In this document: positions 1 through 64,000 of the stretch, one piece after another
Layout: every line of letters begins with the position of its first letter
Position numbering within the stretch: the stretch's first letter is position 1
Source of the DNA: a virus
IMG/VR virus record: IMGVR_UViG_3300047498_000060
Span: 62,001 to 126,000 of that record
Reading direction: 5' to 3' (one strand)
Length of the DNA: 64,000 nt
Notes under the pieces: generated by a model
The model's input: only the letters and a program-made list of their open reading frames with translations
What the model was told of the DNA's origin: nothing
Database searches by the model: none
Made by a program: the position numbers and the translations under genes

Positions 1-265
1 CCTTCGTCGGATCGTACGTCCTGAATGCCTCTATGGCGTGCTTCTGGAGCTGGGAGCGGAACGCGCTCTCCGGCACCATCGGGGCCTTCCAGGTCGAGAC
101 TTTCCTAGTGAAGACTGGTGCGTAGAGCTTGAGGAGTGGATCGAGATCCGTCGGCTTCTGACCGTTCTCTTTCCACTTCTGCCACAACGTGAGCTCGTGC
201 TGCTTACGTGCTGATGGGGCCCCGGCCTCTTTCGAGCCCAGGTACTCACTGAGCGGATTGCTCAT
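1..265 (-). CDS. Partial sigma-factor-like protein (N-terminal part; C-terminus outside window)
   Basis: The reading frame opens with ATG at 265 and is still open at the left edge, giving 88 residues. It contains LWQKWKENGQKP, then LDPLLKLYAPVF, and near the cut AIEAFRTYDPTK. In my recollection this pattern (LW.KW, LLK, A..TYDP.KG) is the start of sigma-70-like proteins seen in some large phages, where the TYDP segment leads into a region-2-like domain. The domain itself lies outside the window, so the assignment rests on the N-terminus only. It is the last gene of the short operon 1775 to 1. If right, it is a candidate reader of the two-box promoters described in the findings. Confidence 0.42.
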   Translation of the reverse strand, partial: MSNPLSEYLGSKEAGAPSARKQHELTLWQKWKENGQKPTDLDPLLKLYAPVFTRKVSTWKAPMVPESAFRSQLQKHAIEAFRTYDPTK

Positions 266-275
266 GGGAATCCTT

Positions 276-683
276 CTAGCGGTGACCCACGACGCGCATG
301 ACAGCATCGGTGAGGGTCTCGCTTGCATCCTTCTCGGAATGCTCCGCCACGGGCAAACGCCCACGCTGGAGGAGCGGACTGTGCGGATGGCCGTCGCGAG
401 CGTTCTCGAAGAGCTCGGACATCAGGGCCTGCGCGGGGGAAGCCGAGGTGCCGGGCGAGTCGAAGAGGCGCTCGATCATGTCGGCGCGCGTGTCCTTCGC
501 CGCGCGCATGACGCCCTTGCTGTAGATGTCTGGGTAACCGTTGGCGCCCTCGGGCGGTGCGTCGCCCCAGCGAGCATTCAACGTCCCCGGCTTCCGACCT
601 TCGGGCTGCTCGTAGACGTTGTTCACGCTGACGTTCGTGTCGTCGAGGTTCGTCTCTGCGGCGTCGGCTTGCTTCTGGGTCAT
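276..683 (-). CDS. Hypothetical protein, 135 aa
   Basis: I chose the ATG at 683 because AGGAG lies seven bases upstream; the frame is open further upstream but without a better start. The protein is hydrophilic and Asp/Glu/Pro rich (begins MTQKQADAAETNLDD), has no membrane segment and no motif I recognise. It lies between the sigma-like gene and a small cysteine protein in one minus-strand operon. Confidence 0.7.
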   Translation of the reverse strand: MTQKQADAAETNLDDTNVSVNNVYEQPEGRKPGTLNARWGDAPPEGANGYPDIYSKGVMRAAKDTRADMIERLFDSPGTSASPAQALMSELFENARDGHPHSPLLQRGRLPVAEHSEKDASETLTDAVMRVVGHR

Positions 684-712
684 GGCGGAGCTCCTGCTGG
701 GATTGTACTCGG

Positions 713-1162
713 TCAGGGCGGGGGCTGGTAGGCCCAGGACTTGTTGCGTGCGTCCCAGCGATCGAAGCATGCGCGGCTGCAGAAGGTGTGGCTGCCGTTG
801 CCGGTCAGGGGGATGAGGCACAGCCGGCAGACCCGCTCCGTCGGCGTCTCGTACATGACGACCTTCCTGGTCTCCTGGTTGTGCAGGTCCTTCTCCTGTG
901 CGAGCTCGCGCTGCGCCTGGCGAAGCTCCTGCTCCAGCCTCTGGATGGAAGCTCTCATCGCCGCGATGACGGCCTGCTCGAAGTCGCCGGCGTAGAAGCG
1001 GATGTCCTTGTTCAGCCGCGCAACGACCGCTTCCTTCAAGGCCTCGTCGCTGTACTCCCCCTGCAGCGTGACGGCGAGATGCCGGTTCCCGTTCGCCAGC
1101 TCACTCACCTTCACACCGATGCAGTGCATGTCGATGCCCGGCGCGGACCGGTCTTCATTCAT
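713..1162 (-). CDS. Hypothetical protein with coiled coil and C-terminal zinc-finger-like motif
   Basis: 149 residues from ATG 1162; a TTG at 1168 is six bases after GGAGG and could be the true start. Residues about 60-95 form a charged heptad-like helix (RLEQELRQAQRELAQEK). The C-terminal third carries CRLC and, eleven residues after it, CSRAC, a C-x2-C / C-x3-C pair typical of a small zinc site. It overlaps the end of the upstream gene, so translation is probably coupled. Function unknown. Confidence 0.7.
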   Translation of the reverse strand: MNEDRSAPGIDMHCIGVKVSELANGNRHLAVTLQGEYSDEALKEAVVARLNKDIRFYAGDFEQAVIAAMRASIQRLEQELRQAQRELAQEKDLHNQETRKVVMYETPTERVCRLCLIPLTGNGSHTFCSRACFDRWDARNKSWAYQPPP

Positions 1163-1775
1163 GATCAAGTTTCACCTCCAACAATCGTTTGCCTTGTTCC
1201 ACCGCGAAGTCTGGACTGCCGTGCGTGTAGCAGACCTCGAAGAAGGCCTCGCCGATCTTGCGCGCGTTCGCGCAGGTGGGCTCTCGGCCATACGCTTGCG
1301 TAGCTACAACTCCACTCCGCACAGCGAGCAATACAAGCCTCGCTTTCTCCCGCTGCGCATCTGCCAGTTGTCTCGGGCCGCGCTGCTCTTCTCTCGTACC
1401 GAGCTTGAATGTGACGTGTGCAATCATGGCATCGTGGACGATCTGATCGATCTTCCGTACCCAGAACTCGAGGTACTCTGGATCCAGCATGTCGCTACGC
1501 GAGGACATCATGTGGGCTTGCAGGTCCTTGACCTGCATGATCTGCCAGATGTTGCCTGAGACGAAGACCACGTTGAGGAAGAGGTTTGCTGCCATCCTTG
1601 CGCGTTGCTGCGTTCTAGTGAAGACGTGGGGGTTACGTAGCGAGTCCAGGCTCTCCGCCTCCTTCTCCACTGCCCTAACGAGTTCGCGTTGCCTCTCAAA
1701 CGATTCAGAGAAGCTGGTTGTGAAGTGGGCGTCAGATGGAATGAGGGCGCAGTACGCCTCGAGCAGCGGACACAT
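1155..1775 (-). CDS. Hypothetical protein, 206 aa
   Basis: ATG at 1775 is preceded by GAGGAGG at good spacing. The sequence is mostly helical with one hydrophobic stretch (NLFLNVVFVSGNIWQIM, about residues 64-80), too polar to call a clear membrane segment. It is the first gene after a two-box promoter copy at 1812-1843 and after a 5' leader hairpin. No family recognised. Confidence 0.7.
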   Translation of the reverse strand: MCPLLEAYCALIPSDAHFTTSFSESFERQRELVRAVEKEAESLDSLRNPHVFTRTQQRARMAANLFLNVVFVSGNIWQIMQVKDLQAHMMSSRSDMLDPEYLEFWVRKIDQIVHDAMIAHVTFKLGTREEQRGPRQLADAQREKARLVLLAVRSGVVATQAYGREPTCANARKIGEAFFEVCYTHGSPDFAVEQGKRLLEVKLDHE

Positions 1776-1788
1776 CGAGAAACCTCCT

Positions 1789-1810
1789 CGAGGGCAGCGT
1801 AAAGCCCTCG
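1789..1810 (-). promoter_or_regulatory. 5' leader hairpin touching the Shine-Dalgarno of the 1775 gene
   Basis: Seven-base perfect inverted repeat CGAGGGC / GCCCTCG with an eight-base loop. On the transcript it ends directly at the GAGGAGG ribosome site of the 1155-1775 gene, so it could tune initiation. There is no U-run, so a terminator is less likely. Confidence 0.35.
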
Positions 1811-1811
1811 A

Positions 1812-1843
1812 AGTACTTATCCCCTACCCTATGCCGTCCTTGA
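1812..1843 (-). promoter_or_regulatory. Two-box promoter copy (TCAAG ... GGGGATAAG)
   Basis: On the minus strand TCAAG (1839-1843) is followed 23 bases later by ATAAG (1816-1820), preceded by GGGG. Identical geometry to seven other copies in the window. It overlaps the stop of the 1824-3557 gene and would drive the operon 1775 to 1. Confidence 0.6.
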
Positions 1844-3557
1844 ACGCCCCGGGAATGCCGATGCCGAATTTTGCTCCCTTCGGTTTTGCTATTTGAGCTA
1901 TCGAAGGACCAGGAGGTGGGCTCGCTTTTGGGGCTCCGACCTGCGTAGTCTTCTCGAGCTGCGACGCCGGTGTCAGTCCTGCGATGGCTTCCTTCCGCAT
2001 CTCACGGAGCTCGGCGACGAACTCAGCCAGCTTCTCCGTCGACATGGAGAGCATCGCCTCCTTGTTGACCGGCCCCTTGCCCAGACTCTTGCCGTCTTTG
2101 TCTGTCTCGATGACCGCATCACCTTCGAGCTTGAAGTGACCCGCGTGCTTCGCGTTGAGGTTCGCCGGACGGAAGTCACCAGCGCCGTAGGTCACGAAGT
2201 CGGGCAGTGCGTCACCGTCCTTCTCTTTGCCTGCCTTCAACCTCTCCGGAGGTGGAGTCTTGTCCGTGTCCTGGCTGCAGTCGCTGTCGAAGGCGCCGTT
2301 CTTCTGGATGGCCGCGCCGAGCTGCGGAGCTCGGAAGGAGGGGATGTCCGAGGCCATCATGAAGTTGCCGCGCGTGGGTGCACTCGCGGCCACCTTCCCC
2401 TCATCGAACGTGATGCCACCGGGAGCCACCTCTTGCTGCCTCTCGGCCAGGCTGCGCAGTTTACCGCGCTCATGTTCCTGGTACTGAGGCCAGTTGCGGA
2501 TCATGTCCTTGCGCATGGCCTTGGGTAGCTTGGGCCCCTGTCCGTACGTGGCCCACGGCGCGGCTTTATCCCCGTACATGACCTGCAGCTGCTCTGCGTG
2601 CGCAGGACCCTCGCCACCAGCGCGCATGCCCTGAAAGTACTTACGACCCTCCTCTGCGCCGGGGCCTTCAAGACCCGCGACCATATTGTGCTCCTTGTGT
2701 ATGACGCTGGGGCTGAAGTGAGAGAAGTACGGAGCAGGGCTGCTCTTTGTGCTGCGCTCGAAGCCTTCATGCACTCCCGTAAGGATGTTGGCGGCACGCT
2801 GCTGCGCGGCACCTGCGGGGGGGACTATTGGCAACGCTCCACTTGCGTTTGCGCGAGCAGCCCACCCAGACATGCCGCCGGGAGGCATGAGAATGGCGCC
2901 TCCCGCATTGCCGATGTACTGACGTGTGCCTTCTACCTGGGCATTGCCCTGCTCGATTATTGATTCGACTTGCTCTGTAGTGCCACCCAAAGCGCGCGTG
3001 TTCTCTGCCACGATCGCGGGACGCTGACGCAGCATGCCCATCTGCGCGGGGCGTGGGAGTGTTCCCGGGCCGTTGAGCGCGGCCATCTCACGAATCCCCA
3101 TCGCGCCAGGTGTTGGCGCTTCCATCACATGCTCCAGCACCTTGGCGGAGGGCTTGATCTTGTTTCGCAACGGAGCAATGCGTTTGTACGCCTGCTGCAA
3201 CGTGTCCAATGTGGCCCCTACCTTTTCTTCGGGCTGATGCAGGTAGCCACGCAGAACACGCTTCTCGGCGTGCCGATCGAGCGCACCACGAACCAGGGGA
3301 ACTCCCCCCATACCAATGGCTCCCGCAGCGGCAGCGCCCAAGGCAGAGCGACGTGTAACCGAGCGTCCACCCCCCTCGATGGCGCGGCTGACGACATGCC
3401 CGAGAGCTCCGGCGCCCGCACCAAGAGCGCCGTACCGGGCGACCTGTCCTCCTGTCGGCGTGTTCTTCTCGAGCTGGTCAAGCCTGTCCAGAGATCGGCG
3501 CGCCTCCTCATCCGAGACGGCACTGAGCTTCTCGAAGCAGGCGACGAAGAGGCGCAT
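1824..3557 (-). CDS. Large unknown protein with KLSA-type leader, probably virion-associated
   Basis: 577 residues. The first 13 residues (MRLFVACFEKLSA) are a variant of the CDELEKIA leader on its neighbours. Residues about 35-90 are Gly/Ala-rich and could insert in a membrane (GALGAGAGALGHV, then SALGAAAAGAIGMGG). The rest is Pro/Gly/Gln-rich low-complexity with a charged helical C-terminus. Its start overlaps the stop of the upstream gene (TGATG), and it ends the five-gene coupled operon 7138 to 1824. Long low-complexity proteins of this sort in phages are often injected or internal head or tail proteins; that is inference. No enzyme motif seen. Confidence 0.72.
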   Translation of the reverse strand: MRLFVACFEKLSAVSDEEARRSLDRLDQLEKNTPTGGQVARYGALGAGAGALGHVVSRAIEGGGRSVTRRSALGAAAAGAIGMGGVPLVRGALDRHAEKRVLRGYLHQPEEKVGATLDTLQQAYKRIAPLRNKIKPSAKVLEHVMEAPTPGAMGIREMAALNGPGTLPRPAQMGMLRQRPAIVAENTRALGGTTEQVESIIEQGNAQVEGTRQYIGNAGGAILMPPGGMSGWAARANASGALPIVPPAGAAQQRAANILTGVHEGFERSTKSSPAPYFSHFSPSVIHKEHNMVAGLEGPGAEEGRKYFQGMRAGGEGPAHAEQLQVMYGDKAAPWATYGQGPKLPKAMRKDMIRNWPQYQEHERGKLRSLAERQQEVAPGGITFDEGKVAASAPTRGNFMMASDIPSFRAPQLGAAIQKNGAFDSDCSQDTDKTPPPERLKAGKEKDGDALPDFVTYGAGDFRPANLNAKHAGHFKLEGDAVIETDKDGKSLGKGPVNKEAMLSMSTEKLAEFVAELREMRKEAIAGLTPASQLEKTTQVGAPKASPPPGPSIAQIAKPKGAKFGIGIPGAFKDGIG

Positions 3558-4282
3558 CAGTGGTGCCTGAGTGCAGCGGCTGCAGGGGCAGCCAACACGC
3601 CCAGTCCGCCTAGCTCCGCTGTGTTCGCGATGGCGTCGCCAGTGTGGCCTTCCCTCACGTTCTTCTGCAGCTCGTACCCGACGGGAGCAGCCAGTACCCC
3701 GAGTCCAGCAAGCTCAGCCTTGTGTTGCATGGGCGCGCTGGTAGCCAGCTCTGCGCCGAGGCCCCTCATGCGCTCGATCAGGCTCCCTGCCGTCTTGGTG
3801 AAGAACGAGTCGTACTGCGCAGACTTGAGCATGTCCGGATACTTCGCCTGGATCTTCCTGCGAACCGCTACGAGGTCTGCATTGTCGCCATGCACCTTCG
3901 TGTGCGCCTCGGTGGTGTGGTCCGCTGCGGCCTTGAAGGGGTTGAGCGCCGGCGCCTTGCTAAATCCGGTGCCTGCCCCCGCCAGGATCGCAGCTGTCCC
4001 CGGCTTGGCCATCGGCTTCACTGCCTTCGCGGCGCCGAGCATCCCGCGTGCGGCAGCAGGGAGAGGTGGCGGAACGCCCATCGCGAGCTTCTGGAAGAAG
4101 CCAGAGAGTAATTGGGCGAACGCCTTCTTCTGCTCGTGGTGGTGATCGTGCTTTTCCTTGACGTCGTCCGTGTTGATGGGACCGGGCGAGTAGTCCATAC
4201 GACGGAAGATGTCGTCAGCGACGTGATGCAGGTCGTGGTCGAGAGACGGCGGCGGCAAGGGGGTGTGCATCTTCTTCCTCAT
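3557..4282 (-). CDS. Unknown protein, Ala/Gly-rich, with QKLAMG and TKTAG motifs
   Basis: 241 residues from ATG 4282, which overlaps the upstream stop as ATGA; ATG 4270 is an alternative. A histidine-rich N-terminus (HDLHHV, KHDHHHEQ) could bind metal. GFFQKLAMG at about 60 and SFFTKTAGS at about 160 belong to the recurrent K-[TLI]-A motif of this phage. The C-terminus has two similar hydrophobic segments, AELAGLGVLAAPVGYE and AELGGLGVLAAPAAAA, an internal repeat that may be membrane-active. Part of the coupled leader-protein operon. Confidence 0.72.
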   Translation of the reverse strand: MRKKMHTPLPPPSLDHDLHHVADDIFRRMDYSPGPINTDDVKEKHDHHHEQKKAFAQLLSGFFQKLAMGVPPPLPAAARGMLGAAKAVKPMAKPGTAAILAGAGTGFSKAPALNPFKAAADHTTEAHTKVHGDNADLVAVRRKIQAKYPDMLKSAQYDSFFTKTAGSLIERMRGLGAELATSAPMQHKAELAGLGVLAAPVGYELQKNVREGHTGDAIANTAELGGLGVLAAPAAAALRHH

Positions 4283-5643
4283 AGGTGACTGAGCATGGGC
4301 GCCGCTTTACGCAGCAGCCCTGGAGCTCTTGTGACCGCCCCACGCTCCGCAGCTCCGAGCAGCTTACCAGGAGCACCCGTGGGCGCGTGAAGCATCCCGC
4401 TCACGGGCGGAACACCCGCTGCGCGCATGGTGGGCGCGAACGCCGCTGTCCCCACCGAGTTCGGCGCGCGAGAGACAGCTGCCGTAGGCGCAGTGCGCAT
4501 TGCGGGAGCAGGGTGCGGTACCGGGGTTGTGGGAGCTGATGCCATGGCAGCGCCTGCTCCCGGACGTACCGTGGGTGTGTTGGCTGCGGGGTTCGGTGCC
4601 GGAACCTGCGACATCGACGGTGCCTTGCCCATGAGCACTTGTTGCGCGCGCGACTGCATCTCAGGAGATGCCTCCTGGATGTTCATCTTGGGGTTGAAGA
4701 CCTCCTTGCGAAGAGCGCCCATGCTGCCGTGCGCTTCGCCCTCAGCGAACTGCGTCTTCGTGGGCGCGTACTTACCGAAGCTCTGGATGGCCGGATTCAG
4801 TTGTCCCTTCGACTGCGGAAGGAAGTCGAGCACCTTCGGGCCCTGCGGGCTGTTCACGACGTTGCCGTAGTTGGTGCCTGACGCGGAAACAGTGTCCGCC
4901 ATGGTGTGGCCCTTAGCAGCCATCGGATTGAGCACCGTGTTCTGCACGTTCGTGAGGTCCGAGCGCGCGCCTTCCATGCGGCTCCATCCCTGCTCCCCTT
5001 TGTTGCCACGCAGGTCGGTCAGCCCCGGTACGAACTCGTGCGTGCTGGTCGAGCGTTGCAGCCCGCCCGAGCCCATCGTTGCGTGTCCGTACATCGCGGG
5101 GACCATGGCTTTCGCTTCGGGAGAGAGGCTGCGTGCCGTGTCCGTCACCTGCTGTTTCTGGGCGAGGAGCTGGGGGGTAAACTCACCACGGCTGATGGTG
5201 CTGTCCGGCTTGTAGAGCTTGCGGGCAAGAAGGCCGCTCTCATTTGGCGCTGGTGCCTGTGGTGTAGCTTGCGTCCCGCGGAGCAGCGCGCCGCGACCCT
5301 CGGGGCTTCGCATCACAGACTGGGTAGGTGAACGCCCTTGGAGCTGGCCTGCGCCGAGCCCAGCCTTGTTCGCCTTGTACTGCTCGAGTCGCTGCTGCAC
5401 TCCTGGAGCCGCGGAGGCAGGGGCACCGGCGTGCCCCATCATCTTATCGACACCCGCTTCCTCGCCGCCAAGAGAGATGTCCTCGAGGTAGCGCGGCTTG
5501 TTCCCTAGCTGCGCCGAGCCCCGGGCGATCTGATTTGCGGTATCCTCGTTGCCCGCAGCTGTCGCAGCACGCCACTCCTTCACGCTGCGTGTCGCGGCGA
5601 TTTTCTCGAACTCGTCACAACAGGAGCGAATCAGCAGATCCAT
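4279..5643 (-). CDS. Unknown leader-bearing protein, 454 aa, Pro/Ala-rich C-terminus
   Basis: Opens with MDLLIRSCCDEFEKIA, the leader repeat. The middle is hydrophilic with scattered helices; the last third is nearly all Ala, Pro, Thr, Val (for example PAPNPAANTPTVRPG), with no cysteine after the leader. No catalytic motif found. It is coupled by ATGA to the next gene and follows the 5646-6011 gene by two bases. Likely exported into the virion or cell by the same route as the other leader proteins (inference). Confidence 0.72.
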   Translation of the reverse strand: MDLLIRSCCDEFEKIAATRSVKEWRAATAAGNEDTANQIARGSAQLGNKPRYLEDISLGGEEAGVDKMMGHAGAPASAAPGVQQRLEQYKANKAGLGAGQLQGRSPTQSVMRSPEGRGALLRGTQATPQAPAPNESGLLARKLYKPDSTISRGEFTPQLLAQKQQVTDTARSLSPEAKAMVPAMYGHATMGSGGLQRSTSTHEFVPGLTDLRGNKGEQGWSRMEGARSDLTNVQNTVLNPMAAKGHTMADTVSASGTNYGNVVNSPQGPKVLDFLPQSKGQLNPAIQSFGKYAPTKTQFAEGEAHGSMGALRKEVFNPKMNIQEASPEMQSRAQQVLMGKAPSMSQVPAPNPAANTPTVRPGAGAAMASAPTTPVPHPAPAMRTAPTAAVSRAPNSVGTAAFAPTMRAAGVPPVSGMLHAPTGAPGKLLGAAERGAVTRAPGLLRKAAPMLSHL

Positions 5644-5645
5644 GG

Positions 5646-6011
5646 CTACCGACGCTCCGGTTTGTTCTTCTTGTATGCCTGCGTAGCCCGCTGTACACGG
5701 AGGACAGGGGAGTTCGCCATCATCCCAGCCAGGGCCGAGAGCTCGCCGGCCTTCTTCTCTTTCTCCTTGGTGTGCCCGCGGGCCTTGCCGATCTGGTAGC
5801 CCGTCGCACCGGGCACAAGAAGGAGCGCTGCGATGTCGCCGGCGTCGCGCGTGAACTTCTTGCCGGCGGCAGCCTCGGCATGACCCACTGCCTTACCCAG
5901 CTGGTAGCCGACTAGCGAGGGGATCATGAGGTTGTGCAGATCGATGGCAGGCCCCACCACTGCGATCTTCTCGCGCTCGTCACAGCAGGCCACCATCATC
6001 ACGTTGTTCAT
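5646..6011 (-). CDS. Small leader-bearing protein with internal glycine-zipper-like duplication
   Basis: 121 residues. Leader MNNVMMVACCDEREKIA is followed by two copies of a hydrophobic Gly-x3-Gly-type unit: LVGYQLGKAVGHAE at about 33-46 and ATGYQIGKARGHTK at about 68-81. Such repeated segments often pack as membrane helices. The C-terminus is basic (YKKNKPERR). Overlaps the end of the 6008-7138 gene as ATGA. Function unknown. Confidence 0.72.
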   Translation of the reverse strand: MNNVMMVACCDEREKIAVVGPAIDLHNLMIPSLVGYQLGKAVGHAEAAAGKKFTRDAGDIAALLLVPGATGYQIGKARGHTKEKEKKAGELSALAGMMANSPVLRVQRATQAYKKNKPERR

Positions 6012-7138
6012 CCGACATGCTCCGCGCCGCTACCAATAGCGCCAATGTTGTTCGAGTTCTGCGCGAGGCCTGTCACAGTCGTTGCCTCCCCACGACCGTC
6101 TAACCTATCGACTGCGCTGGGGTCCTTCTCCTTCGTGGGCACGTCGCCCTTGCGCTTCATCTTATTCGCCGGCGTCGCATAGACCCCAGGGCCGGTCATC
6201 TGCGAGGGGTTGAGCGGCTTGTCCTGCAGCCCCTCCCATCCCTCCGAGGGGATGTCGCCAGGGCTCGGCTTCTTCCGTGTCTCGGGGGAGGACATGGGGT
6301 TCTCCCCCGTGGTGAAGGGGTTCACGCTGCCCATCGCCCCAGGTACGGTCGAGATCTTCTCGAGCTCATCGAAGAGGGCTGCGTGCTTCTGGATGCTGTA
6401 GTCGATGGCCTTATTCGCGCCGTACGCTGCAGCAGCTCCCCCTAGGATCTTGCCCTTGTGGTCGTCCCAGACCTTCTTGGCGTCCGCCTTCACGCTGTCC
6501 ACCGCCGCGCGTCCCGCGTGGCGACCAACCTCTCCCGCGGACTCCATCTGCGCCTTGTTCCCGGCTGTGATGAGGTGGTGCGTGGCCTCATGGATGTGCG
6601 GCTTCATCGCAGCAGCGATCTCGTCGACGCCGGCGTGAAGGTGCTCCTTGGCTGCGTGCGCGGCGTGCTCCTGCACGTGCTTCACCGCGCCGGCCCCTAG
6701 ACTTCGCGCTCTGTCGAAGAACGCGCCCTCCTTCGTGCTCATCGTGGTGCTCTTCACCTCGGTGGGCACCTCGCCTCGGCGCTTCGGCTTCTTCGCTGCG
6801 CCGTCGTCCTCCCAGCCACCGGAGACATCATCCGGCTGCCCAGCAGAGTCTCCCCCGGTGGCAGCTTCCTTGACGCCCGCCGCTACACGGATGCGGGTCA
6901 CGATGTCGTGTACAATCTCTTCCTTGGAGGCTGCTTTGCCCTTCCAGACGAGACTACGCTCAGCTTCTTTGACGTGCTGGAACTTGCTCAACTTACCGTC
7001 CTTCTCCTTACGAAGAAGATTCGCAGCAGAGATGGGACGCCGTCCTTTTCGGACGCTGAGAACCCCCTTGCCATGCAGCCTAGCTGCAGCAATCTTCTCG
7101 AGCTCGTCGCAGAAGGCCGCCAAGGATGGAGAGTTCAC
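6008..7138 (-). CDS. Leader-bearing protein with a second internal leader, possible fusion
   Basis: 376 residues from GTG 7138; no good Shine-Dalgarno is visible, but this start puts the CDELEKIA leader at residues 10-17 as in its relatives. A second copy, LFDELEKIS, occurs at about residue 255 and is followed by new low-complexity sequence (GSVNPFTTGENPMSS), so the gene looks like two leader proteins joined. Residues 145-250 are Ala/His/Lys-rich helix. A short basic element is repeated: KPKRRGEVPTE and KMKRKGDVPTK. TGENPM recurs in the 58620-59957 protein. First gene of the leftward operon. Confidence 0.72.
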   Translation of the reverse strand: MNSPSLAAFCDELEKIAAARLHGKGVLSVRKGRRPISAANLLRKEKDGKLSKFQHVKEAERSLVWKGKAASKEEIVHDIVTRIRVAAGVKEAATGGDSAGQPDDVSGGWEDDGAAKKPKRRGEVPTEVKSTTMSTKEGAFFDRARSLGAGAVKHVQEHAAHAAKEHLHAGVDEIAAAMKPHIHEATHHLITAGNKAQMESAGEVGRHAGRAAVDSVKADAKKVWDDHKGKILGGAAAAYGANKAIDYSIQKHAALFDELEKISTVPGAMGSVNPFTTGENPMSSPETRKKPSPGDIPSEGWEGLQDKPLNPSQMTGPGVYATPANKMKRKGDVPTKEKDPSAVDRLDGRGEATTVTGLAQNSNNIGAIGSGAEHVG

Positions 7139-7246
7139 GTGCTCAGCGTAGCAGAAGACTACGAGCTCCAGAACCGCGTGTGCTAAGAGGAAACCACGGC
7201 GGCCTTGGCAGACCCCGTGGCGTGATCACTACCTGTGCAAGAGGCG

Positions 7247-7813
7247 ATGATGACAGAAGAACTACCGGCGTTGTCGCTGAGGCGCAAGCCCATCTGCACG
7301 TGTGGTACGTGCAGGACCTGTAAGGCACGTGCGTACCAACGCACCTACCGAGAGGCGCACGCAGTCGAGATCAAGGTCGCACAAGAGGCCTGGCGCAACG
7401 CGAACAAGGGAACCATCAAGGTCTCTGCGTCCGAGTATTACAGGAACAACAGGTCCCGACGGCTAGCGCAAACAGCTGCGTGGAAAAAGGATCACCCCGG
7501 TCAATCACGCGCCCTGCGTCTACAGCGTGAATTTGGGATCACCGAGGAAGCCTACAGCGTGCTGCTGGCAAATCAGAACGGTGTATGCGCTATCTGCTGC
7601 AGGCCCGAAACTGCGCGGCATCACAAGACTGGAGAGTTGTTTCATCTCGCAGTCGACCATAATCACCAGTGTTGTTCTAGCAAGACCTCGTGCGGGAGGT
7701 GCGTACGCGGATTGCTCTGTCACGCGTGCAACAAAGCTCTGGGTTTGCTGGGTGACGATGCGGATCGGGTGGTTGCCGCAGTAGTCTATCTTCTGCGCAC
7801 GGCGCAGAAGTAG
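7247..7813 (+). CDS. Recombination endonuclease VII family (HNH)
   Basis: 188 residues; ATG at 7247 or 7250 behind a weak AGAGG. An N-terminal zinc cluster CTCGTCRTCK (residues about 18-27) precedes a basic helix. The C-terminal half has the family signature: FGITEEAYSVLLANQNGVC, then CAICCRPE, the metal site VDHNH, and CVRGLLCHACNKALGLLGD. In T4 the homologue (gp49) resolves Holliday junctions and clears branched DNA before packaging. Free-standing relatives also occur as mobile endonucleases, so a homing role is possible. It is divergent from the leader-protein operon and convergent with the hub-like gene, ending one base before that gene's stop. Confidence 0.85.
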   Translation: MMTEELPALSLRRKPICTCGTCRTCKARAYQRTYREAHAVEIKVAQEAWRNANKGTIKVSASEYYRNNRSRRLAQTAAWKKDHPGQSRALRLQREFGITEEAYSVLLANQNGVCAICCRPETARHHKTGELFHLAVDHNHQCCSSKTSCGRCVRGLLCHACNKALGLLGDDADRVVAAVVYLLRTAQK

Positions 7814-7814
7814 C

Positions 7815-10800
7815 TCAACCGAGAATCGCTCTCTGCGACTGAATGGCAGAGACGTACTGTTGCACGGCTTGCTGCTTGCGCAGACGGGTGTCGGCGCGCT
7901 GCGCCGCCGGCGTGCCACGCTGGATGCCGACGACGTTGCTGATCGCCGGCGTCACGAGGCCGAAGAGGTTGTTGTAGGGGCCGAATGCCCTCGAGTGGAA
8001 CCCCTCGATGCCCGAGGTGACGGTCTGCCCCGTGGGGTCGTACGCCAGGTCCGACGTACCGAAGATGTCGATCATCGTAGCGATTGGGCGCCAGGTGTAG
8101 CCCGAGATGAACTGGTCGACGTCGGCGTTGGGCGAGGTCTTCACCGTAGAGTAGAGCTGCACCAGGAAGGCGACGGCCTGCTCGATGCTGGCCTGCTGGT
8201 CGAGTGCGAGGAGGCCCGCCGCGGCGGCTTTCTGGTCCGCGGCGCTCGTGGCCTGAGACGCTGTCGCGAGCGCGGCCTGGGCTGCCGCCTGCGCCACACC
8301 CGTCGAGGTCGTACTTCCGTTCGCTGACTGCACCAGCTGCTGGTCGGTGATGGAGCCGGTGCCGAAGAACGCCTGGTATGCTTGGCCGATGAGGGAGGGG
8401 TGCCAAACATCGCCATACCATCCCGGCCTCAAGTACTCCTCGAGCGGGAGCTGCACAGATTGTTGGGTGTACCGCGCCACACTCTCGGTCACCCGGTAGG
8501 CGTTGAATTGCACGAGCTCCGCGGGGTTGCCGATATAGCTCGCGACGTTCGCACCGTAAGCGGAAGCTGCCTGGGAAACCCCAATGGTCACGTTGAGAGA
8601 GGCCACCGTGCTCCCGGCGACGGGAGGTCCCTGGTACACAGGCAAGGACTGCCCCTTGTACGACTGGGTCACGTCGCTGACTGCCGTGATGGTGCCGCCG
8701 TTCGGTCCGTAGGTCCCTACCTGGGGTGCGCTGTAGGCCGCGATGACAGTAACCCTCGAGGCGGGTTCACTCGAGACTGCCATCACCTGGTTGGTTGGTC
8801 GCACCACGCCCAGAAACTCTGATCCTTCATTGAACTGCCGTGCATAGGTGCCCGTACAGGTAGTGCTCCCCGAGCTCTGGCTGACGGCGTGCGTAACCTC
8901 CGTGAGGTTACAGAGGAAGTGCGCTCCGAGCTGCTGGTCGATCTGGCTCGTCGATACACCTCCGTTCTGAGCAATAAGCTGGTTGCGCGTCTTGATGACC
9001 TCCTGGCTGACGTACTTGTCGACGACTAAAGCAGGGAAGCCGCAGGCCAGGTACGGGTTGAACTTGCCGGAGATCTGGAGCTGCCGCGCAGCGAAGCGGT
9101 ACTTGAAATAGAGAAAGTTCGTCGAGCGTTGCGCCAGCCCAATGTGCTCGGCAACGCCCAGTGTTTTGGTCCCCGAGCGTGCGCCGAAGATGTTGAGCTC
9201 ACCCATCTTCTCGAAGACAGGGATGATGCCAGTGAAGAGCTCGTGATCAAGGATGCCGTTCTGCAGAAGACTCTGGAGCTCGTTGCTGCCGGTCTGCACA
9301 GTGCCTGTCGGCACGGTGTAGCCCTTGGGGGCATAGTAAAACTCATCGAAGAGCTCGTCCTCTCCGAAGAACTCGTCGTTAGTCTTGAGAAGAAGACGCG
9401 TAGGTTCCTGCAGAAAGTTCTGTCCGTAGGTTAGCGTGTCGTAGTGCTCAGGGAAGAAGACGTTGCACCGAGGGGGCGAACTGAACCACACATCGGGACG
9501 GAAGATCTGTTGGCACAGACGCGCCGGCGTGGTGGTAGAGCCGCCGGTGTTGGTGATCTGGAAAGCAGCTGCGCTCTGCATCTGGGTGAGTGCCGTGGAT
9601 AACGGGTTGCTCACCGCGTTCGTGATAGCCGCCGAGGCACCTGGGTACCAATTCCGGGCTGCGGAAAGGGCCTGCGCGACCGACCTCGAGGCTGACGTGT
9701 AGAACGTCTTTGCCGACTGCACCTGCTGCGTGGTCTGCTGCGTGATGAGGTTCGCGGTCCTGTCACAACTCTGCTTGAGAGTAGTGAGGCTGCTGATCAG
9801 TTGCTGCGTAGTCGACGCTGACCCGGTACCGGAAACGTTGGACGCCAAAGTGGTTTGTAGGTCGTTGATCGCCGCGATGTTGCTGTCGGCGTTCGTCGCG
9901 ATGAAGGACGCGTCCATGGCGCGTACGCTGGTGCGCGTTGTTCCGGAAGGCGTGTTGCCGGAGCCGGGCTGGTAGAACGGGCAAGGCTGTGCGTAGGTCT
10001 CGTGGAAGATGATGCCCATCAGCGCGTTGATGGCCTGGCGCATCGTGACCTGCTGACCAAGGCCACCCAGGGTGCGCCCGAGCAGCGAGTCGTACCCAGC
10101 GCTGAGCAGTCGACTCGCCGTCGGGTCCTGCTCGTACGCCGTGATCATCTGGGTGATGTGGAGACGGAGCTCGGCGAGACTGAAGAAGACGTTGTCCCCC
10201 GCGATGGTCTGCCCGTAACTGTAGCTGCCTCCGATAGACTCTAGGAGGTGCACGATGCCGCCCAGCAGGCCCTGGAGGTTCGGATACTGGATGGAGGGGG
10301 ACTGGAGGATGCGGAGGATGGCCGAGCCCTCATCCTCGAGGAAGTCGGTGAAGAGGCTGGTGCTGCCCCCAGAGAAGAGCGCCTTGATGCCTGGCCCGAA
10401 CAAGTCGGTGTTGTTCCACTGCTGCGCCGAGTCCCAGTAGGAGCTCCAGTCTTGGCACTGCAGTACGAGCGAACGCTGCGCCTGGTTCTTCGTCCACTGG
10501 TAGCCGACGACCTCCCCGCCGAAGCACAGCTTGTAGTTCGCGTTCTGGATGTCGGGCGAGTCTCCGACACTGTTCGTTCCGGTGCTCGGGGTCGAAGTAC
10601 TTCCCGTCGTCTGGTTCTGGTACGAGGTGGGGCTCTGGTTCGTGGCCGTGTTCACGGCTCCTGCGGCCACAGGGAACGGCGTGTTGGCTGTCTCGTAGTC
10701 GTAGAAGAACAGATGGACGATAGTCCTTGGCAGAAACCGCATGCCGTCGGGGAGTGGTGGGATCTGCAGTGAGCACACCGAGGGCGCGTTGGGCACGACT

Positions 10801-10883
10801 TGGATGGTGGCCGCTACGACCGGCACCTCGACGCCCTCGAGAAAGAGACGCAGGCGGATGCGCGTGCCTACACCCATACTCAC
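7815..10883 (-). CDS. Large tail or baseplate hub-like structural protein, 1022 aa
   Basis: Start GTG 10883 overlaps the upstream stop (GTGA) with GGGAG ten bases before; ATG 10877 is an alternative. The N-terminal 110 residues are beta-rich (RIRLRLFLEGVEVPVVAATI), like baseplate hub domains that frame a tail tube. A Thr/Ser/Gln-rich coiled region lies at about 340-450, and another Ala/Gln-rich helix near 850. It is the last gene of the tape-measure block, the usual place of hub and spike genes. No lysozyme motif was found. The hub assignment is inference from position and fold-like features. Confidence 0.6.
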   Translation of the reverse strand: MSMGVGTRIRLRLFLEGVEVPVVAATIQVVPNAPSVCSLQIPPLPDGMRFLPRTIVHLFFYDYETANTPFPVAAGAVNTATNQSPTSYQNQTTGSTSTPSTGTNSVGDSPDIQNANYKLCFGGEVVGYQWTKNQAQRSLVLQCQDWSSYWDSAQQWNNTDLFGPGIKALFSGGSTSLFTDFLEDEGSAILRILQSPSIQYPNLQGLLGGIVHLLESIGGSYSYGQTIAGDNVFFSLAELRLHITQMITAYEQDPTASRLLSAGYDSLLGRTLGGLGQQVTMRQAINALMGIIFHETYAQPCPFYQPGSGNTPSGTTRTSVRAMDASFIATNADSNIAAINDLQTTLASNVSGTGSASTTQQLISSLTTLKQSCDRTANLITQQTTQQVQSAKTFYTSASRSVAQALSAARNWYPGASAAITNAVSNPLSTALTQMQSAAAFQITNTGGSTTTPARLCQQIFRPDVWFSSPPRCNVFFPEHYDTLTYGQNFLQEPTRLLLKTNDEFFGEDELFDEFYYAPKGYTVPTGTVQTGSNELQSLLQNGILDHELFTGIIPVFEKMGELNIFGARSGTKTLGVAEHIGLAQRSTNFLYFKYRFAARQLQISGKFNPYLACGFPALVVDKYVSQEVIKTRNQLIAQNGGVSTSQIDQQLGAHFLCNLTEVTHAVSQSSGSTTCTGTYARQFNEGSEFLGVVRPTNQVMAVSSEPASRVTVIAAYSAPQVGTYGPNGGTITAVSDVTQSYKGQSLPVYQGPPVAGSTVASLNVTIGVSQAASAYGANVASYIGNPAELVQFNAYRVTESVARYTQQSVQLPLEEYLRPGWYGDVWHPSLIGQAYQAFFGTGSITDQQLVQSANGSTTSTGVAQAAAQAALATASQATSAADQKAAAAGLLALDQQASIEQAVAFLVQLYSTVKTSPNADVDQFISGYTWRPIATMIDIFGTSDLAYDPTGQTVTSGIEGFHSRAFGPYNNLFGLVTPAISNVVGIQRGTPAAQRADTRLRKQQAVQQYVSAIQSQRAILG

Positions 10884-12568
10884 GAGACAAAGACTCCCGT
10901 TGTATTGTCATCACTCGTGTTGCCGTCGGGTCCGATGTAGAAGTTGTCGTCGTCTTCATCGGCGGGCGTCGTAACAAGCACCCCCGGAGCGACAACAATG
11001 GAGAAGGCACTGGGTGAACCGCCCACGTTGATGGACGCGCCACATGCCGAGGTGTTCGCGCCGTACCCCAGCGAGGAAGCGAAGCCATCCGAGGTCCCAT
11101 AGGAAGGCCCCCCAACGAACTCGTTGAGTGTGCCCGGTCCGTTCGGGCCGATGCCTCCCGAGAGACCACCAGGTATACCACCGCCGCTCCCTGTTCCAGA
11201 GATGACCCCACCGTTGATGGCTACACCGTTCCCGAAGACGGGCGTCGAGCTTCCATACGCGGTTGTCGTATAGGTCTGCCCGGACACGGTTGGGAGCGTG
11301 GTCTGGGCCGACAAGATGGGGCTCGCGAAGACACCGGTGAAGCCGAGCCCGCCGTTCACGCCCCCGACCGTGACTCCCCCAGCGACACCGAAGGTAGGGC
11401 CAGACTGCGCTGCCGCACCGATGCTGACTCCGACGCTGATGCCGAAGTTGGCCGAGATGCCGAGCTCAACGAAGCTGTCGGGGTTGTCGAGGTCGGCGCC
11501 ATAGATGGCCAGGTTCTGGATACTGGTAGCCCAGAAGTCTGGTGCCTCTTCGATGTCGTCGCTCGGGTCGAGCGCGAGTGGGGTGTCAGGAGCCCCCGTG
11601 TACTCGTCCGTGTTGTCCGAGATGAGACCGCGCAGGGGGATCGTGCGCGTCCCTGCGTTGGCCAGAGCCGCGGCAGCATCCGCGAGGACACCGTCGATGG
11701 ATGCAGTGCCCGTGGCAGAGAGCCCCATGGCGAGCACGCTTGCGAGGTCCGAGGCACCCCCGAAACCCCCACTTCCGTATCCCTCTGAGCCCGGCGGGGC
11801 CTGTCCGAGCTGCTGAGCAGCACCCTGCTGCGCCATGAGGTCGATGGCGTCTTGGAGATCCTGTGCGGAGTAGCCTGCCCCTGCTGTGGAAGCAGCGATC
11901 ACCTGGAACGCATCGGCGCTGGTCAGGTTCACGCTCGGGGGGAGGTCCACACTCGAACGGATGGGGAAGTTCGGGCTGCCGACGAAGGTGACGTTCTGAT
12001 AGTTCGTCAGGTACAGCCGGAACTGGAGCTGCACCATGAGCGGTGTGTCCGAGGTCTTCCGCGCCTGCGCATTGAGCATGTACCCCTCGACGATGTTGTC
12101 GTCGTAGAAGAGGTAGGTGCGGGCCCCGAGCTCCACGCTCCGTGTGCCGCGGAAGAACTGGTCGTAGTTCTGCCAGAACTCGGCGTACCAGTTGAAGTCG
12201 TTCGAGTCGACGAGCACCGCCTGCACGTCGAGGAAGCGAGGGCTCTCCCCGAAGAAGTAGATGTACGGTTCGCCGAAGGTCTCGACGATCTGGTGCTTCT
12301 CCATCCGTGCTTCCTGGACGGACTGCAGGATGAAGTTCGTGTAGTCGGTGCTCATCCCCGTCGACGAGCTCGAGTCGTAGAGCGGGATAGGGTTCCCACT
12401 GGCTGCCACCAGCTTGAGGATCGCATACGTATCGTCGCGAATCTCAAGACCCCTTGTGGGTCGCCTGGCATTGTTACTACCGGCCCGCTGTGTCGTAGCA
12501 GCGTTGTTTACAGCGTTGTTGAAGCTATCAACGAACAAGTCGGTCGTAAGCGTGATAAAAACTGCCAT
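10880..12568 (-). CDS. Tail or baseplate structural protein, 562 aa
   Basis: The first 230 residues are a folded, aromatic domain (SVQEARMEKHQIVETFG, YFFGESPRFLDVQAVLVDS, FWQNYDQFF) that resembles in style tail-tube-initiator or baseplate proteins following the tape measure. The remainder is Gly/Ser/Ala-rich and probably a flexible or fibrous tail (GGVNGGLGFTGV). It begins after a terminator and a possible promoter copy and is coupled by GTGA to the hub-like gene. The exact role is not known. Confidence 0.6.
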   Translation of the reverse strand: MAVFITLTTDLFVDSFNNAVNNAATTQRAGSNNARRPTRGLEIRDDTYAILKLVAASGNPIPLYDSSSSTGMSTDYTNFILQSVQEARMEKHQIVETFGEPYIYFFGESPRFLDVQAVLVDSNDFNWYAEFWQNYDQFFRGTRSVELGARTYLFYDDNIVEGYMLNAQARKTSDTPLMVQLQFRLYLTNYQNVTFVGSPNFPIRSSVDLPPSVNLTSADAFQVIAASTAGAGYSAQDLQDAIDLMAQQGAAQQLGQAPPGSEGYGSGGFGGASDLASVLAMGLSATGTASIDGVLADAAAALANAGTRTIPLRGLISDNTDEYTGAPDTPLALDPSDDIEEAPDFWATSIQNLAIYGADLDNPDSFVELGISANFGISVGVSIGAAAQSGPTFGVAGGVTVGGVNGGLGFTGVFASPILSAQTTLPTVSGQTYTTTAYGSSTPVFGNGVAINGGVISGTGSGGGIPGGLSGGIGPNGPGTLNEFVGGPSYGTSDGFASSLGYGANTSACGASINVGGSPSAFSIVVAPGVLVTTPADEDDDNFYIGPDGNTSDDNTTGVFVS

Positions 12569-12579
12569 CGTCGACTCCC

Positions 12580-12605
12580 TAGCTAAGAGAAAAGGCCGAA
12601 GCCTT
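12580..12605 (-). terminator. Rho-independent-type terminator with TTAGC tail
   Basis: On the minus strand AAGGC-TTCG-GCCTT followed by TTTCTCTTAGCT, directly after the stop of the HNH gene at 12614. UUCG tetraloop, U-rich tail and the TTAGC tail shared with eight other terminators here. Confidence 0.7.
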
Positions 12606-12630
12606 GTTCTCCATTACAACGGCAAGTGCT
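12603..12630 (-). promoter_or_regulatory. Weak two-box promoter copy (GGAGAACAAGGC)
   Basis: GGAGAACAAGG fits the downstream box; the upstream box is poor (AGCAC at the expected distance). It would serve the 10880-12568 gene but overlaps the terminator of the HNH gene. Confidence 0.3.
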
Positions 12631-13192
12631 TCCAACTTTCACCTCGAACGATCGCGCATACATTCCTTGAGCTTAGCCCAAACTCGCGGGCAAGGGCGCT
12701 CTGTGTAGCGCCGCCCTTATGGCAGGTGCGGATGTAGATGACGTCGCGATCAGCGAGCTTCGCCTTACCTGCGTTTTCCCCTCGTGCTGCAGCCCCAGGA
12801 TGGATGCGGAAGCCGTGTCGATTGCCTCGCGCTACTGATTCGGGATGCGTCGTGGATCCATGTCGCTCCCCTTTAGCTTGCCGCCCCTTCTGATCTCGGT
12901 CTCGATTGTTCTCGAGACGCGTGTCCAGGAAGATGTGGTCAGGACGCACGCAAGACGTGTTGTCACAGTGATGCAGCGCGCATAGTTCGTCTGGAACAAT
13001 CTGCCCTGCCAAACGCAGAGAAGTACGAGACACGAGCTGCATCGTACGGCCTACGCGAATCAACCCGTAGCCTTGCAGGTTCTTGAACGCCAACCACAGC
13101 CAGCACGGCCCGAGCTCCGGCTTGTGTGCAGGGACCGGGCCGTTCTTGTCGACCTTCTCCCAGAACCTTTCTTCTAGCGGACGTTGTTTCAT
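12614..13192 (-). CDS. Free-standing HNH homing endonuclease
   Basis: 192 residues. The N-terminal half matches the HNH_3 type: RFWEKV at 9-14, CWLW at 30-33, GYGLIRVG, then LCALHHCDNTSCVRPDHIFLD with the two His of the ββα-metal site and an N-rich tail (RLENNRDRD). The C-terminus holds a helix-turn-helix (SALAREFGLSSRNVCAIVRG) as in NUMOD-type DNA-recognition modules. It sits between structural genes with its own two-box promoter upstream and terminator downstream, as expected for a mobile cassette in a late operon. Confidence 0.85.
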   Translation of the reverse strand: MKQRPLEERFWEKVDKNGPVPAHKPELGPCWLWLAFKNLQGYGLIRVGRTMQLVSRTSLRLAGQIVPDELCALHHCDNTSCVRPDHIFLDTRLENNRDRDQKGRQAKGERHGSTTHPESVARGNRHGFRIHPGAAARGENAGKAKLADRDVIYIRTCHKGGATQSALAREFGLSSRNVCAIVRGESWKHLPL

Positions 13193-13209
13193 CTGGTCAC
13201 CTCATCCTT

Positions 13210-13237
13210 CTTGTCTCGGATCAGATGACGACGTTGC
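13210..13237 (-). promoter_or_regulatory. Two-box promoter copy (GCAAC ... GAGACAAGAAG)
   Basis: On the minus strand GCAAC (13233-13237) precedes ACAAG (13210-13214) by exactly 23 bases. It overlaps the last codons of the 13221-13490 gene and drives the HNH gene starting at 13192. Confidence 0.6.
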
Positions 13238-13490
13238 TTTTTATAAGATTATCAAGAACAGAACGTGGCGGAGGTGTTCCGTTGTACTGTTCGCCCACCT
13301 TCAGTGCGAACGCTTCCGCCTTCACGAGCATGAGATAGGGGTCCTCGACCACGATCTGATCGTGCAGGACGTAGGTGTAGAGGCGCCCGTTCTTCCGGAT
13401 GGTGAGCGTGACTTCCTGCCTGCAGGGACTGCAGCCCGGGGGGATTGAGAACGGAAGATCGCCTTCAACGAACAACAGGGACTTCGCCAT
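13221..13490 (-). CDS. Small hypothetical protein, 89 aa
   Basis: ATG 13490 overlaps the tape-measure stop (TGATG). One central CSPC motif sits in a beta-rich sequence (VTLTIRKNGRLYTYVLHDQIVVED). The position right after the tape measure suggests a small tail protein, but no family is recognised. Confidence 0.7.
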   Translation of the reverse strand: MAKSLLFVEGDLPFSIPPGCSPCRQEVTLTIRKNGRLYTYVLHDQIVVEDPYLMLVKAEAFALKVGEQYNGTPPPRSVLDNLIKSNVVI

Positions 13491-16400
13491 CAGGGCTTTC
13501 CTTTCGGACTGTTCGGCGTGTTGGGTGCGCCACCGCCCTCGCCACCTTGATTCTTGTCGTTCGCGTTCATCTGGGCGATCTCTGCTGCTGTGTGCCCCGC
13601 GTACTTCACCATCTGTTCGAGGAGCTTGTTGGTGGTCTTCTGCTCGCGAATCTGCGGATTCTTGTTCTCGTCTTCGTCCTGCTTCTTCTTCTGCTGATCC
13701 TGGACCGCTTGGTCCCCCTGAATGCTTTCGTACGCAAGGGCCCCTCCAGCAACGTTCTTGTTCCTGACGGCGCTGGTGAGGTTATGGATCTTAGACTGCA
13801 GTGCCTCCTTTGCGCCCTCACTGATGCCCTTGCCGCCTAGTTGTTCCAGCATGAAGGACTCGAGACGTTTCTGGCTCGCGTCGTCCTTCAGGTTCATGGT
13901 CTTCATGTCGTCCTTCGACAGGGAGAGACCAAGACCCCCGAGGGCCGTCTGGGTGAGGTTGCCTCGCTTCAGGCCACGCGCGATGCGCTTCTCATCCGCG
14001 TTGATGGTCGCCATCGTGCTTCCAAGCTCGGTGCCGGCAGCGTTGGTGGCGATCTTCGCGCGCTCCTTCTCCGAGAGATTCGCAAGAGCCTCGACCCCCA
14101 TGCGCTCGGTGTCGCGGATCTTGTTCCGCTCCGCCACAGTGCCGTTGAAACTGGCCTCGAGACCAAGCCCCTCCTGCATCCGCTGTACGGCGGCCTCGCC
14201 CTCCTTGCTGAGACCCTCGACGAGCTTGCTCTTGCCTGTCTTGGGGTCGATGGCATTGAGGCCGAGCTCCTCCATTTTCTTCTGCTCGCCTTTGGCTCGT
14301 GTGCGCACGCGCTGAGCCTCCTCTTTTCGCACTGCGCTGTTCTGCTCTTGCGCAGCCTGCTTAGTGGCCTCGTAGGCGTCCTCGAGTTTGCTCTTCGAGT
14401 CGATGGTGTTGGCGCCGTACTTGTCCGTGAGCTTCTTGATCTCGGACTCAGGGATGTTGCCATCGGGGTACTTCATCTTCAGCTGGCCGTACTCTTGCGC
14501 GGCTAGTTGTGATGCAACGCCGATAGCTTCGCCGCTCTTGGACTGCTTGCTCTGCGCGAAGTCCATCAGCTCATTCTCGGCGCGCAGACGTGCGTCCATG
14601 GCGGCCTTCTGTCCGCTTCCTCCGAACAGGTCGAATGCACGACTCTGTGCCTTCTCCGAGGTCATGTAAGTACCCAGGGCGGTACGACGGGCGTCATCGC
14701 CGGTGAGTGAGCTCTGAATCTTGCCGCCTAGCCAAGCACCTGCGGCAGCAGCAGGCGGTAGCCCTGCTCCCAGTAAGGTCCCGGCAGCCCCGCCTATCAG
14801 ACGGCCAATACCCTGGTCTTGCCCGCCAAGTATCTGATTCGCATACTTGCGGCCGCGTTCCGAAGGCGCGGTACCCCCTCCATCAAGCGCGCCCTCGGGA
14901 GTAGCGGAGTTCGCGGAGAGCAAAGACTTGTCCGAGATGCCGATCTGCTGCTCAAGAGTGTTGACCGAGGATGCTTGCTCGCCTGCGCCCTTGCCGAAAT
15001 TCGCGAGCATGTTCTGCGCACTCTTGTTGCCAGACTTGGCTTGCTCCTCGAGGATGTTCTTCACCGCTTCGACGCGCGCTTGACCGCTCAGTCCTGCCAT
15101 CTTGCCCACGTACTCGCGCCGTAGTGTGGACGTGAGCTCTCCGTCGGCCTCCCCGAGCTTGCTGTTGAGGCGCTGCGCTCCCTCTGCGGTCTGGTCAGCC
15201 TCGAGAAGAGACTTCTGGAGGTCCGCTTGGCTCCCCTCCTTGATGTTGTACCCCGCCTCCTTGTACTTCTGGGCCATCGTCTTGCCGAAGACGAGTGAGC
15301 CTTCCGTGTAACCAAGGGATTGGCGCAGCTTCTCGCCAGAACCACCAAAGAAGTCCCGGGTCGACATCGAGGTCTGCTTGGCCGGGTCACCACTCCCGAA
15401 GGGACTGGCTCCGCCACCCATCGTCAGCGCAACCTCGCGGTCGTTGCCTCCCCACTTCATGTTCCGGAAGGCGTTGTCGGCCTTCTCGGTCATCACATGC
15501 TCGTAGGTGCCGGTCATCTTGTTGATCCAGCGGTCGAGGGCCTCAGAGCCGGAGTTGAAAAGGTTCTGCCCGGCTTCCTGCATCTTGCCGTTGATCTTCT
15601 CCTGAGCCTGCTTGAACCGCTGTTCGACTCCCTCGATGCCCTGCTGCTTGTGCTCCTGGGCAATCTTCTGGAGGTAGCTGTCATCCTGCTGGGAGGCCTG
15701 CATCCGACGCGCAATCTGCGGCAAGGCGTTGGCCATCTTCACGGCTTGGTCGACATCGTCACGCCCCATCCCGAGCTGGCGCTGGGCGAAGAGCATCGAG
15801 CGGTCGTCCATGTTGTTGATGTCGACGCCCTTCGACTCGGCCCACTCCTTCAGCTTCAGGGCAGGGAGGAACCCGCCGATGCGCTCGAGGGCGGCACCCC
15901 GGAGACGCCCTTCGTTCCGGATGAAGTTTGCACGACCCACCGTGGTCTTCATCTTGTTGTCCCGGCGCATCGTCTCCCCGATGTCCATCCCGCCGGCGAG
16001 GAGCTCCTGCACCCCATCCTCGTCGAGCGTGCCGTTCTTGCCGGCGATGGCGGCCAGGGTGCGGCGTCCGCGGCCCGACTGGAGGAAGCTTCCGGCCTTC
16101 TGCATCGAGCTCGCAGCGTAGGCCTGCCGTCCTTCGGCCCCCGTGAGGCCGGTCACGTTGTAGATGTCCTCCTCGGAGAGCACTCCCATCTGCTGCGCAG
16201 TGCCGATCTGCCCGATGGTGCGGATGCCCGCACCTGCTCCCTGCTTCCCGAGCCCCCCAATGGAGCGCGCGATCTGGCTTCCGATGCTCGCTGCCCCCGT
16301 GACCTCGCTCACGGCCAACCCGCCGGCGACTGCGGACCCTCGAACGGAGCCCGTGAACTTCGCCATGTTGCCCATGCCGAAGACGCCGGACCCCTTAGCG

Positions 16401-17116
16401 GCCTGGGCGAACTCCATTGCCCCCTCGAGCGTAGTCCCGAGGTCCTTGGCCATGCCCTTCAGGGTGGTGACCATCTCCTTGAACTTCGAGGAGAACTCCT
16501 TCACGTCGCGCACTCCCTGCGCGAAGCCCATGGAGCCCATCTTCCCGGCCAAGCTGGTGAGCTCCTTGAAGCCGGTGATCTCCCCGCCGGGGCCGAACTG
16601 CCCGCTCATGTCGCGGACCATCGATCCGATCTCGGTCATGTCCGCGCGCTGGAAACCCTGCCCGCCGGCGCTGTTCCGGAAATTGAAACTGCTCCGGAGG
16701 GTTTGGTTCAGGTTCGACTGCTGACTTGCCCCCTCCATCATCTGCGACCCGGCGTACTTCCCTGCCCCCATCGCGGCCATGAGCGGTAGCGCGACGCCGG
16801 CGCCCACGCCGATAGCTCCTGCCATCCCCATCCCGGATGCAGACGCCATCCCCCCAGCCTTCAAGCCGATGGAGAAGGGGTCGAGGCCCATCATACTCAT
16901 GCCCGCCGCGGCCAGAGGTACCCCAATACCTGCCGCACGGTTCATTCCGCGGGACATGAGCTGGTCGCCCTGCATGCCCCCACCCATCGAGCCCCCCATG
17001 GAGCCGCCGCCATATACGTTCCCTTGACTCATCTGCGAGGCATACTGCGCCTGCTGAGCGTATTGCTGCTGGTATGAGTTGTTTAGCTGGGCGATCTCGC
17101 TCGAAGAAAGGGGCAT
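13490..17116 (-). CDS. Tape-measure-like tail protein, 1208 aa
   Basis: The protein starts with a Gln/Ser/Met/Gly-rich segment, has Ala/Gly hydrophobic stretches at about 60-120 (AAGIGVPLAAAGMSMMG, GAIGVGAGVALPLMAAMG), then long Gln/Glu/Lys-rich helices to the C-terminus (for example QQKKKQDEDENKN). Length, helix content and membrane-like segments are those of a tape measure, which sets tail length and can reach the host membrane at injection. It is followed by baseplate-like genes, which is the normal order. It lies far from the sheath and tube genes, so the role is not proven by context alone. Confidence 0.65.
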   Translation of the reverse strand: MPLSSSEIAQLNNSYQQQYAQQAQYASQMSQGNVYGGGSMGGSMGGGMQGDQLMSRGMNRAAGIGVPLAAAGMSMMGLDPFSIGLKAGGMASASGMGMAGAIGVGAGVALPLMAAMGAGKYAGSQMMEGASQQSNLNQTLRSSFNFRNSAGGQGFQRADMTEIGSMVRDMSGQFGPGGEITGFKELTSLAGKMGSMGFAQGVRDVKEFSSKFKEMVTTLKGMAKDLGTTLEGAMEFAQAAKGSGVFGMGNMAKFTGSVRGSAVAGGLAVSEVTGAASIGSQIARSIGGLGKQGAGAGIRTIGQIGTAQQMGVLSEEDIYNVTGLTGAEGRQAYAASSMQKAGSFLQSGRGRRTLAAIAGKNGTLDEDGVQELLAGGMDIGETMRRDNKMKTTVGRANFIRNEGRLRGAALERIGGFLPALKLKEWAESKGVDINNMDDRSMLFAQRQLGMGRDDVDQAVKMANALPQIARRMQASQQDDSYLQKIAQEHKQQGIEGVEQRFKQAQEKINGKMQEAGQNLFNSGSEALDRWINKMTGTYEHVMTEKADNAFRNMKWGGNDREVALTMGGGASPFGSGDPAKQTSMSTRDFFGGSGEKLRQSLGYTEGSLVFGKTMAQKYKEAGYNIKEGSQADLQKSLLEADQTAEGAQRLNSKLGEADGELTSTLRREYVGKMAGLSGQARVEAVKNILEEQAKSGNKSAQNMLANFGKGAGEQASSVNTLEQQIGISDKSLLSANSATPEGALDGGGTAPSERGRKYANQILGGQDQGIGRLIGGAAGTLLGAGLPPAAAAGAWLGGKIQSSLTGDDARRTALGTYMTSEKAQSRAFDLFGGSGQKAAMDARLRAENELMDFAQSKQSKSGEAIGVASQLAAQEYGQLKMKYPDGNIPESEIKKLTDKYGANTIDSKSKLEDAYEATKQAAQEQNSAVRKEEAQRVRTRAKGEQKKMEELGLNAIDPKTGKSKLVEGLSKEGEAAVQRMQEGLGLEASFNGTVAERNKIRDTERMGVEALANLSEKERAKIATNAAGTELGSTMATINADEKRIARGLKRGNLTQTALGGLGLSLSKDDMKTMNLKDDASQKRLESFMLEQLGGKGISEGAKEALQSKIHNLTSAVRNKNVAGGALAYESIQGDQAVQDQQKKKQDEDENKNPQIREQKTTNKLLEQMVKYAGHTAAEIAQMNANDKNQGGEGGGAPNTPNSPKGKP

Positions 17117-17167
17117 CGGGAACGCGCCTCTACAGGGTGGGGCTCAGCTTACCACGCAACAGACCCT

Positions 17168-17205
17168 GCCACTCCGCAGCAATTACGGGGACAAGACACA
17201 TGAGA
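17168..17205 (+). promoter_or_regulatory. Two-box promoter copy, imperfect upstream box
   Basis: CGGGGACAAGACACATG at 17186 matches the downstream box; GCCAC lies at the expected upstream place. It precedes the plus-strand group 17236-18795. The interval 17117-17235 holds nothing else I recognise. Confidence 0.45.
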
Positions 17206-17235
17206 CAATCACGTCTTTAGCTGGAGGATTACGGC

Positions 17236-17667
17236 ATGAAGATCACCATGGACAGCCACGTCGATCACCTCACGCCAGACTGCATCGCCTGGCTGATCAA
17301 GGTCTACGAGAACCAAGAGAGCGAGAACGTTGTTGTCGACACCCTAGAGCTCCCCCCGGAGCTGCCCGCACTGTTGTGCGACCTGCACGGTCCGGCAACG
17401 AAGGAAGCACCCGTCTCCGAGACTGAGGCGTACTACGCGAAGAGGGGTAATCGCAGCGGAGACTCGAGGCTCTGCAAGAGAGCACCCGTAGAAACGCGGA
17501 CAATCACCGTGGTCTTCGGGCCACACGAGGGAAATACCATCCTCTACACGGCCTACCCGGGGCCGGTTGCGCCGAGGGAACCCTGGGACACGTCACTCTC
17601 TGAAACAGAGGTAGTGGCGTCACGGGCCTTTTGGGCAGAGCACGCGCTGAGCGTGCGGGAGGGGTAG
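17236..17667 (+). CDS. Conserved hypothetical protein of a bacterial accessory family, 143 aa
   Basis: GGAGG stands eight bases before ATG 17236. The sequence starts MKITMDSHVDHL and later has TITVVFGPHEGNTILYTAYPG, PREPWD and FWAEHAL. I recall a bacterial and plasmid family with the same three blocks, of unknown function; this rests on memory. There is no signal peptide. First gene of the plus-strand group that also holds the zinc ribbon and the collagen-like lipoprotein. Confidence 0.75.
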   Translation: MKITMDSHVDHLTPDCIAWLIKVYENQESENVVVDTLELPPELPALLCDLHGPATKEAPVSETEAYYAKRGNRSGDSRLCKRAPVETRTITVVFGPHEGNTILYTAYPGPVAPREPWDTSLSETEVVASRAFWAEHALSVREG

Positions 17668-17679
17668 TCGGGAGAGACC

Positions 17680-17831
17680 ATGCGCATGCGCGACGTGAAG
17701 GGCCGCGGTGCAGGCAAGTACGCTGGAATCTGTTCTCTCTGCTCTCGGGCTCACTGCGGGGGCCCCTCATACCCACACCGCAGTACTGCCCGTGCTGCAA
17801 ACAACCCCTACCTAGGAAGGATGAGTCATGA
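17680..17831 (+). CDS. Zinc-ribbon miniprotein split by a -1 frameshift
   Basis: ATG 17680 has GGGAGAG just upstream. The frame gives [16 protein letters not shown], then CSLC; it would run out of frame into the lipoprotein gene. A slip of -1 at G GGC CCC (17760-17766) joins it to a frame giving [15 protein letters not shown] and stopping at TGA 17831, which overlaps the next ATG as ATGA. The joined 50-residue product has CSLC and CPCC, a complete four-cysteine zinc ribbon. Either a programmed frameshift or a one-base difference would explain it. Confidence 0.5.
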
Positions 17832-18532
17832 CCACCATCAAAGCGGCACTGCTTCTTGTTGTAACAACGCTCGTCGCCTGCTCCGGTACGCCGGCAAGCA
17901 CGACAGAGCCGGACAGACTCAGCCCGTCAAACTGCACCATCCAATCCATCGACGCCGGCGTGAAGGGCGGATCCTCGAGCGGCAGCGCAGGGAAGATGGG
18001 TGCGATGGGCGCCGAAGGCCCCCAAGGTCCTTCCGGACCGGTCGGTCCCCAGGGTCCTGCTGGGCCCGCGGGTCCCGTTGGTGCAACGGGAGCTACTGGA
18101 CCTGCCGGAGCCATCGGGCCACAAGGCCCTGCCGGAGAGCAAGGTCCCGCCGGCCCTGCTGGTCCCCAGGGACCTCAAGGCCCCGCCGGCATGGGCGTAC
18201 AAGGTCCTGCGGGCCCCAAAGGAGCTGCTGGAACAGACGGTGTTCTGACCAGCCGCACTCAGCTCTACACTGTGAAGAGCTCGGCCGTGAACGTGGGGTA
18301 CAACCAGCTCATCGGACCCACGGCAGCGACAGCAAGCTGCCTAATGAACACAGACATCCTGCTCACGGGCTGGTGCGTTCCGGCCCTACTGCAGGGTTCG
18401 GGGCAGTACTGGTACGGAGTGGGCCTTGATGCGACCGGCAGCGCGATGGCCTGGGAGTGCAACGGAGTGAACAACGACAATCCATCAACGTTCAGCCTTC
18501 AGGCGTTCGCGACCTGCATCGCGGTGCCATGA
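17828..18532 (+). CDS. Collagen-like lipoprotein
   Basis: 234 residues. The signal peptide ends in lipobox LVAC (Cys about 18), so lipidation and anchoring in a host membrane are expected. Residues about 60-135 are Gly-X-Y repeats rich in Pro ([13 protein letters not shown]). The C-terminal 90 residues form a separate Trp/Cys-containing domain ([14 protein letters not shown]). In phages, collagen-like repeats are usually in tail fibres; with a lipobox this looks rather like a cell-surface protein made in the infected host. Coupled to neighbours by ATGA on both sides. Confidence 0.85.
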
Positions 18533-18795
18533 TGGTGCGGTCACTTCAGGAGTGCCTCCAACTTCTTGCCGCCGCCGCAGAGGGTTGCGGCAGGGAGAAG
18601 GAGGCGCGCTGGATACGCGAAGCCGATCCAGGTCGGCAGCACCTACTCGTGGACTTGCTGACTCGCATCGAAAGAACACCGGGACTCGAGCCTGAGCTCT
18701 GGAATCCCGTAGTGTTGTTCAAGGCGTGCCTTGGAGGCCGCCAAAAAGAAGAGGAGTTCGTACGCGCTTGCTTACGTGCACAGGGACTGGTCTAG
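18529..18795 (+). CDS. Small hypothetical protein, 88 aa
   Basis: ATG 18529 overlaps the lipoprotein stop. The product is helical ([15 protein letters not shown], then [24 protein letters not shown]). Its TAG stop shares the CTAG palindrome with the stop of the facing gene 18792-19289. No family recognised. Confidence 0.65.
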
Positions 18796-19289
18796 GCTGC
18801 CTTGCTCTTCTGCAGCTGCCCCACCGCTCTGTACCCCGCTGGTCGTAATGACGCGCCTAGGTCATCGTTTCGCCAAGAGCCCACCGCCGAATGGAGAGTC
18901 CTCCAGATCTCTCCGCGGCGTGGGCCCTTGGCAGTCTCGAGCTCATTCACTAGCTCTCGGGCGTCCTCTGCCGTGCCCACGTTCTTCTTTCCCCAGGGGG
19001 TGAGGTTGAACGGAGCCCATCCCTTGGCCGTGTCCATCTTCCCGTAAGCCACCACAGCCTCACCGCCACGACGTCGCTGCGACTCGCGCGCGAAGTTCTC
19101 GATGCCAGGGACTTTGGCTCGCGCCTTCATCGCCGTGTAGACAGCCCGCGCGTTAGGGTCGCTGGCTAGGTTTGGCGCACCCACAGCAGGTGCCAGCTCT
19201 TTCCAGCGACCCGAGGTGCCATGAATGAACGGCACCTTGATCGCGATCTTCTCGAGCTCATCGCAGCAAGCTGCCCAGGACGGTGGCAT
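18792..19289 (-). CDS. Leader-bearing protein, 165 aa
   Basis: Opens MPPSWAACCDELEKIA, the leader repeat found on the leftward operon, here on an isolated gene. The body is a compact basic domain with several Trp (GRWKELAP, GWAPFNLTPWG, VGSWRND). No catalytic motif recognised. The leader on a stand-alone gene shows the element travels with unrelated bodies. Confidence 0.72.
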   Translation of the reverse strand: MPPSWAACCDELEKIAIKVPFIHGTSGRWKELAPAVGAPNLASDPNARAVYTAMKARAKVPGIENFARESQRRRGGEAVVAYGKMDTAKGWAPFNLTPWGKKNVGTAEDARELVNELETAKGPRRGEIWRTLHSAVGSWRNDDLGASLRPAGYRAVGQLQKSKAA

Positions 19290-19322
19290 GTTCCCAAGTG
19301 TACCATTTTCGCTGTCAGAGTC

Positions 19323-19361
19323 GCAAGTTTGGGGCGTCTTCGGAGATAAGAGTCATGGAGG
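19323..19361 (+). promoter_or_regulatory. Two-box promoter copy (GCAAG ... GGAGATAAGAG)
   Basis: GCAAG at 19323, then ATAAG at 19346, 23 bases apart. It precedes the gene at 19371. The 45 bases around ATAAGAGTCATGGAGG to the start codon resemble the leader before 20300. Confidence 0.65.
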
Positions 19362-19370
19362 TACATTCAC

Positions 19371-19781
19371 ATGCCTACGCACACCGACAACGATTCACAG
19401 CTCACCCGTCTCCAGGCACTGAAGAACGAAGTCGCGGCAATGACGCCTGCGCAGAAGAACTTCATCAACGGCGAGCTCCCGGAGGCAGCGCTGCTCTTCG
19501 GCGAGAAGTCTGCGACCAAGTTCGAGCTCCGGGAACAGGAGCGACGCCTCGACGCTTTCAAGTCTCACGTCGAGTCCCGCATCAGCGAGACCAGACACAA
19601 GGTCGACATGCAGACCCTCGACCTCAGCTCTCAAGCCCGTAGCATCGACGCGCTCAGTGCCCGTGTCAGGCAGCTTGAAAGTGTCGCCCCTGTCAAAGAG
19701 ATCCTGGTGATCGGCTTGGCAGGGGTGTTCTTCGTGTCTCTCATCGCGGCTGTGGCAAACGCCGCTGCCGACCCGGTCTGA
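19371..19781 (+). CDS. Coiled-coil protein with C-terminal membrane anchor
   Basis: 136 residues from ATG 19371 after GGAGG. Residues about 45-108 are a charged helix with heptads (LSSQARSIDALSARVRQLE). Residues about 113-130 are hydrophobic (ILVIGLAGVFFVSLIAAV), giving a tail-anchored topology. It is bracketed by a promoter copy and a terminator, a one-gene unit. Such small membrane proteins in early phage regions often act on the host envelope or superinfection; that is inference. Confidence 0.75.
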   Translation: MPTHTDNDSQLTRLQALKNEVAAMTPAQKNFINGELPEAALLFGEKSATKFELREQERRLDAFKSHVESRISETRHKVDMQTLDLSSQARSIDALSARVRQLESVAPVKEILVIGLAGVFFVSLIAAVANAAADPV

Positions 19782-19786
19782 CACGA

Positions 19787-19830
19787 GCAGAAGGAGCTAC
19801 CCACAAGGGGTGGTCTCCTTCTGCTTAGCC
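19787..19830 (+). terminator. Terminator hairpin with TTAGC tail
   Basis: GCAGAAGGAG pairs with CTCCTTCTGC (10 bp), followed at once by TTAGCC. Directly after the stop at 19781. Confidence 0.65.
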
Positions 19831-19839
19831 CTCAGACCC

Positions 19840-19878
19840 TCAATTTCTGCCTCTATTCGGAGATAAGGAGAGTGGAGG
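19840..19878 (+). promoter_or_regulatory. Two-box promoter copy (TCAAT ... GGAGATAAGG)
   Basis: TCAAT at 19840 and ATAAG at 19863, 23 bases apart; upstream of ATG 19887. Confidence 0.65.
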
Positions 19879-19886
19879 AAACCAAC

Positions 19887-20102
19887 ATGTTCATCATCGT
19901 ACCGCTCATCGTGGGGGCCTACACCCTCACTGTTTCGGCAAAGGCCGCCACGTCCGAGGCGGTCAAGAGGATGCTTCCCCGACCCATCATGATCATCGCG
20001 GTCGTTGACCCTTCTGATGGCGAGGTGCTGATGCGACAGCCCGTGAAAATGGGAACGCAGGACGTCGCTGATCTCGGAGCCTGCCTGCAGGGGATGTCAT
20101 GA
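19887..20102 (+). CDS. Small membrane-anchored protein, 71 aa
   Basis: ATG 19887 follows GGAGG by eight bases. The N-terminus MFIIVPLIVGAYTLTVSA is a signal anchor or transmembrane helix; a second moderately hydrophobic stretch (PIMIIAVV) lies at 33-40. Its stop overlaps the next ATG (ATGA). Function unknown. Confidence 0.72.
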   Translation: MFIIVPLIVGAYTLTVSAKAATSEAVKRMLPRPIMIIAVVDPSDGEVLMRQPVKMGTQDVADLGACLQGMS

Positions 20103-20614
20103 GGAAGGAAACATTACAGCAGCAGCTGGCCAAGCAAGTCGGCTTCATCGACAGAAGCAAGCAACCCGTCACGGCGGACGCTCCCATCCAAGGTGCCGTG
20201 CATCTGCTGCCCGAGATTGAGCAAATCCCTACTGATTCCCGGGATAAGAGTCATGAAGGTAACAACACCACTCACCAACCCAAGCTGGAGGACATTCACA
20301 TGACTACGCACAGCACCGAGACCGCCACGAGCAAGCGCATCAATGACGAGCGCATCGCCCAGCTCGACACCGAGCGCGCCGAGCTCAGGAACCTGACCGG
20401 GTTCACCCCCGAGCAGATCGTCTTCATCAAGGATGCAGTAGGGTCTACCGCAGACAGCATGCACAAGCTGACCGCAGCACTCACGGCGAAGAAGAGCTAC
20501 ACCGACCACGCCGTCGAGGTCGGCAAGGTCGCCGGCGGTGTCGCGCTGGGCCTCGGTCTGGCGTTCGGCGTCAAGGCCGGCGTGGACTATTTGTTCTTCA
20601 AGCCGGTCGGCTGA
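20099..20614 (+). CDS. Membrane-anchored protein with internal in-frame start at 20300
   Basis: The long frame (171 aa) is coupled to the gene before. An internal two-box promoter (20221-20259), a GGAGG and an ATG at 20300 lie in the same frame and would make a 104-residue short form starting MTTHSTETATSKRI. The C-terminus VAGGVALGLGLAFGVKAG is a likely membrane helix; the middle is charged helix. The leader before 20300 resembles that before 19371. Both forms may be made; the short form alone is the safer call. Confidence 0.65.
   Translation: MRKETLQQQLAKQVGFIDRSKQPVTADAPIQGAVHLLPEIEQIPTDSRDKSHEGNNTTHQPKLEDIHMTTHSTETATSKRINDERIAQLDTERAELRNLTGFTPEQIVFIKDAVGSTADSMHKLTAALTAKKSYTDHAVEVGKVAGGVALGLGLAFGVKAGVDYLFFKPVG
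20221..20259 (+). promoter_or_regulatory. Two-box promoter copy inside the 20099-20614 frame
   Basis: GCAAA at 20221 and ATAAG at 20244, 23 bases apart, with GGG before ATAAG. It serves the internal start at 20300. Confidence 0.6.
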
Positions 20615-20625
20615 CGAACGGAAGG

Positions 20626-20663
20626 AGCGCCACCCCGTGAGGGCTGGCGCTTTCTTCTTAGCC
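20626..20663 (+). terminator. Rho-independent terminator with TTAGC tail
   Basis: AGCGCCA and TGGCGCT close a longer stem with CCCC-GTGA-GGGC inside, followed by TTCTTCTTAGCCC. Ends the 20099-20614 unit. Confidence 0.75.
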
Positions 20664-20670
20664 CTAGCGC

Positions 20671-20709
20671 GCAAAGTCCTGCAGGAATGGGGGACAAGAA
20701 GTATGGAGC
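20671..20709 (+). promoter_or_regulatory. Two-box promoter copy (GCAAA ... GGGGGACAAGAAG)
   Basis: GCAAA at 20671 and ACAAG at 20694, 23 bases apart. The only thing before the next terminator is about 80 bases without a credible gene. Confidence 0.6.
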
Positions 20710-20790
20710 CCTGCTTCTCCCTCCAGCGGCAGTGAGCTCGGCGGCGTATACCCCCAGGTGCATGGGGGTATGCGCCGCTTCTCTTAGCTC
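20707..20790 (+). ncRNA. Candidate small RNA
   Basis: A two-box promoter ends at 20709 and a strong terminator starts at 20741. The stretch between them can encode only a ten-residue peptide (ATG 20703). The predicted transcript is roughly 80 bases, half of it the terminator stem. Ends are estimates from the motif positions. Confidence 0.4.
20741..20788 (+). terminator. Terminator hairpin with TTAGC tail
   Basis: GCGGCGTATACCCCC pairs with GGGGGTATGCGCCGC (one mismatch), then TTCTCTTAGC. The interval 20789-20902 after it is a leader of unknown promoter with an AT-richer patch near 20845. Confidence 0.75.
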
Positions 20791-20902
20791 TTGTGGCGGT
20801 CCTGCTTCTTTCGTCGTTCAGTTGTAGCAAGAAGACACGCATAAAAAGAGTTGCTTCCTTGGCAGTACACGGTAGTGTTTCAACAGAAAGGAGGACTACC
20901 CC

Positions 20903-21184
20903 ATGGATCTCGAACCCACTCTGTTTCCCAGCCCGATGTACGAGACCGCGAACGAGGCGGTTCTCCACTGTCTCGATCACTTGCAGAAGAACGGCTATGC
21001 CGCCTCAACTGCGAGCCTCAACGGGCTCCCTCCGGTGAACGAAGCGGTGGTAGGTCGTGTTGTGTTCCAGCAACTCACGGCGCTGCGTCCGCACGTTACG
21101 ACTACCTCGAAGCGTTACATCGACATCGCCCTCGACGCGCTCGGCCGCGCCCTGGAAATGCCGCAAACACGCGCCGTAGCCTGA
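20903..21184 (+). CDS. Small hypothetical protein, 93 aa
   Basis: AGGAGG stands before ATG 20903. The protein is mainly helical (AVLHCLDHLQKNGYAAST, YIDIALDALGRALEM) with no membrane segment. It stands between the candidate small RNA and the 21259 gene as a single accessory gene. Not recognised. Confidence 0.7.
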   Translation: MDLEPTLFPSPMYETANEAVLHCLDHLQKNGYAASTASLNGLPPVNEAVVGRVVFQQLTALRPHVTTTSKRYIDIALDALGRALEMPQTRAVA

Positions 21185-21187
21185 CCT

Positions 21188-21226
21188 GCAAAGCGTCCTC
21201 CAGATCGGGAACAAGAGCTGTGGAGC
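21188..21226 (+). promoter_or_regulatory. Two-box promoter copy (GCAAA ... CGGGAACAAGAG)
   Basis: GCAAA at 21188 and ACAAG at 21211, 23 bases apart; upstream of ATG 21259. Confidence 0.65.
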
Positions 21227-21258
21227 GTTGACTCAACAGCGCTCTGGTCTGGAGGACC

Positions 21259-22023
21259 ATGCACCTTTTCACTGTCACAGAGAACGTAGTATCTGGCTTC
21301 CGTCTTCGTCAGGGTCGGGAGGTCGACCCTGCGACCAACACAACGAGCGGCCCTGTGCTGGCACACATCAGCCAGCCGCTCTACTCCGCGGTCATCATCA
21401 CGCTCGAGTACGAGATGGCCGTTTGCCTTGGCGCCATGGGGCTCTGGGACAACCCAGAGCGCGAACCTGTGCTGCTGACCGCCGACGTCCAGTTCGCGGA
21501 CGCACGCGGCCTGACCAGCATTGATCTAGGCGTCACGGGTGAGTCCCCCTACGCCGACGAGGGCTGCACCGAGCCCCGCGCAGAGCAGGCGCTGGTACGT
21601 GTTCAAACAGCGGCAGGCGAAGGCGGACGTGTCGCCATCCTGCCTCGCCCGCGTACTAACTACGCAGAGGGCGACGTCAACCGGAAGTACGAGGAGTTCC
21701 CCCCGAACGGTGTTCAGTTCCTGGGGAGCGCAGAGGACGCAGCAGCAGCTCATCACGGACTGCACCACGAGATGGACATGCTGCTGCTGCTCGACTCTGG
21801 GGGACAGTTCTACATCGAACGCACCGGTGACCTCGATGGTGCGCCCGCCGTCTTCGTTGTTACGTGGGTGTGGAGGCCCAAGGACAAGGAGGGCAGCCTC
21901 ATCATGACCCCGAAGCGACGTCAGCCACGTCCAGAGACCTGGGGTTCGGTCGTAGAGTACACCGCGAAGGCAGAAGCTCAGCGCGCAAAGGCATGGCGCG
22001 AGACTGCTGCGGCGTACAGCTGA
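21259..22023 (+). CDS. Hypothetical protein, 254 aa
   Basis: CTGGAGG is close to ATG 21259. The sequence looks like a soluble alpha/beta protein (FTVTENVVSGFRLRQGREV, LYSAVIITLEYEMAV). An acidic/aromatic block LLLLDSGGQFYIERTGDLDG lies near the C-terminus. No motif of a known family identified. One-gene unit between a promoter copy and a TTAGC terminator. Confidence 0.7.
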   Translation: MHLFTVTENVVSGFRLRQGREVDPATNTTSGPVLAHISQPLYSAVIITLEYEMAVCLGAMGLWDNPEREPVLLTADVQFADARGLTSIDLGVTGESPYADEGCTEPRAEQALVRVQTAAGEGGRVAILPRPRTNYAEGDVNRKYEEFPPNGVQFLGSAEDAAAAHHGLHHEMDMLLLLDSGGQFYIERTGDLDGAPAVFVVTWVWRPKDKEGSLIMTPKRRQPRPETWGSVVEYTAKAEAQRAKAWRETAAAYS

Positions 22024-22029
22024 GCGGAG

Positions 22030-22060
22030 CGGCGCCCCACCGGGCGCCGTTTCTTAGCCC
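22030..22060 (+). terminator. Terminator hairpin with TTAGC tail
   Basis: CGGCGCCC-CACC-GGGCGCCG followed by TTTCTTAGCCC. The TTA in the tail is also the stop (TAA) of the facing gene 22054-22425. Confidence 0.8.
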
Positions 22061-22425
22061 TTCGCGTGTACCGGATGCCCGTTGACGGAGGGCTTCTTGT
22101 CCGCCGGCTTATCGACCTTCTTCGCCTCGGCCTTGGGCTTCGCGCTCTGCTTGCGGTCCGGGGAGAGTCCCTCGATCTTCTTGCCGACCTGCATGAGGAG
22201 CGCCTTCACGGCGCGGGCACAGGGACTGCAGAGGTCGTCGAAGATGGTCTCCGTCTTCACCCCGTCGAGCACGAGCCGTCCCACGAATGCAGGGCTACCT
22301 GCCAGGGAGACCGAAGCCCGGGACTCCTGGGAAGACGGGGGTGCCGGCGGGGGTGGTTGGGGTTCGGAAACCGTCTCCACTCGAGCGCACCGGCTGCACT
22401 GGATCTCTACGACTGTCTTGCGCAT
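22054..22425 (-). CDS. Zinc-ribbon-like protein, 123 aa
   Basis: CSRC near residue 10 and CSPC near 67 make a two-knuckle zinc site around a Pro-rich insert (PQPPPPAPPSSQE) and a beta segment. The C-terminus is Lys/Ala-rich (KPKAEAKKVDKPADKK), suggesting nucleic-acid contact. It overlaps the upstream gene by 131 bases in another frame. Confidence 0.65.
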   Translation of the reverse strand: MRKTVVEIQCSRCARVETVSEPQPPPPAPPSSQESRASVSLAGSPAFVGRLVLDGVKTETIFDDLCSPCARAVKALLMQVGKKIEGLSPDRKQSAKPKAEAKKVDKPADKKPSVNGHPVHAKG

Positions 22426-22624
22426 CGCCTTCTACCTTCTCTTCCAAGCGCGGCATCTTAGAGCGCTCCTGGACGTTGATGAGGAACCAACAGAACGTCT
22501 TCACGATGGCGATCTCGGCTCCGACAAGGGGCTCGTTGCCCTTGCCGTCCGAAACCGGCGTGGTCTGGAACCACTCATCGAACTCCTTGAGGATCGCGTT
22601 GACCCGTTGCTCGGTGGTCTTCAT
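22295..22624 (-). CDS. Hypothetical protein, 109 aa, long overlap with next gene
   Basis: Starts ATG 22624 with a weak ribosome site. The first 65 residues look real (RVNAILKEFDEWFQTTP, AIVKTFCWFLINVQE); the remaining third runs through the start of the 22054-22425 gene in another frame and is Pro/Gly/Arg-biased, as expected of shadow sequence. Divergent from the 22687 gene. Confidence 0.55.
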   Translation of the reverse strand: MKTTEQRVNAILKEFDEWFQTTPVSDGKGNEPLVGAEIAIVKTFCWFLINVQERSKMPRLEEKVEGDAQDSRRDPVQPVRSSGDGFRTPTTPAGTPVFPGVPGFGLPGR

Positions 22625-22640
22625 GAGTTCCCACAGTACA

Positions 22641-22679
22641 TCAACTTCTTGAACGTTTCAGAGAAAAGGAGGATGGAGG
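22641..22679 (+). promoter_or_regulatory. Two-box promoter copy (TCAAC ... CAGAGAAAAGG)
   Basis: TCAAC at 22641 and AAAAG at 22664, 23 bases apart. The following GGAGGATGGAGG is like that after the 19857 copy. Confidence 0.55.
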
Positions 22680-22686
22680 ATTCCCC

Positions 22687-22968
22687 ATGCACCACACCTA
22701 TTTCGCGTTCACGCAGCCGTTCAACGTCGTCTATCCGATGGAGCTCCTTGAAGACTTCGCGGAGGAAGACCAGAAACAGTATGAGATAAACCAAGTACGC
22801 CTACGAGAAGATTTCCAGGAGATGAGCCGGGCAGAGCTGAACGAGCTCATCCGCGAACAGAATGAGCTGGCGATGTTGATCTTTCGGAGAAGAGAAGCGC
22901 GGAAGAATACACTCCTCTCGAACGCCATCTGCTGGACGACCACAGACTTCTGGCCGCGAGGCAACTGA
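22687..22968 (+). CDS. Small helical hypothetical protein, 93 aa
   Basis: GGATGGAGG stands before ATG 22687. The middle is a long charged helix (MSRAELNELIREQNELAML) with basic RRREARK. It lies between a promoter copy and the terminator at 22978. Not recognised. Confidence 0.7.
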   Translation: MHHTYFAFTQPFNVVYPMELLEDFAEEDQKQYEINQVRLREDFQEMSRAELNELIREQNELAMLIFRRREARKNTLLSNAICWTTTDFWPRGN

Positions 22969-22977
22969 AACGGAGAT

Positions 22978-23010
22978 AGTGCAGGTTGTTCACCTGCGCT
23001 ATTCTTTAGC
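22978..23010 (+). terminator. Terminator hairpin with TTAGC tail
   Basis: AGTGCAGGT and ACCTGCGCT form nine pairs around TGTTC, then ATTCTTTAGC. It stands directly before the GNAT gene. Confidence 0.7.
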
Positions 23011-23017
23011 TATCGCC

Positions 23018-23416
23018 ATGATACGTCTCGTCGACCTCATCCATGACGCGCCTAGGCTCGCAGAGCTCGAGGCCCTTCTATTCGAGAACGCGATGGCCCC
23101 GAGCATGCTCGACCGTGAGCTCTCGTACGGACCCTGCTTCGTCATCGGGAGTCCAGTGGTGGCGTACGCCCTGGTGCGGGAGCAGCCCGAGGTGGTTGAC
23201 CTCTTGCGCCTCGGCGTTCTTCCCTCCGCGCAGGGCCAGGGGCACGGCAGGAAGCTCCTCGAGCATGTCATTGGGCTCGACAAGGACACCATGCTGACGG
23301 TCCTCAAGGAGAACACGCGCGCCTTGCGCCTCTACAAGAACGCGGGCTTCAGCATCGTCGGCGAGCTCCGCGTGGACGGAGCCCTGGCCTGGGTGATGCT
23401 ACGGAGGAAGTGCTGA
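23018..23416 (+). CDS. GNAT-family N-acetyltransferase
   Basis: 132 residues from ATG 23018; a GTG at 22979 lies inside the terminator hairpin and is unlikely. Acetyl-CoA motif A is clear: LLRLGVLPSAQGQGHGRKLL at about 62-81 with the Q-x-x-G-x-G/A pattern, followed by ENTRALRLYKNAGFSIVGEL, the usual motif B. The family transfers acetyl groups to amines or protein N-termini; RimI-like relatives are nearest in style. No good ribosome site; translation may depend on read-through. The target is unknown. It ends next to the tRNA-like genes. Confidence 0.85.
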   Translation: MIRLVDLIHDAPRLAELEALLFENAMAPSMLDRELSYGPCFVIGSPVVAYALVREQPEVVDLLRLGVLPSAQGQGHGRKLLEHVIGLDKDTMLTVLKENTRALRLYKNAGFSIVGELRVDGALAWVMLRRKC

Positions 23417-23490
23417 GCGCTCCGTGGGACTCGAACCCACGACACCCGAGCTATGCGGACTCGGTGCTCTGCCAACTGAGCTAGGAGCGC
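23417..23490 (-). tRNA. tRNA-like gene, possible tRNA-Cys (GCA), abnormal anticodon arm
   Basis: Acceptor GCGCTCC/GGAGCGC (7 bp), D arm GCTC-AGTTGGCA-GAGC, and T arm GTGGG-TTCGAGT-CCCAC are canonical. The anticodon arm is 19 bases: a six-pair stem CCGAGT/GCTCGG with loop CCGCATA. Read this way the anticodon is GCA, but position 33 is C instead of the near-invariant U and position 37 is U. CCA is not encoded. It may be functional with odd geometry, or not decode at all. Confidence 0.6.
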
Positions 23491-23523
23491 TTGGCGGGTC
23501 CACCGCTAGCAGATGGACCCAGT

Positions 23524-23598
23524 GCTCCCTGATGGACTCGAACCACCGGCCCATCACACCTCTCGGTGTGATTGCTCTGCCAACTGAGCTAAGGGAGC
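23524..23598 (-). tRNA. tRNA-like gene with no anticodon loop
   Basis: Acceptor GCTCCCT/AGGGAGC, D arm GCTC-AGTTGGCA-GAGC, and T arm GGTGG-TTCGAGT-CCATC are intact. In place of the 17-base anticodon arm is ATCACACC-GAGA-GGTGTGAT, an eight-pair stem with a GNRA tetraloop. There is no seven-base loop and no U33, so it cannot decode. It shares the D-arm sequence with its neighbour, suggesting a common origin. Confidence 0.6.
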
Positions 23599-23616
23599 TG
23601 GACACTCGACTACACG

Positions 23617-23907
23617 TCACCGGAGCAAGGGCAGCGAGCTAAGGTGCCGCCGCAGATCCTCCTTCCTGCCAGGAACGACACCGATGGCCATCGTCTGGTG
23701 GGCGTGCGCGCCCTCGGTCTCCACGATGACGCGGCAAGCGATGCCGGCCTTGCGGAGCCGGTCGGCCACAGCGCAGAGCGCGGGCTCGTTGGGAACCATG
23801 CAGACCACCGCGTAGGTTCCCGGGGACAGATTCCCTGGGCTCGACTCACCGCCCGCGTGAAGCAGGTTGGCAGCGAGGACGCCTAGTGGAAGATCACGCC
23901 GGACGAT
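23617..23907 (-). CDS. Peptidyl-tRNA hydrolase 2 (PTH2) family, start codon unclear
   Basis: The frame reads YAIVRRDLPLG, AANLLHAGGES, TYAVVCMVPNE, then RLRKAGIACRVIVE and QTMAIGVVPG, ending in HLSSLPLLR: the ordered blocks of PTH2, which frees tRNA from stalled peptidyl-tRNA. The first ATG/GTG in frame (GTG 23808) would cut off the N-terminal catalytic segment. The full domain begins near 23919, and no ATG, GTG or TTG lies before it until an in-frame stop near 23970. I place the start provisionally at ATC 23907. A non-standard start or a small frameshift is possible. It adjoins two tRNA-like genes. Confidence 0.65.
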   Translation of the reverse strand: MVRRDLPLGVLAANLLHAGGESSPGNLSPGTYAVVCMVPNEPALCAVADRLRKAGIACRVIVETEGAHAHQTMAIGVVPGRKEDLRRHLSSLPLLR

Positions 23908-24008
23908 GGCGTAGTGGTAGAGCGGGGCCGCTTCTTCAGCGGGGCGGCAGCTAGCCGAGCTACTGCATCAGGTTCATGAGAACGCAAGATGTAGCCGCCA
24001 CGTGAACC
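23905..24008. other. Structured interval between PTH2 and the 24276 gene
   Basis: GATG..GTAG (23905-23914) can pair with CTAC..CATC (23960-23969), and GGTTCATG (23971-23978) with CGTGAACC (24001-24008). Part is the antisense of the PTH2 N-terminus. I see no gene here; an RNA element or chance are both possible. Confidence 0.25.
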
Positions 24009-24018
24009 CGTCAAGGGG

Positions 24019-24276
24019 TCAACGGCGTCCTACGCGGGGCAGTCCCTTGTACTTCTTGGGGACCGCCCCGTGCGGAGCGTTTACGGCCGGGGTCATCGCG
24101 ACACTCCGGTACTCTGCGCGGCATCCCTGGCAGGACATCACCTCCTGCCCGTTGGGCTTCCGGACCTTCACACAGGGTCGCTTGCACTTCGGGCAGACGC
24201 ACCGACCAGTCCCGCCCTCCGGCTGCTTCTGGTAGATGACGCCCTTGAGGTCCTTCGTGCCACGTATGATTTTCAT
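24019..24276 (-). CDS. Zinc-ribbon protein, 85 aa
   Basis: CPKC and CQGC knuckles about 18 residues apart, with basic surroundings (KRPCVKVRKPNG), form a typical zinc ribbon. ATG 24276 overlaps the upstream stop (ATGA). Last gene of a long leftward chain beginning near 32906. A DNA- or RNA-binding role is inference. Confidence 0.7.
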   Translation of the reverse strand: MKIIRGTKDLKGVIYQKQPEGGTGRCVCPKCKRPCVKVRKPNGQEVMSCQGCRAEYRSVAMTPAVNAPHGAVPKKYKGLPRVGRR

Positions 24277-24725
24277 AGCGCCCTCTCAGCCACGTCGCCA
24301 CCAAAGACTATGGGCTGATCGTCTCCTGGGGAGGCTAGCACGGACGTCGGTGGCGGGGGTGCCGGAGCTTTCTGCGCCTCGGCCTGCTCATGCATCTTCT
24401 TCAAGAAGGTCTCGAGGTAGAACTGCCAGTCAATCTTGGCGTCCTTCGTTCGCAGCATCGACCCTTCCACAACCTCGACATCAAAGCGGCCAAGGTCGAG
24501 GCACAGGTCAGAGGTAGCCTGGCGCTGGGCCTGGTTCTGCACCTCGAGCATCTGCATCGTCGAGATGAACATCCTCGTGTTGTGGTTGAACGCCTGCTCC
24601 ATCTTCTCCATACGGCTGGTCAGCTGGGCGATGACGGCAGCAGCCCCCGTGTTCGGCGGATGACTAGACGCTCCCGTTTGCTTTCTTGCGTGCTTGCTTC
24701 GGCTTCCGGACTTGGGTTGATTCAT
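24273..24725 (-). CDS. Hypothetical coiled-coil protein, 150 aa
   Basis: I chose ATG 24725; the frame is open upstream but that part is the shadow of the preceding gene. After a basic N-terminus, residues 30-80 form a helix (VIAQLTSRMEKMEQAFNHN). The C-terminus has a Pro-rich linker (QKAPAPPPPTSV). Overlaps the upstream gene by 62 bases. Unknown. Confidence 0.6.
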   Translation of the reverse strand: MNQPKSGSRSKHARKQTGASSHPPNTGAAAVIAQLTSRMEKMEQAFNHNTRMFISTMQMLEVQNQAQRQATSDLCLDLGRFDVEVVEGSMLRTKDAKIDWQFYLETFLKKMHEQAEAQKAPAPPPPTSVLASPGDDQPIVFGGDVAERAL

Positions 24726-25041
24726 CGTGTTCAGTCTTCGCCTGGTTGAGGGTAGTTGCTGCGGAAGGGATGGCCTCACGATTGCGTGAGATGCCGGGGT
24801 CTGCACCTCGGCCTGTTTCACAGGCCAGGCGGTAATAGGTTGCCTCTGAGAAGACCTGGCTGAGAATGTCGTGAACGATACGCTCAGGCACCTCGGCAAC
24901 TGCCATGGGCAGGTAGGGGCAGATGATCCGTTCGGGGGTCTTGCTGAGGTCGTGCTTGATGTACTTTTTCTTGATGTCCTCTGCGACAGCTTCAAGAACC
25001 GCACGACGCCACGCGTGCTCGTTGTACTCGAACTCGTTCAT
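24664..25041 (-). CDS. Hypothetical protein, 125 aa
   Basis: ATG 25041 overlaps the upstream stop (ATGA). The N-terminal 80 residues are helical and folded (WRRAVLEAVAEDIKKKYIKH, PERIVHDILSQVFSEATYY); the C-terminus is disordered and basic (RKPKQARKKANGSV). Not recognised. Confidence 0.68.
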   Translation of the reverse strand: MNEFEYNEHAWRRAVLEAVAEDIKKKYIKHDLSKTPERIICPYLPMAVAEVPERIVHDILSQVFSEATYYRLACETGRGADPGISRNREAIPSAATTLNQAKTEHDESTQVRKPKQARKKANGSV

Positions 25042-25700
25042 ACCGACAGAAACGCACGGAAGCGCCCCAGAACATCTGCCCCTGCCGACACGTCCTTGAT
25101 GATGTTCTTGAGCGGGTAGACGGCAAGCTGGCGCTTGGCCCGCACAGTGCGGAGCTGGTCGCCCATCTGTTGCTTCACCTGCTCGCTCTCCGCGGCCTTG
25201 CGTAGATCGTTCGCCATGTACTTCATGTAGATGTCGGCGTTGTGGCCGACGCGCACGTAGTACTTGTATAGCAGGATGGCCCAGTTCTGCGTGGTGAGAC
25301 GCGCGAGGCGCTCACCGAAGACGTCGTCCTCCTTCCAAACCTGCTGGCAGAGGGGACATACCAGGTGGCCGTAGCCCTGCGAGCTCCCGCCGATGACACC
25401 GGGGCAGGGCGGTCGACCCTTCTCTTCGGAGGGACACTCGTAGACCTTAGTGTCGCCGCCTCCGTGGAGCTTGTTGCCGGACTCCCAGAGAGAGATGGCC
25501 CCGGGGTAGGCCTTGTGGCCGCCACGCTCGTGAGAGAAAGCGACCTCGACCTTGTACTTGGCGAGCTCCTGGTCCTCGAGCAGTTTGTCGAGGGCTAGCA
25601 TCCTATTTTTGAGGCCCTCGCGTTCTTCGTCGGTCAGGGTGGGGGCGTGCTCGAGAGAGACGTCCTTCCCATACTTCACCTCGGGACTGAGGATGGGCAT
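25038..25700 (-). CDS. Hypothetical protein with zinc-ribbon insert, 220 aa
   Basis: ATG 25700 stands one base after the upstream stop. The N-terminus has a helix (DEEREGLKNRMLALDKLLED); the centre has CPSEEKGRPPCPG and, later, CPLC, probably one zinc site; the C-terminus has helices with YKYYVRVGHNADIYMKYM. A nucleic-acid-related role is possible; no family recognised. Confidence 0.68.
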   Translation of the reverse strand: MPILSPEVKYGKDVSLEHAPTLTDEEREGLKNRMLALDKLLEDQELAKYKVEVAFSHERGGHKAYPGAISLWESGNKLHGGGDTKVYECPSEEKGRPPCPGVIGGSSQGYGHLVCPLCQQVWKEDDVFGERLARLTTQNWAILLYKYYVRVGHNADIYMKYMANDLRKAAESEQVKQQMGDQLRTVRAKRQLAVYPLKNIIKDVSAGADVLGRFRAFLSV

Positions 25701-25701
25701 G

Positions 25702-26178
25702 TCAGCCTCGCCCCGGACGGAAACCGCCCTTGTCCGAGATAGCACTGGCTCCGCGTTTGCCCCCGGAAGTACTGAGGTCACGGCGGTTGCTGCTGGGGAT
25801 GGGGAACTCCATCACGTCTACTGCCGCTACCACAGGCGCCACCAAGATTGTGCGTAAGATCTCCGGGAAATGCTCTTCGATGGAGGAGTTGACGCCCTGC
25901 AGGAGAACACGCCAGGCGAACACCTCCGTCTCCGTGTCTTCGAGCAGGAAGTACCAGCGTGAGATGTCCACGGTCCAGGAGGGGCTACCTTCGTTGCTGC
26001 GCTGCTGACGCGCAGCGAGCTGAAGACGGTTGCGCACGGGCTTCCACATCTTCTCATTGGGTGCGCGCCCGAGGAGCTTTAGCTGAGCACCTCCACGCAG
26101 GAGCGCGACCCCGCCCTCCTCGAGGCACTCGAAGCCACCCTTGCTACGAAGGGCAGCAGAGATCTCGCTCGTCTTCAT
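25702..26178 (-). CDS. Hypothetical protein, 158 aa
   Basis: ATG 26178 (MKTSEISAALRSKG) overlaps the stop of the upstream gene. The sequence reads as a mixed alpha/beta fold (SWTVDISRWYFLLEDTETEV, ILRTILVAPVVAAVDVMEF) with a disordered Gly/Arg tail. Not recognised. Confidence 0.68.
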   Translation of the reverse strand: MKTSEISAALRSKGGFECLEEGGVALLRGGAQLKLLGRAPNEKMWKPVRNRLQLAARQQRSNEGSPSWTVDISRWYFLLEDTETEVFAWRVLLQGVNSSIEEHFPEILRTILVAPVVAAVDVMEFPIPSSNRRDLSTSGGKRGASAISDKGGFRPGRG

Positions 26179-26651
26179 GCGCGCACCTGGCAGACCATGA
26201 ACGCCTTTGTGTCGTCGTAGTGGAGCTCGCGCATGTCTGAGAAGTAAACTACATCGCCATCCTCTGTAGTGAGGAACGTCTCGGGGTCCGTCATCGCGTC
26301 CGCGATGTTCTCGCTGCTCCACGGGATGATGAACTCCCCCATCGCCGTACGACCATAGGCGATGGGAAAGTCGACAGGGCTGGTTCCGTCCGCCGAAGCC
26401 AAGACTAGGTGAAGCTTGCCTTGCTTCTGGGTCGTTAGGTACGTCTTGACCGCATCGAGGTCTGTCTCGCGAAAAGTAACATGGTCTTCGCCTTGTATTG
26501 CGCGCTGGATGTAGGCCGCCGCATCCTCGAGGGGAACCTGATCGACGGCGCTGGGGGGCGGGGAGATAACCGGACTGAAGCGTGCCATCTCCTTCAACAC
26601 GTTCTCCGGAAGAATACCGGCTATGACAACGGCGGCGGTGAGAGGCTTCAT
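26175..26651 (-). CDS. Hypothetical protein, 158 aa
   Basis: ATG 26651 overlaps the upstream stop (ATGA). Mixed alpha/beta (KLHLVLASADGTSPVDFPI, FLTTEDGDVVYFSDM). It is not clearly secreted although the first 15 residues are hydrophobic (AAVVIAGILP). Not recognised. Confidence 0.68.
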   Translation of the reverse strand: MKPLTAAVVIAGILPENVLKEMARFSPVISPPPSAVDQVPLEDAAAYIQRAIQGEDHVTFRETDLDAVKTYLTTQKQGKLHLVLASADGTSPVDFPIAYGRTAMGEFIIPWSSENIADAMTDPETFLTTEDGDVVYFSDMRELHYDDTKAFMVCQVRA

Positions 26652-27223
26652 TGAGACACCTTCTTCGGGATGACGACCTTGTAGCTGTTCTGTGTGTCGA
26701 CGAGTGCAGCCGACCGCGTGTACGAGGCGCAAAGAACGAGAGTCTGCTCCTCGTACGCGCGCTCTACAAGAAGCGGCACGCCATGGAGCTCGTCTTTCCG
26801 CACAGGCATGAAGCCGGCGGTGTGTGAGTACCATTCCCAGAGCGCGGTGTTCGGCCCCACGACGAACGCCACGGGGTGTAGGCGGTCGCGCGCCATGAGG
26901 TTGAACAACTTGCCGAGGATCACGGTCGCACAGCCGTGGTCCTTCGAGTACTCAGTCGGGGCACCTACGGGGAGCACAAGTTCCTCGAGCTTACTGTTGC
27001 GGATGACCGCCGCCGGCATGAGGGTGTCAAGGTCAACATCGAGTGTCCGCTCTGTCTCCCCTTCCTTCAAGAAGTAACGGTAGCGAATCTCCTTGAGGGT
27101 GATGTTGATCTCCTGCACGCGCGGAAGCTTCAACACGCCCTCAAGGAGCCTCAGAATGCCAGTAAGACCCACGGCATGAGGCACCGCAGTGGTCTTGGTG
27201 ACTTCGCTGTACTCGTCCGCCAT
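26648..27223 (-). CDS. Hypothetical protein, 191 aa
   Basis: ATG 27223 overlaps the stop of the small RHH gene (TGATG). The sequence appears to be a single alpha/beta domain (INITLKEIRYRYFLKEGE, LHPVAFVVGPNTALWEWYSH, ERAYEEQTLVLCASY). A position-specific resemblance to nucleotide- or protein-binding folds cannot be claimed. Cotranscribed with the RHH proteins. Confidence 0.7.
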   Translation of the reverse strand: MADEYSEVTKTTAVPHAVGLTGILRLLEGVLKLPRVQEINITLKEIRYRYFLKEGETERTLDVDLDTLMPAAVIRNSKLEELVLPVGAPTEYSKDHGCATVILGKLFNLMARDRLHPVAFVVGPNTALWEWYSHTAGFMPVRKDELHGVPLLVERAYEEQTLVLCASYTRSAALVDTQNSYKVVIPKKVSQ

Positions 27224-27396
27224 CAGATCGACTCCGTCTCTTTCCGCCGTGCCTTCTCTACCTCAACGAACTGCACGAGCAGGTTGTTGATGACCGCCGA
27301 GAGCGTCATGCCGCGTCGCTTCGCCGCACTGGTTGCGTCCTTCTTGAGCCGGGCCGTGGTGCGTATCTGCAGCCGCTCATCCTTCTCTCCGCTCAT
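27223..27396 (-). CDS. Small ribbon-helix-helix DNA-binding protein, 57 aa
   Basis: Short gene starting ATG 27396, which overlaps the stop of the HNH-RHH gene, and ending TGATG with the next. LQIRTTARLKKDATSAAKRR then GMTLSAVINNLLVQFVE fits the beta-helix-helix pattern of Arc/CopG/RHH repressors: alternating strand, basic helix, G-[MT]-[ST]-x-S turn. Such proteins dimerise and bind operator DNA in the major groove. The likely targets are phage promoters (inference). Confidence 0.72.
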   Translation of the reverse strand: MSGEKDERLQIRTTARLKKDATSAAKRRGMTLSAVINNLLVQFVEVEKARRKETESI

Positions 27397-28025
27397 GCTG
27401 CACGCAACTTCTTGCGGTAGGCATGCGCGTCCAGCGTAACGGTGATGGACCAGTTCACAAGCTCACCGACTGTCATACCTGCGGCATCTGCCGCTTCTTT
27501 TACACGAGCGCGTACTGCAACATCCAGGCGCACGGTGGGGTATGTGTTGCCCTTGTTGTTTGCCTGCTCAAGTGGCGTAGCCCAGCGGCAGTTGTCCTTC
27601 TCATAGTTCCCGTCGTTGTCCTTACGGTCCAGTGAGTAGCCAAGACCCGGACGAGGGCCCATGTCCTCAAGGAAGTTTTGGAAGCCCTGAGGACCGAGCC
27701 AACGTGCGCACACAACGATGCCGCGCCCACCGTACCGGTGATACTTGGGGTTATTCTTGGACGCGCAACGCAGCTTCATGCCGTGCCAAGAGTTGTACTC
27801 AGCGATCCAGGTGCGTCCCGCCGTGCCACCGTGTGTGCGTCGTCTGTTAGCTAGCTGTTCCGCACGAAGACACCCGCAAGACGTGGTCGCACCCACGAGC
27901 ACTGAGTACTTACTGGCGCGTTTCTCTGTGCCGCATGCGCATCGAAACATCCAGTAGATTCCGGGCAGTCGGTACAGCGCGGTCAAGCGCGTGAACACCT
28001 GACCTACTTGGACGACTCGGCGCAT
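27393..28025 (-). CDS. HNH endonuclease fused to a C-terminal RHH domain
   Basis: Residues 1-60 form a Cys module (CACG, then SCGCL). Residues about 75-155 carry the nuclease pattern NSWHGMKLRC, YGGRGIVVCARW, FLEDMG, LDRKDNDGNYEKDNCRWATP, as in HNH-type phage homing enzymes. The last 45 residues (VRLDVAVRARVKEAADAAG, MTVGELVNWSITVTL) form a ribbon-helix-helix domain similar in style to the separate RHH gene just downstream. The nuclease is thus joined to a DNA-binding module. Same nuclease type as 39658-40317. Confidence 0.78.
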   Translation of the reverse strand: MRRVVQVGQVFTRLTALYRLPGIYWMFRCACGTEKRASKYSVLVGATTSCGCLRAEQLANRRRTHGGTAGRTWIAEYNSWHGMKLRCASKNNPKYHRYGGRGIVVCARWLGPQGFQNFLEDMGPRPGLGYSLDRKDNDGNYEKDNCRWATPLEQANNKGNTYPTVRLDVAVRARVKEAADAAGMTVGELVNWSITVTLDAHAYRKKLRAA

Positions 28026-28279
28026 GGTCCCTCTACGAATTTGAGGCTATCCAGGTAATCGCGCAATCCACGGATCGCGTGGTGCTCTTGGCAGATAAAG
28101 TCCAGAGCCAACTCGTGCGCTGCATCCAGCGTCTCCTCCGTCAGGGGCTTACCCACCAACAGCGGTGAGAGTTTCTTCTCCATGCGGCGGAGCATGTCAC
28201 TGCTCATGCCGATGAACGTCGGTAACCACGACCAGTTCAGTTCGACCTTGCCGGGTTCAGTCACCACTACGGCGCGCAT
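28004..28279 (-). CDS. Small helical hypothetical protein, 91 aa
   Basis: ATG 28279 behind GAAGGG. Helical and acidic/basic mixed (SSDMLRRMEKKLSPLLVG, AAHELALDFICQEHHAIRG). Overlaps the HNH-RHH gene by 22 bases. Not recognised. Confidence 0.65.
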   Translation of the reverse strand: MRAVVVTEPGKVELNWSWLPTFIGMSSDMLRRMEKKLSPLLVGKPLTEETLDAAHELALDFICQEHHAIRGLRDYLDSLKFVEGPCAESSK

Positions 28280-28309
28280 GCTTACCCTTCTCGAGGTTCT
28301 TTGTCTGGG

Positions 28310-28630
28310 TCATGGGGTCCACGCGTACAGGACGTCCATCTCACGGATGAGACCGACACTGTCTCCAAGCTCGGAGAACATCGTGCGGACAATCTGCTTG
28401 CCCTGCTGATGCTCCAGGTGTTCGCGGAAGAAGGCAACCTTCTCCCCGGGCGCGACGCTGGTGGGCGTGCGCACCGATGTGTTTCCGACGTACCGACCTG
28501 GCCCTGCAGCGAGGACGGTGCCCGTGCGGATGCGCTCGGCAGCAGTGCCGTCGACGAAGATGGACCCGATCTTCTCGGGGAGCTTGTCGAGGCTGACGAC
28601 AAGCCAGTCGTGGAACGGTCGGAGCTTCAC
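28310..28630 (-). CDS. GroES-like co-chaperonin (Cpn10)
   Basis: 106 residues from GTG 28630 (GTGA overlap). The order of blocks is that of Cpn10: LRPFHDWLVVSLDKLPEKIG, a mobile-loop-like insert, RTGTVLAAGPGRYV, the second part VAPGEKVAFF, and the C-terminal LIREMDVLYAW. GroES caps GroEL; T4 gp31 is the known phage precedent, needed to fold the capsid protein. No GroEL is seen here, so it would work with the host chaperonin. Divergence is high but the fold pattern is clear. Confidence 0.75.
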   Translation of the reverse strand: MKLRPFHDWLVVSLDKLPEKIGSIFVDGTAAERIRTGTVLAAGPGRYVGNTSVRTPTSVAPGEKVAFFREHLEHQQGKQIVRTMFSELGDSVGLIREMDVLYAWTP

Positions 28631-28974
28631 GGGCTCTCGGCGATGATGTCTGCGCCGTCCGTATCAGGAACCTTCTTCGGGGCGATCTTGCTCTTGTACT
28701 GCTCGGTCAGGAACTTCGCGAGCTTCCCGTCCTCGCGGAGCTTCTTGAGACTCGAGGCATAGTTGATGCCGTTCGGTGCGCGGTACCACTGTCCTGCCAT
28801 GCGCTGGAAGAGCTCATCGACTTCCTTGCCGTCCTCACCGACATAACGGACGGCGAAGATCTCCACCGGCTGGAAGCCGATGACAGAGCCCGGCAGGGCG
28901 TTGGAGGAAAGAGCGGTCTGCCCTCGGGGGATGAGGACACCGTTGCTGCGGCCTCGGTTGCTCGCGTTATCCAT
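28627..28974 (-). CDS. Hypothetical protein, 115 aa
   Basis: I chose ATG 28974 (MDNASNRGRSNG); the upstream extension is a shadow. Contains GFQPVEIFAVRYVGEDGKEV, FQRMAGQWYRAP and a basic helix (LKKLREDGKLAKFL). Overlaps neighbours on both sides. Not recognised. Confidence 0.65.
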   Translation of the reverse strand: MDNASNRGRSNGVLIPRGQTALSSNALPGSVIGFQPVEIFAVRYVGEDGKEVDELFQRMAGQWYRAPNGINYASSLKKLREDGKLAKFLTEQYKSKIAPKKVPDTDGADIIAESP

Positions 28975-29686
28975 GTGCTTGTTCTTTCTCTTTGAGGAAC
29001 GTGTCGAATTTCTGCTGCAGGTCCTCGCGAGAGATCCACGGCTTGCCGTGATTCCACTCACGCGGAAGGTAGAAACGGTCTACGGACTTGATGCTCAGGA
29101 GGTAGGCGACACTGACTGCTGCCCACTTGCTGTAGGCGCGGAGCTCGAACGAGGTCTTGCAGCGCTCCGTGCAGACCATGGTGATGTCGGCCACCCCACC
29201 CTCGGGGACCTGGAGGATGTCTCGGATCCAGAAGCCGCAGCAGGGGCACTCCGCCTTACCATCACGCACGCGTGTGTAGACCAGGGGGCCAAAGGCCTGA
29301 GCTAGGGTGTCGATGCCGGCGCGGAGCGGAGGGGGTATGTACATCGTGGTCTCCGACTTCTTCTGCGCCATCGCGTTCAGCGGAGTCGAGGGCTGCTCAT
29401 ACGTGAGCGCGGCGATGCCTGCCACCGGGTCAGTGCGGAGGAGTGTGACGGTTCCCTCATCGAGGGGTACGGAGAGCAGCCCGGGACGATCGATGCGCTG
29501 AAGGATGACTTCGGTAGATGCATCAGCTTCGATCTCCTTGAGTATGCTGCAGAGGCGCTTCAGCATCTCGCGATACTCGAGTGAGAAGGGTTCCACAGCC
29601 TCGCGCCACTGAAGGTTGACGTACTCGAAGCTCCCCTCGTAGCGATGCTCCACGCGCCTGTACCGTAGGACAATCTGCTTACCCAT
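28967..29686 (-). CDS. Hypothetical protein with zinc site, 239 aa
   Basis: AGGAGAG precedes ATG 29686. After an alpha/beta N-terminus (QIVLRYRRVEHRYEGSFEYV) a cysteine cluster ECPCCGFW ... CTERC appears around 155-182, a probable zinc site. The C-terminus is charged helix (QQKFDTFLKEKEQAHG). Not recognised. Confidence 0.68.
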   Translation of the reverse strand: MGKQIVLRYRRVEHRYEGSFEYVNLQWREAVEPFSLEYREMLKRLCSILKEIEADASTEVILQRIDRPGLLSVPLDEGTVTLLRTDPVAGIAALTYEQPSTPLNAMAQKKSETTMYIPPPLRAGIDTLAQAFGPLVYTRVRDGKAECPCCGFWIRDILQVPEGGVADITMVCTERCKTSFELRAYSKWAAVSVAYLLSIKSVDRFYLPREWNHGKPWISREDLQQKFDTFLKEKEQAHG

Positions 29687-30188
29687 GACTCTCTCCTGAA
29701 GGGGCGTCGGCCACCTTCGCTGCGAGGCCGACAGGCCGGACGATGCGGTAGACGACAGCCCCGGCTGGGCCTGCAGCGAAGTGCAGGACAGTGCCATTCC
29801 AGAGCTCGATGGCATCGATTATGGCGACCTCCTGTCCCTGAACGTTGGATCCAGTGACCTTGCGAATCGGGTATTCGGAGAGAACCTCGCGCACGTTGTC
29901 GATAGAACAGAGCTGCTCCTCTGGGAGGCCACACCCCTTGAACGCAGAGAAGGCCTCAACCGGCGTGAGATCACGCAGGGTGAGGGCAGAGTAGACGCGC
30001 GCGTCTACAAGCTCCTCCGACATCCCGGTGCAGTGCTTCTCGCAACGCGGACATGGGAACTTGTCCGGCCAGAACTCACTCTTGTCGCCGACGAGCTCAC
30101 GCAGCTCACGAATAGAGTGGTGCTGGGCCACGTTCGCCGGCATGACCCGGATGGCAAACGCACAGGGGATACAGACCACGACGATCAT
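29679..30188 (-). CDS. Hypothetical protein with cysteine clusters, 169 aa
   Basis: ATG 30188 overlaps the upstream stop. The N-terminus MIVVVCIPCAFAIRVM contains CIPC; CPRCEKHC follows at about 46-53, together a plausible zinc site for interaction with nucleic acid or protein. The C-terminal half is a beta-rich domain. Not recognised. Confidence 0.66.
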   Translation of the reverse strand: MIVVVCIPCAFAIRVMPANVAQHHSIRELRELVGDKSEFWPDKFPCPRCEKHCTGMSEELVDARVYSALTLRDLTPVEAFSAFKGCGLPEEQLCSIDNVREVLSEYPIRKVTGSNVQGQEVAIIDAIELWNGTVLHFAAGPAGAVVYRIVRPVGLAAKVADAPSGESHG

Positions 30189-30493
30189 ACGGAGGGCACC
30201 CCGTCATCGGCGTAGTCCGACTCTTCGTGGGCAGGCGGCTCTTCCTCGTGGGGAATGTACGCGCGCGCGCTCGTAACTACATCAGCGTCACCGATGGGCA
30301 CCTCTTCCAGGCGCGCGATAACCGGAGGCGCTGCATGCGCATGGATGTGTGCCTTCATGACGCGCTCCGCTACTTCATCATCAACCGGGCACTGCACGGT
30401 CTCCCCGGTGGGAAGGATGAGCACCAGGAAGTTCTGCATGACGTTCTTACGGAGGTCGACACGTTGGACGACGCTACTGATCTCGCAGTTCAT
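30185..30493 (-). CDS. Hypothetical protein, 102 aa
   Basis: Beta-rich N-terminus (NFLVLILPTGETVQCPVDD) and acidic, disordered C-terminus (HEEEPPAHEESDYADDG). ATGA coupling on both sides. Not recognised. Confidence 0.66.
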   Translation of the reverse strand: MNCEISSVVQRVDLRKNVMQNFLVLILPTGETVQCPVDDEVAERVMKAHIHAHAAPPVIARLEEVPIGDADVVTSARAYIPHEEEPPAHEESDYADDGVPSV

Positions 30494-30774
30494 TGGGGCA
30501 CCGGTGGCTTGGGCTGGTTCGCACGAGCACGCTCAGCTGCGTCGCCCTTCAGTAGCTTTGTGAGGGCTTGAACCTCGTTGACGACAGCGAGGGCGCTCTT
30601 GCCGATGCGGTGCAGGTTGATGAGCTCGAGACAGTGCGCCCACTGCTGGTCCCTGTAGTCGGGGTGGTCGGGCGGCATCACGTACGCCATGCACTCAGCG
30701 GAGCAAGCACGCTGCTGATCCTTGAAACAGAAGAGCCCGCTACCAGGGACTCGCTCTCTAGGTACTGCGGGCAT
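30490..30774 (-). CDS. Hypothetical protein, 94 aa
   Basis: N-terminus contains CFKDQQRACSAEC, then a helical domain (WAHCLELINLHRIGKSALAV). Overlaps the next upstream gene by 17 bases. The cysteine grouping again suggests zinc. Not recognised. Confidence 0.62.
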   Translation of the reverse strand: MPAVPRERVPGSGLFCFKDQQRACSAECMAYVMPPDHPDYRDQQWAHCLELINLHRIGKSALAVVNEVQALTKLLKGDAAERARANQPKPPVPQ

Positions 30775-31195
30775 CGTGTTCCTCCTTCTCGATGGCAGCG
30801 CGTGTCTCGACCACGCTCTTGGCGATGGCCTGCGCCGCGCCTCCGATGTAGCGCGCCACGGTACGGCTGAACAACTTCTGCTCGTCCTTGTCGTTGCCTG
30901 GCAGACTAACGAAGCCCCACTTGAGGAGCAGTTTGCCGAGCTCGAGGGACATTTCTTTCCCTAGAAGTGCGCGGACATCCCTGGCGAAGTGCAGGAGCAC
31001 TTCCTCCTTGGAGCCGTGGCCGTGATCGAAACGGTAGACGTTGAGCTGGGAGGAAGGCCCGGACCAAGTGCAGGTGAGGCACTTAGCCGGGCCTCCGAGC
31101 TCTGAAGACTCGATCTGCGCGCTGCCACAGGCAGGGCAGAAAGAACCCTTGTCTGTGGCGGCACGGTTGATGAGGCTGCTGTCGTTCGCTATCAC
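30758..31195 (-). CDS. Zinc-ribbon protein, 145 aa
   Basis: GTG 31195 overlaps the upstream stop (GTGA). CPAC at 20-23 and CLTC at 39-42 form an N-terminal zinc ribbon, followed by a helical domain (KEEVLLHFARDVRALLGKEM). Not assigned to a family. Confidence 0.68.
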   Translation of the reverse strand: MIANDSSLINRAATDKGSFCPACGSAQIESSELGGPAKCLTCTWSGPSSQLNVYRFDHGHGSKEEVLLHFARDVRALLGKEMSLELGKLLLKWGFVSLPGNDKDEQKLFSRTVARYIGGAAQAIAKSVVETRAAIEKEEHDARST

Positions 31196-31605
31196 GTCGG
31201 AATCACTTTCCCGAGTTTGGTGTAGAAGGCCCCACGTCGGGCCCGTACTTCTGGTGTGTCAGGCGCTGCTTCCTTCTCGACGCGTGTGGTCTTGCGCTTT
31301 GATTGCTTGGGTGCCTGCCAGAGCGGGCGGATACCCATGCCTGCGGAGCCTGCCCGTTTCACCTCGGCGGTGAGCGCCTTGATGACGTCGGTGTGCGTGT
31401 TCTTCTTCTGCGCCTCGAGCCACGGGAAGGCGGTCTTCATGTAGTCATCGAAGACTTCCTTGCCCTTGTCCTTGGAGACGACTGCCTGCGCGAGCGCCCT
31501 GGTGCGTGCGTGTTCGATCTGCTCTTTCTTCAGCACGTACAGTAGAAGGACAGACTCCTGAAGTGACCCCGTCGGGGGCGGCTCGCGCAGAGACGCAAGC
31601 AGCAA
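31192..31605 (-). CDS. Hypothetical helical protein, about 137 aa, start uncertain
   Basis: The first start in frame is TTG 31605, but the codons upstream (GKWLETPEGWARAALL) look coding, so translation may begin inside the preceding gene. Helical, basic C-terminal half (KQSKRKTTRVEKEA). Not recognised. Confidence 0.55.
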   Translation of the reverse strand: MLLASLREPPPTGSLQESVLLLYVLKKEQIEHARTRALAQAVVSKDKGKEVFDDYMKTAFPWLEAQKKNTHTDVIKALTAEVKRAGSAGMGIRPLWQAPKQSKRKTTRVEKEAAPDTPEVRARRGAFYTKLGKVIPT

Positions 31606-31634
31606 CGCTGCTCGTGCCCAGCCTTCTGGAGTCT

Positions 31635-32906
31635 CTAGCCATTTCCCAGTCTCTCCGCGACGAAGAGCTTGCGAACGCGGACGTCGAACCAGAAGAAGTT
31701 CACGCCGAGCGCGCCGATCATGTGGAAGGAGTTGCGCGCGAGGAAGTCGAACTTCTTCCAGAACGCCTCCTCATCGAACTTGCCGTTCGAGTCGAGGTGG
31801 CTCGGGACTTTGTTATCGTTGATGGCGTAGAGGCCGAGCACCACAGTCATGACCGAAAACTTGTCAAGCAGGTAGCGCTCGTTGATCTCGAGACCCTTCG
31901 ACTCGAGCATGATGAGCTTCTTGATCGCGAGATCGTCCGACGAAGCGATGGACTGGAAGGTGGGCTCGAATTTGCCGGGAAGGATAGGCACCTTCTGCCG
32001 CACGTACCCGTGCATGATGAGGTCGTCGACCTCCATCTTCGGGCAGCGCTCCTCGATGATCGCGCGCTGCTCGTCATTGTTGATGATGTCCTTCATCATC
32101 ATGTCGCGGAGAGTCGCGAAGTCGAGATCGTCCTCGACGCCCATCCTCTTCAGCGCCTCGGCAACGCGCGTCTTGTCGCTTGTCTGTGGTCCGTCCTTCG
32201 GTGCGTTGCCTAAGCGACCAGCAGCACCTGCCGAGCTTTGCACGGAGGCCTGCTCGGCAGCACGGTCCTCCGCTTCGGTGGTCGCTGACTGCCCGCGCGC
32301 GAGAGCTCCAAGGCGCTCAAGGTCCTGGAGGGACTCCGAACGCAGACCCTTTGTGGCCTGGTTCAGCTCCTGCGGGGGGACATGGCGGCGGTTCGCGCCC
32401 GTGCCACGGATGACGCCGTACTTGAGGGCGAGTTCGGGCTGAGACACTGCAACCATCGAACCCTGCCCCTGACGGAACATGGGGTCCTGCTGTGCCTCCG
32501 CCGGCAGCAGATCGGTCGGGTAGATCTGCGGAGGACGGTTCTTGGTCTGCGGCGGGGCGAACGAGGCTGCCGCCTGCATCGCGGGGGACTGGGTAAAGAT
32601 ACCGCCCTGCGGCGGAGCTACCTGGCCGCTGACACCGGGCACAGCCGCGCGTTGGACAACCGCCTGGTCAGCCATCGTCATGCCCTCGCCCGCAGGTGCC
32701 TCGAGGTGGGGAATAGGTGGCGTCGGTCCTCCCGCCCGTTGGGTTGTGTACTTCGGAATGCCTTGCCGGCTTAGTGGATGACGGTTGCGAGTCATCGCAT
32801 CCGCCACGCGACGAGCGGCCGGGTCCGTCACACTCGCATGGACGAATGGCGAGCTGAGTTGGGTCGGTGCGTTCGGGTCTTTTACTACCGCGTCTCGTTT
32901 GGCCAT
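31635..32906 (-). CDS. Conserved-looking phage protein with folded C-terminal domain, 423 aa
   Basis: Residues 1-215 are Pro/Gln/Ala-rich and probably disordered. Residues about 245-423 form a dense, conserved-looking domain: RDMMMKDIINNDEQRAIIEE, VRQKVPILPGKFEPTFQSI, ERYLLDKFSVMTVVLGLYAI, FWFDVRVRKLF. The style is that of a structural-assembly or tail-chaperone protein, but I cannot name it. It has a sigma-70-like promoter of its own and begins a leftward transcription unit. Confidence 0.7.
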   Translation of the reverse strand: MAKRDAVVKDPNAPTQLSSPFVHASVTDPAARRVADAMTRNRHPLSRQGIPKYTTQRAGGPTPPIPHLEAPAGEGMTMADQAVVQRAAVPGVSGQVAPPQGGIFTQSPAMQAAASFAPPQTKNRPPQIYPTDLLPAEAQQDPMFRQGQGSMVAVSQPELALKYGVIRGTGANRRHVPPQELNQATKGLRSESLQDLERLGALARGQSATTEAEDRAAEQASVQSSAGAAGRLGNAPKDGPQTSDKTRVAEALKRMGVEDDLDFATLRDMMMKDIINNDEQRAIIEERCPKMEVDDLIMHGYVRQKVPILPGKFEPTFQSIASSDDLAIKKLIMLESKGLEINERYLLDKFSVMTVVLGLYAINDNKVPSHLDSNGKFDEEAFWKKFDFLARNSFHMIGALGVNFFWFDVRVRKLFVAERLGNG

Positions 32907-32926
32907 GCGTTCCTGAATTGTCTAGG

Positions 32927-32955
32927 GTTGTACTGCCAGCGTGCTCACGCGTCAA
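32927..32955 (-). promoter_or_regulatory. Sigma-70-like promoter
   Basis: On the minus strand TTGACG (32950-32955), 17-base spacer, TACAAC (32927-32932); 21 bases before ATG 32906. It differs from the two-box phage class. Confidence 0.45.
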
Positions 32956-32959
32956 GGAA

Positions 32960-32989
32960 TAGCTAAGCAAGAGGGGCAGGTGCCCCTCT
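32960..32989 (-). terminator. Terminator hairpin with TTAGC tail
   Basis: AGAGGGGCA-CC-TGCCCCTCT, then TGCTTAGCTAT on the minus strand, four bases after the stop of the 32993-33439 gene. Confidence 0.75.
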
Positions 32990-32992
32990 GCC

Positions 32993-33439
32993 CTACTTCG
33001 GGAGAACCTCCGCGAGTAGGTGTGTCACGACCTCGAGGTCGGTGAATGCCGGTCTCTCGTTGTGGAAGGGTCGGTTCTCGAGCTTCGCCAGCACGACCCC
33101 GCCCTCCAGGCGCAGTGGGGGACTGGTCACCTTCGAGAGCGAACCCTTCAGCAAGTAGAAAGGCCCGTACTCCACGAGCTGCTCACTGAACTTGATGTAC
33201 GACCGGCCAGTAAAGACGTGCCGCAGGTCACCCCCCTGCAGCACCAGCATCGCCGTCAGGTGCGAGAACACCAACTCGTCGAACGTGAACTTGCCCCAAA
33301 AGATGTTGCCCTTCGGGTGCGGTGTGCAGTTCGGTGTGCTCCAGGCACCGCCTCTTGCCCAGGCTAGCTCCTCCCCGTTCGTGCAGATCTGGATGCGCCG
33401 CTCGGTTGCTACTCGGTGGAAACCTTCCCTGGTGCCCAC
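32993..33439 (-). CDS. Hypothetical protein, 148 aa
   Basis: GTG 33439 is the best start after the upstream shadow, with GAGGGG nearby. It is a beta-rich soluble domain (NIFWGKFTFDELVFSHLTAM, HVFTGRSYIKFSEQLVEYG). Last gene before a terminator. Not recognised. Confidence 0.62.
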   Translation of the reverse strand: MGTREGFHRVATERRIQICTNGEELAWARGGAWSTPNCTPHPKGNIFWGKFTFDELVFSHLTAMLVLQGGDLRHVFTGRSYIKFSEQLVEYGPFYLLKGSLSKVTSPPLRLEGGVVLAKLENRPFHNERPAFTDLEVVTHLLAEVLPK

Positions 33440-33669
33440 CCCTTCGGTCCCCTCGGGGGCGGAGGATCCGGCGCCTTCGTTACCTTCATTGCGTGTCTTT
33501 TGCACTTGTGGCACCTCCCAACTTCGGGATGCGAGGGAGAGAAGGGGATGACAGTTCCCAACGCCCACCCGGCAGTTTCGGCTTGATCAATGAGACTCTT
33601 CCCCCCGCACCCTGGGTGCGTGCAGGTGAGTTCGTACTCGACGAACAGTGGGTTGACCATCTTGGGCAT
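33409..33669 (-). CDS. Zinc-ribbon protein, 86 aa
   Basis: AGGAAAG precedes ATG 33669. CTHPGC at 16-21 and CHKC at 53-56 are a zinc pair, with a Pro-rich basic C-terminus. It overlaps the transglycosylase gene by 83 bases. Not assigned. Confidence 0.66.
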   Translation of the reverse strand: MPKMVNPLFVEYELTCTHPGCGGKSLIDQAETAGWALGTVIPFSPSHPEVGRCHKCKRHAMKVTKAPDPPPPRGPKGWAPGKVSTE

Positions 33670-34090
33670 GGGCTTTCCTCACGGCAGCTTGAACAGCGGA
33701 GAGATACTCTGCGTCCCCGGGATTGTACGCCCGGAGCCACCCAAGATTCTCACAGTCGTGCGTGCAGGACGTGCGGATGTGAGAAAGAAAGGCGCCCATG
33801 CGACGGAGGTTCTCCCGTGGCTGACGAAGCACCGCAACGTCTGGGCTGCCGCAGCGCACGTTGATCTGCCCCAGGCCCACTGAGCAGGAGCCGTCAGCTT
33901 CGTGGCGCAGAGCCGTCGCTGTCCAGTGCGTCTCCCGGTTGATGAGCGCCGAGAAGATCCACGGGTCTAGGTTGCGCCCGTGGGCCTCCTCGAGGACCCA
34001 GCTGGCGTAGTGGTCGCGTTCCTTGTGCGACAGGTGTGGGTTGCTGTACTGGATTGCTGCGCTGAGCAGCAGCGCGCTGGTCGCGAACAT
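33587..34090 (-). CDS. Lytic transglycosylase (SLT-type) with signal peptide
   Basis: GGAGG precedes ATG 34090. The N-terminus MFATSALLLSAAIQ is a short signal or anchor. The SLT pattern is present: LDPWIFSALINRETHW with candidate catalytic Glu53, VGLGQINV at 71-78, and the closing LRAYNPGDAEYL. The enzyme cuts the glycan of peptidoglycan and could serve lysis or DNA entry. A membrane protein is encoded just upstream (34374-34910). Its N-terminus overlaps the preceding zinc-ribbon gene by nearly 200 bases. Confidence 0.82.
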   Translation of the reverse strand: MFATSALLLSAAIQYSNPHLSHKERDHYASWVLEEAHGRNLDPWIFSALINRETHWTATALRHEADGSCSVGLGQINVRCGSPDVAVLRQPRENLRRMGAFLSHIRTSCTHDCENLGWLRAYNPGDAEYLSAVQAAVRKAHAQDGQPTVRRVRTHLHAPRVRGEESH

Positions 34091-34364
34091 CCTTGGCCTC
34101 CGACATCTTGATGATGGACTCAAGGACCTCCTTCTTCGAGAGGTCCTGCACGGGGTTCGCCTTCCCTAGAATGAGCTCGCCCTTCACCAACGCGATGCGA
34201 ATGGACTCGCGCGCGATCAGCTGCAGGCTCTTGAGCTCCTTCATGATGCGCTCCTCGAAGCGCAGCGCGATGGTGTTGCAATCCGGACAGACGAAGACCG
34301 CGGAGTAGATCTTCGCGTCTTCGGGAGCGACGTCCTTGTGGCAGTTCTGGCATGGCAATCCCAT
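33894..34364 (-). CDS. Zinc-ribbon protein with long 3' overlap, 156 aa
   Basis: The first 90 residues are a coherent protein: CQNC and CPDC knuckles, then a helix (EERIMKELKSLQLIARESIR). From about residue 92 the frame runs through the start of the transglycosylase gene and becomes Arg/Pro/Gly shadow. The stop codon may have been lost, making a long non-functional tail. Confidence 0.6.
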   Translation of the reverse strand: MGLPCQNCHKDVAPEDAKIYSAVFVCPDCNTIALRFEERIMKELKSLQLIARESIRIALVKGELILGKANPVQDLSKKEVLESIIKMSEAKDVRDQRAAAQRSNPVQQPTPVAQGTRPLRQLGPRGGPRAQPRPVDLLGAHQPGDALDSDGSAPRS

Positions 34365-34373
34365 GCCGGAAGA

Positions 34374-34910
34374 CTACCCCTCGGATGCGACGTCGTCAGT
34401 ACCTGTCTTCGGGGGGAGCACCCGCAGGGTGCTTGCTGGCTTGCGAAGGAACTTCTTCTGCAGGTCGGTCAGGCTCTCCGCCACGTAGTTTCGTAGAGAC
34501 TCCTGCTCGAATGCCGCAGCTTCGGCCGAGATCTCTGCGTTGAGCGCGGCGTACTTCGAGCGCACAGCGAAGATGAACTGGTCGAGCTTCGCGTCGGCCG
34601 TGTGCGCATGCTGCTCGCAGTACTCCGGGGTTTGCATCGGATCGATGATGCGCTTGTACCGTGGCGCAACCGCGAAGTAATTCCGGAGGAAGTCGTACGC
34701 TCCTCGGGTGCGGCGGAGGATGGGAGCGGGTCGTGTGGCGACGGCGCCACACACGCACTTCGGTACGAGCTCGTAGTCGAGCTTCGCCTGCTCCTCGGGG
34801 ATGACCCCCTTGGGCAGCTTACTCTTCTGGTTCCAGATGATGCGCGCGACGACGAATACGATCGCCGCAAGCGCTAGGAGTCCGGTGCCGTAGGTTTGCC
34901 AGAAGTCCAT
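34374..34910 (-). CDS. Membrane-anchored protein, 178 aa
   Basis: Residues 10-27 (GLLALAAIVFVVARIIW) form one N-terminal membrane helix; the rest is soluble and helical with CVCG and a CEQHAH element. Near the transglycosylase, so a lysis accessory or envelope role is possible, but it lacks the small size of a holin. Not recognised. Confidence 0.68.
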   Translation of the reverse strand: MDFWQTYGTGLLALAAIVFVVARIIWNQKSKLPKGVIPEEQAKLDYELVPKCVCGAVATRPAPILRRTRGAYDFLRNYFAVAPRYKRIIDPMQTPEYCEQHAHTADAKLDQFIFAVRSKYAALNAEISAEAAAFEQESLRNYVAESLTDLQKKFLRKPASTLRVLPPKTGTDDVASEG

Positions 34911-35152
34911 TCGCCTATTCCTTGTTCGGGGTCAGCTGCGTCTTGTAGTGCAGCACTGTCGTTCTGCAACTTCGCATCGAAGTCCATCTTGTTCAGCAGC
35001 TCCTTGAGTCGCTGCCAGATGTCTTCGATCTCGGGCTGTAGGTACTCGACGTCATCATTGACGTTCAACGCGGCCTGTTCGAGCTCCATCTGTGCGCGGT
35101 GCGCATGATGGCGGACCCAGAAGAGCCGGAGGGACGTGACGTCCTCAGCCAT
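34874..35152 (-). CDS. Small coiled-coil protein, 92 aa
   Basis: ATG 35152 chosen; the upstream part is shadow. Long charged helix (QPEIEDIWQRLKELLNKMDF). Overlaps both neighbours. Not recognised. Confidence 0.64.
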   Translation of the reverse strand: MAEDVTSLRLFWVRHHAHRAQMELEQAALNVNDDVEYLQPEIEDIWQRLKELLNKMDFDAKLQNDSAALQDAADPEQGIGEWTSGKPTAPDS

Positions 35153-35549
35153 TCGGGAAGTACACGTCGAGCTGTGTCCACCCGACCAGCGCTGCAGGGT
35201 CGAGGGTGACCATAATGTTGACCGCCTTCGGCGTGCGCGCATTCACCACGGTGAGCACGTCGTTCTTGCAGAGCGGTCGGGAGATGAGCTGCAGGAGGAA
35301 CTGCAGGTTGGGGGGCCAGGTCTTCGGGAAGTTCGCCTTCCAGCCCGGCGGGAGCGGCGTCGCCGGATCCTGCCAGCGGATCCAGAGTGAGTGCCGCGTG
35401 ATGTCGTTGGCCTTTTCGATCTCGCGCAAGTAGCCCTGGAGCTCCTGCGCCTTGGCCTGGTCGATCGACCCGTCCGGCTGGACCGTCGAGCGCTGCGCGA
35501 GCGCGATGAGGGCCTCATAACTCTGCTGGGTGAGGGTGAGATTGGGCAT
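35145..35549 (-). CDS. Hypothetical protein, 134 aa
   Basis: ATG 35549. Helical N-terminus with a Trp-rich centre (HSLWIRWQDPATPLPPGW) and a beta C-terminus. Follows the dNMP kinase gene. Not recognised. Confidence 0.66.
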   Translation of the reverse strand: MPNLTLTQQSYEALIALAQRSTVQPDGSIDQAKAQELQGYLREIEKANDITRHSLWIRWQDPATPLPPGWKANFPKTWPPNLQFLLQLISRPLCKNDVLTVVNARTPKAVNIMVTLDPAALVGWTQLDVYFPNG

Positions 35550-35561
35550 GCTGGAAGACTA

Positions 35562-36368
35562 CTACTCCTGGTCGGGGTAGATGAACTGCAAGGCGCTGAG
35601 CTCTTTGCTCACCAGAGCCTCGAGCTCCTCGAGTCCGTCCGCGTTGTTCAGCACCGAGGCGAACTTCCTCTGGTCGATACTGTTCTGCTCCTGCTCGCTG
35701 GCGTGCAGGGCGGCGGCTCCAGTAAGGCCGGCGCCTGGGCGCTCAATCTTCCAGACGTGACCACCTGCTGCGCGGATGGCGTCCACCTCGTTGATGAAAC
35801 GGACATCGCTGATGACGACGCCTTGGGGTACGCGCTCGTTGATGTTGGTACCTCCAGACAGAGCACCGTTCTTCGCGCTGTATCTGGTCACGTTCCTCAA
35901 CAGGTCTGCTGCCACACGCAGCGCGTAGTCGACCCACACGTTGTCGTAGCAGCCACGTCCCCATTCTGTACCTAGCTGCTGAAGAGCATGGCGCGGGGTG
36001 AGGAACTCCGCCGGCAGTTTCACGTAGTGCATGTTGTGCTTGGCCATCCGCTTAGTGCAGAGGGCGCAGTCTCGATCGGCCAGTACGCGACCGATAGTCA
36101 TCTCCTCGAACTTCTCGCCGAAGAGACGGTGACAGCACTTGGTGCACGTCCACGCATTCTGCATCGGACGTCGCAGGTACCGCTCGTCCGGCTTGTTCCG
36201 CGCCTCACTCGGACCCCACAGCTGGGTGTCCGAGAAGTCAAAGACCTCCCTCGCTATGCGCTTCAAGGGGTCAGCGAGCGCCACGGCGACGAACCCGTGA
36301 TTCTTCACCAGGAAGTCCGCGACCGTTGACTTTCCTGCACCTGCCTGACCACAGAGTCCTATGAGCAT
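35562..36368 (-). CDS. Deoxynucleoside monophosphate kinase
   Basis: 268 residues. Walker A is GQAGAGKST at 7-15; ADPLKRIAREVF at 32-43 is the family's next block; HALQQLGTEWGRGCYDNVW and VVISDVRFINEVDAIRAAGG follow, as in T4 gp1-like dNMP kinases, which phosphorylate dNMPs for phage DNA synthesis. An insert with CTKC (75-78) and CALC (101-104) probably binds zinc, as in some kinases. It overlaps the dCMP deaminase gene by ten bases, a nucleotide-supply pair. Confidence 0.82.
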   Translation of the reverse strand: MLIGLCGQAGAGKSTVADFLVKNHGFVAVALADPLKRIAREVFDFSDTQLWGPSEARNKPDERYLRRPMQNAWTCTKCCHRLFGEKFEEMTIGRVLADRDCALCTKRMAKHNMHYVKLPAEFLTPRHALQQLGTEWGRGCYDNVWVDYALRVAADLLRNVTRYSAKNGALSGGTNINERVPQGVVISDVRFINEVDAIRAAGGHVWKIERPGAGLTGAAALHASEQEQNSIDQRKFASVLNNADGLEELEALVSKELSALQFIYPDQE

Positions 36369-36997
36369 GCTGGATCTCCCTTCGCACCTAAACGCTCTCC
36401 GATCTGATGGCCTTCGGCTCGATGCTGCGGACAGACTTCAGCCAGATACGCGCCCTTCATCTGGCAGCCACACGCGTAGCCGAAATGATCGTTGGTGAAG
36501 ATCTGCGCAACGTGTGCCTGGTGTAGGAAGTGGATCGGCATGTGTACGGCCTTGATGGACGCGCGCCTAAACCAATCGAGGGAGTCCTTGATGCGGTAGT
36601 CGTTGCGATAGATGACGCGCTGCACGCCCCCGAGGTTGATGAGGAGCTTGGCACAGCCGACGCAGGGGAGGTGCGAACAGAAGACAACCTTCGGCTTGTC
36701 GCGCTCGGCGCGGCAATTCACGACAGCGTTGGCCTCAGCATGGATGCAGCCGCAGTTGCCGACAGCTTCGTCTCCATGGCGGTCGCAGCCGTTCTTGTCG
36801 CCGGCGGCAGAGCCGTTGTATCCGACCCCGAAGACGTACCGAAAGTCCAGGCTGGTGATGACCGCGCCGACTTTCATCCGCTCGCAGGTGGAGCGCTCGC
36901 TCATCATCACAGCGAGGCGCAAGTAGATGTCCTGGAAGGTCGGTCTCTCCAGCATGGTGCCGTCCTCTCTGGGTCGGAACTCCGTGTGAACTCCCAT
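36359..36997 (-). CDS. dCMP deaminase (CMP/dCMP zinc-binding family)
   Basis: 212 residues. The zinc and catalytic site is CIHAEAN (His86, Glu88) with PCVGC (Cys112, Cys115). It converts dCMP to dUMP, feeding dTMP synthesis. ATG 36997 shares its A with the stop of a 39-residue membrane protein (TGATG), so translation is coupled; ATG 36955 with AGAGG is the alternative. The C-terminal 60 residues extend beyond the core and add CGC and a His/Cys-rich segment. Confidence 0.88.
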   Translation of the reverse strand: MGVHTEFRPREDGTMLERPTFQDIYLRLAVMMSERSTCERMKVGAVITSLDFRYVFGVGYNGSAAGDKNGCDRHGDEAVGNCGCIHAEANAVVNCRAERDKPKVVFCSHLPCVGCAKLLINLGGVQRVIYRNDYRIKDSLDWFRRASIKAVHMPIHFLHQAHVAQIFTNDHFGYACGCQMKGAYLAEVCPQHRAEGHQIGERLGAKGDPACS

Positions 36998-37116
36998 CAG
37001 CGCCACCCCGGTCCCACGAACTTGGCGATGGCGCAGATGCCCCCGATGATGAACCCGACCACGAACCCGATGAGCGCGGGCCAGATCCAGCTCGGAACAA
37101 TGAAGTGAATTTCCAT
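36997..37116 (-). CDS. 39-residue membrane protein
   Basis: AGAGGAG precedes ATG 37116. MEIHFIVPSWIWPALIGFVV starts an amphipathic end followed by a glycine-rich membrane helix (GFIIGGICAIAKF). It is coupled to the genes on both sides by TGATG overlaps. Small phage membrane peptides of this size may act on the host envelope; unknown here. Confidence 0.65.
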   Translation of the reverse strand: MEIHFIVPSWIWPALIGFVVGFIIGGICAIAKFVGPGWR

Positions 37117-37394
37117 CAAACTCCTCTCGCTGCGAGCACCTCGCTGATGATCTCGCGGGTGTGGTCGCAGACCCGGCGCTGCACCACAGGGGCGCGGCGT
37201 GCCGACGTACCAAAAACAAAGGCCCGGTCGAACACCTTTTCGTAGGTGCCGCCAGGCCAGGTGACCTTGACAGAGAACTCTCCGCGCGGTCGCGCTGCGA
37301 TCGTGACTGTCGCGTAGGTGGAGCGCTCAAGGACCTGGCGCCGCTCTTCCAGCTTGGCGCGAAGCCTGGCTAGAAGAACGGCGCCGCGGTCCAT
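37116..37394 (-). CDS. Hypothetical protein, 92 aa
   Basis: Basic helical N-terminus (LLARLRAKLEERRQVLER) then a beta-rich half (YATVTIAARPRGEFSVKVTW). TGATG coupling downstream. Not recognised. Confidence 0.66.
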   Translation of the reverse strand: MDRGAVLLARLRAKLEERRQVLERSTYATVTIAARPRGEFSVKVTWPGGTYEKVFDRAFVFGTSARRAPVVQRRVCDHTREIISEVLAARGV

Positions 37395-37396
37395 GA

Positions 37397-38140
37397 TCAG
37401 CCGCCGTGGCCTACCACGGGTGCGCCGTTCGCGGGCGGCCCCAGGGTGAAGCCGGGGACCGCGTTGGCGGCAGACGCCATGGCCTGGGCGAGGATGGCCG
37501 GGTCGGTCGTGGAGACCGGCGCGGAGGACAGCGGGTGTCCCGTCTGACCCGCGAGCTGATCACGCAGAGAAACCGGCAGTGGCTTGGGAGCCACGGCCGT
37601 AGGTGCCTCAAGGGACTGCGTGGCCTTGGACACGGCCGCCTGGTAGAGGCGTTCTTCGACCGGTGTGCGCGCCGCGTTGTTCGCGAGAGCCACGACGATC
37701 TCGGTGGCGTTGCGTTCGCGGACCACGCTCTCTCCGATGAGGGAGGGTGAAACCGCACTGACCGGAAGGCGCAGCGGCTCGTACAGCAGGCTGCTCGGCA
37801 CCTCGCCAGGGCCCGTGTCCTTCGCGTGGGTCTCGCGGACCGTGGTGGTAGCCACAGGCTTGCGGCCAACGGCGCGTTTCGCGACGGGCGCAGCCTTCGC
37901 CGCCTTCTTTGCGACCTTCTTCGCAGCAGCTTTCTTCGCCACCTTCTTCGCGGTGCGTGGGGCTGCTGACTTGCCACCATCCTCGCCGAAGCGGGCGTCG
38001 ATGGCCTCAGCGGCGATCTTCCTGTCGTGCGGACCCCAATCGCTCTTGCCCACGGCGCGCCGCGCGCCCGTCGCCGTTTCGTACTTCCCTGCCTTGAGAT
38101 TCTCGCTGAACACTGACAGCGTCATCCGCTCGTAACCCAT
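37397..38140 (-). CDS. Lys/Ala-rich protein with histone-H1-like linker, 247 aa
   Basis: ATG 38140 has AGGAGA ten bases upstream. After a folded N-terminal 60 residues (SVFSENLKAGKYETATGARR) comes a KKVAKKAAAKKVAKKAAK tract like bacterial H1-type histone tails, then a mixed C-terminus. A DNA-condensing or DNA-binding role is likely but not specific. Not otherwise recognised. Confidence 0.66.
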   Translation of the reverse strand: MGYERMTLSVFSENLKAGKYETATGARRAVGKSDWGPHDRKIAAEAIDARFGEDGGKSAAPRTAKKVAKKAAAKKVAKKAAKAAPVAKRAVGRKPVATTTVRETHAKDTGPGEVPSSLLYEPLRLPVSAVSPSLIGESVVRERNATEIVVALANNAARTPVEERLYQAAVSKATQSLEAPTAVAPKPLPVSLRDQLAGQTGHPLSSAPVSTTDPAILAQAMASAANAVPGFTLGPPANGAPVVGHGG

Positions 38141-38209
38141 CGTGGTCGTCTCCTGGGCGTCTCGGCCCGTAGTGGTAGAAAAGAACAAGTACTCCCGTTG
38201 TAGAAGAAG

Positions 38210-38347
38210 TCAACGGTAGAACGTAAGAACACACAGCAGAGCTACCCAGACCGCAACGAAGGCGGCGTACTTCCAGCCGGCTCTGTGGATGGGGCGATGA
38301 GGCTCGCTCATCTTTCGTAACGCTCGATCACTGAACTCTAGGGCCAT
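38210..38347 (-). CDS. Small membrane protein, 45 aa
   Basis: GAGGAAG precedes ATG 38347. The C-terminus (YAAFVAVWVALLCVLTF) is a membrane helix; the N-terminus is soluble and basic. It lies behind a two-box promoter copy. The larger frame upstream is unlikely. Confidence 0.62.
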   Translation of the reverse strand: MALEFSDRALRKMSEPHRPIHRAGWKYAAFVAVWVALLCVLTFYR

Positions 38348-38350
38348 GGC

Positions 38351-38390
38351 TTCCTCACCGCTCTTGTCCCCTGACTCTCTAGATACTTTA
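38351..38390 (-). promoter_or_regulatory. Two-box promoter copy facing left (CAGGGGACAAGAG)
   Basis: GGGGACAAGAGCGGTGAGG on the minus strand, before the 38210-38347 gene. The upstream box at 23 bases is TAAAG, a near match. It stands back to back with the copy at 38391. Confidence 0.45.
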
Positions 38391-38410
38391 TCGGGGATAA
38401 GGACAGCGGC
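38374..38410 (+). promoter_or_regulatory. Two-box promoter copy facing right (CGGGGATAAGG)
   Basis: TCGGGGATAAGG at 38391 fits the downstream box; the upstream box (ACTCT) does not. It precedes the lipoprotein gene at 38456. Confidence 0.4.
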
Positions 38411-38455
38411 CGCAACGCTTGCCCCTCGTGTAGTGCCCGCTGCTATCATGCGGCC

Positions 38456-38824
38456 ATGCGAAACCTCATCTGCATATTAGTCTGCACGCTCGTAGCGTGT
38501 CAGATGCCGGTCCCTCCAACCCCGTGCGTTCCGGACGCGATGCCTACGCCGGTGGCTAAGGCGACACCTTGTGTGGTTCCTGCCCCTTCCGGGCCAGTGA
38601 CGCCGCCCTCACCGCCAGAGCCGCACGACGCCTGCTGGAACGCAGCGCAGAAGCTCATCTCGCTGGGCTGCAAAGACAGCCGTGGTCGCGTCCTCGGTGG
38701 CCCAGACCTCAGCGGCCTTACCTGGTCGCAGGTCTGCCGTCAGGACCTCTCGAACGGCGTCAATCTCAACGCGAGCTGCATCTCTGCAGCCAACACGTGC
38801 GCGGCAGCGGAGGCATGTAAATGA
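38456..38824 (+). CDS. Lipoprotein, 122 aa
   Basis: The signal peptide MRNLICILVCTLVAC ends in a lipobox (LVAC, Cys 15). A Pro-rich linker (PVTPPSPPEPHD) follows, and a C-terminal Cys-rich domain with six Cys between residues 60 and 122, probably disulfide-bonded after export. Stop and next ATG overlap (ATGA), so it is translated with the papain-like peptidase. A surface or periplasmic role is inferred. Confidence 0.8.
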   Translation: MRNLICILVCTLVACQMPVPPTPCVPDAMPTPVAKATPCVVPAPSGPVTPPSPPEPHDACWNAAQKLISLGCKDSRGRVLGGPDLSGLTWSQVCRQDLSNGVNLNASCISAANTCAAAEACK

Positions 38825-39657
38825 ACCAGATCACTTGGCAGGGTCGCAACTTCAAGAGCCACGAGCTCTTCGACAGCACGATGCCCGACGCACTTCGGGC
38901 CCATATCGCACCGCCGCGTCCCTTCGAGGGCGTGATGATGGCGTTCAAGGCGTCGGCGACAGCGCAGAACGGGAGTGACTACGACATCCCGAACCAGCCG
39001 CCGGCGTACGACCAGGGCGACGAAGGCTCCTGTGTCCTCAACTCCACGATCGGTGCGATGAGCATCGTCCTTGGTGTTGAGAAGCTCGCCGCCGTGATGC
39101 TCTCCCGCAACTTCCTGTACTGGCTGTGCCGCGAGGTCATGGGTACCACCAAGCAGGACAGCGGGACCTACTCGTCTCTCGCCGTCGACCGCGTCGGGAA
39201 GATCGGCGTCTGCGAGGAGAGCACCTGGGCGTACGGCGACGACACGATGTACGTCGCGCCCTCGCTTCAGGCCTACAGCGAAGCCTCGGACAACAAGGCG
39301 ACCGCGTGGTTCCAGGTCGACTCTCCCAGCGCCAAGGTCGCGCGCCTCACGCAGATCGAGGCAGCGATCCGCTCCAACCACCCGGTCATCTTCGGCACCC
39401 CCGTCGACAACGCGATCCAGACCTACCAGTCGGGGCAGATCCTCAGCACCCCTGACGTGAACGCCCTCATCGGCGGCCACGAGATGGTGGTCACGGGCGT
39501 CCGCTACATCGCCGGCCAGCGCGTCTGGATCTGGCGCAACTCTTGGGGTACGTCCTACGGGGACAACGGCTACCTCATGGTGGACGACAACTGGATGAAC
39601 TGGGCACAGCTCCAGGACATCTGGTTGTTGACGCGACTCTCCCCGTTGCTATTCTAG
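38821..39657 (+). CDS. Papain-like (C1-type) cysteine peptidase
   Basis: 278 residues. The papain pattern is complete: YDQGDEGSCVLNS with Gln65 and Cys71, GGHEMVVTGV with His220, and WRNSWGTSYGDNGYL with Asn240. No signal peptide is visible, so action may be cytoplasmic or follow lysis. Translated with the lipoprotein before it. Such enzymes are known in some large phages, but the substrate is unknown; protection from or attack on a host protein, or processing of the lipoprotein partner, are possibilities. Confidence 0.85.
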   Translation: MNQITWQGRNFKSHELFDSTMPDALRAHIAPPRPFEGVMMAFKASATAQNGSDYDIPNQPPAYDQGDEGSCVLNSTIGAMSIVLGVEKLAAVMLSRNFLYWLCREVMGTTKQDSGTYSSLAVDRVGKIGVCEESTWAYGDDTMYVAPSLQAYSEASDNKATAWFQVDSPSAKVARLTQIEAAIRSNHPVIFGTPVDNAIQTYQSGQILSTPDVNALIGGHEMVVTGVRYIAGQRVWIWRNSWGTSYGDNGYLMVDDNWMNWAQLQDIWLLTRLSPLLF

Positions 39658-40317
39658 GTGAATCAACGTACTCCTCCGACCATCCACGTAGGTGACACCT
39701 ACGGGCTGTGGACCGTAGTAACGAGCCCCTGGCGCAACGCCAGGGGCTTTCTTGTTGTGGGAGTAGTGTGCAGCTGCTCCCCAGAACACGAGGTTGTACG
39801 TGACGCATACAGCGTGTATCGCGGCGACTCCGGATCTTGCGGCTGCAGACGCATGCAGGCCTCACGGGAAGCGCACTTACGACACGGGCAATCCAGTGGA
39901 AAACGCACGCGTATCTATCGCATCTGGCGTGGCATGCGGCAGCGCTGCCTGAACAAGAACAACCCTATCTATAAGGGCTACGGCGAACGAGGTATCACCA
40001 TCACTCCTCGCTGGAATAAGTTCGAGAATTTCTGGAAAGACATGGGAGACCCACCAAGCAAGCGGCACTCACTAGGGCGCATCAACAATGATAGTCCATA
40101 CTCCAAGGCCAACTGCGAATGGCAAACCGCAGACGTCCAGTGCAACAACACACGCAGTACTCGCCATGTCACCTTTGAGGGGCGTACGGCCTCACTTACG
40201 CAGTGGGCGCGTGAGTACGGGCTGCCTCCGCATACATTGCGCGCAAGACTAGAAGCTAACTGGGACGTACGGCGCGCACTACAGACACCGATACGTTCAC
40301 GCAACGTCACTACCTAA
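39658..40317 (+). CDS. HNH homing endonuclease, reads through a terminator
   Basis: GTG 39658 begins right after the peptidase stop. The N-terminal module (VGDTYGLWTV ... CSCS ... SCGCRR) and nuclease block (IWRGMRQRCLNKNN, YKGYGERGITITPRW, WKDMGD, SKANCEWQTADVQCNN) match the 27393-28025 gene. The C-terminus has a helix-turn-helix (SLTQWAREYGLPPHTLRARL). Codons about 23-33 lie inside an 11-bp terminator hairpin, so its expression depends on read-through. Confidence 0.78.
   Translation: MNQRTPPTIHVGDTYGLWTVVTSPWRNARGFLVVGVVCSCSPEHEVVRDAYSVYRGDSGSCGCRRMQASREAHLRHGQSSGKRTRIYRIWRGMRQRCLNKNNPIYKGYGERGITITPRWNKFENFWKDMGDPPSKRHSLGRINNDSPYSKANCEWQTADVQCNNTRSTRHVTFEGRTASLTQWAREYGLPPHTLRARLEANWDVRRALQTPIRSRNVTT
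39724..39754 (+). terminator. Rho-independent terminator inside the HNH reading frame
   Basis: AGCCCCTGGCG-CAA-CGCCAGGGGCT, a perfect 11-bp stem, then TTCTTG. It would end the lipoprotein-peptidase transcript. It lacks the TTAGC tail. Confidence 0.75.
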
Positions 40318-40324
40318 AGGAACC

Positions 40325-40522
40325 ATGGCACGACAACTCGTTCTCATCTGCGACGGCAAAGACTGCGGCACTGTACTGCTTGAGCCTCATGCGGGCTTCA
40401 TCATCAAAGGCTCCATCGAGGAGGCTGCCATTGAGAGCCCAAAGCCTCTGGTTGTGCAGGCCGAGGAAACGGTGCTCTGCAGAGAGTGCTTTCTTACAAC
40501 GCTCGGTGCAGCTACAAAGTAG
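40325..40522 (+). CDS. Small zinc-ribbon protein, 65 aa
   Basis: AAGGAACC precedes ATG 40325. CDGKDC at 9-14 and CREC at 52-55 bracket a beta-rich core. Unknown function; one of many cysteine-knuckle proteins here. Confidence 0.7.
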   Translation: MARQLVLICDGKDCGTVLLEPHAGFIIKGSIEEAAIESPKPLVVQAEETVLCRECFLTTLGAATK

Positions 40523-40524
40523 GG

Positions 40525-40947
40525 ATGCCGAAGGCGCGAAGAATCAACCTGCCCGTGGGCGAGGACCTCGGTGTCCTTCTGGACGTACTAATCTGGGGAG
40601 TGCGCGAAGAGTGCCGCAAGGCGGGCAAGTCGAAGCCCACCCAGGTGGACATCATCAATCGCGCGCTCCTCGCCTACTGCCTCGAGCGAAAAGACTCCTT
40701 GCTGAAGGTGCTCGCCAATGAAGCCGACCAAGCCACCGTCGCAGACGCTCTTCAACGAGCAGGACATTCTTCCGGACTACAGCGCTTCGCTCAGCAACTT
40801 CAAGGCCGAGCCGGTCACGCCCATCCCAAGCGTCGCGGAGATAGCCGCACACCAGGCGGGGGAGATGGAGCACCCGCTCTTTCGATCCACCCCCGCGTTG
40901 CCGAAGCGCTCGGAGACCTCGATCCTACAGGGCCTGCTGGGTGGTGA
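40525..40947 (+). CDS. RHH-like DNA-binding protein with long 3' overlap
   Basis: ATG 40525. RRINLPVGEDLGVLLDVL and a second helix with TQVDIINRALLAYCLERKD fit a ribbon-helix-helix pattern in the first 65 residues. From about residue 65 the frame runs 230 bases into the 40718 gene and turns into Arg/Gly/Pro shadow, so the functional part is probably short. Confidence 0.5.
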   Translation: MPKARRINLPVGEDLGVLLDVLIWGVREECRKAGKSKPTQVDIINRALLAYCLERKDSLLKVLANEADQATVADALQRAGHSSGLQRFAQQLQGRAGHAHPKRRGDSRTPGGGDGAPALSIHPRVAEALGDLDPTGPAGW

Positions 40948-41257
40948 CGTTCGGGTCCTGCTCGACGACCGAGCTCGCAATCCGAGGCGTTACGGACCCG
41001 AGACCTCCGCCGTCCTCGACAGACTCGAAGGCAACCCAACCGCTATCGATCTCACCCCCGAGGACCAGTACCTCCTGAACATGGCAGTGCTCGAGTTCGC
41101 CTCGGCGCCGAAGCCAGAACCCCCAGAGGTAATGAAGCCTAAGCCGAGGCCGAAGAAAGAGATCGTCGCACAAAACGGAGAGGGGCCCGCACGCACGCTA
41201 CCCTGGAGCGAAGATGCGCCAGAGCAGAAACCCGAGAGCTACTGGTGGATGAAGTAG
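40718..41257 (+). CDS. Hypothetical protein, 179 aa
   Basis: ATG 40718. The central segment is folded-looking (ILQGLLGGDVRVLLDDRARN, DQYLLNMAVLEFASAPKPEP); the C-terminus is Pro/Lys-rich (KPKPRPKKEI) and ends in a Trp-containing tail. Last gene before a strong terminator. Not recognised. Confidence 0.66.
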   Translation: MKPTKPPSQTLFNEQDILPDYSASLSNFKAEPVTPIPSVAEIAAHQAGEMEHPLFRSTPALPKRSETSILQGLLGGDVRVLLDDRARNPRRYGPETSAVLDRLEGNPTAIDLTPEDQYLLNMAVLEFASAPKPEPPEVMKPKPRPKKEIVAQNGEGPARTLPWSEDAPEQKPESYWWMK

Positions 41258-41267
41258 CCACAAAAGA

Positions 41268-41310
41268 GAAGAGGGCAGCCCGTACGGGCTGCCCTCTTCA
41301 TTCTTAGCCC
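41268..41310 (+). terminator. Terminator hairpin with TTAGC tail
   Basis: GAAGAGGGCAGCCC-GTAC-GGGCTGCCCTCTTC (14 bp), then ATTCTTAGCCC. Separates the plus-strand accessory unit from the structural block on the other strand. Confidence 0.85.
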
Positions 41311-41320
41311 GTGGAAGGGA

Positions 41321-42379
41321 CTACTGGGCGAGCGAGGCGTTCAGGAGCGCCGTACCGTCGTACTCGTATTCGATGGAATACGAGTGACCTGTACCCGCCG
41401 TGGTGCCTGCCGTGAGGCCGAGCGCAGCGTTGGCCGTGCCCGCACCAACCACGATCGTCATGACCGTGCCGCTGCGCATGTTCGTGAGGACGAGGTTGCC
41501 GCTAGAGTTCACCGACGGGGTGACGCCCGACCATGCCTTGGCGATGGCGGCGAGCAGCGCTGCCTTGCTGAAGGCGTTGCCTTGAGCCGAGAGCGTGAGC
41601 GTCTTGAGGACTGTGTTGACCGTCAAGATGAGCGTGAGGCCGTTGAGGCTGCCCGCACCGCCGTTCCCGCCGTAGAGCGAGGCCGCGTTGATATTGGTCG
41701 AACCCGTGACGATAGCCGGCCCGCTCGCGGTGGGTGCCGTCGCTGGCGTATAGCTGCCGAACGGGGGGTGCGCAGTCGGGGAGGTGATGACTCCGGTCGG
41801 CGGCGCGACGGCGGCGCCATCGACAATCTCCGTGCGGACGAGGGGCACAGACTGCCCCGCGCGCAGCTTCGGCAGGTAGCTGAGGCCGATGACGGCACCC
41901 GTACCCACCGAGAACGTCGCACCCGTACCGGAGCCGCCCGGCATCGAGATGGATGTGACCTTGCCGAAGCAGCTGAGGGTCAGGTAGGTCGCTGCGCCAC
42001 CGTTTGTGCCCGTGACGGTCTCCGTCAACGCGTTGCCCTGAGCGTCATAGCCCGTGATGGTGACACTTGCCGGCATCTGCGTCGGCGTTGTGCCGGCAAC
42101 GACAATCTCAACGTTGCGCGTCGGCGACAGCGCAGGGCTGAGCAGCGCGCCGTAGGAATAGACCGCCGGAGTCGTCTGGGATGCGGTGACCGCGAGGATG
42201 GCGGTGGCGCTTGCTGCAGGGGGGCCATCAAACTCCTCGATGGCCACACCGAGCATCGGAGCGAGCACGGCGCTGATGTCCTTGCGGACGTCGAGGACTT
42301 CCTTGGCGATGCCGCCGGGACCGTCGATGAGGTGAGGGTGTGTCGCGCGCTGCGAACTCCAAAGGCCTGAACCGAACAT
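41321..42379 (-). CDS. Virion protein sharing a sheath beta-module, 352 aa
   Basis: AGGAGA precedes ATG 42379. The C-terminal 110 residues (LNGLTLILTVN ... LLAAIAKAWSG ... VGAGTANAALGLTAG) repeat a module found tandemly in the sheath protein. The N-terminal part is beta-rich with GTGA/TGT repeats (VGTGAVIGLSYLPKL). A minor structural, decoration or fibre role next to the tail genes is inferred. Last gene of the structural block. Confidence 0.65.
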   Translation of the reverse strand: MFGSGLWSSQRATHPHLIDGPGGIAKEVLDVRKDISAVLAPMLGVAIEEFDGPPAASATAILAVTASQTTPAVYSYGALLSPALSPTRNVEIVVAGTTPTQMPASVTITGYDAQGNALTETVTGTNGGAATYLTLSCFGKVTSISMPGGSGTGATFSVGTGAVIGLSYLPKLRAGQSVPLVRTEIVDGAAVAPPTGVITSPTAHPPFGSYTPATAPTASGPAIVTGSTNINAASLYGGNGGAGSLNGLTLILTVNTVLKTLTLSAQGNAFSKAALLAAIAKAWSGVTPSVNSSGNLVLTNMRSGTVMTIVVGAGTANAALGLTAGTTAGTGHSYSIEYEYDGTALLNASLAQ

Positions 42380-42389
42380 GATGTGTCTC

Positions 42390-43034
42390 CTAGAGTAGAG
42401 GTGTTCCGAGCTGCGGTTGGCCGTACTGATTCGTGCCGTACGCGAGTTGCTGTCCGAATCTCCCGCCACCGAATGTAGCAGGTCCAGGCGCCGGTTGTCC
42501 TAGTGCCTGGACTCCTTTGTTCACACCGTAAGCGCCGAGAGCTCCAGCAGCGAGAGTACCTGCGCCAACAGCGAGGCCGACATGCCCCATTGTTTTCTTC
42601 GCAGCTTGTACTCCCTGCTGACCCAGTGACTTCGTAGCCTCTAGTGCCTTCTTGCCGATGTCTGCCATGGGCGTGAGGCTGAACCCCGCGGTCTTCGCGA
42701 GCTCGGCTCCGATGTCCACACCGACAGCCGCTAGGCGAATCATCTCTGCGTCTGCAGCAAGCCGTTCCGTATACTCGTCGTCGGGGTCACCCCATAGCGG
42801 AGCATCCAGCCCAGACTCACGCCAACGCCCCATCTGTTTGCCATGATAGGGCGGCACACGAGTGTGCTGAAGAGAGCGAGCGACAGGCTCCATCTTCTCA
42901 AGCGCGCGTTCACGCTTGTCTTCGTACCTCAGATCCTGTTCTTCACGCACATGTTCGTCGTCAGAGCGCGCTGCTGCGAGGAACCCCTCGTTCAGAAGAG
43001 CCATGCCGATGCGCGTGATGAGCGAACCGTTCAT
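42390..43034 (-). CDS. Unknown virion-type protein, 214 aa
   Basis: ATG 43034 overlaps the upstream stop (ATGA). The charged N-terminus is followed by AELAKTAGF at about 116-124, one of the recurrent K-T-A motifs, then a Gly/Ala hydrophobic stretch (VGLAVGAGTLAAGALGAYG) and a Gly/Gln/Pro tail. Function unknown. Confidence 0.68.
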   Translation of the reverse strand: MNGSLITRIGMALLNEGFLAAARSDDEHVREEQDLRYEDKRERALEKMEPVARSLQHTRVPPYHGKQMGRWRESGLDAPLWGDPDDEYTERLAADAEMIRLAAVGVDIGAELAKTAGFSLTPMADIGKKALEATKSLGQQGVQAAKKTMGHVGLAVGAGTLAAGALGAYGVNKGVQALGQPAPGPATFGGGRFGQQLAYGTNQYGQPQLGTPLL

Positions 43035-43429
43035 CCGAGCACCCAGACACGGAGAGTGCATGCGGCCGTGTACGTGATGTTCGCTGAGGTGATACCCAAG
43101 ACTGGCAGCGCGTTGAAGTAGGCGAGGAAGGAGCCCGGTGTGAGCTCGATAGCCCCATCCGTCGCACCGTTGACCTTGAGATAGACCGGAGCAGCCTCGG
43201 CCTGGTTCGGCTCGTCGTAGCGAACGAGCAACCCCACCGCACCGGGTGAGACGATGGTGCCGAAGGGCACTGCGAGGGTGCCGCTTCCCGAGGGGTTGGC
43301 GACCTGTGCTTCGAGAGCAACGTACGACCCAGCGAAGTTGAACGGAATCGGGCTCTGCGGCAGAGACTGATCTGCCGCGAGCTGGAACTGTCCCGAGAAC
43401 GTGACCGGCTGGGGCGTAGGACCGCTCAT
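43031..43429 (-). CDS. Small beta-sandwich virion protein, 132 aa
   Basis: All-beta composition (VTFSGQFQLAADQ, YVALEAQVANPSGSGTLAV, APVYLKVNGATDGAIEL) with no Cys until CTLRVWVLG at the end. It directly follows the tube-like gene and is coupled by ATGA. A tube-end, collar or decoration protein is possible; not recognised. Confidence 0.65.
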   Translation of the reverse strand: MSGPTPQPVTFSGQFQLAADQSLPQSPIPFNFAGSYVALEAQVANPSGSGTLAVPFGTIVSPGAVGLLVRYDEPNQAEAAPVYLKVNGATDGAIELTPGSFLAYFNALPVLGITSANITYTAACTLRVWVLG

Positions 43430-44190
43430 GAGCCGCCGTCAGGAATGCCGGGGAAGGTCGTGTTCGCCCCGCCTGCGTTCGAGGAGTTGGTGTTGGTGAC
43501 CAGGGTAAGGGCCGAGACTGCGACGGGGACCGCACGCTCGAACTGCACCGCCACCGACTCCTGGATGAGGACGCCCTGTGCATCCGTCGCCCAGCTGTGG
43601 TTCGGCAGGTAGCAGGCCTCGAAGTACACCGCCCCGAGCGTGTCGAGGTTGATGTCGCGGATGTACATCAGGATCCCGATGGGCTGCGCGAACAGGTCCG
43701 ACGCCAGGTTGACGTAGATGTTCTCGTAGCCCGGCGGGATGATGACGTCGTGCGGGTTGGCCACCGACGCCGCGCCAGCGTTGGGGAACATCGCCGGAAC
43801 AACCGTCGGGGGGATGAGGTCCTGGTAGTACGCGTACAGGATCCGGAGGAGAGATGCGCCGTGATAGTAGATGCGCCCCAGTCCGAGCTGCCCCACCGTG
43901 CGACCAGCGATGAAGTAGCTGCGCTCCGATCCGATCTCGAAGATGCGGGAGAACTGCCGCGTGTGCGAGAGGTTGAAGTTCTGGATGACGCCGATGGGGA
44001 ATACGATCTGGTTGGCAGCCTGACCGTTCCCCGCAACCGCACCGGCAACCGCTGCAGCCCCACCGATGTTCGCGAGGCGGGGCGGACCCGCTGCGAGCAT
44101 GGTGAAGCCTGCGTTCGCGTAGGCGCCATCGACCAGGCCCGCTTGGACATAGTTCGAGTACGGCGACCAGTCTGAGAAGTTCCCTGCCAT
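43426..44190 (-). CDS. Tail tube protein (probable)
   Basis: 254 residues, immediately after the sheath gene, where the tube gene sits in contractile-tail phages. Beta-rich with a conserved-looking core (RQFSRIFEIGSERSYFIAG, LGRIYYHGASLLRILYAYY). It is longer than a T4-type tube monomer (about 160), but large phages vary. No enzyme motif. The assignment rests on position and composition. Confidence 0.62.
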   Translation of the reverse strand: MAGNFSDWSPYSNYVQAGLVDGAYANAGFTMLAAGPPRLANIGGAAAVAGAVAGNGQAANQIVFPIGVIQNFNLSHTRQFSRIFEIGSERSYFIAGRTVGQLGLGRIYYHGASLLRILYAYYQDLIPPTVVPAMFPNAGAASVANPHDVIIPPGYENIYVNLASDLFAQPIGILMYIRDINLDTLGAVYFEACYLPNHSWATDAQGVLIQESVAVQFERAVPVAVSALTLVTNTNSSNAGGANTTFPGIPDGGS

Positions 44191-44224
44191 GATGGGTGTC
44201 CTTTGTGAGTCCGGCCGACGTTGG

Positions 44225-47200
44225 TTAGATGGTCAGGGTGAGGCGGATGTAGTTGCAGGGCAGCGGGACATCGAGGGTGATGTCCACGTCGACCTGGTCC
44301 GGCTCGTTGGTGTTCTGGATCAGGTTGTTCAGCGTCGCACCGATGAGCACACCCGAGTCCGAGAGGAACCCGAGGAGACCAGCGATGACGTGCCCGAGGG
44401 AGTCGAGGAAGCCCTGGGTGATGTTGAACCGGCCGATGTAGTTCTTCAGACCGGTGCGCAGGAACTTGGCGACGAAGTCGACGATCTTCGTGACCGAGTC
44501 GGTGCGCGTCTCGACAGACGTGAGGTCCGTCGTGAGAGCCATCCGAGAGTACAGCGGGGTACCCGGCGAGTCCTGGATGATGATGTACGTGCCGCCGGCC
44601 GCCATGACGTTGAGCTGCGACTGACTGAACGTGCCCTTCGACCCGATGACGCTGATGAAGCCCGTCATGGGGAAGTTGGTGAACGACTGCTGCGGAGGCT
44701 GTGCTCCGATCATGCCGGCGATGGCCGCCGTCAGGTAGAAGCCGTCGATGATCTGCTGGACACCGTTGATCGTCGCCGAGCAGGAGTCCGGGAAGACCGA
44801 CCAGACGCGGCGGTTCGCGTAGCCCTGGTTGGTGTGCTGAATCGTCAGCGCGATGTTGTCGTAGTCCGGCATCCCATCGGGAAGTAGGAGTGCCGCGCCA
44901 CGTACGCGCACCGCAAAGGGCTCCGAGATGAGCGGAGTCGGCAGCGAGGTCGTCGCGTAAAACGCGTCGTCGTTCTGACCCGGGAGAAAGCCCGTGGTCT
45001 TGATGGTGAGGACAGACCCGACGAGGTTCGAGACGCTGTAGTGCTTGCCGTCGCCGATGTCGAGGTAGATGCCCGCCGTGACCAGGTACGGCCCAGTACC
45101 CGGCTGGCCCGCTGCGACAAGCAGCGAGTCGAGCCCCGCGATGCCAGTGTCGAACTGGTTGGACGTCAGGGTGGTGTTGCCATCCGTGCCCGACGCGACG
45201 AGCGTATCGATGTACGTGGTCGGCGTCTCCGCGTTGATGAGCACGATGCGCTCGCCCTTCTGGGCGGGCTCGCTCATCAACGTGACGTGCGTGTTGAAGA
45301 CCTGGAAGACCGTAGGGTCGTGGGTCAAGGGCGCAATGGCGTAGACCTCGTAACCCTCGAGGAACTGGGCCGCGCGAGTGAACGCGTCCAGGGTGCCGAA
45401 GGGAGAACCTTCCGTCACCGCGTCGACGCCGACACCCGTGACTGCGATGCCCGGCGCGTTGAGGAGCGCGAAGTAGAGACCCAGGCCGAGCGGATTGTCC
45501 GGCGTGATGGGACTCAGGTTCGCCGCGAGGGTCGTCGTGTCCGCGAAAGAGAGCAGACCAGGGTTGGTGGCCTGCGCCGTGACGTCGAGGCGCAACGCCT
45601 GGTACTGCACGTAGAGCTGCGCACGCGCCGTCGTGACGGGGTTGCCGCGGATGTTGCGCAGGACGTTCGCCTTGATGGTCGCGTTCCCCACATCATCGAC
45701 GGAGAGGTTCGGGATGGGGCGCGTGACGCCAGTATTGGCGTTGTCCACGTTCAGCCCGTTGGCCGTGATGTACCAGGCGTTGCCCACGTCACTCGAGACC
45801 GGCACCTGCGTACTGATCTGGAGCTGGCTCGTGTTTCCGCCCGGCGCCACCTTGACGATGGTCGCGTACGCGGTCCCATCCACCGTGACGGTGTCTCCGG
45901 GAAGGGGCTGGTAGGGCGCACCCGTCGCAGCCGAGACTGTGAGGCCAAGCACCGTAAGCGCAGTGCCTCCGATGACGGACAGAATGGACTCCGCGCCGAG
46001 CTGCGTGCTCGTAAGCACGAGGTATGTGGAGCCGTTGACCGAGGCGAGCGTCTGCCCGCCCACCGCCTCGCCGAAGAGCGCGTTGATCTGGGCGGCGATC
46101 TTCGTGGGCGTAGTGGCGCCAGAGAAGATCAGCGTCTGCGGACCCGTGCCGTCGTCGAGCACGAGAGTCAGCCCGTCCGTCACGGAAGTGAGAACCGCGG
46201 TGCCGGTGATGACGGCTGCCCCCGGAGACGAGGTGAAGTTCACGCCCGGGAAGTTGAGGAGGTTCGTGACCGCCGAGCCGCTACCTGCGTTGAGGGCCTG
46301 GACACCAGCAGCGCCGGCAACCACACCCCCCGCGGTAAGGCCGAGATGCGTGAGCGCTGTCCCGCCGGTGAGCTGGAGGGTGAGGTTCGGTCCGTACCCG
46401 ATGTTCTGGAGGACGAGGTAGTGGGTGGTCGCTGCTTCGTTCGCGGTTGCAAGAGAACCGAACGAAGAAGAGAGCGCCGTAAGAATGTCCGCGATGCTGA
46501 GTGGCACACCGAACGTCAGCGTCACCGGGGCAAGCCCGTTGAGCGAGTAGATGACCGTCTCGCCGTCGAGTTGGCCAGCAACGCCGGGGTTGGTACCCGC
46601 CGTGAGACCGAGGTGCGTGTTCGCCGTGCCTGCTCCTACTGTGATGCTGCCCGCCGCACCGGGCGTGAGGTCAGTCAGCGTGAGGACACCCGAGGGAGCC
46701 GTGACGGCGATGCCCGGCCACTGTGCCGCGATAGCAGCCAGGAGTGCGTTTTCGTTGAGCGCGTTGCCCGTGCCGACGAGGTTGAGCGTCGTAGAACCGG
46801 CCCCGTTCACGTTCAGGATGAGCGTCTGCCCATTGAGGGTACCGCCGCCGCCGTAGAGGCCGCCACCGCTGATGTTCCCGCCCACCACCTGCGCGTAGGT
46901 CGCGTAGGTGACGGTCGTGAGGTCCACGGTGCCGGTGATGGTGGCCTGCGTGCCGATGCCGTTCTGAAGGAATGCCGAGGTCCGGGTGACCTCCATGAGC
47001 GCACTGCCGAGACCTGCACCGCCGAGGAAGAGGAAGACACGGACAGTGTCCGGCTCGACCACGATCTCGTCGATGTTGTGGTTCGGGTCGGGGAAGCTGT
47101 CGACGTAGACTGGCGTGATGTCCTGCGTGTAGGAGACCGCACCAGAAGCGATGCGTCCCACCGCGAAGCCGAACGCCGCAAGCACCGCAGGGGCCGTGGC

Positions 47201-47683
47201 CGAAAGAACCTCGATCGTCTCGTACTGATCTGCTGCGACCGAGCGGATGCGCCATGCCGAGGGCACCTGAGCGCCGTCGATGTCGATGAACTCGGTCACC
47301 TCCGCGACGTAGTTCGTGATGCTCGCCGCGCTGAGTGCGAGCTGGATCTGCGCCACAACCTGCGACGGAGAAAGTGGAGTGCCCCCGAAGGTGATGTCGA
47401 GCTCAGGGCCGTTGCCGAGGGACAACGCTAGGACAAGACCAGCGAGGCCGGCGTATACCGGGGGCGTCCCGACGCCAGGGTCCGAGAGGAGGATCGCCTG
47501 CAACGGGACCTGGGCCTCGGAGTTCACCACCTGGGCGCCGGCGGCGTTGGTCGTGAGAACGTTGACCTCTTGGAAGCACGCACCCACGATGCACGGAACA
47601 AGCGTCGGCGTGATGACCGTGGGCGTGGTCGACGAAAATTGCTGTATAACTTCAACGCCCGGTTGCGGGAGTGACGCTGCCAT
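44225..47683 (-). CDS. Tail sheath protein with expanded insertion
   Basis: 1152 residues. The N-terminus has PQPGVEVIQQFS, the usual sheath PGV pattern, and the C-terminus (KIVDFVAKFLRTGLKNYIGR, QVDVDITLDVPLPCNYIRLT) matches the sheath end that joins neighbours in the contractile array. Between them, residues about 270-620 hold at least three tandem beta-modules ending in LGLTAG or a variant. The sheath contracts to drive the tube into the host. About twice the size of simple sheaths because of the insertion. Confidence 0.85.
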   Translation of the reverse strand: MAASLPQPGVEVIQQFSSTTPTVITPTLVPCIVGACFQEVNVLTTNAAGAQVVNSEAQVPLQAILLSDPGVGTPPVYAGLAGLVLALSLGNGPELDITFGGTPLSPSQVVAQIQLALSAASITNYVAEVTEFIDIDGAQVPSAWRIRSVAADQYETIEVLSATAPAVLAAFGFAVGRIASGAVSYTQDITPVYVDSFPDPNHNIDEIVVEPDTVRVFLFLGGAGLGSALMEVTRTSAFLQNGIGTQATITGTVDLTTVTYATYAQVVGGNISGGGLYGGGGTLNGQTLILNVNGAGSTTLNLVGTGNALNENALLAAIAAQWPGIAVTAPSGVLTLTDLTPGAAGSITVGAGTANTHLGLTAGTNPGVAGQLDGETVIYSLNGLAPVTLTFGVPLSIADILTALSSSFGSLATANEAATTHYLVLQNIGYGPNLTLQLTGGTALTHLGLTAGGVVAGAAGVQALNAGSGSAVTNLLNFPGVNFTSSPGAAVITGTAVLTSVTDGLTLVLDDGTGPQTLIFSGATTPTKIAAQINALFGEAVGGQTLASVNGSTYLVLTSTQLGAESILSVIGGTALTVLGLTVSAATGAPYQPLPGDTVTVDGTAYATIVKVAPGGNTSQLQISTQVPVSSDVGNAWYITANGLNVDNANTGVTRPIPNLSVDDVGNATIKANVLRNIRGNPVTTARAQLYVQYQALRLDVTAQATNPGLLSFADTTTLAANLSPITPDNPLGLGLYFALLNAPGIAVTGVGVDAVTEGSPFGTLDAFTRAAQFLEGYEVYAIAPLTHDPTVFQVFNTHVTLMSEPAQKGERIVLINAETPTTYIDTLVASGTDGNTTLTSNQFDTGIAGLDSLLVAAGQPGTGPYLVTAGIYLDIGDGKHYSVSNLVGSVLTIKTTGFLPGQNDDAFYATTSLPTPLISEPFAVRVRGAALLLPDGMPDYDNIALTIQHTNQGYANRRVWSVFPDSCSATINGVQQIIDGFYLTAAIAGMIGAQPPQQSFTNFPMTGFISVIGSKGTFSQSQLNVMAAGGTYIIIQDSPGTPLYSRMALTTDLTSVETRTDSVTKIVDFVAKFLRTGLKNYIGRFNITQGFLDSLGHVIAGLLGFLSDSGVLIGATLNNLIQNTNEPDQVDVDITLDVPLPCNYIRLTLTI

Positions 47684-47712
47684 TAGGAGGCTCCTCTACA
47701 CGTTCAGGTGGT

Positions 47713-48684
47713 TCATCGAATCCGCACGCGCTGTACCGGACTACGATTCGATTGTTCCACACACGGAGTGGCTAAGGGAATAGGACGCCCCCCTATGCTG
47801 GGAGGCCGAACCGCCGGTGCGTTTGCTCGAGAAGAACGTACGTAGACAGTCTGCGCCGGGTTGCGTGGGTCCGGAACAACCATCGGTTGTGGCGCAGGAA
47901 GACCAGGCCGCGGCGTGCCGCCGTACACATCACTCGCAGCAGGAGCGAAGGCAGGTGGGAACCGCGCGTCGAACTCATAGGGTAGTCCTCCGTTCGGAGC
48001 CATGAGCTGTTGGTCTCCGCCGTTCGGAGCTTGCTCTCGAATCGTGGCGAGACGCTGTCTCAGCGTGAGCTGGATCCCCTGGACGATGCGCCGGTTGAGT
48101 GGGCTGACCTGTGATGTGCGGTAGAACTGAAAGGGGCATGAGACAGGCGTCGCGTACCACTCGTCCGCAGAGTCCCCGCTCACGAGTGCGCCGGCAGAAG
48201 AGACCGCTCCGACGATGGGCTGACGCCCAATTTCAAAGAAGCCCTCTGCCATCAGCATCTCGCGGTGAAGCCAGAGCTGCTCCGCTGCAACCCACGCGAG
48301 GTTCGTGGCTTCTGTGGGTACGCGCGAGCACACGTTGATCGTCATCGTGCCAGGCACGAGCACCGACTTCTTCTTGGTTCCAGTGCGCGCGTCGTAGTTG
48401 AGCATGTCGTCGAGGCCGAGCGTGTAGAACTGCACGGGGCCACGAGTGAAGGACATGCCAGGACGCGTCCCCATGGACGTGTCCTTGAGCGGGTTCTCGC
48501 CCGAGATGTAGATCTCGGTGAGGTCGTCGTCTTCCGACCAGTGATACATCCCCGGCGGGGAGTAGCTGAAGAGTCCCTGGTAGAACGCGATGTACAACGA
48601 GCTGACATGCTCGAGAGGAGAGTACTTGAAGCTATCCTCGGGGAACGCTCCCGCTGCCGTGGTGCTGGGGATTCTTGCCGCCAC
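47713..48684 (-). CDS. Neck or tail-completion-type structural protein, 323 aa
   Basis: GTG 48684 has AGGAGG nine bases upstream. Aromatic, folded N-terminal 220 residues (YIAFYQGLFSYSPPGMYHWS, TEIYISGENPLKD, WLHREMLMAEGFFEIG), Pro-rich C-terminus. It precedes the sheath in the operon, the usual place of tail-terminator or neck proteins; specific role not established. Confidence 0.6.
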   Translation of the reverse strand: MAARIPSTTAAGAFPEDSFKYSPLEHVSSLYIAFYQGLFSYSPPGMYHWSEDDDLTEIYISGENPLKDTSMGTRPGMSFTRGPVQFYTLGLDDMLNYDARTGTKKKSVLVPGTMTINVCSRVPTEATNLAWVAAEQLWLHREMLMAEGFFEIGRQPIVGAVSSAGALVSGDSADEWYATPVSCPFQFYRTSQVSPLNRRIVQGIQLTLRQRLATIREQAPNGGDQQLMAPNGGLPYEFDARFPPAFAPAASDVYGGTPRPGLPAPQPMVVPDPRNPAQTVYVRSSRANAPAVRPPSIGGRPIPLATPCVEQSNRSPVQRVRIR

Positions 48685-48985
48685 TGTTCAGACCCTCCTG
48701 CTCGCTCTCCTGCGCGCTGCGATACATGGATGCTAGCAGAGCACCGGCCACAGGGGCTGCAGCGGCCAGATAGCCGCCGGGAATCTTCTGACCCTTGTTG
48801 AAGTGCGAGTAGATCTTGTCGGCCATCGCGCCGCCGAGCATGCCCGCGCCTGTGCCTGCGGCGAATGTCGCGGCCGTGGGAACAACTCTGCGCAGATGAA
48901 CGCGCCAGTCGACCTTGTCCTCTGCGGTCTTGAAGAACTCGACGGCTTCTTCGTAATGCTGCGAGCTGAACATCGAGACACTCAC
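48632..48985 (-). CDS. Small membrane-type virion protein, 117 aa
   Basis: GTG 48985 (GTGA overlap) with AGGAGG at good spacing; ATG 48973 is the alternative. VEFFKTAED near the N-terminus is a K-T-A motif. ATFAAGTGAGMLGGAMAD and GGYLAAAAPVAGALLASMY are two Gly/Ala membrane-like segments. Its end overlaps the next gene by 53 bases. Function unknown. Confidence 0.65.
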   Translation of the reverse strand: MSVSMFSSQHYEEAVEFFKTAEDKVDWRVHLRRVVPTAATFAAGTGAGMLGGAMADKIYSHFNKGQKIPGGYLAAAAPVAGALLASMYRSAQESEQEGLNSGGKNPQHHGSGSVPRG

Positions 48986-49881
48986 GAGTTCCTCCTTGTG
49001 CTGGGATAGAGCTCGAAAACAGCGGGGAGCTTCTCCTCCATGAAATTCTCGAGTGTGGTGGGGTTGCTGTAGTTCCTCGAGGGGCTGAGCCACAGGTCGC
49101 GCAGCGGGATGCCGAGGTCGAGGGGGATGGAGAACTCCAGGTCACGTGGCGGAATCTCGTGGAGACCCACCTCCTGGTGGATGCCTGCGCGTCCCTTCTC
49201 CGTCTGGGTGACCGTGGTGACGCGCCAGCGCCGGTTCTCTCCCTCGATGACGAGGTCACGCGGCTTGAGCGGCGGGAACCACGGCATGCGCATCGTCGTA
49301 TTCGACTGCTGCTGCGCGCCGACGTTGGTGTTCTGTTCCGACTTCGGAGAAGGATCGATCTGCATCCAACTCTCGACGGGAGACATGTAGCCGCGCACGT
49401 AGGTCGTACCCCAGCAGGTCTTGCATCCGGAGCGGCTCGCCTGGCGCGTGTTGGGGTTCCAACACGAGCAGCGTTGCCCGAAGGTGCGCACCGGAAGAAC
49501 CCAGCACCGCCGGCCTGCGAACTCTCGGAAGAGAAGTGCGTTGTGCCGACGGAGCTCGAGTGCGATGAGGTCCGGGTCAGGGTCCTTGCTCACCGGACCG
49601 AACGTCTGGCAATCCCCGCTCGGCACGTGCTTCACCAGCAGCTGGTAGAAGTACTTCCGCCAGCGGTGCCCGGTGTGAATCGTGTTGTCGATGAAGCGGT
49701 AGCCGTCCGTGAAGGGGATGTCGAGATTGTCCCACGGACCGGTGCCAGACTCGCTGCGCTGCACTTGGACGGTGTAGTCGAGCACGTCCTCAGACGTGTC
49801 CTCGAGCTCCCACGTCACCTCGTTGAAGTCGCAGTCTAGCGACCTCACACGGATGTGGCGAAACTCGAGGAGCACCGGCAT
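48982..49881 (-). CDS. Neck-region structural protein with Fn3-like domain and Cys cluster, 299 aa
   Basis: ATG 49881 follows the upstream stop by one base. Residues 10-110 resemble a fibronectin-type beta domain (NEVTWELEDTSEDVLDYTVQ). CSCW and CKTCWGT at about 139-160 are a zinc-type pair that I recall from structural proteins of many myophages (…CYGTG pattern). The C-terminal half is beta-rich. A head-tail connector or neck role is inferred from order. Confidence 0.66.
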   Translation of the reverse strand: MPVLLEFRHIRVRSLDCDFNEVTWELEDTSEDVLDYTVQVQRSESGTGPWDNLDIPFTDGYRFIDNTIHTGHRWRKYFYQLLVKHVPSGDCQTFGPVSKDPDPDLIALELRRHNALLFREFAGRRCWVLPVRTFGQRCSCWNPNTRQASRSGCKTCWGTTYVRGYMSPVESWMQIDPSPKSEQNTNVGAQQQSNTTMRMPWFPPLKPRDLVIEGENRRWRVTTVTQTEKGRAGIHQEVGLHEIPPRDLEFSIPLDLGIPLRDLWLSPSRNYSNPTTLENFMEEKLPAVFELYPSTRRNS

Positions 49882-49882
49882 G

Positions 49883-50242
49883 TCAGGCTCGCGTAGCTGC
49901 GTCCGCTGAGATGCGTCCGGGAGCGGGCATGTACTTGTCGAGTGCGCCGCCCAGGCCCATCTTGCTGTGCTCCGGAACACTCCATCCGAGCAGCTTCACG
50001 GCGGCTCCAGGAGCTATCGGCTGCTGCCCCTTCGGCAAACCCGCACCGCTCACGAGGGGATGCGCAAGGATGCGTTGCTGCGCCTCCTCGGGGAGACGCT
50101 GGAACGCGGCATGGTCTTCATTCCCCGCGATCATCGAGATGTTCTGCGGACGTTGCTGCGGCCGTACTGCCGATGTCACCGGGTTCGATGCAGCAGGCGC
50201 GCCGCCGTGAGCTGCCGGGGCGATACCTCCGGGAGAGGCCAT
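49883..50242 (-). CDS. C-terminal frame, possibly fused to 50353-51621 by -1 frameshift
   Basis: ATG 50242 has no good ribosome site. The frame is open back to 50353 without an ATG, GTG or TTG and looks coding there (PTLKQPTASGALRAQGASP). It can be entered from the upstream gene by a -1 slip at CCCAAAA (50359-50365). The product is Pro/Ala/Gly-rich with HPLVSGAGLPKG and a helical end. Either a separate short protein or the end of a 580-residue fusion. Confidence 0.55.
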   Translation of the reverse strand: MASPGGIAPAAHGGAPAASNPVTSAVRPQQRPQNISMIAGNEDHAAFQRLPEEAQQRILAHPLVSGAGLPKGQQPIAPGAAVKLLGWSVPEHSKMGLGGALDKYMPAPGRISADAATRA

Positions 50243-50338
50243 CGTCGGGGCGAACGCCGCCGGCGACGCTCCTTGCGCACGAAGGGCACCAGACGCGGTT
50301 GGCTGCTTGAGTGTGGGCGTTCGTGGCCCCGAAGCGAG

Positions 50339-50365
50339 CGCGCCCGGAGCCCCTACGCTTTTGGG
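50339..50365 (-). promoter_or_regulatory. Candidate -1 ribosomal frameshift site
   Basis: Slippery heptamer C CCA AAA (50359-50365) is in the zero frame of the 50353-51621 gene, two codons before its stop. Seven bases later begins a stem GGCTCCG/CGGGGCC. This is the usual -1 frameshift layout. Confidence 0.5.
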
Positions 50366-51621
50366 CTAGGGGTACCTCCAGCGCCACCGACGAGACCCAT
50401 CACCCGCTGCTTGATGCCGCTCGCCGATGCGCCCGCGGCCTGGCCGAGCGAGGCTCCGGGGTTGGCGGCCATGTGCGTCTGCATCCCGCGGCCGAGGTGA
50501 CCTGCGGCCCCGCCGAGACCAGCTCCGCCGAGAGCTCCCTCGAGACGGTTGTCCGGTCCTCCGGCGAGTGCGCCGCCAGCGGCGCCGATGGCTGCACCCG
50601 CAAGCTCGGGGTGAGCCCTCGCTGCACCCAGTGCCTTGGTGGCCATCCCCCCGACGGCCTTCATGTCGAACGCGGTCTTCTCCGCGCACGCGAGGATGCG
50701 CCCCATGCGGTCAGCCATCGCAAGGTGCTGCGCATCTTCGGCGTGCTTCGGTTTGCTCTTTCCGAGCTCGCCCAGCAGACCCGGTGTACCGCCCTCCTCG
50801 TGAGACGACGGCGTGAGCATCCCACCCAGCGGGTTCCATGCGTTGCTGCCCCCCTCATGCTTCTTCGCGGCGTATTCGTGATGGCGCGCATTGATGTCGG
50901 GTCGCTGTTGGTTTTCGTCGATGATGCCAAAGCGAAGCTTGTCGAGCAGGCTGCTTTTGGCAGCGCCTCGATGGGGCAATGCGCCGTAGTTCTGCGAGTG
51001 TTCCGCCCGCTCCGCGTCTTGGCGTGCCATGAGACGATACATCTCAGCGTCGAACTTGTGGCCCTTCTCGGTCACCGCGAAGCCCATCTTTGCAACCCCT
51101 CCACCGAGACCGCCCGAGCTGTCCTGCACGCCCTCTGCGGGGACAGGACCAGGAGCTCCGGCACCTTGGGTGGTGTCACCCATCGGCTCCGCGGCCGGAA
51201 CAGCGGCGGGTGCCCCACCCTGCTGCTTGGCAAGCTCGAGCTCGAGGAGACGCTTGCGGACGCGGAGCCTATCCTTCGCGTCCCAGACGGTGTCTTCGCT
51301 CTGACGCATCGCGCGGCTCTCCTGCTTTTTCTGGAGGTCGAGCATCTCCGCCTGGAGACCCTCCTGCTCAAGGGCGACAGCCTGGTCGAAGAGCGGCGTC
51401 CCCTTGAAACGGTCGAGGAAGTCACCGTCCGGGCCGTAGTCGCTCGCCGTCTTCGTCAGCGGCTTGCGATCGAGGTGGCCGTAGAGCTCGGAGATGGGCA
51501 TCCCCGAGGCAATCTTCTCGACCTCCCAGTCCGGCAGACCATCGAGTAGACCGATGACCTCAAACATGGCCTGCTGCCGTCCCATCTTCTCGTACTTGCT
51601 CTCGAGGAACTCTTCAAACAC
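50353..51621 (-). CDS. Unknown virion-type protein with KIA and KTA motifs, 422 aa
   Basis: GTG 51621 behind AGGAGG. Near the N-terminus EVEKIASGMP and LTKTASDYG belong to the recurrent motif, and CAEKTAFDMK appears at about 315. A charged coiled coil (RLRVRKRLLELELAKQQ) precedes a Pro/Gly linker; the last 100 residues are Ala/Gly membrane-like (AAIGAAGGALAGGPDN). Position between the neck and head genes suggests an internal or injected protein (inference). Confidence 0.68.
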   Translation of the reverse strand: MFEEFLESKYEKMGRQQAMFEVIGLLDGLPDWEVEKIASGMPISELYGHLDRKPLTKTASDYGPDGDFLDRFKGTPLFDQAVALEQEGLQAEMLDLQKKQESRAMRQSEDTVWDAKDRLRVRKRLLELELAKQQGGAPAAVPAAEPMGDTTQGAGAPGPVPAEGVQDSSGGLGGGVAKMGFAVTEKGHKFDAEMYRLMARQDAERAEHSQNYGALPHRGAAKSSLLDKLRFGIIDENQQRPDINARHHEYAAKKHEGGSNAWNPLGGMLTPSSHEEGGTPGLLGELGKSKPKHAEDAQHLAMADRMGRILACAEKTAFDMKAVGGMATKALGAARAHPELAGAAIGAAGGALAGGPDNRLEGALGGAGLGGAAGHLGRGMQTHMAANPGASLGQAAGASASGIKQRVMGLVGGAGGTPSPKA

Positions 51622-51630
51622 AGCGGCCTC

Positions 51631-53595
51631 CTACTTCTTCTTCGCGGCAGCCTGGGCTGCACGCAGGGATCGAACGTCCTCACGGACCTTGATGATGTTG
51701 CCCTTCATCTTCGGTCCAACGAACCCGCCAGCCATGCCGCCGGCGGCTGCGCTCATGGCGGTAAACTTGCCGGGGTTCTTCTTCGCGTAATCGTCCGTCG
51801 CGAGCTGGGCCTTTGCAGCCCCCAGACGTCGGGACTCGGAGAAGCTCTTGTCCTTCTTGCCGTCGAGCTCCTTCTCGAGGTTCTTCACGTGCGAGACGTC
51901 ACGCTTCGTCTCGTAGCGTCCGGCGCCGGCACCTAGGGCGGCTCCTGCTGCGGCACTTGGGCCATGCTTCCTCACGGCCGGACCGTGCTTCTTCCACGCA
52001 GCTTGGCCGTGCCCCTTCAACGCGCGCACCGCGTTGGTCATCTTCGCCTTCGCAGATCCGACCTTCTGCTGGTCCTTCTGACCAACAGCCGTGGCAGGTT
52101 GCGCCGCGTCCATCATCGGCTTACTTGCTGCGATACCGTCCGCACCAGGAACGGTGGCGTCTCCCTCGGGAGCAGGAGAGCCTGGCGGAGTGCCGGGGGA
52201 GGGAGCCTGCCCCGCAGGACCTGCGGTCGGTGCGGGGGCGCCGGTCTCGGCTGCGCCGGGGGCTGCGGGGGCAGCTCCAGTGCTTGCTGCCGACATGGCC
52301 GCCTGATCCGGGCTCATCGACGGCGGGTCGCTCGAGACTGTGTTGAGGATCTGCCCGCGGAGTTGCTGGTAGGCCATCCGCATGGCGGCGGCACCCTGCT
52401 GCTCTTTGAGCACCTGGTCGCTCGCCATCATCGCCTTCTGCGTGGAGTCGGCGACCTGGGCCTGGATCTGCGAAAGCTCCTGCTCGTGCATCGCCTGCGA
52501 CTGCTGGAGCTGCTGCGCTTCTTGTTGCGCGGCCTCGAGCTGCTCCTTCGCCTGGGCTAGCTGCTGCTGGTAGAACTGCACCGCGCTCGCGTCGGTCGCC
52601 TGGTTCAGCTCCTGCTGCGTGGTGAGGTACTGCTGGGTGGCCTGGTCGACCGCCGGCGTGACAGGGGTCGGCTTGGCTGGAGGCTGATCGAGGGCCTGCA
52701 CCGCTTGCTGTGGGTCGACCGGCGACGACGGGCCCATCCCCATGCCTGCGTTCTGGACCTCCTCGAAGGCACGCTTCAACGCAGCCCCGAGCTTCTGCTG
52801 CTTCGTCTTGTTCATCTCGTGCACCCCGTACGCGAGACCCCCAATCCCTCCCAGCGCACCCACGGCGAGATTGCCTGTGCGGTGGCTCCTCGCCATGGCG
52901 CCCTCCGCTGCTGCGATCACTGGATCTACTGGAAATGCAGTCTTGGCGTGGCGATCCATCACCGCACCGACCTCACGTCCCGTCTTGCCGGCGATGTGGT
53001 GGCCGACCGCGGCACCCGCGATCGTGGCCAGGGGGTTGCCCTTCCCGTACCGGTGGGAGGCGTAGCCCCCTAGCGCAGCGCCGGTGATGCTGCCCATCAG
53101 GCCCCCGCCGTGCTCACGCTTGTGGGCCTCGGCCTTCTCCTTCTCGGCGGAGAGGGACGCTCGCGCGCGCTCCTTGCCGACCTCCTCGGGGGTCTTGTCC
53201 GAGGCTGCGTGCTTCTTCTGCGCGGGCGCGGAGAGTCCACGCTTCCGCCACTCTGCGTAGAAGGACTCGGTGTCCTTCTCGTTGAGATGTGGGGTGGGCC
53301 AGCTCTCCGCCATGCTCTTCGCGTCACTGTCGTTCAGACCGATGGCCTTGAAGTGCGCGGGCGTGGGCCTGAACGCTGCCTGCTTGATGGTGTTCTGCCC
53401 CATCGCCGTGCTGGGCAGAGTGACCGGGGCGGGTGCCGGCATCTGTTGCCCGTTGGCCGTGGGGGGAAGAGTCGGCGCAGCCATCCCGCCGGCGGTCGCC
53501 AGCTTGGGTCGATCATAACCGAGGAGCCGGACGTGGAAGGCGGCTGCGTCCGCGAGGGGCAGCCCGTTGAGCAATGCGTTCTCGAAGTCGTTCAT
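51631..53595 (-). CDS. Large internal-virion-type protein with glycine zippers and coiled coil, 654 aa
   Basis: Contains two Gly-zipper segments near 155-200 (GLMGSITGAALGGYASHRYG, TIAGAAVGHHIAG) and another near 245 (VGALGGIGGLAYG), then a long Gln/Glu/Ala coiled coil (about 310-420), a Pro/Gly linker and a Lys/Ala-rich C-terminus with AAAGAALGAGAG and AAAGGMAGGFVGP. Such proteins are often ejected with the DNA to form a channel. No enzyme motif. K-x-A motifs occur (MDRHAKTAFP). Role inferred. Confidence 0.66.
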   Translation of the reverse strand: MNDFENALLNGLPLADAAAFHVRLLGYDRPKLATAGGMAAPTLPPTANGQQMPAPAPVTLPSTAMGQNTIKQAAFRPTPAHFKAIGLNDSDAKSMAESWPTPHLNEKDTESFYAEWRKRGLSAPAQKKHAASDKTPEEVGKERARASLSAEKEKAEAHKREHGGGLMGSITGAALGGYASHRYGKGNPLATIAGAAVGHHIAGKTGREVGAVMDRHAKTAFPVDPVIAAAEGAMARSHRTGNLAVGALGGIGGLAYGVHEMNKTKQQKLGAALKRAFEEVQNAGMGMGPSSPVDPQQAVQALDQPPAKPTPVTPAVDQATQQYLTTQQELNQATDASAVQFYQQQLAQAKEQLEAAQQEAQQLQQSQAMHEQELSQIQAQVADSTQKAMMASDQVLKEQQGAAAMRMAYQQLRGQILNTVSSDPPSMSPDQAAMSAASTGAAPAAPGAAETGAPAPTAGPAGQAPSPGTPPGSPAPEGDATVPGADGIAASKPMMDAAQPATAVGQKDQQKVGSAKAKMTNAVRALKGHGQAAWKKHGPAVRKHGPSAAAGAALGAGAGRYETKRDVSHVKNLEKELDGKKDKSFSESRRLGAAKAQLATDDYAKKNPGKFTAMSAAAGGMAGGFVGPKMKGNIIKVREDVRSLRAAQAAAKKK

Positions 53596-53598
53596 CGC

Positions 53599-54153
53599 TC
53601 ACTCCCAGGTGAAAATGACCAGTGACCCGTTGTTGTCCGTGTCCGACCAGGTCCAGCACGGAGCTGTCGGAGAGACCTCAACGGGCTTGTACAGCTTGCC
53701 CACCGAGCTGTTGTTCCCGTCGAAGCCGAGGGCCACGTTCGCGCTGTTGGCTGCGCCCGCGCCTCCCTGCACCGTGACGCCGTTTGTTGGCGTCGTCTCG
53801 ATGATCTGGATGTATCCCGCCGACATGGAGACGACGACCCCAGCGATAGCCGCCTCGATCTGCGCCTTCACGTCCTTGAGAAGCAGGTTGTACGGGTCCG
53901 GGTTCGTACCCGGAGCGACCGAGCTTCCGCTCCCCACGTTAGCTGCGACGAAGGTGACCGTGCCTGCAGGCCCTGGTGCGACGAGCGTGAGCGTCTTGCC
54001 TACGAGGCCAGGGAAGCCCGGAGTGTTGGGCGTGTGTGCAAACCCACCTCCTGCGTTGGCTCCGATGCGGCCGTTGTTGCCGAAGACCGCTCCATTCAGG
54101 AACGCGGTCAACACGTCGATTGTCGGGAACTTGTAGACCGCGTTCTTTGCCAT
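53599..54153 (-). CDS. Virion protein made largely of one sheath-type beta-module, 184 aa
   Basis: KTLTLVAPGPAGTVTFVAAN, LKDVKAQIEAAIAGVVVSM and GGAGAANSANVALGFDG show the same order as the modules in the sheath protein. N-terminal 35 residues differ (YKFPTIDVLTAFLNGAVFGN). Likely a decoration or fibre-attached protein; position three bases before a large internal-type protein. Confidence 0.65.
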   Translation of the reverse strand: MAKNAVYKFPTIDVLTAFLNGAVFGNNGRIGANAGGGFAHTPNTPGFPGLVGKTLTLVAPGPAGTVTFVAANVGSGSSVAPGTNPDPYNLLLKDVKAQIEAAIAGVVVSMSAGYIQIIETTPTNGVTVQGGAGAANSANVALGFDGNNSSVGKLYKPVEVSPTAPCWTWSDTDNNGSLVIFTWE

Positions 54154-54175
54154 GATGGAGTCGTTCTTTCGGCGC

Positions 54176-54209
54176 GTAGCTAAAAGACTGAGGAGGGTGA
54201 CCTCAGTCT
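54176..54209 (-). terminator. Terminator hairpin with TTAGC tail
   Basis: AGACTGAGG-loop-CCTCAGTCT, then TTTTAGCTACG, on the minus strand, directly after the HNH gene stop at 54216. Confidence 0.75.
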
Positions 54210-54215
54210 ACAGGT

Positions 54216-55190
54216 TCAGTGCACAACAGGAGAAGCCAAAGGAACAGGCACCACGTTGTGCGAGTCGCAATCTGCACACTGGAATGCGCCGCCCTTGCCG
54301 TGCTTGCCCTGGCGGAGCTGAAGATTGGAGATGTCGTTGTTCTCTTTGTCCTGTGGGTTGACGTGGTGGACAGTCTCGCTGTCCGTGAGTGGGCGTCCGA
54401 GATGGCGTGCCATCACGAGGCGGTGCTCGAAGACATAGTGAGCCCCATCGGACCGCGTCACGCCCATGCAGTAGTACGGATCCTCTGGATACACGCGCAC
54501 CATGATGTATCCGCGCGACTTGCAGCGGCCACCCTTCCAGTTCGGCGACGCCGCACCGACGCGTGTGTTAGCCGCACGAAGCACGAGACCAGCACGATGC
54601 AGATGCTTTGTGGCCGTAGAGATCCCCACACCAAATGCCGCGGCTACCTGCGGCACTGTCGATCCTGCTTGATACATCGCTACCATCTTATCTGGCATGT
54701 CACCTGTGACCTTGGGCGGTGAACCACGGTGACCGCGTCGAAGACCGAGCCGCTTCAACCCGATGCGCACAGCATTCACCGGGATCTGTAGAGAGTTAGA
54801 GATGCTCACCGAAGTACTTCCTGCGCGGAAACAGTCAGCGATGGTGAGAAGCTGCGCCTCGGTCAGAACAACAGCCGTTGCAGCTACTCCGGGCGCGTAC
54901 GCTTTCTCGCGCAGAAGGGCCTGCCGGACGCAGTCCTTGGACACCCTCAATGTCTCAGCAATACCGCGCAGTGTCTGTCCCTCACCGTGGAGACGTATGA
55001 CTTCGTCCGTGACCTTCTGGTCTGGACGCGAACCACGCACCATCTGGACGCCCGCACGGCGGAGGGTGTTGCGAATGGTCTGCGGGTTCACGTGCAACAC
55101 CGCGGCGATGTCTTCGGCGATCTTGCCTTCAGCGTACATCGCGATCACGGTCTTCTCTTCCTCAGGGCCAATCTTCCTTGCGTACGGCAT
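54216..55190 (-). CDS. HNH homing endonuclease with four tandem HTH repeats
   Basis: 324 residues from ATG 55190 after GAGGAG. Four similar units at about 1-50, 55-96, 108-150 and 162-205 each end in a helix-turn-helix (for example IAEDIAAVLHVNPQTIRNTL and TVPQVAAAFGVGISTATKHL). The C-terminal nuclease (EHRLVMARHLGRPLTDSETV then HHVNPQDKENNDISNLQL) is HNH_3 type. A long DNA-reading array explains site specificity. Inserted between two head genes, with its own promoter and terminator. Confidence 0.85.
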   Translation of the reverse strand: MPYARKIGPEEEKTVIAMYAEGKIAEDIAAVLHVNPQTIRNTLRRAGVQMVRGSRPDQKVTDEVIRLHGEGQTLRGIAETLRVSKDCVRQALLREKAYAPGVAATAVVLTEAQLLTIADCFRAGSTSVSISNSLQIPVNAVRIGLKRLGLRRGHRGSPPKVTGDMPDKMVAMYQAGSTVPQVAAAFGVGISTATKHLHRAGLVLRAANTRVGAASPNWKGGRCKSRGYIMVRVYPEDPYYCMGVTRSDGAHYVFEHRLVMARHLGRPLTDSETVHHVNPQDKENNDISNLQLRQGKHGKGGAFQCADCDSHNVVPVPLASPVVH

Positions 55191-55226
55191 GTGTTTTCTC
55201 CTCAAGTTCCTTGTACCCGAACCCAG

Positions 55227-55254
55227 AGGATACTGCACTAAAGAAGACAGTCAA
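55227..55254 (-). promoter_or_regulatory. Sigma-70-like promoter for the HNH gene
   Basis: On the minus strand TTGACT (55249-55254), 16-base spacer, TATCCT (55227-55232). The start codon lies 37 bases downstream. Confidence 0.4.
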
Positions 55255-55259
55255 GGGAG

Positions 55260-55769
55260 TTAGTAAGCTGCGTAGGTGGCATTGACGCTCCAAAGTTCGC
55301 TGTGAACTCCGGACTGACTCGGTCCGAGGATGCCCTCGATGTTGAGTGCCACTTTGACACGTTGTTTTTGTTGTGTCGTGAATGCTTTATAATATTGTAA
55401 CCAATTCAGTAACAAGGGGGTTTTATCGTTGACCCCTACATTTGTTCCACCATCACTGTAATTTATGTGATTGCGCGTCTGCAGGAGACCGACGCTCTCG
55501 ATGACCGAGCACACCGTCATGCGCAGGAGGAGGTACTGCTGGTTGCGCTGCAGCAGGTCCTCGAGCGTGTAGTTGGTGAGGTGCGGCGTGCCATTGAAGT
55601 CGCTGAGCGCATCAAGCGCTGCCCATGCGATCATGCGGTCGCTGGTCTCCTCCCCGGAGACGATGCGATTGAGCTCCTCGAAGTCCCGCATGTAGAGCCG
55701 GACCATCTGAACGAAGTCCTGGAAGCACTGACTCATCCACGGAACACCTTGTAGTCTGGGCAGCGACAT
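55260..55769 (-). CDS. Structural-type protein with an AT-rich internal patch, 169 aa
   Basis: ATG 55769. Folded, helical N-terminal two thirds (CFQDFVQMVRLYMRDFEELN, DLLQRNQQYLLLRMTVCSVI). The part encoded by about 55360-55470 uses codons such as TTA, AAT, CAA and AAA that its neighbours avoid. Position after the capsid genes suggests a head-completion role; not recognised. Confidence 0.66.
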   Translation of the reverse strand: MSLPRLQGVPWMSQCFQDFVQMVRLYMRDFEELNRIVSGEETSDRMIAWAALDALSDFNGTPHLTNYTLEDLLQRNQQYLLLRMTVCSVIESVGLLQTRNHINYSDGGTNVGVNDKTPLLLNWLQYYKAFTTQQKQRVKVALNIEGILGPSQSGVHSELWSVNATYAAY

Positions 55770-55778
55770 GACGCACTC

Positions 55779-56390
55779 CTAACGGCGGTTCTTCTTGTTG
55801 CGACGGAAGGACTCCTCAGTGGTTGTCTCGGCCGGCGTCTCCGGAGACACCTCGACAGGCGAGGCCACTGGATCTGCCACGAGCTCGACGGGTTCCCCGG
55901 TCATCGCGGCGGCGATGTTCTTCTCGAGCTCGGGGTCAATCGGCCCGGGGATGACGGGGACGATGTTCTCCGCCAAGAGCTCCTCGTCCTTCAGCAGATC
56001 TGGCTTGGCGCCCTTGGGGAGGATGCCGGGCTGGATGCCGTCGTCGCCGAGCATCGGTGGGATCATGATGCCCGAGGGCTTGTCGTAGGCGACGGAGTCC
56101 AAGCGCTTCTTCATCAGGGGCGGCGCGGCTTTCGGCGGCGCGGACTTGAGCGTGGCGAGGTCCACGAGGCGATCGTCATGCGTGCGCACCTCAAAGATGT
56201 GCGAGGCCACCTTCTGCCGGAGCTCGGGGAGGCACTCCTGAAGTTGCTCCTCCGAAAGGAGAACAGGCCGACCAGGTAGGACGCGCTGCTGAGACTCGCC
56301 GACGTGTTGCTTCAGACGCGGATTCGCAGGCAGCCCTGCACGAGCACTTCGGTTGTGGCGGCCGTGAGCGACGTTGATAACTTTGTACAT
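55779..56390 (-). CDS. Hypothetical structural-region protein, 203 aa
   Basis: Basic N-terminus (YKVINVAHGRHNRSARAG), an acidic Pro-rich C-terminus (PVEVSPETPAETTTEESF) and a central LKDEELLAENIVPVIPGPID. Follows the capsid gene after a terminator. Not recognised; a head-related or scaffold role is only positional. Confidence 0.62.
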   Translation of the reverse strand: MYKVINVAHGRHNRSARAGLPANPRLKQHVGESQQRVLPGRPVLLSEEQLQECLPELRQKVASHIFEVRTHDDRLVDLATLKSAPPKAAPPLMKKRLDSVAYDKPSGIMIPPMLGDDGIQPGILPKGAKPDLLKDEELLAENIVPVIPGPIDPELEKNIAAAMTGEPVELVADPVASPVEVSPETPAETTTEESFRRNKKNRR

Positions 56391-56447
56391 GTAGATCTCC
56401 TACCTTCGAGTGTACGTCAGAAGACAAGTGCCTGAAACGTCGAAAGG

Positions 56448-56476
56448 CAGCCTGGTTTCCCAAGCTGCCTCTCGAG
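56448..56476 (-). terminator. Rho-independent terminator after the capsid gene
   Basis: On the minus strand AGGCAGC and GCTGCCT close a stem continuing TGG-GAAA-CCA, then TTTCGACG. The interval 56391-56510 otherwise holds nothing I recognise. Confidence 0.65.
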
Positions 56477-56510
56477 CGCCACCCATCTCGATGCGCCGAA
56501 GCGCCTTCGC

Positions 56511-57635
56511 TCAGTACGTGTTGACCTGGGGGAAGAAGAGGCCCGCGTCGACCTGGTTGTTCGGAGCGCCGAGGGCGTCCTCGCTGACCGGGATGAAGTT
56601 GGGCAGGAGCGTGTCCGCGTTCGTGACGGGGTTCGCATCGGCGGAGTAGAGCTCCAGCTTGCGAACCGCGGCGATGTTGAGGAGCCCCATGCCCACGTCT
56701 TCCCAGGCCTGGAACGTGATGACGTTCGCGATCTTGTCGATGTAGAACTTCGTGTTGTTCAGGATGTAGAACTTCCCGAAGAACTCCGGCTTCGTGAACA
56801 CGTAGATGTTCCCGGGGCGGAGGATGTCCGTCTTGATCGTACGGATGTACGCACGCCCGAGGAGCGTGTTGTACTTGTACCCGTCGACCGCGGTCTCGGA
56901 CTGGATGCGGTCGCCGAAGTCCTCGACCGTCCACTGGAGAACGTCGTCCCAGTCGACCTCCGTGGTCAGGAGGCGCTCCGAGCGGAGACGATTCCCGTCC
57001 AGGAGCTTGAACAGGTTGACGAGGTCGGGGCGCTGGACCGGGCGGACCGTCGCGTCGTTCGTGGTTGCGTTGCGCGCGAGCTCGCCCTTGCGGATCGAGA
57101 ACTCGACGACACTGCCGTTCTTGACGTTGGTCGCGTTGAGCGCCGTTGCGACGCCCCCGTTGGCCTGCATCTGAAGGGCCTGGCACGCGGCCTCGGTGTT
57201 GATCGTGAACTCGTGGTCCTCGATCTCCTGGATGTCCTTCACCGAGTTCTCCTCGATGATCTTGGTGATGGGCATCTCGTACGCGAGAAGCTCCTGCTCG
57301 GTCTTCTGGAAGACCTCGGAGCTGATCGTGTAGAAGCCGATCTCCGCCTTGGGGCCACGGATGAAGCGAGCCGTGGGGGTGCCACGGAAGTCCATCGTCA
57401 TGGCCTTGGACTGGGGTTCGATGTCCACGATCTTGACCAGCGTGTCGTGGTTGACGGAGCGCTGGCAGTCCGTGCGGGTCACCTGCTCCGGCGGAAGGAT
57501 CTTCCGCGTGAACGAGACCTCGCGGAGACGGTCGCGGATGTACGAGCCGCCGTACTCTGCGAGCTTCTCCTTGATGTCGCTCGAGCCGAGCTTGGTGCTG
57601 AACAGGCCGTTGAGAACGTGTGCCGGAACACTCAT
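56511..57635 (-). CDS. Major capsid protein (probable, HK97 fold)
   Basis: 374 residues. Early on SYIRDRLREVSFTRKILPPE, then IEPQSKAMTMDFRGTPTARF and a long E-loop-like helix region; the C-terminal half has beta segments (AYIRTIKTDILRPGNIYVF, FGKFYILNNTKFYIDKIANV). The order protease, scaffold-like proteins, decoration candidate, then this gene is that of an HK97-type head block, and its size fits. It is followed by a strong terminator, as highly expressed capsid genes often are. Confidence 0.78.
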   Translation of the reverse strand: MSVPAHVLNGLFSTKLGSSDIKEKLAEYGGSYIRDRLREVSFTRKILPPEQVTRTDCQRSVNHDTLVKIVDIEPQSKAMTMDFRGTPTARFIRGPKAEIGFYTISSEVFQKTEQELLAYEMPITKIIEENSVKDIQEIEDHEFTINTEAACQALQMQANGGVATALNATNVKNGSVVEFSIRKGELARNATTNDATVRPVQRPDLVNLFKLLDGNRLRSERLLTTEVDWDDVLQWTVEDFGDRIQSETAVDGYKYNTLLGRAYIRTIKTDILRPGNIYVFTKPEFFGKFYILNNTKFYIDKIANVITFQAWEDVGMGLLNIAAVRKLELYSADANPVTNADTLLPNFIPVSEDALGAPNNQVDAGLFFPQVNTY

Positions 57636-57669
57636 GTGAGTTGCCTCTTTCCTTTCCTGATGGTTCCGG

Positions 57670-58203
57670 TTACTGCGCGTAACCCGTCATGAACCGGAGT
57701 TGCCCGCCATTGCTGGAGGGTAGACGAGTGACGTACCCGACGATGGGGTCCGTGTCGGAGCCCACACCGCCGTGACCGACGAGCCCGCTGAACGAGCGGG
57801 AGCTGAACGTGACCGTCGCGACCTTGAGGGGCTGCATGACGGTGGTGATGGCTGCGCCGCCGTGAATGGCAGCCGCCGCATCGAAGATGCGCGAGTCGAA
57901 CTCGTAGAAGCCGCCGAAGAGGAACGTCACCTTGTGCAGGGACATTGCCTGGGTGTCGTAGCGCCCCTTCTCGACGAAGACGGGGAAGCTGCGGACCGTC
58001 GCGTAGTTGGGCACCGGAGCTGCGACGTCCGACGTGGCGCGAACCAGCTGGTAGGCCGAGTTGATGGTGACCCACTCGCCGTCGGTGAGCGCGATGGCGT
58101 TGTTCGGGTTGCAGAGCGAACCATCCGCAAGCGGAAGCGCGCGGCGGTTGACGTCCAAGATGCTGGTGACGGGGGTGAAGTTGACCTTCTGCAGAGTCGA
58201 CAT
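57670..58203 (-). CDS. Head decoration or minor capsid protein (probable), 177 aa
   Basis: Beta-rich, directly upstream of the capsid gene (FVEKGRYDTQAMSLHKVTFL, FYEFDSRIFDAAAAIHGGA). Size and place fit a decoration or spike-type head protein; sequence not recognised. Confidence 0.6.
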   Translation of the reverse strand: MSTLQKVNFTPVTSILDVNRRALPLADGSLCNPNNAIALTDGEWVTINSAYQLVRATSDVAAPVPNYATVRSFPVFVEKGRYDTQAMSLHKVTFLFGGFYEFDSRIFDAAAAIHGGAAITTVMQPLKVATVTFSSRSFSGLVGHGGVGSDTDPIVGYVTRLPSSNGGQLRFMTGYAQ

Positions 58204-58236
58204 GACGTAACTACTCCTTGGTGGTGGGTGGGTCTG

Positions 58237-58611
58237 TCAGCCGACAGTACCGAGGATGAACCTCTCGAAGTCCGTGGTGCCTTGTGCGATGCCCTCCGAC
58301 GAATCGGAGGTCAGCGACGCGACCTTCATCCCCATATCGGGACCGACGAGGTCCACGCCCTGCTCGATGGCGTCGAGCTTCTCGGGGGTCGCCGCCGCGA
58401 GCTTCTCGAGGCGGTCGGCAAGGGCCTCGACGGAGGTGTCGAGATCGATGCCCTTGTTGTGCATGCTCTGCGCGAGCTTCTCGACGCGGTCACGCGTTTC
58501 GCGCGCGGCGAGCTTGTCCTGGAGGTCGTGGATGACCTCCTGCTGCGAACGGAGGGTGGTCGCGGCGTCGGCCATGACTTCCGCGAACTGGCTGGCTGCT
58601 GTCTTGTCCAT
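58237..58611 (-). CDS. Small coiled-coil head-region protein, 124 aa
   Basis: ATG 58611 with GGGAG, or GTG 58623 (GTGA overlap). Charged helix (EVIHDLQDKLAARETRDRVE), several K-[LTV]-A motifs (MDKTAAS, EKLAQS, LEKLAAAT, MKVASL). Probably an internal head or scaffold component (inference). Confidence 0.64.
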   Translation of the reverse strand: MDKTAASQFAEVMADAATTLRSQQEVIHDLQDKLAARETRDRVEKLAQSMHNKGIDLDTSVEALADRLEKLAAATPEKLDAIEQGVDLVGPDMGMKVASLTSDSSEGIAQGTTDFERFILGTVG

Positions 58612-58619
58612 GGTCTCCC

Positions 58620-59957
58620 TCACGCCCCCTGCTTGCTGGGGTCCGCGTTGATGCCTTCGATGAGGCGGCCGAGAAGAACGCGAGCTGCCGCTGTCTTCAC
58701 CGGACCACCGGACTCTGCGCTCGCGAACTTGGTCCCCGCCTTGCCCGTGTTCTCGAGGACGTCACGGAGCGTGCTGTCGTGCGCCATGCTGAGCGCCGGT
58801 TCGTTGAAGTACTTCCCGAGCTCGGTGCGGCGCGGACCGTGCGACTGCCCCTTCGTGTAGTTCTGCGCAGCCTCGTTGCTGCCGACAAGAGAGGTGGGGC
58901 CCTGGGGTGCGCCGCCGACCGGCTCGCCGCCGGGCTGACCCGAAGCGCTGGTGTCCGGGGGAACTGCCTTGCCGGCGGAGATCTGCGCCGGGTTGATGGC
59001 GTCCTCCGCGACCTTGATGTGTGCGCGCATGCCTGCGACGAGACCAGCCATCTTCGCGGAGGCCTCCTTGTTCTCGGACTCGTGAGCCTTCTCGGCTTCC
59101 TCCAGGCCCTTCTTGGCCTTGTCCATGCCCTCGGTCTCCTTCTTCTCCGCATCCGGGCTCGCGAGCTTGGCGCGGATGAGGGAGAGCGCACTGCCGCGCT
59201 TCTCGGAGACGATGTTCTTCGGCATCTCCTTGTGAAGCTGGGGCGCGTCGTTCTGCGTGTTCGCCATCTGCGTGGCGCCGTGCTCGGTGGGCATCGCCTT
59301 CTGCTCACCGGGGTTCTTGGGGACGACGTTGACGCCCTGGCCGTGGTGGTCCTTGAGCGTTGCGCCGCCCGCGGCCTCGGAGACGCCCGGGGGGTTGGTC
59401 ACCTTCGATTCGACGATACTGGATGCCTCCTTGCGCAGAAGGTCCGCCCCGTAGTCGAGGGCAGCGGCGAGCTTGGTGACGGCTTCGTCGTCGATGTACG
59501 CGAGCGCCGAGGCCATCTTGCCTCCACACGCGCACTTCTCCTTGCCGCACTTCTCGCACTTCTTCTTCTCACCGGCAGTCTTCACCGACTGGAGCTGCGC
59601 CTCCGTGGTGATGCGGACGCGCTCAGCGGTCTTGGCCACCGCTGTCTTCACCATCGAACTCAGACTCGCGCGACCTGCAAGGCTTCCCATGGACTCTTCT
59701 CCGTGTGCCAACTTCGGCAGCATCTCAGCACCCCGAGGGGGCGCACTCTTCTGTTCGCTTGCTCCCGCATCCGGAACGGAGGGGAGACCGGTGTTCACGC
59801 GCGAGTAGTTGGTCCGAGGCCCCATGCCTGCGGGCCCGCGCTTTCCGGGTGCCAGTGTGGGTTCGATGCTGGGTGTGGGGAGAGGGGCAGACGCGCTCAT
59901 GCCCGTCGATGAAGGCATGGGGTTTTCCCCCGTCTTCACCAGCTTGAGCATGCTCAC
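58620..59957 (-). CDS. Scaffold-like or internal head protein with CxxC cluster, 445 aa
   Basis: GTG 59957 with GGAG upstream; ATG 59951 alternative. Pro/Ser-rich N-terminus with TGENPM, as in the 6008-7138 protein. At about 133-145 is KKKCEKCGKEKCACGG, a compact zinc-type cluster. Many K-[TLFV]-A motifs (MVKTAVAKTAERV, RAKLASPDA, GTKFASAES). The middle is highly charged helix (KKGLEEAEKAHESENKEASA). Composition and position between the protease and the capsid gene suggest a scaffold cut by the protease. Confidence 0.68.
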   Translation of the reverse strand: MSMLKLVKTGENPMPSSTGMSASAPLPTPSIEPTLAPGKRGPAGMGPRTNYSRVNTGLPSVPDAGASEQKSAPPRGAEMLPKLAHGEESMGSLAGRASLSSMVKTAVAKTAERVRITTEAQLQSVKTAGEKKKCEKCGKEKCACGGKMASALAYIDDEAVTKLAAALDYGADLLRKEASSIVESKVTNPPGVSEAAGGATLKDHHGQGVNVVPKNPGEQKAMPTEHGATQMANTQNDAPQLHKEMPKNIVSEKRGSALSLIRAKLASPDAEKKETEGMDKAKKGLEEAEKAHESENKEASAKMAGLVAGMRAHIKVAEDAINPAQISAGKAVPPDTSASGQPGGEPVGGAPQGPTSLVGSNEAAQNYTKGQSHGPRRTELGKYFNEPALSMAHDSTLRDVLENTGKAGTKFASAESGGPVKTAAARVLLGRLIEGINADPSKQGA

Positions 59958-59977
59958 GACCGTCCATCTCCTTCTCC

Positions 59978-60904
59978 TCAGACTGCCGGAGTGTTCCAGG
60001 TAACGGGGTAGCCCGCGGCCTCGAGGATCTCGAGGGCACGAATGTCGACGCCAACCTGGTAGTTGGGGGCCGAGGCGACCTTCTCACTCTCACCGAGCAG
60101 CCCGAGCTCAAGGACCGCGGCGACCTTACGGCCCGCCTCATCGACATCGAAGTTGCCGTCCGCGGCCACCATCTCGATGGCGCGCTCTGCGCCAAGCTCG
60201 TCGAGCATTGATGCGTGCTTGCTGTGGTGGTGTGCAGCAGCTGCTCCACCGGCCACTGCCGCCGCCCCTGCCGCGTGAGCGGCTGCGCCGCGCGCCGCCG
60301 CATCGTTCGAGTGGCGGTACAGCGTGTTGGGCCCGTTGTTGCGTTCCGTCTTCCCGCCCAAGTGCTTCCCGGTACGCTCGAGGTGTTCCATCACGGGCTT
60401 CTTGACCTTGCTGGCCGCTTCGCTGACTGCCTCACGCGCCTTGTGGCCGAACGTGTGCGCCTTCGTGGCAAGCGTCGCCGGGTTGAGGGCCTTCGTCGAA
60501 GCCTCCTTGATGTAGCTGCGCTCCTGCTCGAAGGAATGCGCCATGACGCGCCCGAGGTAGTCCGCCTTCTGAATGTCGGCGGCCATCGCCTGCTTCTCGG
60601 CCCACTCCGCAGCGGCAGCTGCGTGTTTCTCCTCTTCCTTCTTCTTCTTCTTTTCCTCGTCCTCCTCGTCCTTGGGCTCTTCCTCGGACGCGAGCTTCGA
60701 GAACTCGGCCCGGAACTCGCCGTAGAGTGCCTGGACATCCGCGTCGGACATCGAGTTCAGGTCGATCTGCTGGTCGCTGGCGACTTTCAGAAAGAGTTCG
60801 ACCGAGGCTGTCTTCTCGGCCTCCTCGTCGGTCACCGTGCTGGCTTGCTTGGTGCCGTAGAACTGTGCGAGGTGTTCGTTCATCTGGGGTTCGGTAGCGG
60901 GCAT
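59978..60904 (-). CDS. Scaffold-like acidic coiled-coil protein, 308 aa
   Basis: ATG 60904 shares TGATG with the protease stop. Residues 25-95 are strongly acidic and basic helix (EEPKDEEDEEKKKKKEEEKH) with EKTAS, LKVAS and SKLAS motifs. The middle is Ala-rich with a His block (AAHHHSKHAS), the C-terminus a folded helical domain (VDIRALEILEAAGYP). Typical scaffold make-up; next to the protease, so a likely substrate. Confidence 0.68.
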   Translation of the reverse strand: MPATEPQMNEHLAQFYGTKQASTVTDEEAEKTASVELFLKVASDQQIDLNSMSDADVQALYGEFRAEFSKLASEEEPKDEEDEEKKKKKEEEKHAAAAAEWAEKQAMAADIQKADYLGRVMAHSFEQERSYIKEASTKALNPATLATKAHTFGHKAREAVSEAASKVKKPVMEHLERTGKHLGGKTERNNGPNTLYRHSNDAAARGAAAHAAGAAAVAGGAAAAHHHSKHASMLDELGAERAIEMVAADGNFDVDEAGRKVAAVLELGLLGESEKVASAPNYQVGVDIRALEILEAAGYPVTWNTPAV

Positions 60905-63759
60905 CAGACTTCTCCAGTGGGCACGGGCCGAGTGTTCGAGGGTGTTCCCTCTACTGCCGTTGCGACGGTGTCAGACGGTACACCAACTTCGTCCCAGTAG
61001 GCCAGTTTGAGGAAGGCCGCTGAGAGGGGCGTGAACAGTGAATCAACGCTGACCGATGCCAGCTTACGCGTCTGTGCCGTCTTCGCCAACTGCGAAGAAG
61101 AAACAAACTCTTGAGCGTGAGTGACGAGGTCCATGATTCCAGTTCGATACCCGTTGTAGGCAGCTCCTATCTTACGCAGCGATACTGAAGGAAGGGAAGA
61201 AGTCGAACCACGCTTCTCTTTCGGAGAGTCGTGCGTAAGAAGAATCCGTTGTTCTACTTGCGGTCCAAAGGCAGAACGCTCTGAGAGAAGAGGCAACAGT
61301 AGATGCGCCAGTGTCTCAGAGAAGAACTGCGGGCCCATAGGCACATCGAGCGTGTCATTCGTCTTAGGGAAGACCGTTCCTTTGCGCTCTAGTTCATTCG
61401 CGAGAGGGCGTTGTCCCATCTGAATGAGGATGATGCGCTGGAACTCTCGCGGTCGAAGAACCATCCCCAGGCTCGTGGGTGTCGACAGTGCTTCCTCGAG
61501 GGGAGAGTCCGCCAGGATGTCGAGGATGTCCTTCGGGATGTCGCGCTCGTTCGCCGTGAGAACGGGTACGGCCTTGGCGGCGAACTGACTGGGCAGAACG
61601 TCCTTGGTGATCTCGGCGCCCTTGTCCTTGGCGCTCTTGAAGAGAGCAGCTGCAAGCTTCTCATCTTCGGGAATGGACTCGTCGTAGCCCAGCTTTTCAG
61701 CGAGCTCAGCACCGCCCATGAAGAAGTACGACTTACCCTCGCCGGCGATCTTCATCATCACCTTGGCGGTTTTGTCGGCGCCGATGAAGACGAAGCTGAT
61801 GTCGAAGAAACGGGGGTAGTCGTTGAAGACGAAGACCTTACGCCCGTCCGGAAGAATCCGGTTCAGGTTCTTCCGGGTAAACTCGTCGTAGTCGTTGCGC
61901 GTGATGGATACGCCGGGGATGCCGTGACCCGTGCGCTTCAAGAGCTCCTTGTGAAACTCGAGGACCGCGTCACCAGGAGAACGATGTCGCTTCTTGTTGA
62001 AGGTGGCCTGCGCCTTCCGGTACATGTCCCAGTCGAGCGTGATGGACGACGTGTCGAATGGGACGCGCGTCCCCATGGAGACGTCGACGAACTGACCGGC
62101 GTGCAGCTTGTCCCAGACACCGGTGCCGCCGAACTGCTGACACTTGTCCTGGTCGACGCGCACCACGAGCTCGACACGCTTCATGCGTGGATGCCACGCA
62201 GCGAGCTCCACCTCACCGAACGCGCGCTTCGCATCCTTGTTCCGATGGTGGGCGAACGGGTGCGCGTTGTAGAAAGTCGGGAACCCGTACGCCCAGTCCC
62301 TCGCCTTGATCTTGTCGACGAGTGGATTGCCGGTCCAGTCATCCGGCTTGTGGATGAGGGACTCCTCAGTGAATGCGTCGCCGTTCACGTTTGAGTTATG
62401 CACGGCGAAGCCGCCCGCTGTATACGATGTATCCTCTGACACCTGCAGGTCGTACACGGGCAGCGCGACAGCACGTCGCTTCAGTTTCGTGACTGCCGAC
62501 AGAATGAAGCCACCCGGATGTATGTAACTCTTCGAGCAGGTTTTCTTACCACGCAGCTGTGCCCCACCGACCAGCAAATTGAATACAGGCTTACCGGCGT
62601 ACCAGGTCGCCTTCGTGTTGTGCCGTCCACTGATCGAAGACACGATACCCAGACGCGCCAGAAGCAGACGCATGCCACGCAGTAGTGCCTCTGAGGCCGA
62701 CACGCAGGTGTTGCTGCCTGCACCCTTGGCCCCGACCTTGGCGGTACACCCGTCACCACCGGCATACGCGAAGAAGAACTCGCGCTGCCATGCACGCGGC
62801 ATACGAAGCAGCTCCTCGCTAAGGCACTTGTGTTCCGCGCCTCTGCCGATGTGCATCGCGCACGCGCTAGCGAAGGCCGACCACGCCAGCTCTACGCGTA
62901 TGGAGTGCGTCTTCTTGTTGTGTATCTCGCACACGGCGTGCCCGTACTGCGCCGCTACGGTACGCACACGCATGAGCGTGCCGATCTCCGTCTCACCAAT
63001 CACAAAGACAACCTTCGCGAGCGGACGCTCTCCACTGCTGTGCCGTGGGCTTCCGTCTCGCTTCGTCCTGAAGCACTCGTTGGCACACCCTTCGGCGGCG
63101 TACAGCCCGAACAAAAAAGCAAGGTCCTGGTTGGCCCAGACCGTACCCATGGCCTGCGGAGACTCTTCCAGCGGGAAGGGTTCCGAAACCATGTCCCCTG
63201 GGCGTAGGTCCCCGATGGGAACCCACGCGAATGCCAGGCCGCTCAACATGCGCTCACGACGCCACTCAACAGGCACGCACCGGTCTGCTCGATAAACAAG
63301 GTCGCGTCTCTTCTTGCGGAACTCCTCACGCGGAACAACCCACAGCTCGTGGTTCGGCGTCGCCGATAGAGCAGGGGACAGGCGAGACAACCCGCAGACG
63401 GACAGGTCTATGAGCTCTCCGGTGAGGTCCTTGACCTGTACGCCCTCCACTACGCGCCAGCGATTGCGGTGTGTCAGCACCTGCGTGCCGACCGCTACCT
63501 GCTCGATCAGCATCGTACCGGCACGCGTCTGTACTGCAGTACCGGCAGGGAAGCAGCCCCACGTTTCGCTGGCGCCCATCGCGTTGACGAGAACGTACTG
63601 CGCATTCTTGCTGGGCTTCAGCGATGCGATGTACTGCGAGACCTCTGGCAGGAGAGTCGGCGCTGCTGTCTTCTCGAACACCGCGTCGGACGGACCAAAG
63701 AGGGGGAACGTGTGGATCCCCGTCTCGTCCTCCCCACGGAATAGCGCGACCTTCAACAT
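60904..63759 (-). CDS. Capsid maturation protease with an intein
   Basis: 951 residues with the intein, 564 without. The extein has LVNAMGASETWG joined to SNVNGDAF, then TFYNAHPFAHHRNKDAKRAF, GEVELAAWHPRMKRVELVV, which I recall from prohead proteases of large myophages (GAS.Y.G.N.NGDAF, HH.NKD, M.RVEL). It would cleave scaffold and other head proteins at maturation. The intein is inside the first motif, so activity waits on splicing. Carries K-T-A motifs itself (FEKTAAP, LAKTAQ, FLKLAY). First of the head genes after the edge gene. Confidence 0.8.
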   Translation of the reverse strand: MLKVALFRGEDETGIHTFPLFGPSDAVFEKTAAPTLLPEVSQYIASLKPSKNAQYVLVNAMGASETWGCFPAGTAVQTRAGTMLIEQVAVGTQVLTHRNRWRVVEGVQVKDLTGELIDLSVCGLSRLSPALSATPNHELWVVPREEFRKKRRDLVYRADRCVPVEWRRERMLSGLAFAWVPIGDLRPGDMVSEPFPLEESPQAMGTVWANQDLAFLFGLYAAEGCANECFRTKRDGSPRHSSGERPLAKVVFVIGETEIGTLMRVRTVAAQYGHAVCEIHNKKTHSIRVELAWSAFASACAMHIGRGAEHKCLSEELLRMPRAWQREFFFAYAGGDGCTAKVGAKGAGSNTCVSASEALLRGMRLLLARLGIVSSISGRHNTKATWYAGKPVFNLLVGGAQLRGKKTCSKSYIHPGGFILSAVTKLKRRAVALPVYDLQVSEDTSYTAGGFAVHNSNVNGDAFTEESLIHKPDDWTGNPLVDKIKARDWAYGFPTFYNAHPFAHHRNKDAKRAFGEVELAAWHPRMKRVELVVRVDQDKCQQFGGTGVWDKLHAGQFVDVSMGTRVPFDTSSITLDWDMYRKAQATFNKKRHRSPGDAVLEFHKELLKRTGHGIPGVSITRNDYDEFTRKNLNRILPDGRKVFVFNDYPRFFDISFVFIGADKTAKVMMKIAGEGKSYFFMGGAELAEKLGYDESIPEDEKLAAALFKSAKDKGAEITKDVLPSQFAAKAVPVLTANERDIPKDILDILADSPLEEALSTPTSLGMVLRPREFQRIILIQMGQRPLANELERKGTVFPKTNDTLDVPMGPQFFSETLAHLLLPLLSERSAFGPQVEQRILLTHDSPKEKRGSTSSLPSVSLRKIGAAYNGYRTGIMDLVTHAQEFVSSSQLAKTAQTRKLASVSVDSLFTPLSAAFLKLAYWDEVGVPSDTVATAVEGTPSNTRPVPTGEV
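62395..63555 (-). mobile_element. Intein with LAGLIDADG-type endonuclease motifs
   Basis: 387 residues from Cys69 to Asn455 of the host protein. The N-end is CFPAGTAVQTRAG; block B is SATPNHELWVV; the C-end is VYDLQVSEDTSYTAGGFAVHN with Ser as +1 residue. Two dodecapeptide-like blocks, FLFGLYAAEGC (about 215-225) and FFFAYAGGDGCTA (about 328-340), carry the acidic residues of a LAGLIDADG homing enzyme. Codon phase at both junctions is exact. Confidence 0.88.
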
Positions 63760-63765
63760 GGGATG

Positions 63766-64000
63766 TCAGCGAGAGAAGTGGGCCTTCGGTCCGGAACGTT
63801 GAGCCGCCGCTGCCTCCCATGCCTGGGAACGATCCTTGAACGGCCGGGGACTGCCTTCTCCTGTTCCTTCCTGCGCTTCTTGCGCTCGCATCGCCTGTAC
63901 TCTCTCGTTACTGCGCCCAAGCTCCTCCCCTACTTCCCCAAACCCACCGACTCCCTGCCGGCGCACTGGCTTGTTCGTACGCATGAAGCCCACAGGGTCC
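63766..64000 (-). CDS. C-terminal end of a gene cut by the right edge
   Basis: The frame is open at 64000 (…DPVGFMRTNKPV) and ends at 63766, seven bases before the protease start. Basic, disordered, Gln/Glu/Gly-rich. By position it would be the portal or a similar head protein; nothing visible proves it. Confidence 0.5.
   Translation of the reverse strand, partial: DPVGFMRTNKPVRRQGVGGFGEVGEELGRSNERVQAMRAQEAQEGTGEGSPRPFKDRSQAWEAAAAQRSGPKAHFSR

Follow-up and report, generated by a model that had tools for sequence, protein, structure and literature searches.

What reads a start signal that consists of two boxes at a fixed spacing, and that stands ahead of many small genes in a large bacterial virus and in dozens of its relatives? 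The question arises from a window of 64,000 nucleotides (positions 62,001 to 126,000 of IMG/VR record IMGVR_UViG_3300047498_000060), in which a first-pass annotation had noticed eight spaced pairs of boxes and a sigma-like gene at the left edge, and had proposed a phage-specific promoter class with sigma-28 geometry. All eight pairs were recovered where they had been reported, with box starts exactly 23 bases apart. The bare pattern [GT]CAAN-N18-A[ACT]AAG has 8 matches in the window, compared with 1.3 +/- 1.2 (maximum 6) in 100 dinucleotide shuffles, and seven further matches in the same genome outside the window, most of which share the flanking bases. When a weight matrix was built from the eight sites, as had been suggested, it gave 12 matches above 14 bits in 119 kb of held-out DNA, against 0.47 expected from shuffled sequence and 0 in reversed sequence; ten of the 12 lie outside called genes, which is true of only 20% of the held-out DNA. 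A refined matrix yielded 21 clear sites in the genome with a score gap below them, and unseeded expectation maximization (EM) recovered the motif independently in this genome.

The downstream box had been given as AYAAG, which is present at the sites but too short; the true box is CGGRGAYAAG, with TGGAGG at a fixed distance after it. The consensus, KCAAG-N13-CGGRGAYAAG-RRNNR-TG-GAGG, has -35 and -10 boxes followed by TG where transcription is predicted to start, and the ribosome site sits immediately past the predicted +1. Among 92 sites picked by the downstream box alone, 60 have CAA exactly at -22, and no other offset has it in more than four. Of 87 sites, 67 have TG at the predicted start, which is consistent with initiation about 7 nt past the -10 box, and a plausible ORF most often opens 20-26 nt past the A of AYAAG. 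Two boxes with a fixed spacing within the ~16-18 bp class correspond to the geometry of sigma-70-family promoters. The sites mostly lie immediately upstream of genes, on the gene strand and outside coding DNA, and at least four stand directly 3' of hairpin terminators.

Table 1. Predicted promoters (-35 box to predicted +1) and associated genes, in window coordinates. Distances are from the A of AYAAG to the ATG; Arash, Salmonella phage Arash.
Feature	Position	Strand	Remarks
Sigma gene, 279 aa	1..265 (5' part; genome 61426-62265)	-	Orthologue of Arash gp10
Gene, 206 aa	1155..1775	-	No family match; ATG at 45 nt
Promoter	1809..1843	-	26.4 bits; -35 overlaps 3' end of upstream ORF 1824-3557
HNH homing-type endonuclease gene	12614..13192	-	Promoter-led; ATG at 22 nt; PHROG HNH endonuclease, E 3e-19
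Promoter	13203..13237	-	32.1 bits
Promoter	17168..17202	+	28.3 bits; A at 17191; first noted as weak (17186)
Gene, 143 aa	17236..17667	+	ATG at 45 nt
Promoter	19323..19357	+	38.6 bits; -35 GCAAG; A at 19346
Small gene, 136 aa	19371..19781	+	Promoter-led; no confident family; ATG at 25 nt
Promoter	19840..19874	+	38.9 bits; right after hairpin-CTTAGC terminator (CTTAGC at 19824)
Small gene, 71 aa	19887..20102	+	ATG at 24 nt
Promoter	20221..20255	+	41.4 bits
Small gene, 104 aa	20300..20614	+	ATG at 56 nt
Promoter	20671..20705	+	37.6 bits; right after terminator (CTTAGC at 20657); no convincing ORF behind
Possible short non-coding transcript	20705..20790	+	Inferred; strong predicted hairpin, end = hairpin + TTCTCTTAGC
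Promoter	21188..21222	+	28.5 bits
Gene, 254 aa	21259..22023	+	No family match
Promoter	22641..22675	+	36.0 bits
Small gene, 93 aa	22687..22968	+	ATG at 23 nt
45-aa ORF	38210..38347	-	ATG at 20 nt
Promoter	38356..38390	-	33.8 bits; -35 TAAAG; first noted as weak (38367)
HTH-HNH endonuclease gene	54216..55190	-	Promoter-led; within capsid gene cluster; ATG at 24 nt; HNH PHROG, E 2e-22
Promoter	55203..55237	-	26.9 bits; not among the sites first noted (55214-)
Major capsid protein gene	56511..57635	-	Orientation marker; E 1.5e-35 to Arash MCP gp226; phrog_2522

The genes led by these sites in this phage are mostly small, together with two HNH genes inside structural clusters (Table 1). The statement that all eight pairs stand before genes holds for seven, each of which precedes an ORF that has a ribosome site; the pair at 20671/20694 leads only a strong terminator-like hairpin. 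Four weaker copies, sharing the downstream box only, had also been listed, and two of them (17186+ and 38367-) pass the matrix. The one at 38391+ fails, and the one at 12607- is ruled out as a copy of the motif since it is part of a terminator hairpin.

The motif is widespread among relatives. In 46 records, which were selected solely for carrying the sigma gene, CAA-N16-GGNAYAAG has 196 matches vs 22 for the reversed pattern, and six near-complete relatives have ~20-30 sites per genome. In one genome with both sigma and polymerase (G019), the matrix scan found no sites and the simple pattern occurs twice. Salmonella phage Arash (OQ632216) shares with this phage an orthologous polymerase, the sigma gp10, capsid, portal, terminase, and a matching two-box motif; it differs in having the polymerase in two chains, a second sigma (gp196), and its own version of the motif, TCAATAA as -35 and GGTATAAG as -10. 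A gp196-like second sigma was not found in this phage or in the seven relatives searched. Sites occur on both strands in this phage and its relatives, and clean strand separation is seen in Arash only, where 38 of 39 sites are on the non-structural strand; some Arash sites lead genes with products found in the virion (gp141, gp118, and gp156). The held-out matrix test, the intergenic placement, and the spread with the phage lineage support the proposed phage-specific promoter class.

The sigma-like gene noted at the left edge was confirmed. A profile of its family hits bacterial sigma factors with E = 4e-18, the alignment to SigA extending across regions 2-4 (positions 50-246), and the window's protein and Arash gp10 are orthologues (E 1e-21). 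Among 11 family members, Pfam identified region 3 in all, region 4 in five, and region 2 in two, while the window's protein by itself scores 22.6 bits, under the Pfam cut-off of 25.3. PDB matches to its AlphaFold model are mostly sigma factors. NCBIfam subfamilies gave mixed matches to the window's sigma, none of which reaches the cut-off. A single-sequence search of viral contigs with the sigma returned no matches, whereas the alignment-based search succeeded.

The FliA/sigma-28 promoter is TAAA-N15-GCCGATAA, and this motif has the same distance between the -35 box and AYAA and a similar GAYAA core. However, the boxes are not alike, the -10 box here being CGGRGAYAAG instead of the GCCGATAA of the sigma-28/FliA group, and the 23-base offset fits equally well sigma-70 promoters with a 17-base spacer. 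Because all sigma-70-family promoters have such spacing, the sigma-28 label is unsupported; the assignment was rejected, given the unspecific geometry and a sigma profile that favours SigA-type proteins (4e-18) over FliA (2e-9).

Overlooked in the first-pass annotation, the genome also encodes a fused beta-beta' RNA polymerase of 2185 aa with both catalytic domains (Pfam Rpb2_6, 1e-58; Rpb1_2, 6e-28) and NADFDGD at residue 1432. This polymerase retains the beta' clamp-helix stretch, the docking site of sigma in cellular enzymes. The polymerase is orthologous to Arash gp206/gp216 and to the polymerases of Vibrio phages D69, D148, and D181. Of the 46 sigma records, 39 also encode it; the seven that do not are 65-137 kb and may be incomplete. 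In a scan of GTDB genomes, the polymerase had only distant matches of cellular type (24-32% identity), which gave no clue to the host, and Megablast against phage records gave no match. Since the phage has a multisubunit polymerase of its own, the promoters may be read by a complete phage holoenzyme rather than by a phage sigma on host core.

In Arash virions, gp206 has the most spectra, and gp216 and gp10 were also detected, although the authors caution that proteins may be carried over merely because they are abundant (PMC10585845); this report of presence in the virion is from Arash, whose polymerase is ~31-33% identical to that of this phage. As orthologues of both proteins are reported there, the sigma and polymerase are probably injected with the DNA, so that early genes would be turned on at once. 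The motif, its spacing, pre-gene position, and spread were observed, as were the homology of the sigma and the polymerase to known proteins and their joint occurrence; promoter function, recognition, timing, and the +1 are what we infer from these and from the published Arash virion proteins: the sites are probably early promoters of this phage lineage, read by an injected phage sigma-polymerase. The phage sigma-70-family protein is most likely the reader. The sigma, bound to the phage's own fused beta-beta' polymerase, would touch the -35 box KCAA(G) with region 4 and, ~13 bases on, the -10 box CGGRGAYAAG with region 2, and transcription would begin at the TG. In this phage's group, most transcripts would then start at or beside the ribosome-binding site, with leaders of ~9-15 bases. 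With somewhat less confidence, it may on balance be proposed that the lineage injects a complete bacterial-type holoenzyme, fused core plus its own sigma, for early -35/-10 transcription without the host polymerase; this would be a virion RNA polymerase that depends on sigma.

The alternative that survives best is that the phage sigma acts like T4 gp55 and SPO1 gp28, on the core of the host RNA polymerase, and that the phage polymerase has another role. This is the usual mode of phage sigmas, also in jumbo phages that lack their own polymerase (PMC7598289), and regions 2-4, which resemble those of bacterial group 1-3 sigmas, make docking on the host core plausible. It nevertheless appears unlikely, since a complete fused polymerase with the clamp-helix stretch occurs in the lineage, beside the sigma in the 39 records, and both proteins are reported in the Arash virion. 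It is considerably less probable that host sigma-70, or an alternative sigma such as FliA, reads the boxes as a diverged host promoter. The spacing is that of sigma-70 promoters, and the Arash TGGTATAAG is similar to an extended -10 element; however, T at -7 is important for sigma-70 and the base there is mostly G, the consensus is neither TTGACA nor GCCGATAA, the element tracks the phage lineage over dozens of contigs, and neither the -35 nor the -10 is alike between Arash and this phage. Least probable is a repeated element other than a promoter (a mobile repeat, an operator, or a packaging or translation element), for although the ribosome site lies within the downstream end and some leaders are similar, the inter-box bases vary among sites, which argues against a copied repeat, the spacing and the orientation relative to genes are strict, terminators stand immediately upstream, -35, -10, and predicted +1 are spaced canonically, and Arash keeps the boxes though its ribosome site is separate from them.

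A phage-encoded holoenzyme that reads early promoters would have partial precedents. The virion RNA polymerase of N4 is packaged and injected and transcribes early genes; this T7-like enzyme has a single subunit and reads its hairpin promoters with no sigma. The proposed system resembles N4 in an injected virion polymerase and differs from it in enzyme type, in promoter, and in having a sigma. Like this phage, phiKZ and AR9 encode a multisubunit polymerase, and in them a virion form reads early promoters; their polymerases consist of several chains, their early promoters are one AT-rich element near -10, and no homologue of an initiation factor is said to be recognisable in their genomes (PMC7598289), whereas this phage combines a sigma homologue with a promoter of two boxes. 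Judging from polymerase similarity and IMG/VR origin, this phage very likely belongs to the same lineage as the multimeric-RNAP-encoding Caudovirales (mReC), tailed phages from IMG/VR with beta/beta' alignable with cellular ones (Weinheimer and Aylward 2020, PMC7481178). Neither sigma nor promoters come up in the main text of that paper (PMC7481178), and the Arash paper does not describe promoters (PMC10585845); to these the present analysis adds a cognate sigma family and a class of promoters. While phages with multisubunit polymerases have been described as having no recognisable sigma and non-bacterial promoters, this widespread lineage appears to keep both a sigma and a two-box promoter of bacterial type. 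One fused core chain with one sigma would be a natural minimal system for the requirements of sigma-dependent initiation, and the early regulon could be predicted in dozens of uncultured phages. Since Arash can be cultured on a laboratory strain of Salmonella, the prediction is directly testable.

Other promoters would serve the core structural genes, including the polymerase and sigma genes. CTAAAAT is enriched upstream of the structural-strand genes of Arash (8 vs 0.4), and an unseeded search for a late motif upstream of structural genes in this phage's group gave mainly ribosome sites. Footprinting in this group yielded GYGNGGTANNNT, a weak candidate for a second-class motif. The promoter at 17168..17202 (+) faces one such putative second-class promoter, which lies near 17150 on the minus strand.

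All eight box pairs proposed in the first-pass annotation (box starts 23 bases apart) are present; the window has 8 occurrences of the bare pattern, the mean in shuffles being 1.3. The IMG/VR virus record is 183,295 bases long; the remainder outside the window (its bases 62001-126000) was also read, with gene calls from a simple in-house caller. A stronger test than the in-window count came from the held-out 119 kb, unseen when the eight-site matrix was built, where 12 matches exceeded 14 bits compared with 0.47 in shuffled and 0 in reversed controls. A refined matrix gave 21 sites above 25 bits, the next-best being at 14, and the motif was regained from upstream regions by an EM search without prior knowledge of it.

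The fixed spacing between the boxes is real. Among 92 intergenic sites from seven genomes, picked by the downstream half of the matrix alone, CAA is at exactly -22 in 60 and at every other offset in four or fewer; this test is cleanest in the six relatives, since the matrix training sites in the present genome already had the upstream box. The consensus reads KCAAG-N13-CGGRGAYAAG-RRNNR-TG-GAGG. With GAYAAG taken as the -10 hexamer, +1 would be expected at the conserved TG, and TG occupies this predicted position at 67 of 87 sites. The ORF mostly starts 20-26 nt past the A of AYAAG; therefore, a leader length of just 9-15 nt or so is predicted, with transcripts starting at or beside the ribosome site. 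Hairpin terminators lie directly 5' of several predicted promoters. At two sites within structural clusters the motif leads HNH endonuclease genes, as might be expected of mobile genes with their own promoter. Intergenic DNA of this genome has roughly tenfold the CTTAGC density of the DNA inside genes (0.40/kb vs 0.04/kb).

The sigma-like gene noted at the window's left edge encodes a 279-aa protein, the family profile of which hits SigA structures across regions 2-4 (4e-18); as a single query, it gives a sub-threshold match to Pfam sigma region 3. A structural model of the sigma from one relative hits sigma factors in the PDB; overall TM-scores are low, since its domains are connected flexibly. 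The sigma-28 label of the first-pass annotation should be dropped, since the offset is general and the closest sigma of the protein is not FliA. In the fused polymerase, a beta' clamp-helix stretch and the beta flap region can be aligned with cellular enzymes; the chain is split (~1500 + 610 aa) in Salmonella phage Arash and several contigs.

The polymerase was found at 43 IMG/VR loci and the sigma at 80, and they co-occur in 39 of 46 sigma-bearing records; those without polymerase (65-137 kb) may be incomplete. Summed over these 46 sigma-bearing records, occurrences of the compact pattern number 196, vs 22 for its reverse. In most relatives the polymerase gene start has the motif opposite it.

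Arash, a cultured relative, has orthologues of the polymerase, sigma, capsid, portal, and terminase. Its motif version is TCAATAA ... GGTATAAG-NAA-NNTG, and GGTATAA occurs in 18 upstream regions against 0.8 expected. The sites are on the minus strand in 38 of 39 cases and 20-66 nt before the annotated start in 27 of 39. The plus strand carries the core structural genes, and CTAAAAT is enriched upstream of plus-strand genes (8 vs 0.4). Some motif-led minus-strand genes encode proteins detected in the virion, so that 'non-structural' is a majority statement. The head-to-head overlap of putative early and late boxes in Arash could act as a switch.

In Arash virions, the beta-like chain has the most spectra, the beta' chain and sigma gp10 are detected, and the second sigma, gp196, is absent from the protein list (PMC10585845). 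The simplest account is that the motif set represents early promoters of a virion-borne sigma-polymerase, the virion evidence coming from Arash, a distant relative; alternatively, the phage sigma may act on the host core enzyme. Of two known comparators, the mReC lineage was described with no mention of sigma or promoters (PMC7481178), whereas a sigma family and a predicted promoter class are described here. The others, phiKZ/AR9-type polymerases, are described as lacking initiation-factor homologues (PMC7598289), in contrast to the sigma homologue of the present phage.

Coordinates of genes and sequence elements (L-numbers denote sequence stretches)
Feature	Position	Strand	Remarks
Sigma-like protein	genome 61426-62265		279 aa
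Fused beta-beta' RNA polymerase	genome 139155-145712	minus	2185 aa; CTTGCA/TGCAAG box at the gene common to GYGNGGTANNNT and early classes
Unusual terminators	window 19824, 20657, 20783, 22053, 41303, among others	plus (those listed)	strong hairpin, then TTCTTAGC
Possible short non-coding RNA	window 20705-20790	plus	own predicted promoter; very strong hairpin end
Second candidate promoter class, GYGNGGTANNNT	window about 17150; genome 145687	minus	structural strand; at times in a back-to-back pair with the putative early class
Same class	genome 15424, 7079, 181477
Putative early GGTATAAG/late CTAAAATA overlap	L012, L131 (Arash), e.g. 139402, 137626		head to head (TATTTTAGGGTATAAG)
tRNA, four-base anticodon (gaga)	window 23522-23598	minus	adjoins tRNA-Cys (ARAGORN)
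GPQG-repeat collagen-like protein	window 17828-18532	plus	lipoprotein-like start
Large terminase	L006:3424-6336	minus	970 aa; LAGLIDADG-like domain, which may be an intein or an inserted homing endonuclease
GH5 cellulase domain	L002:698-2485	minus	weak tail-fibre match
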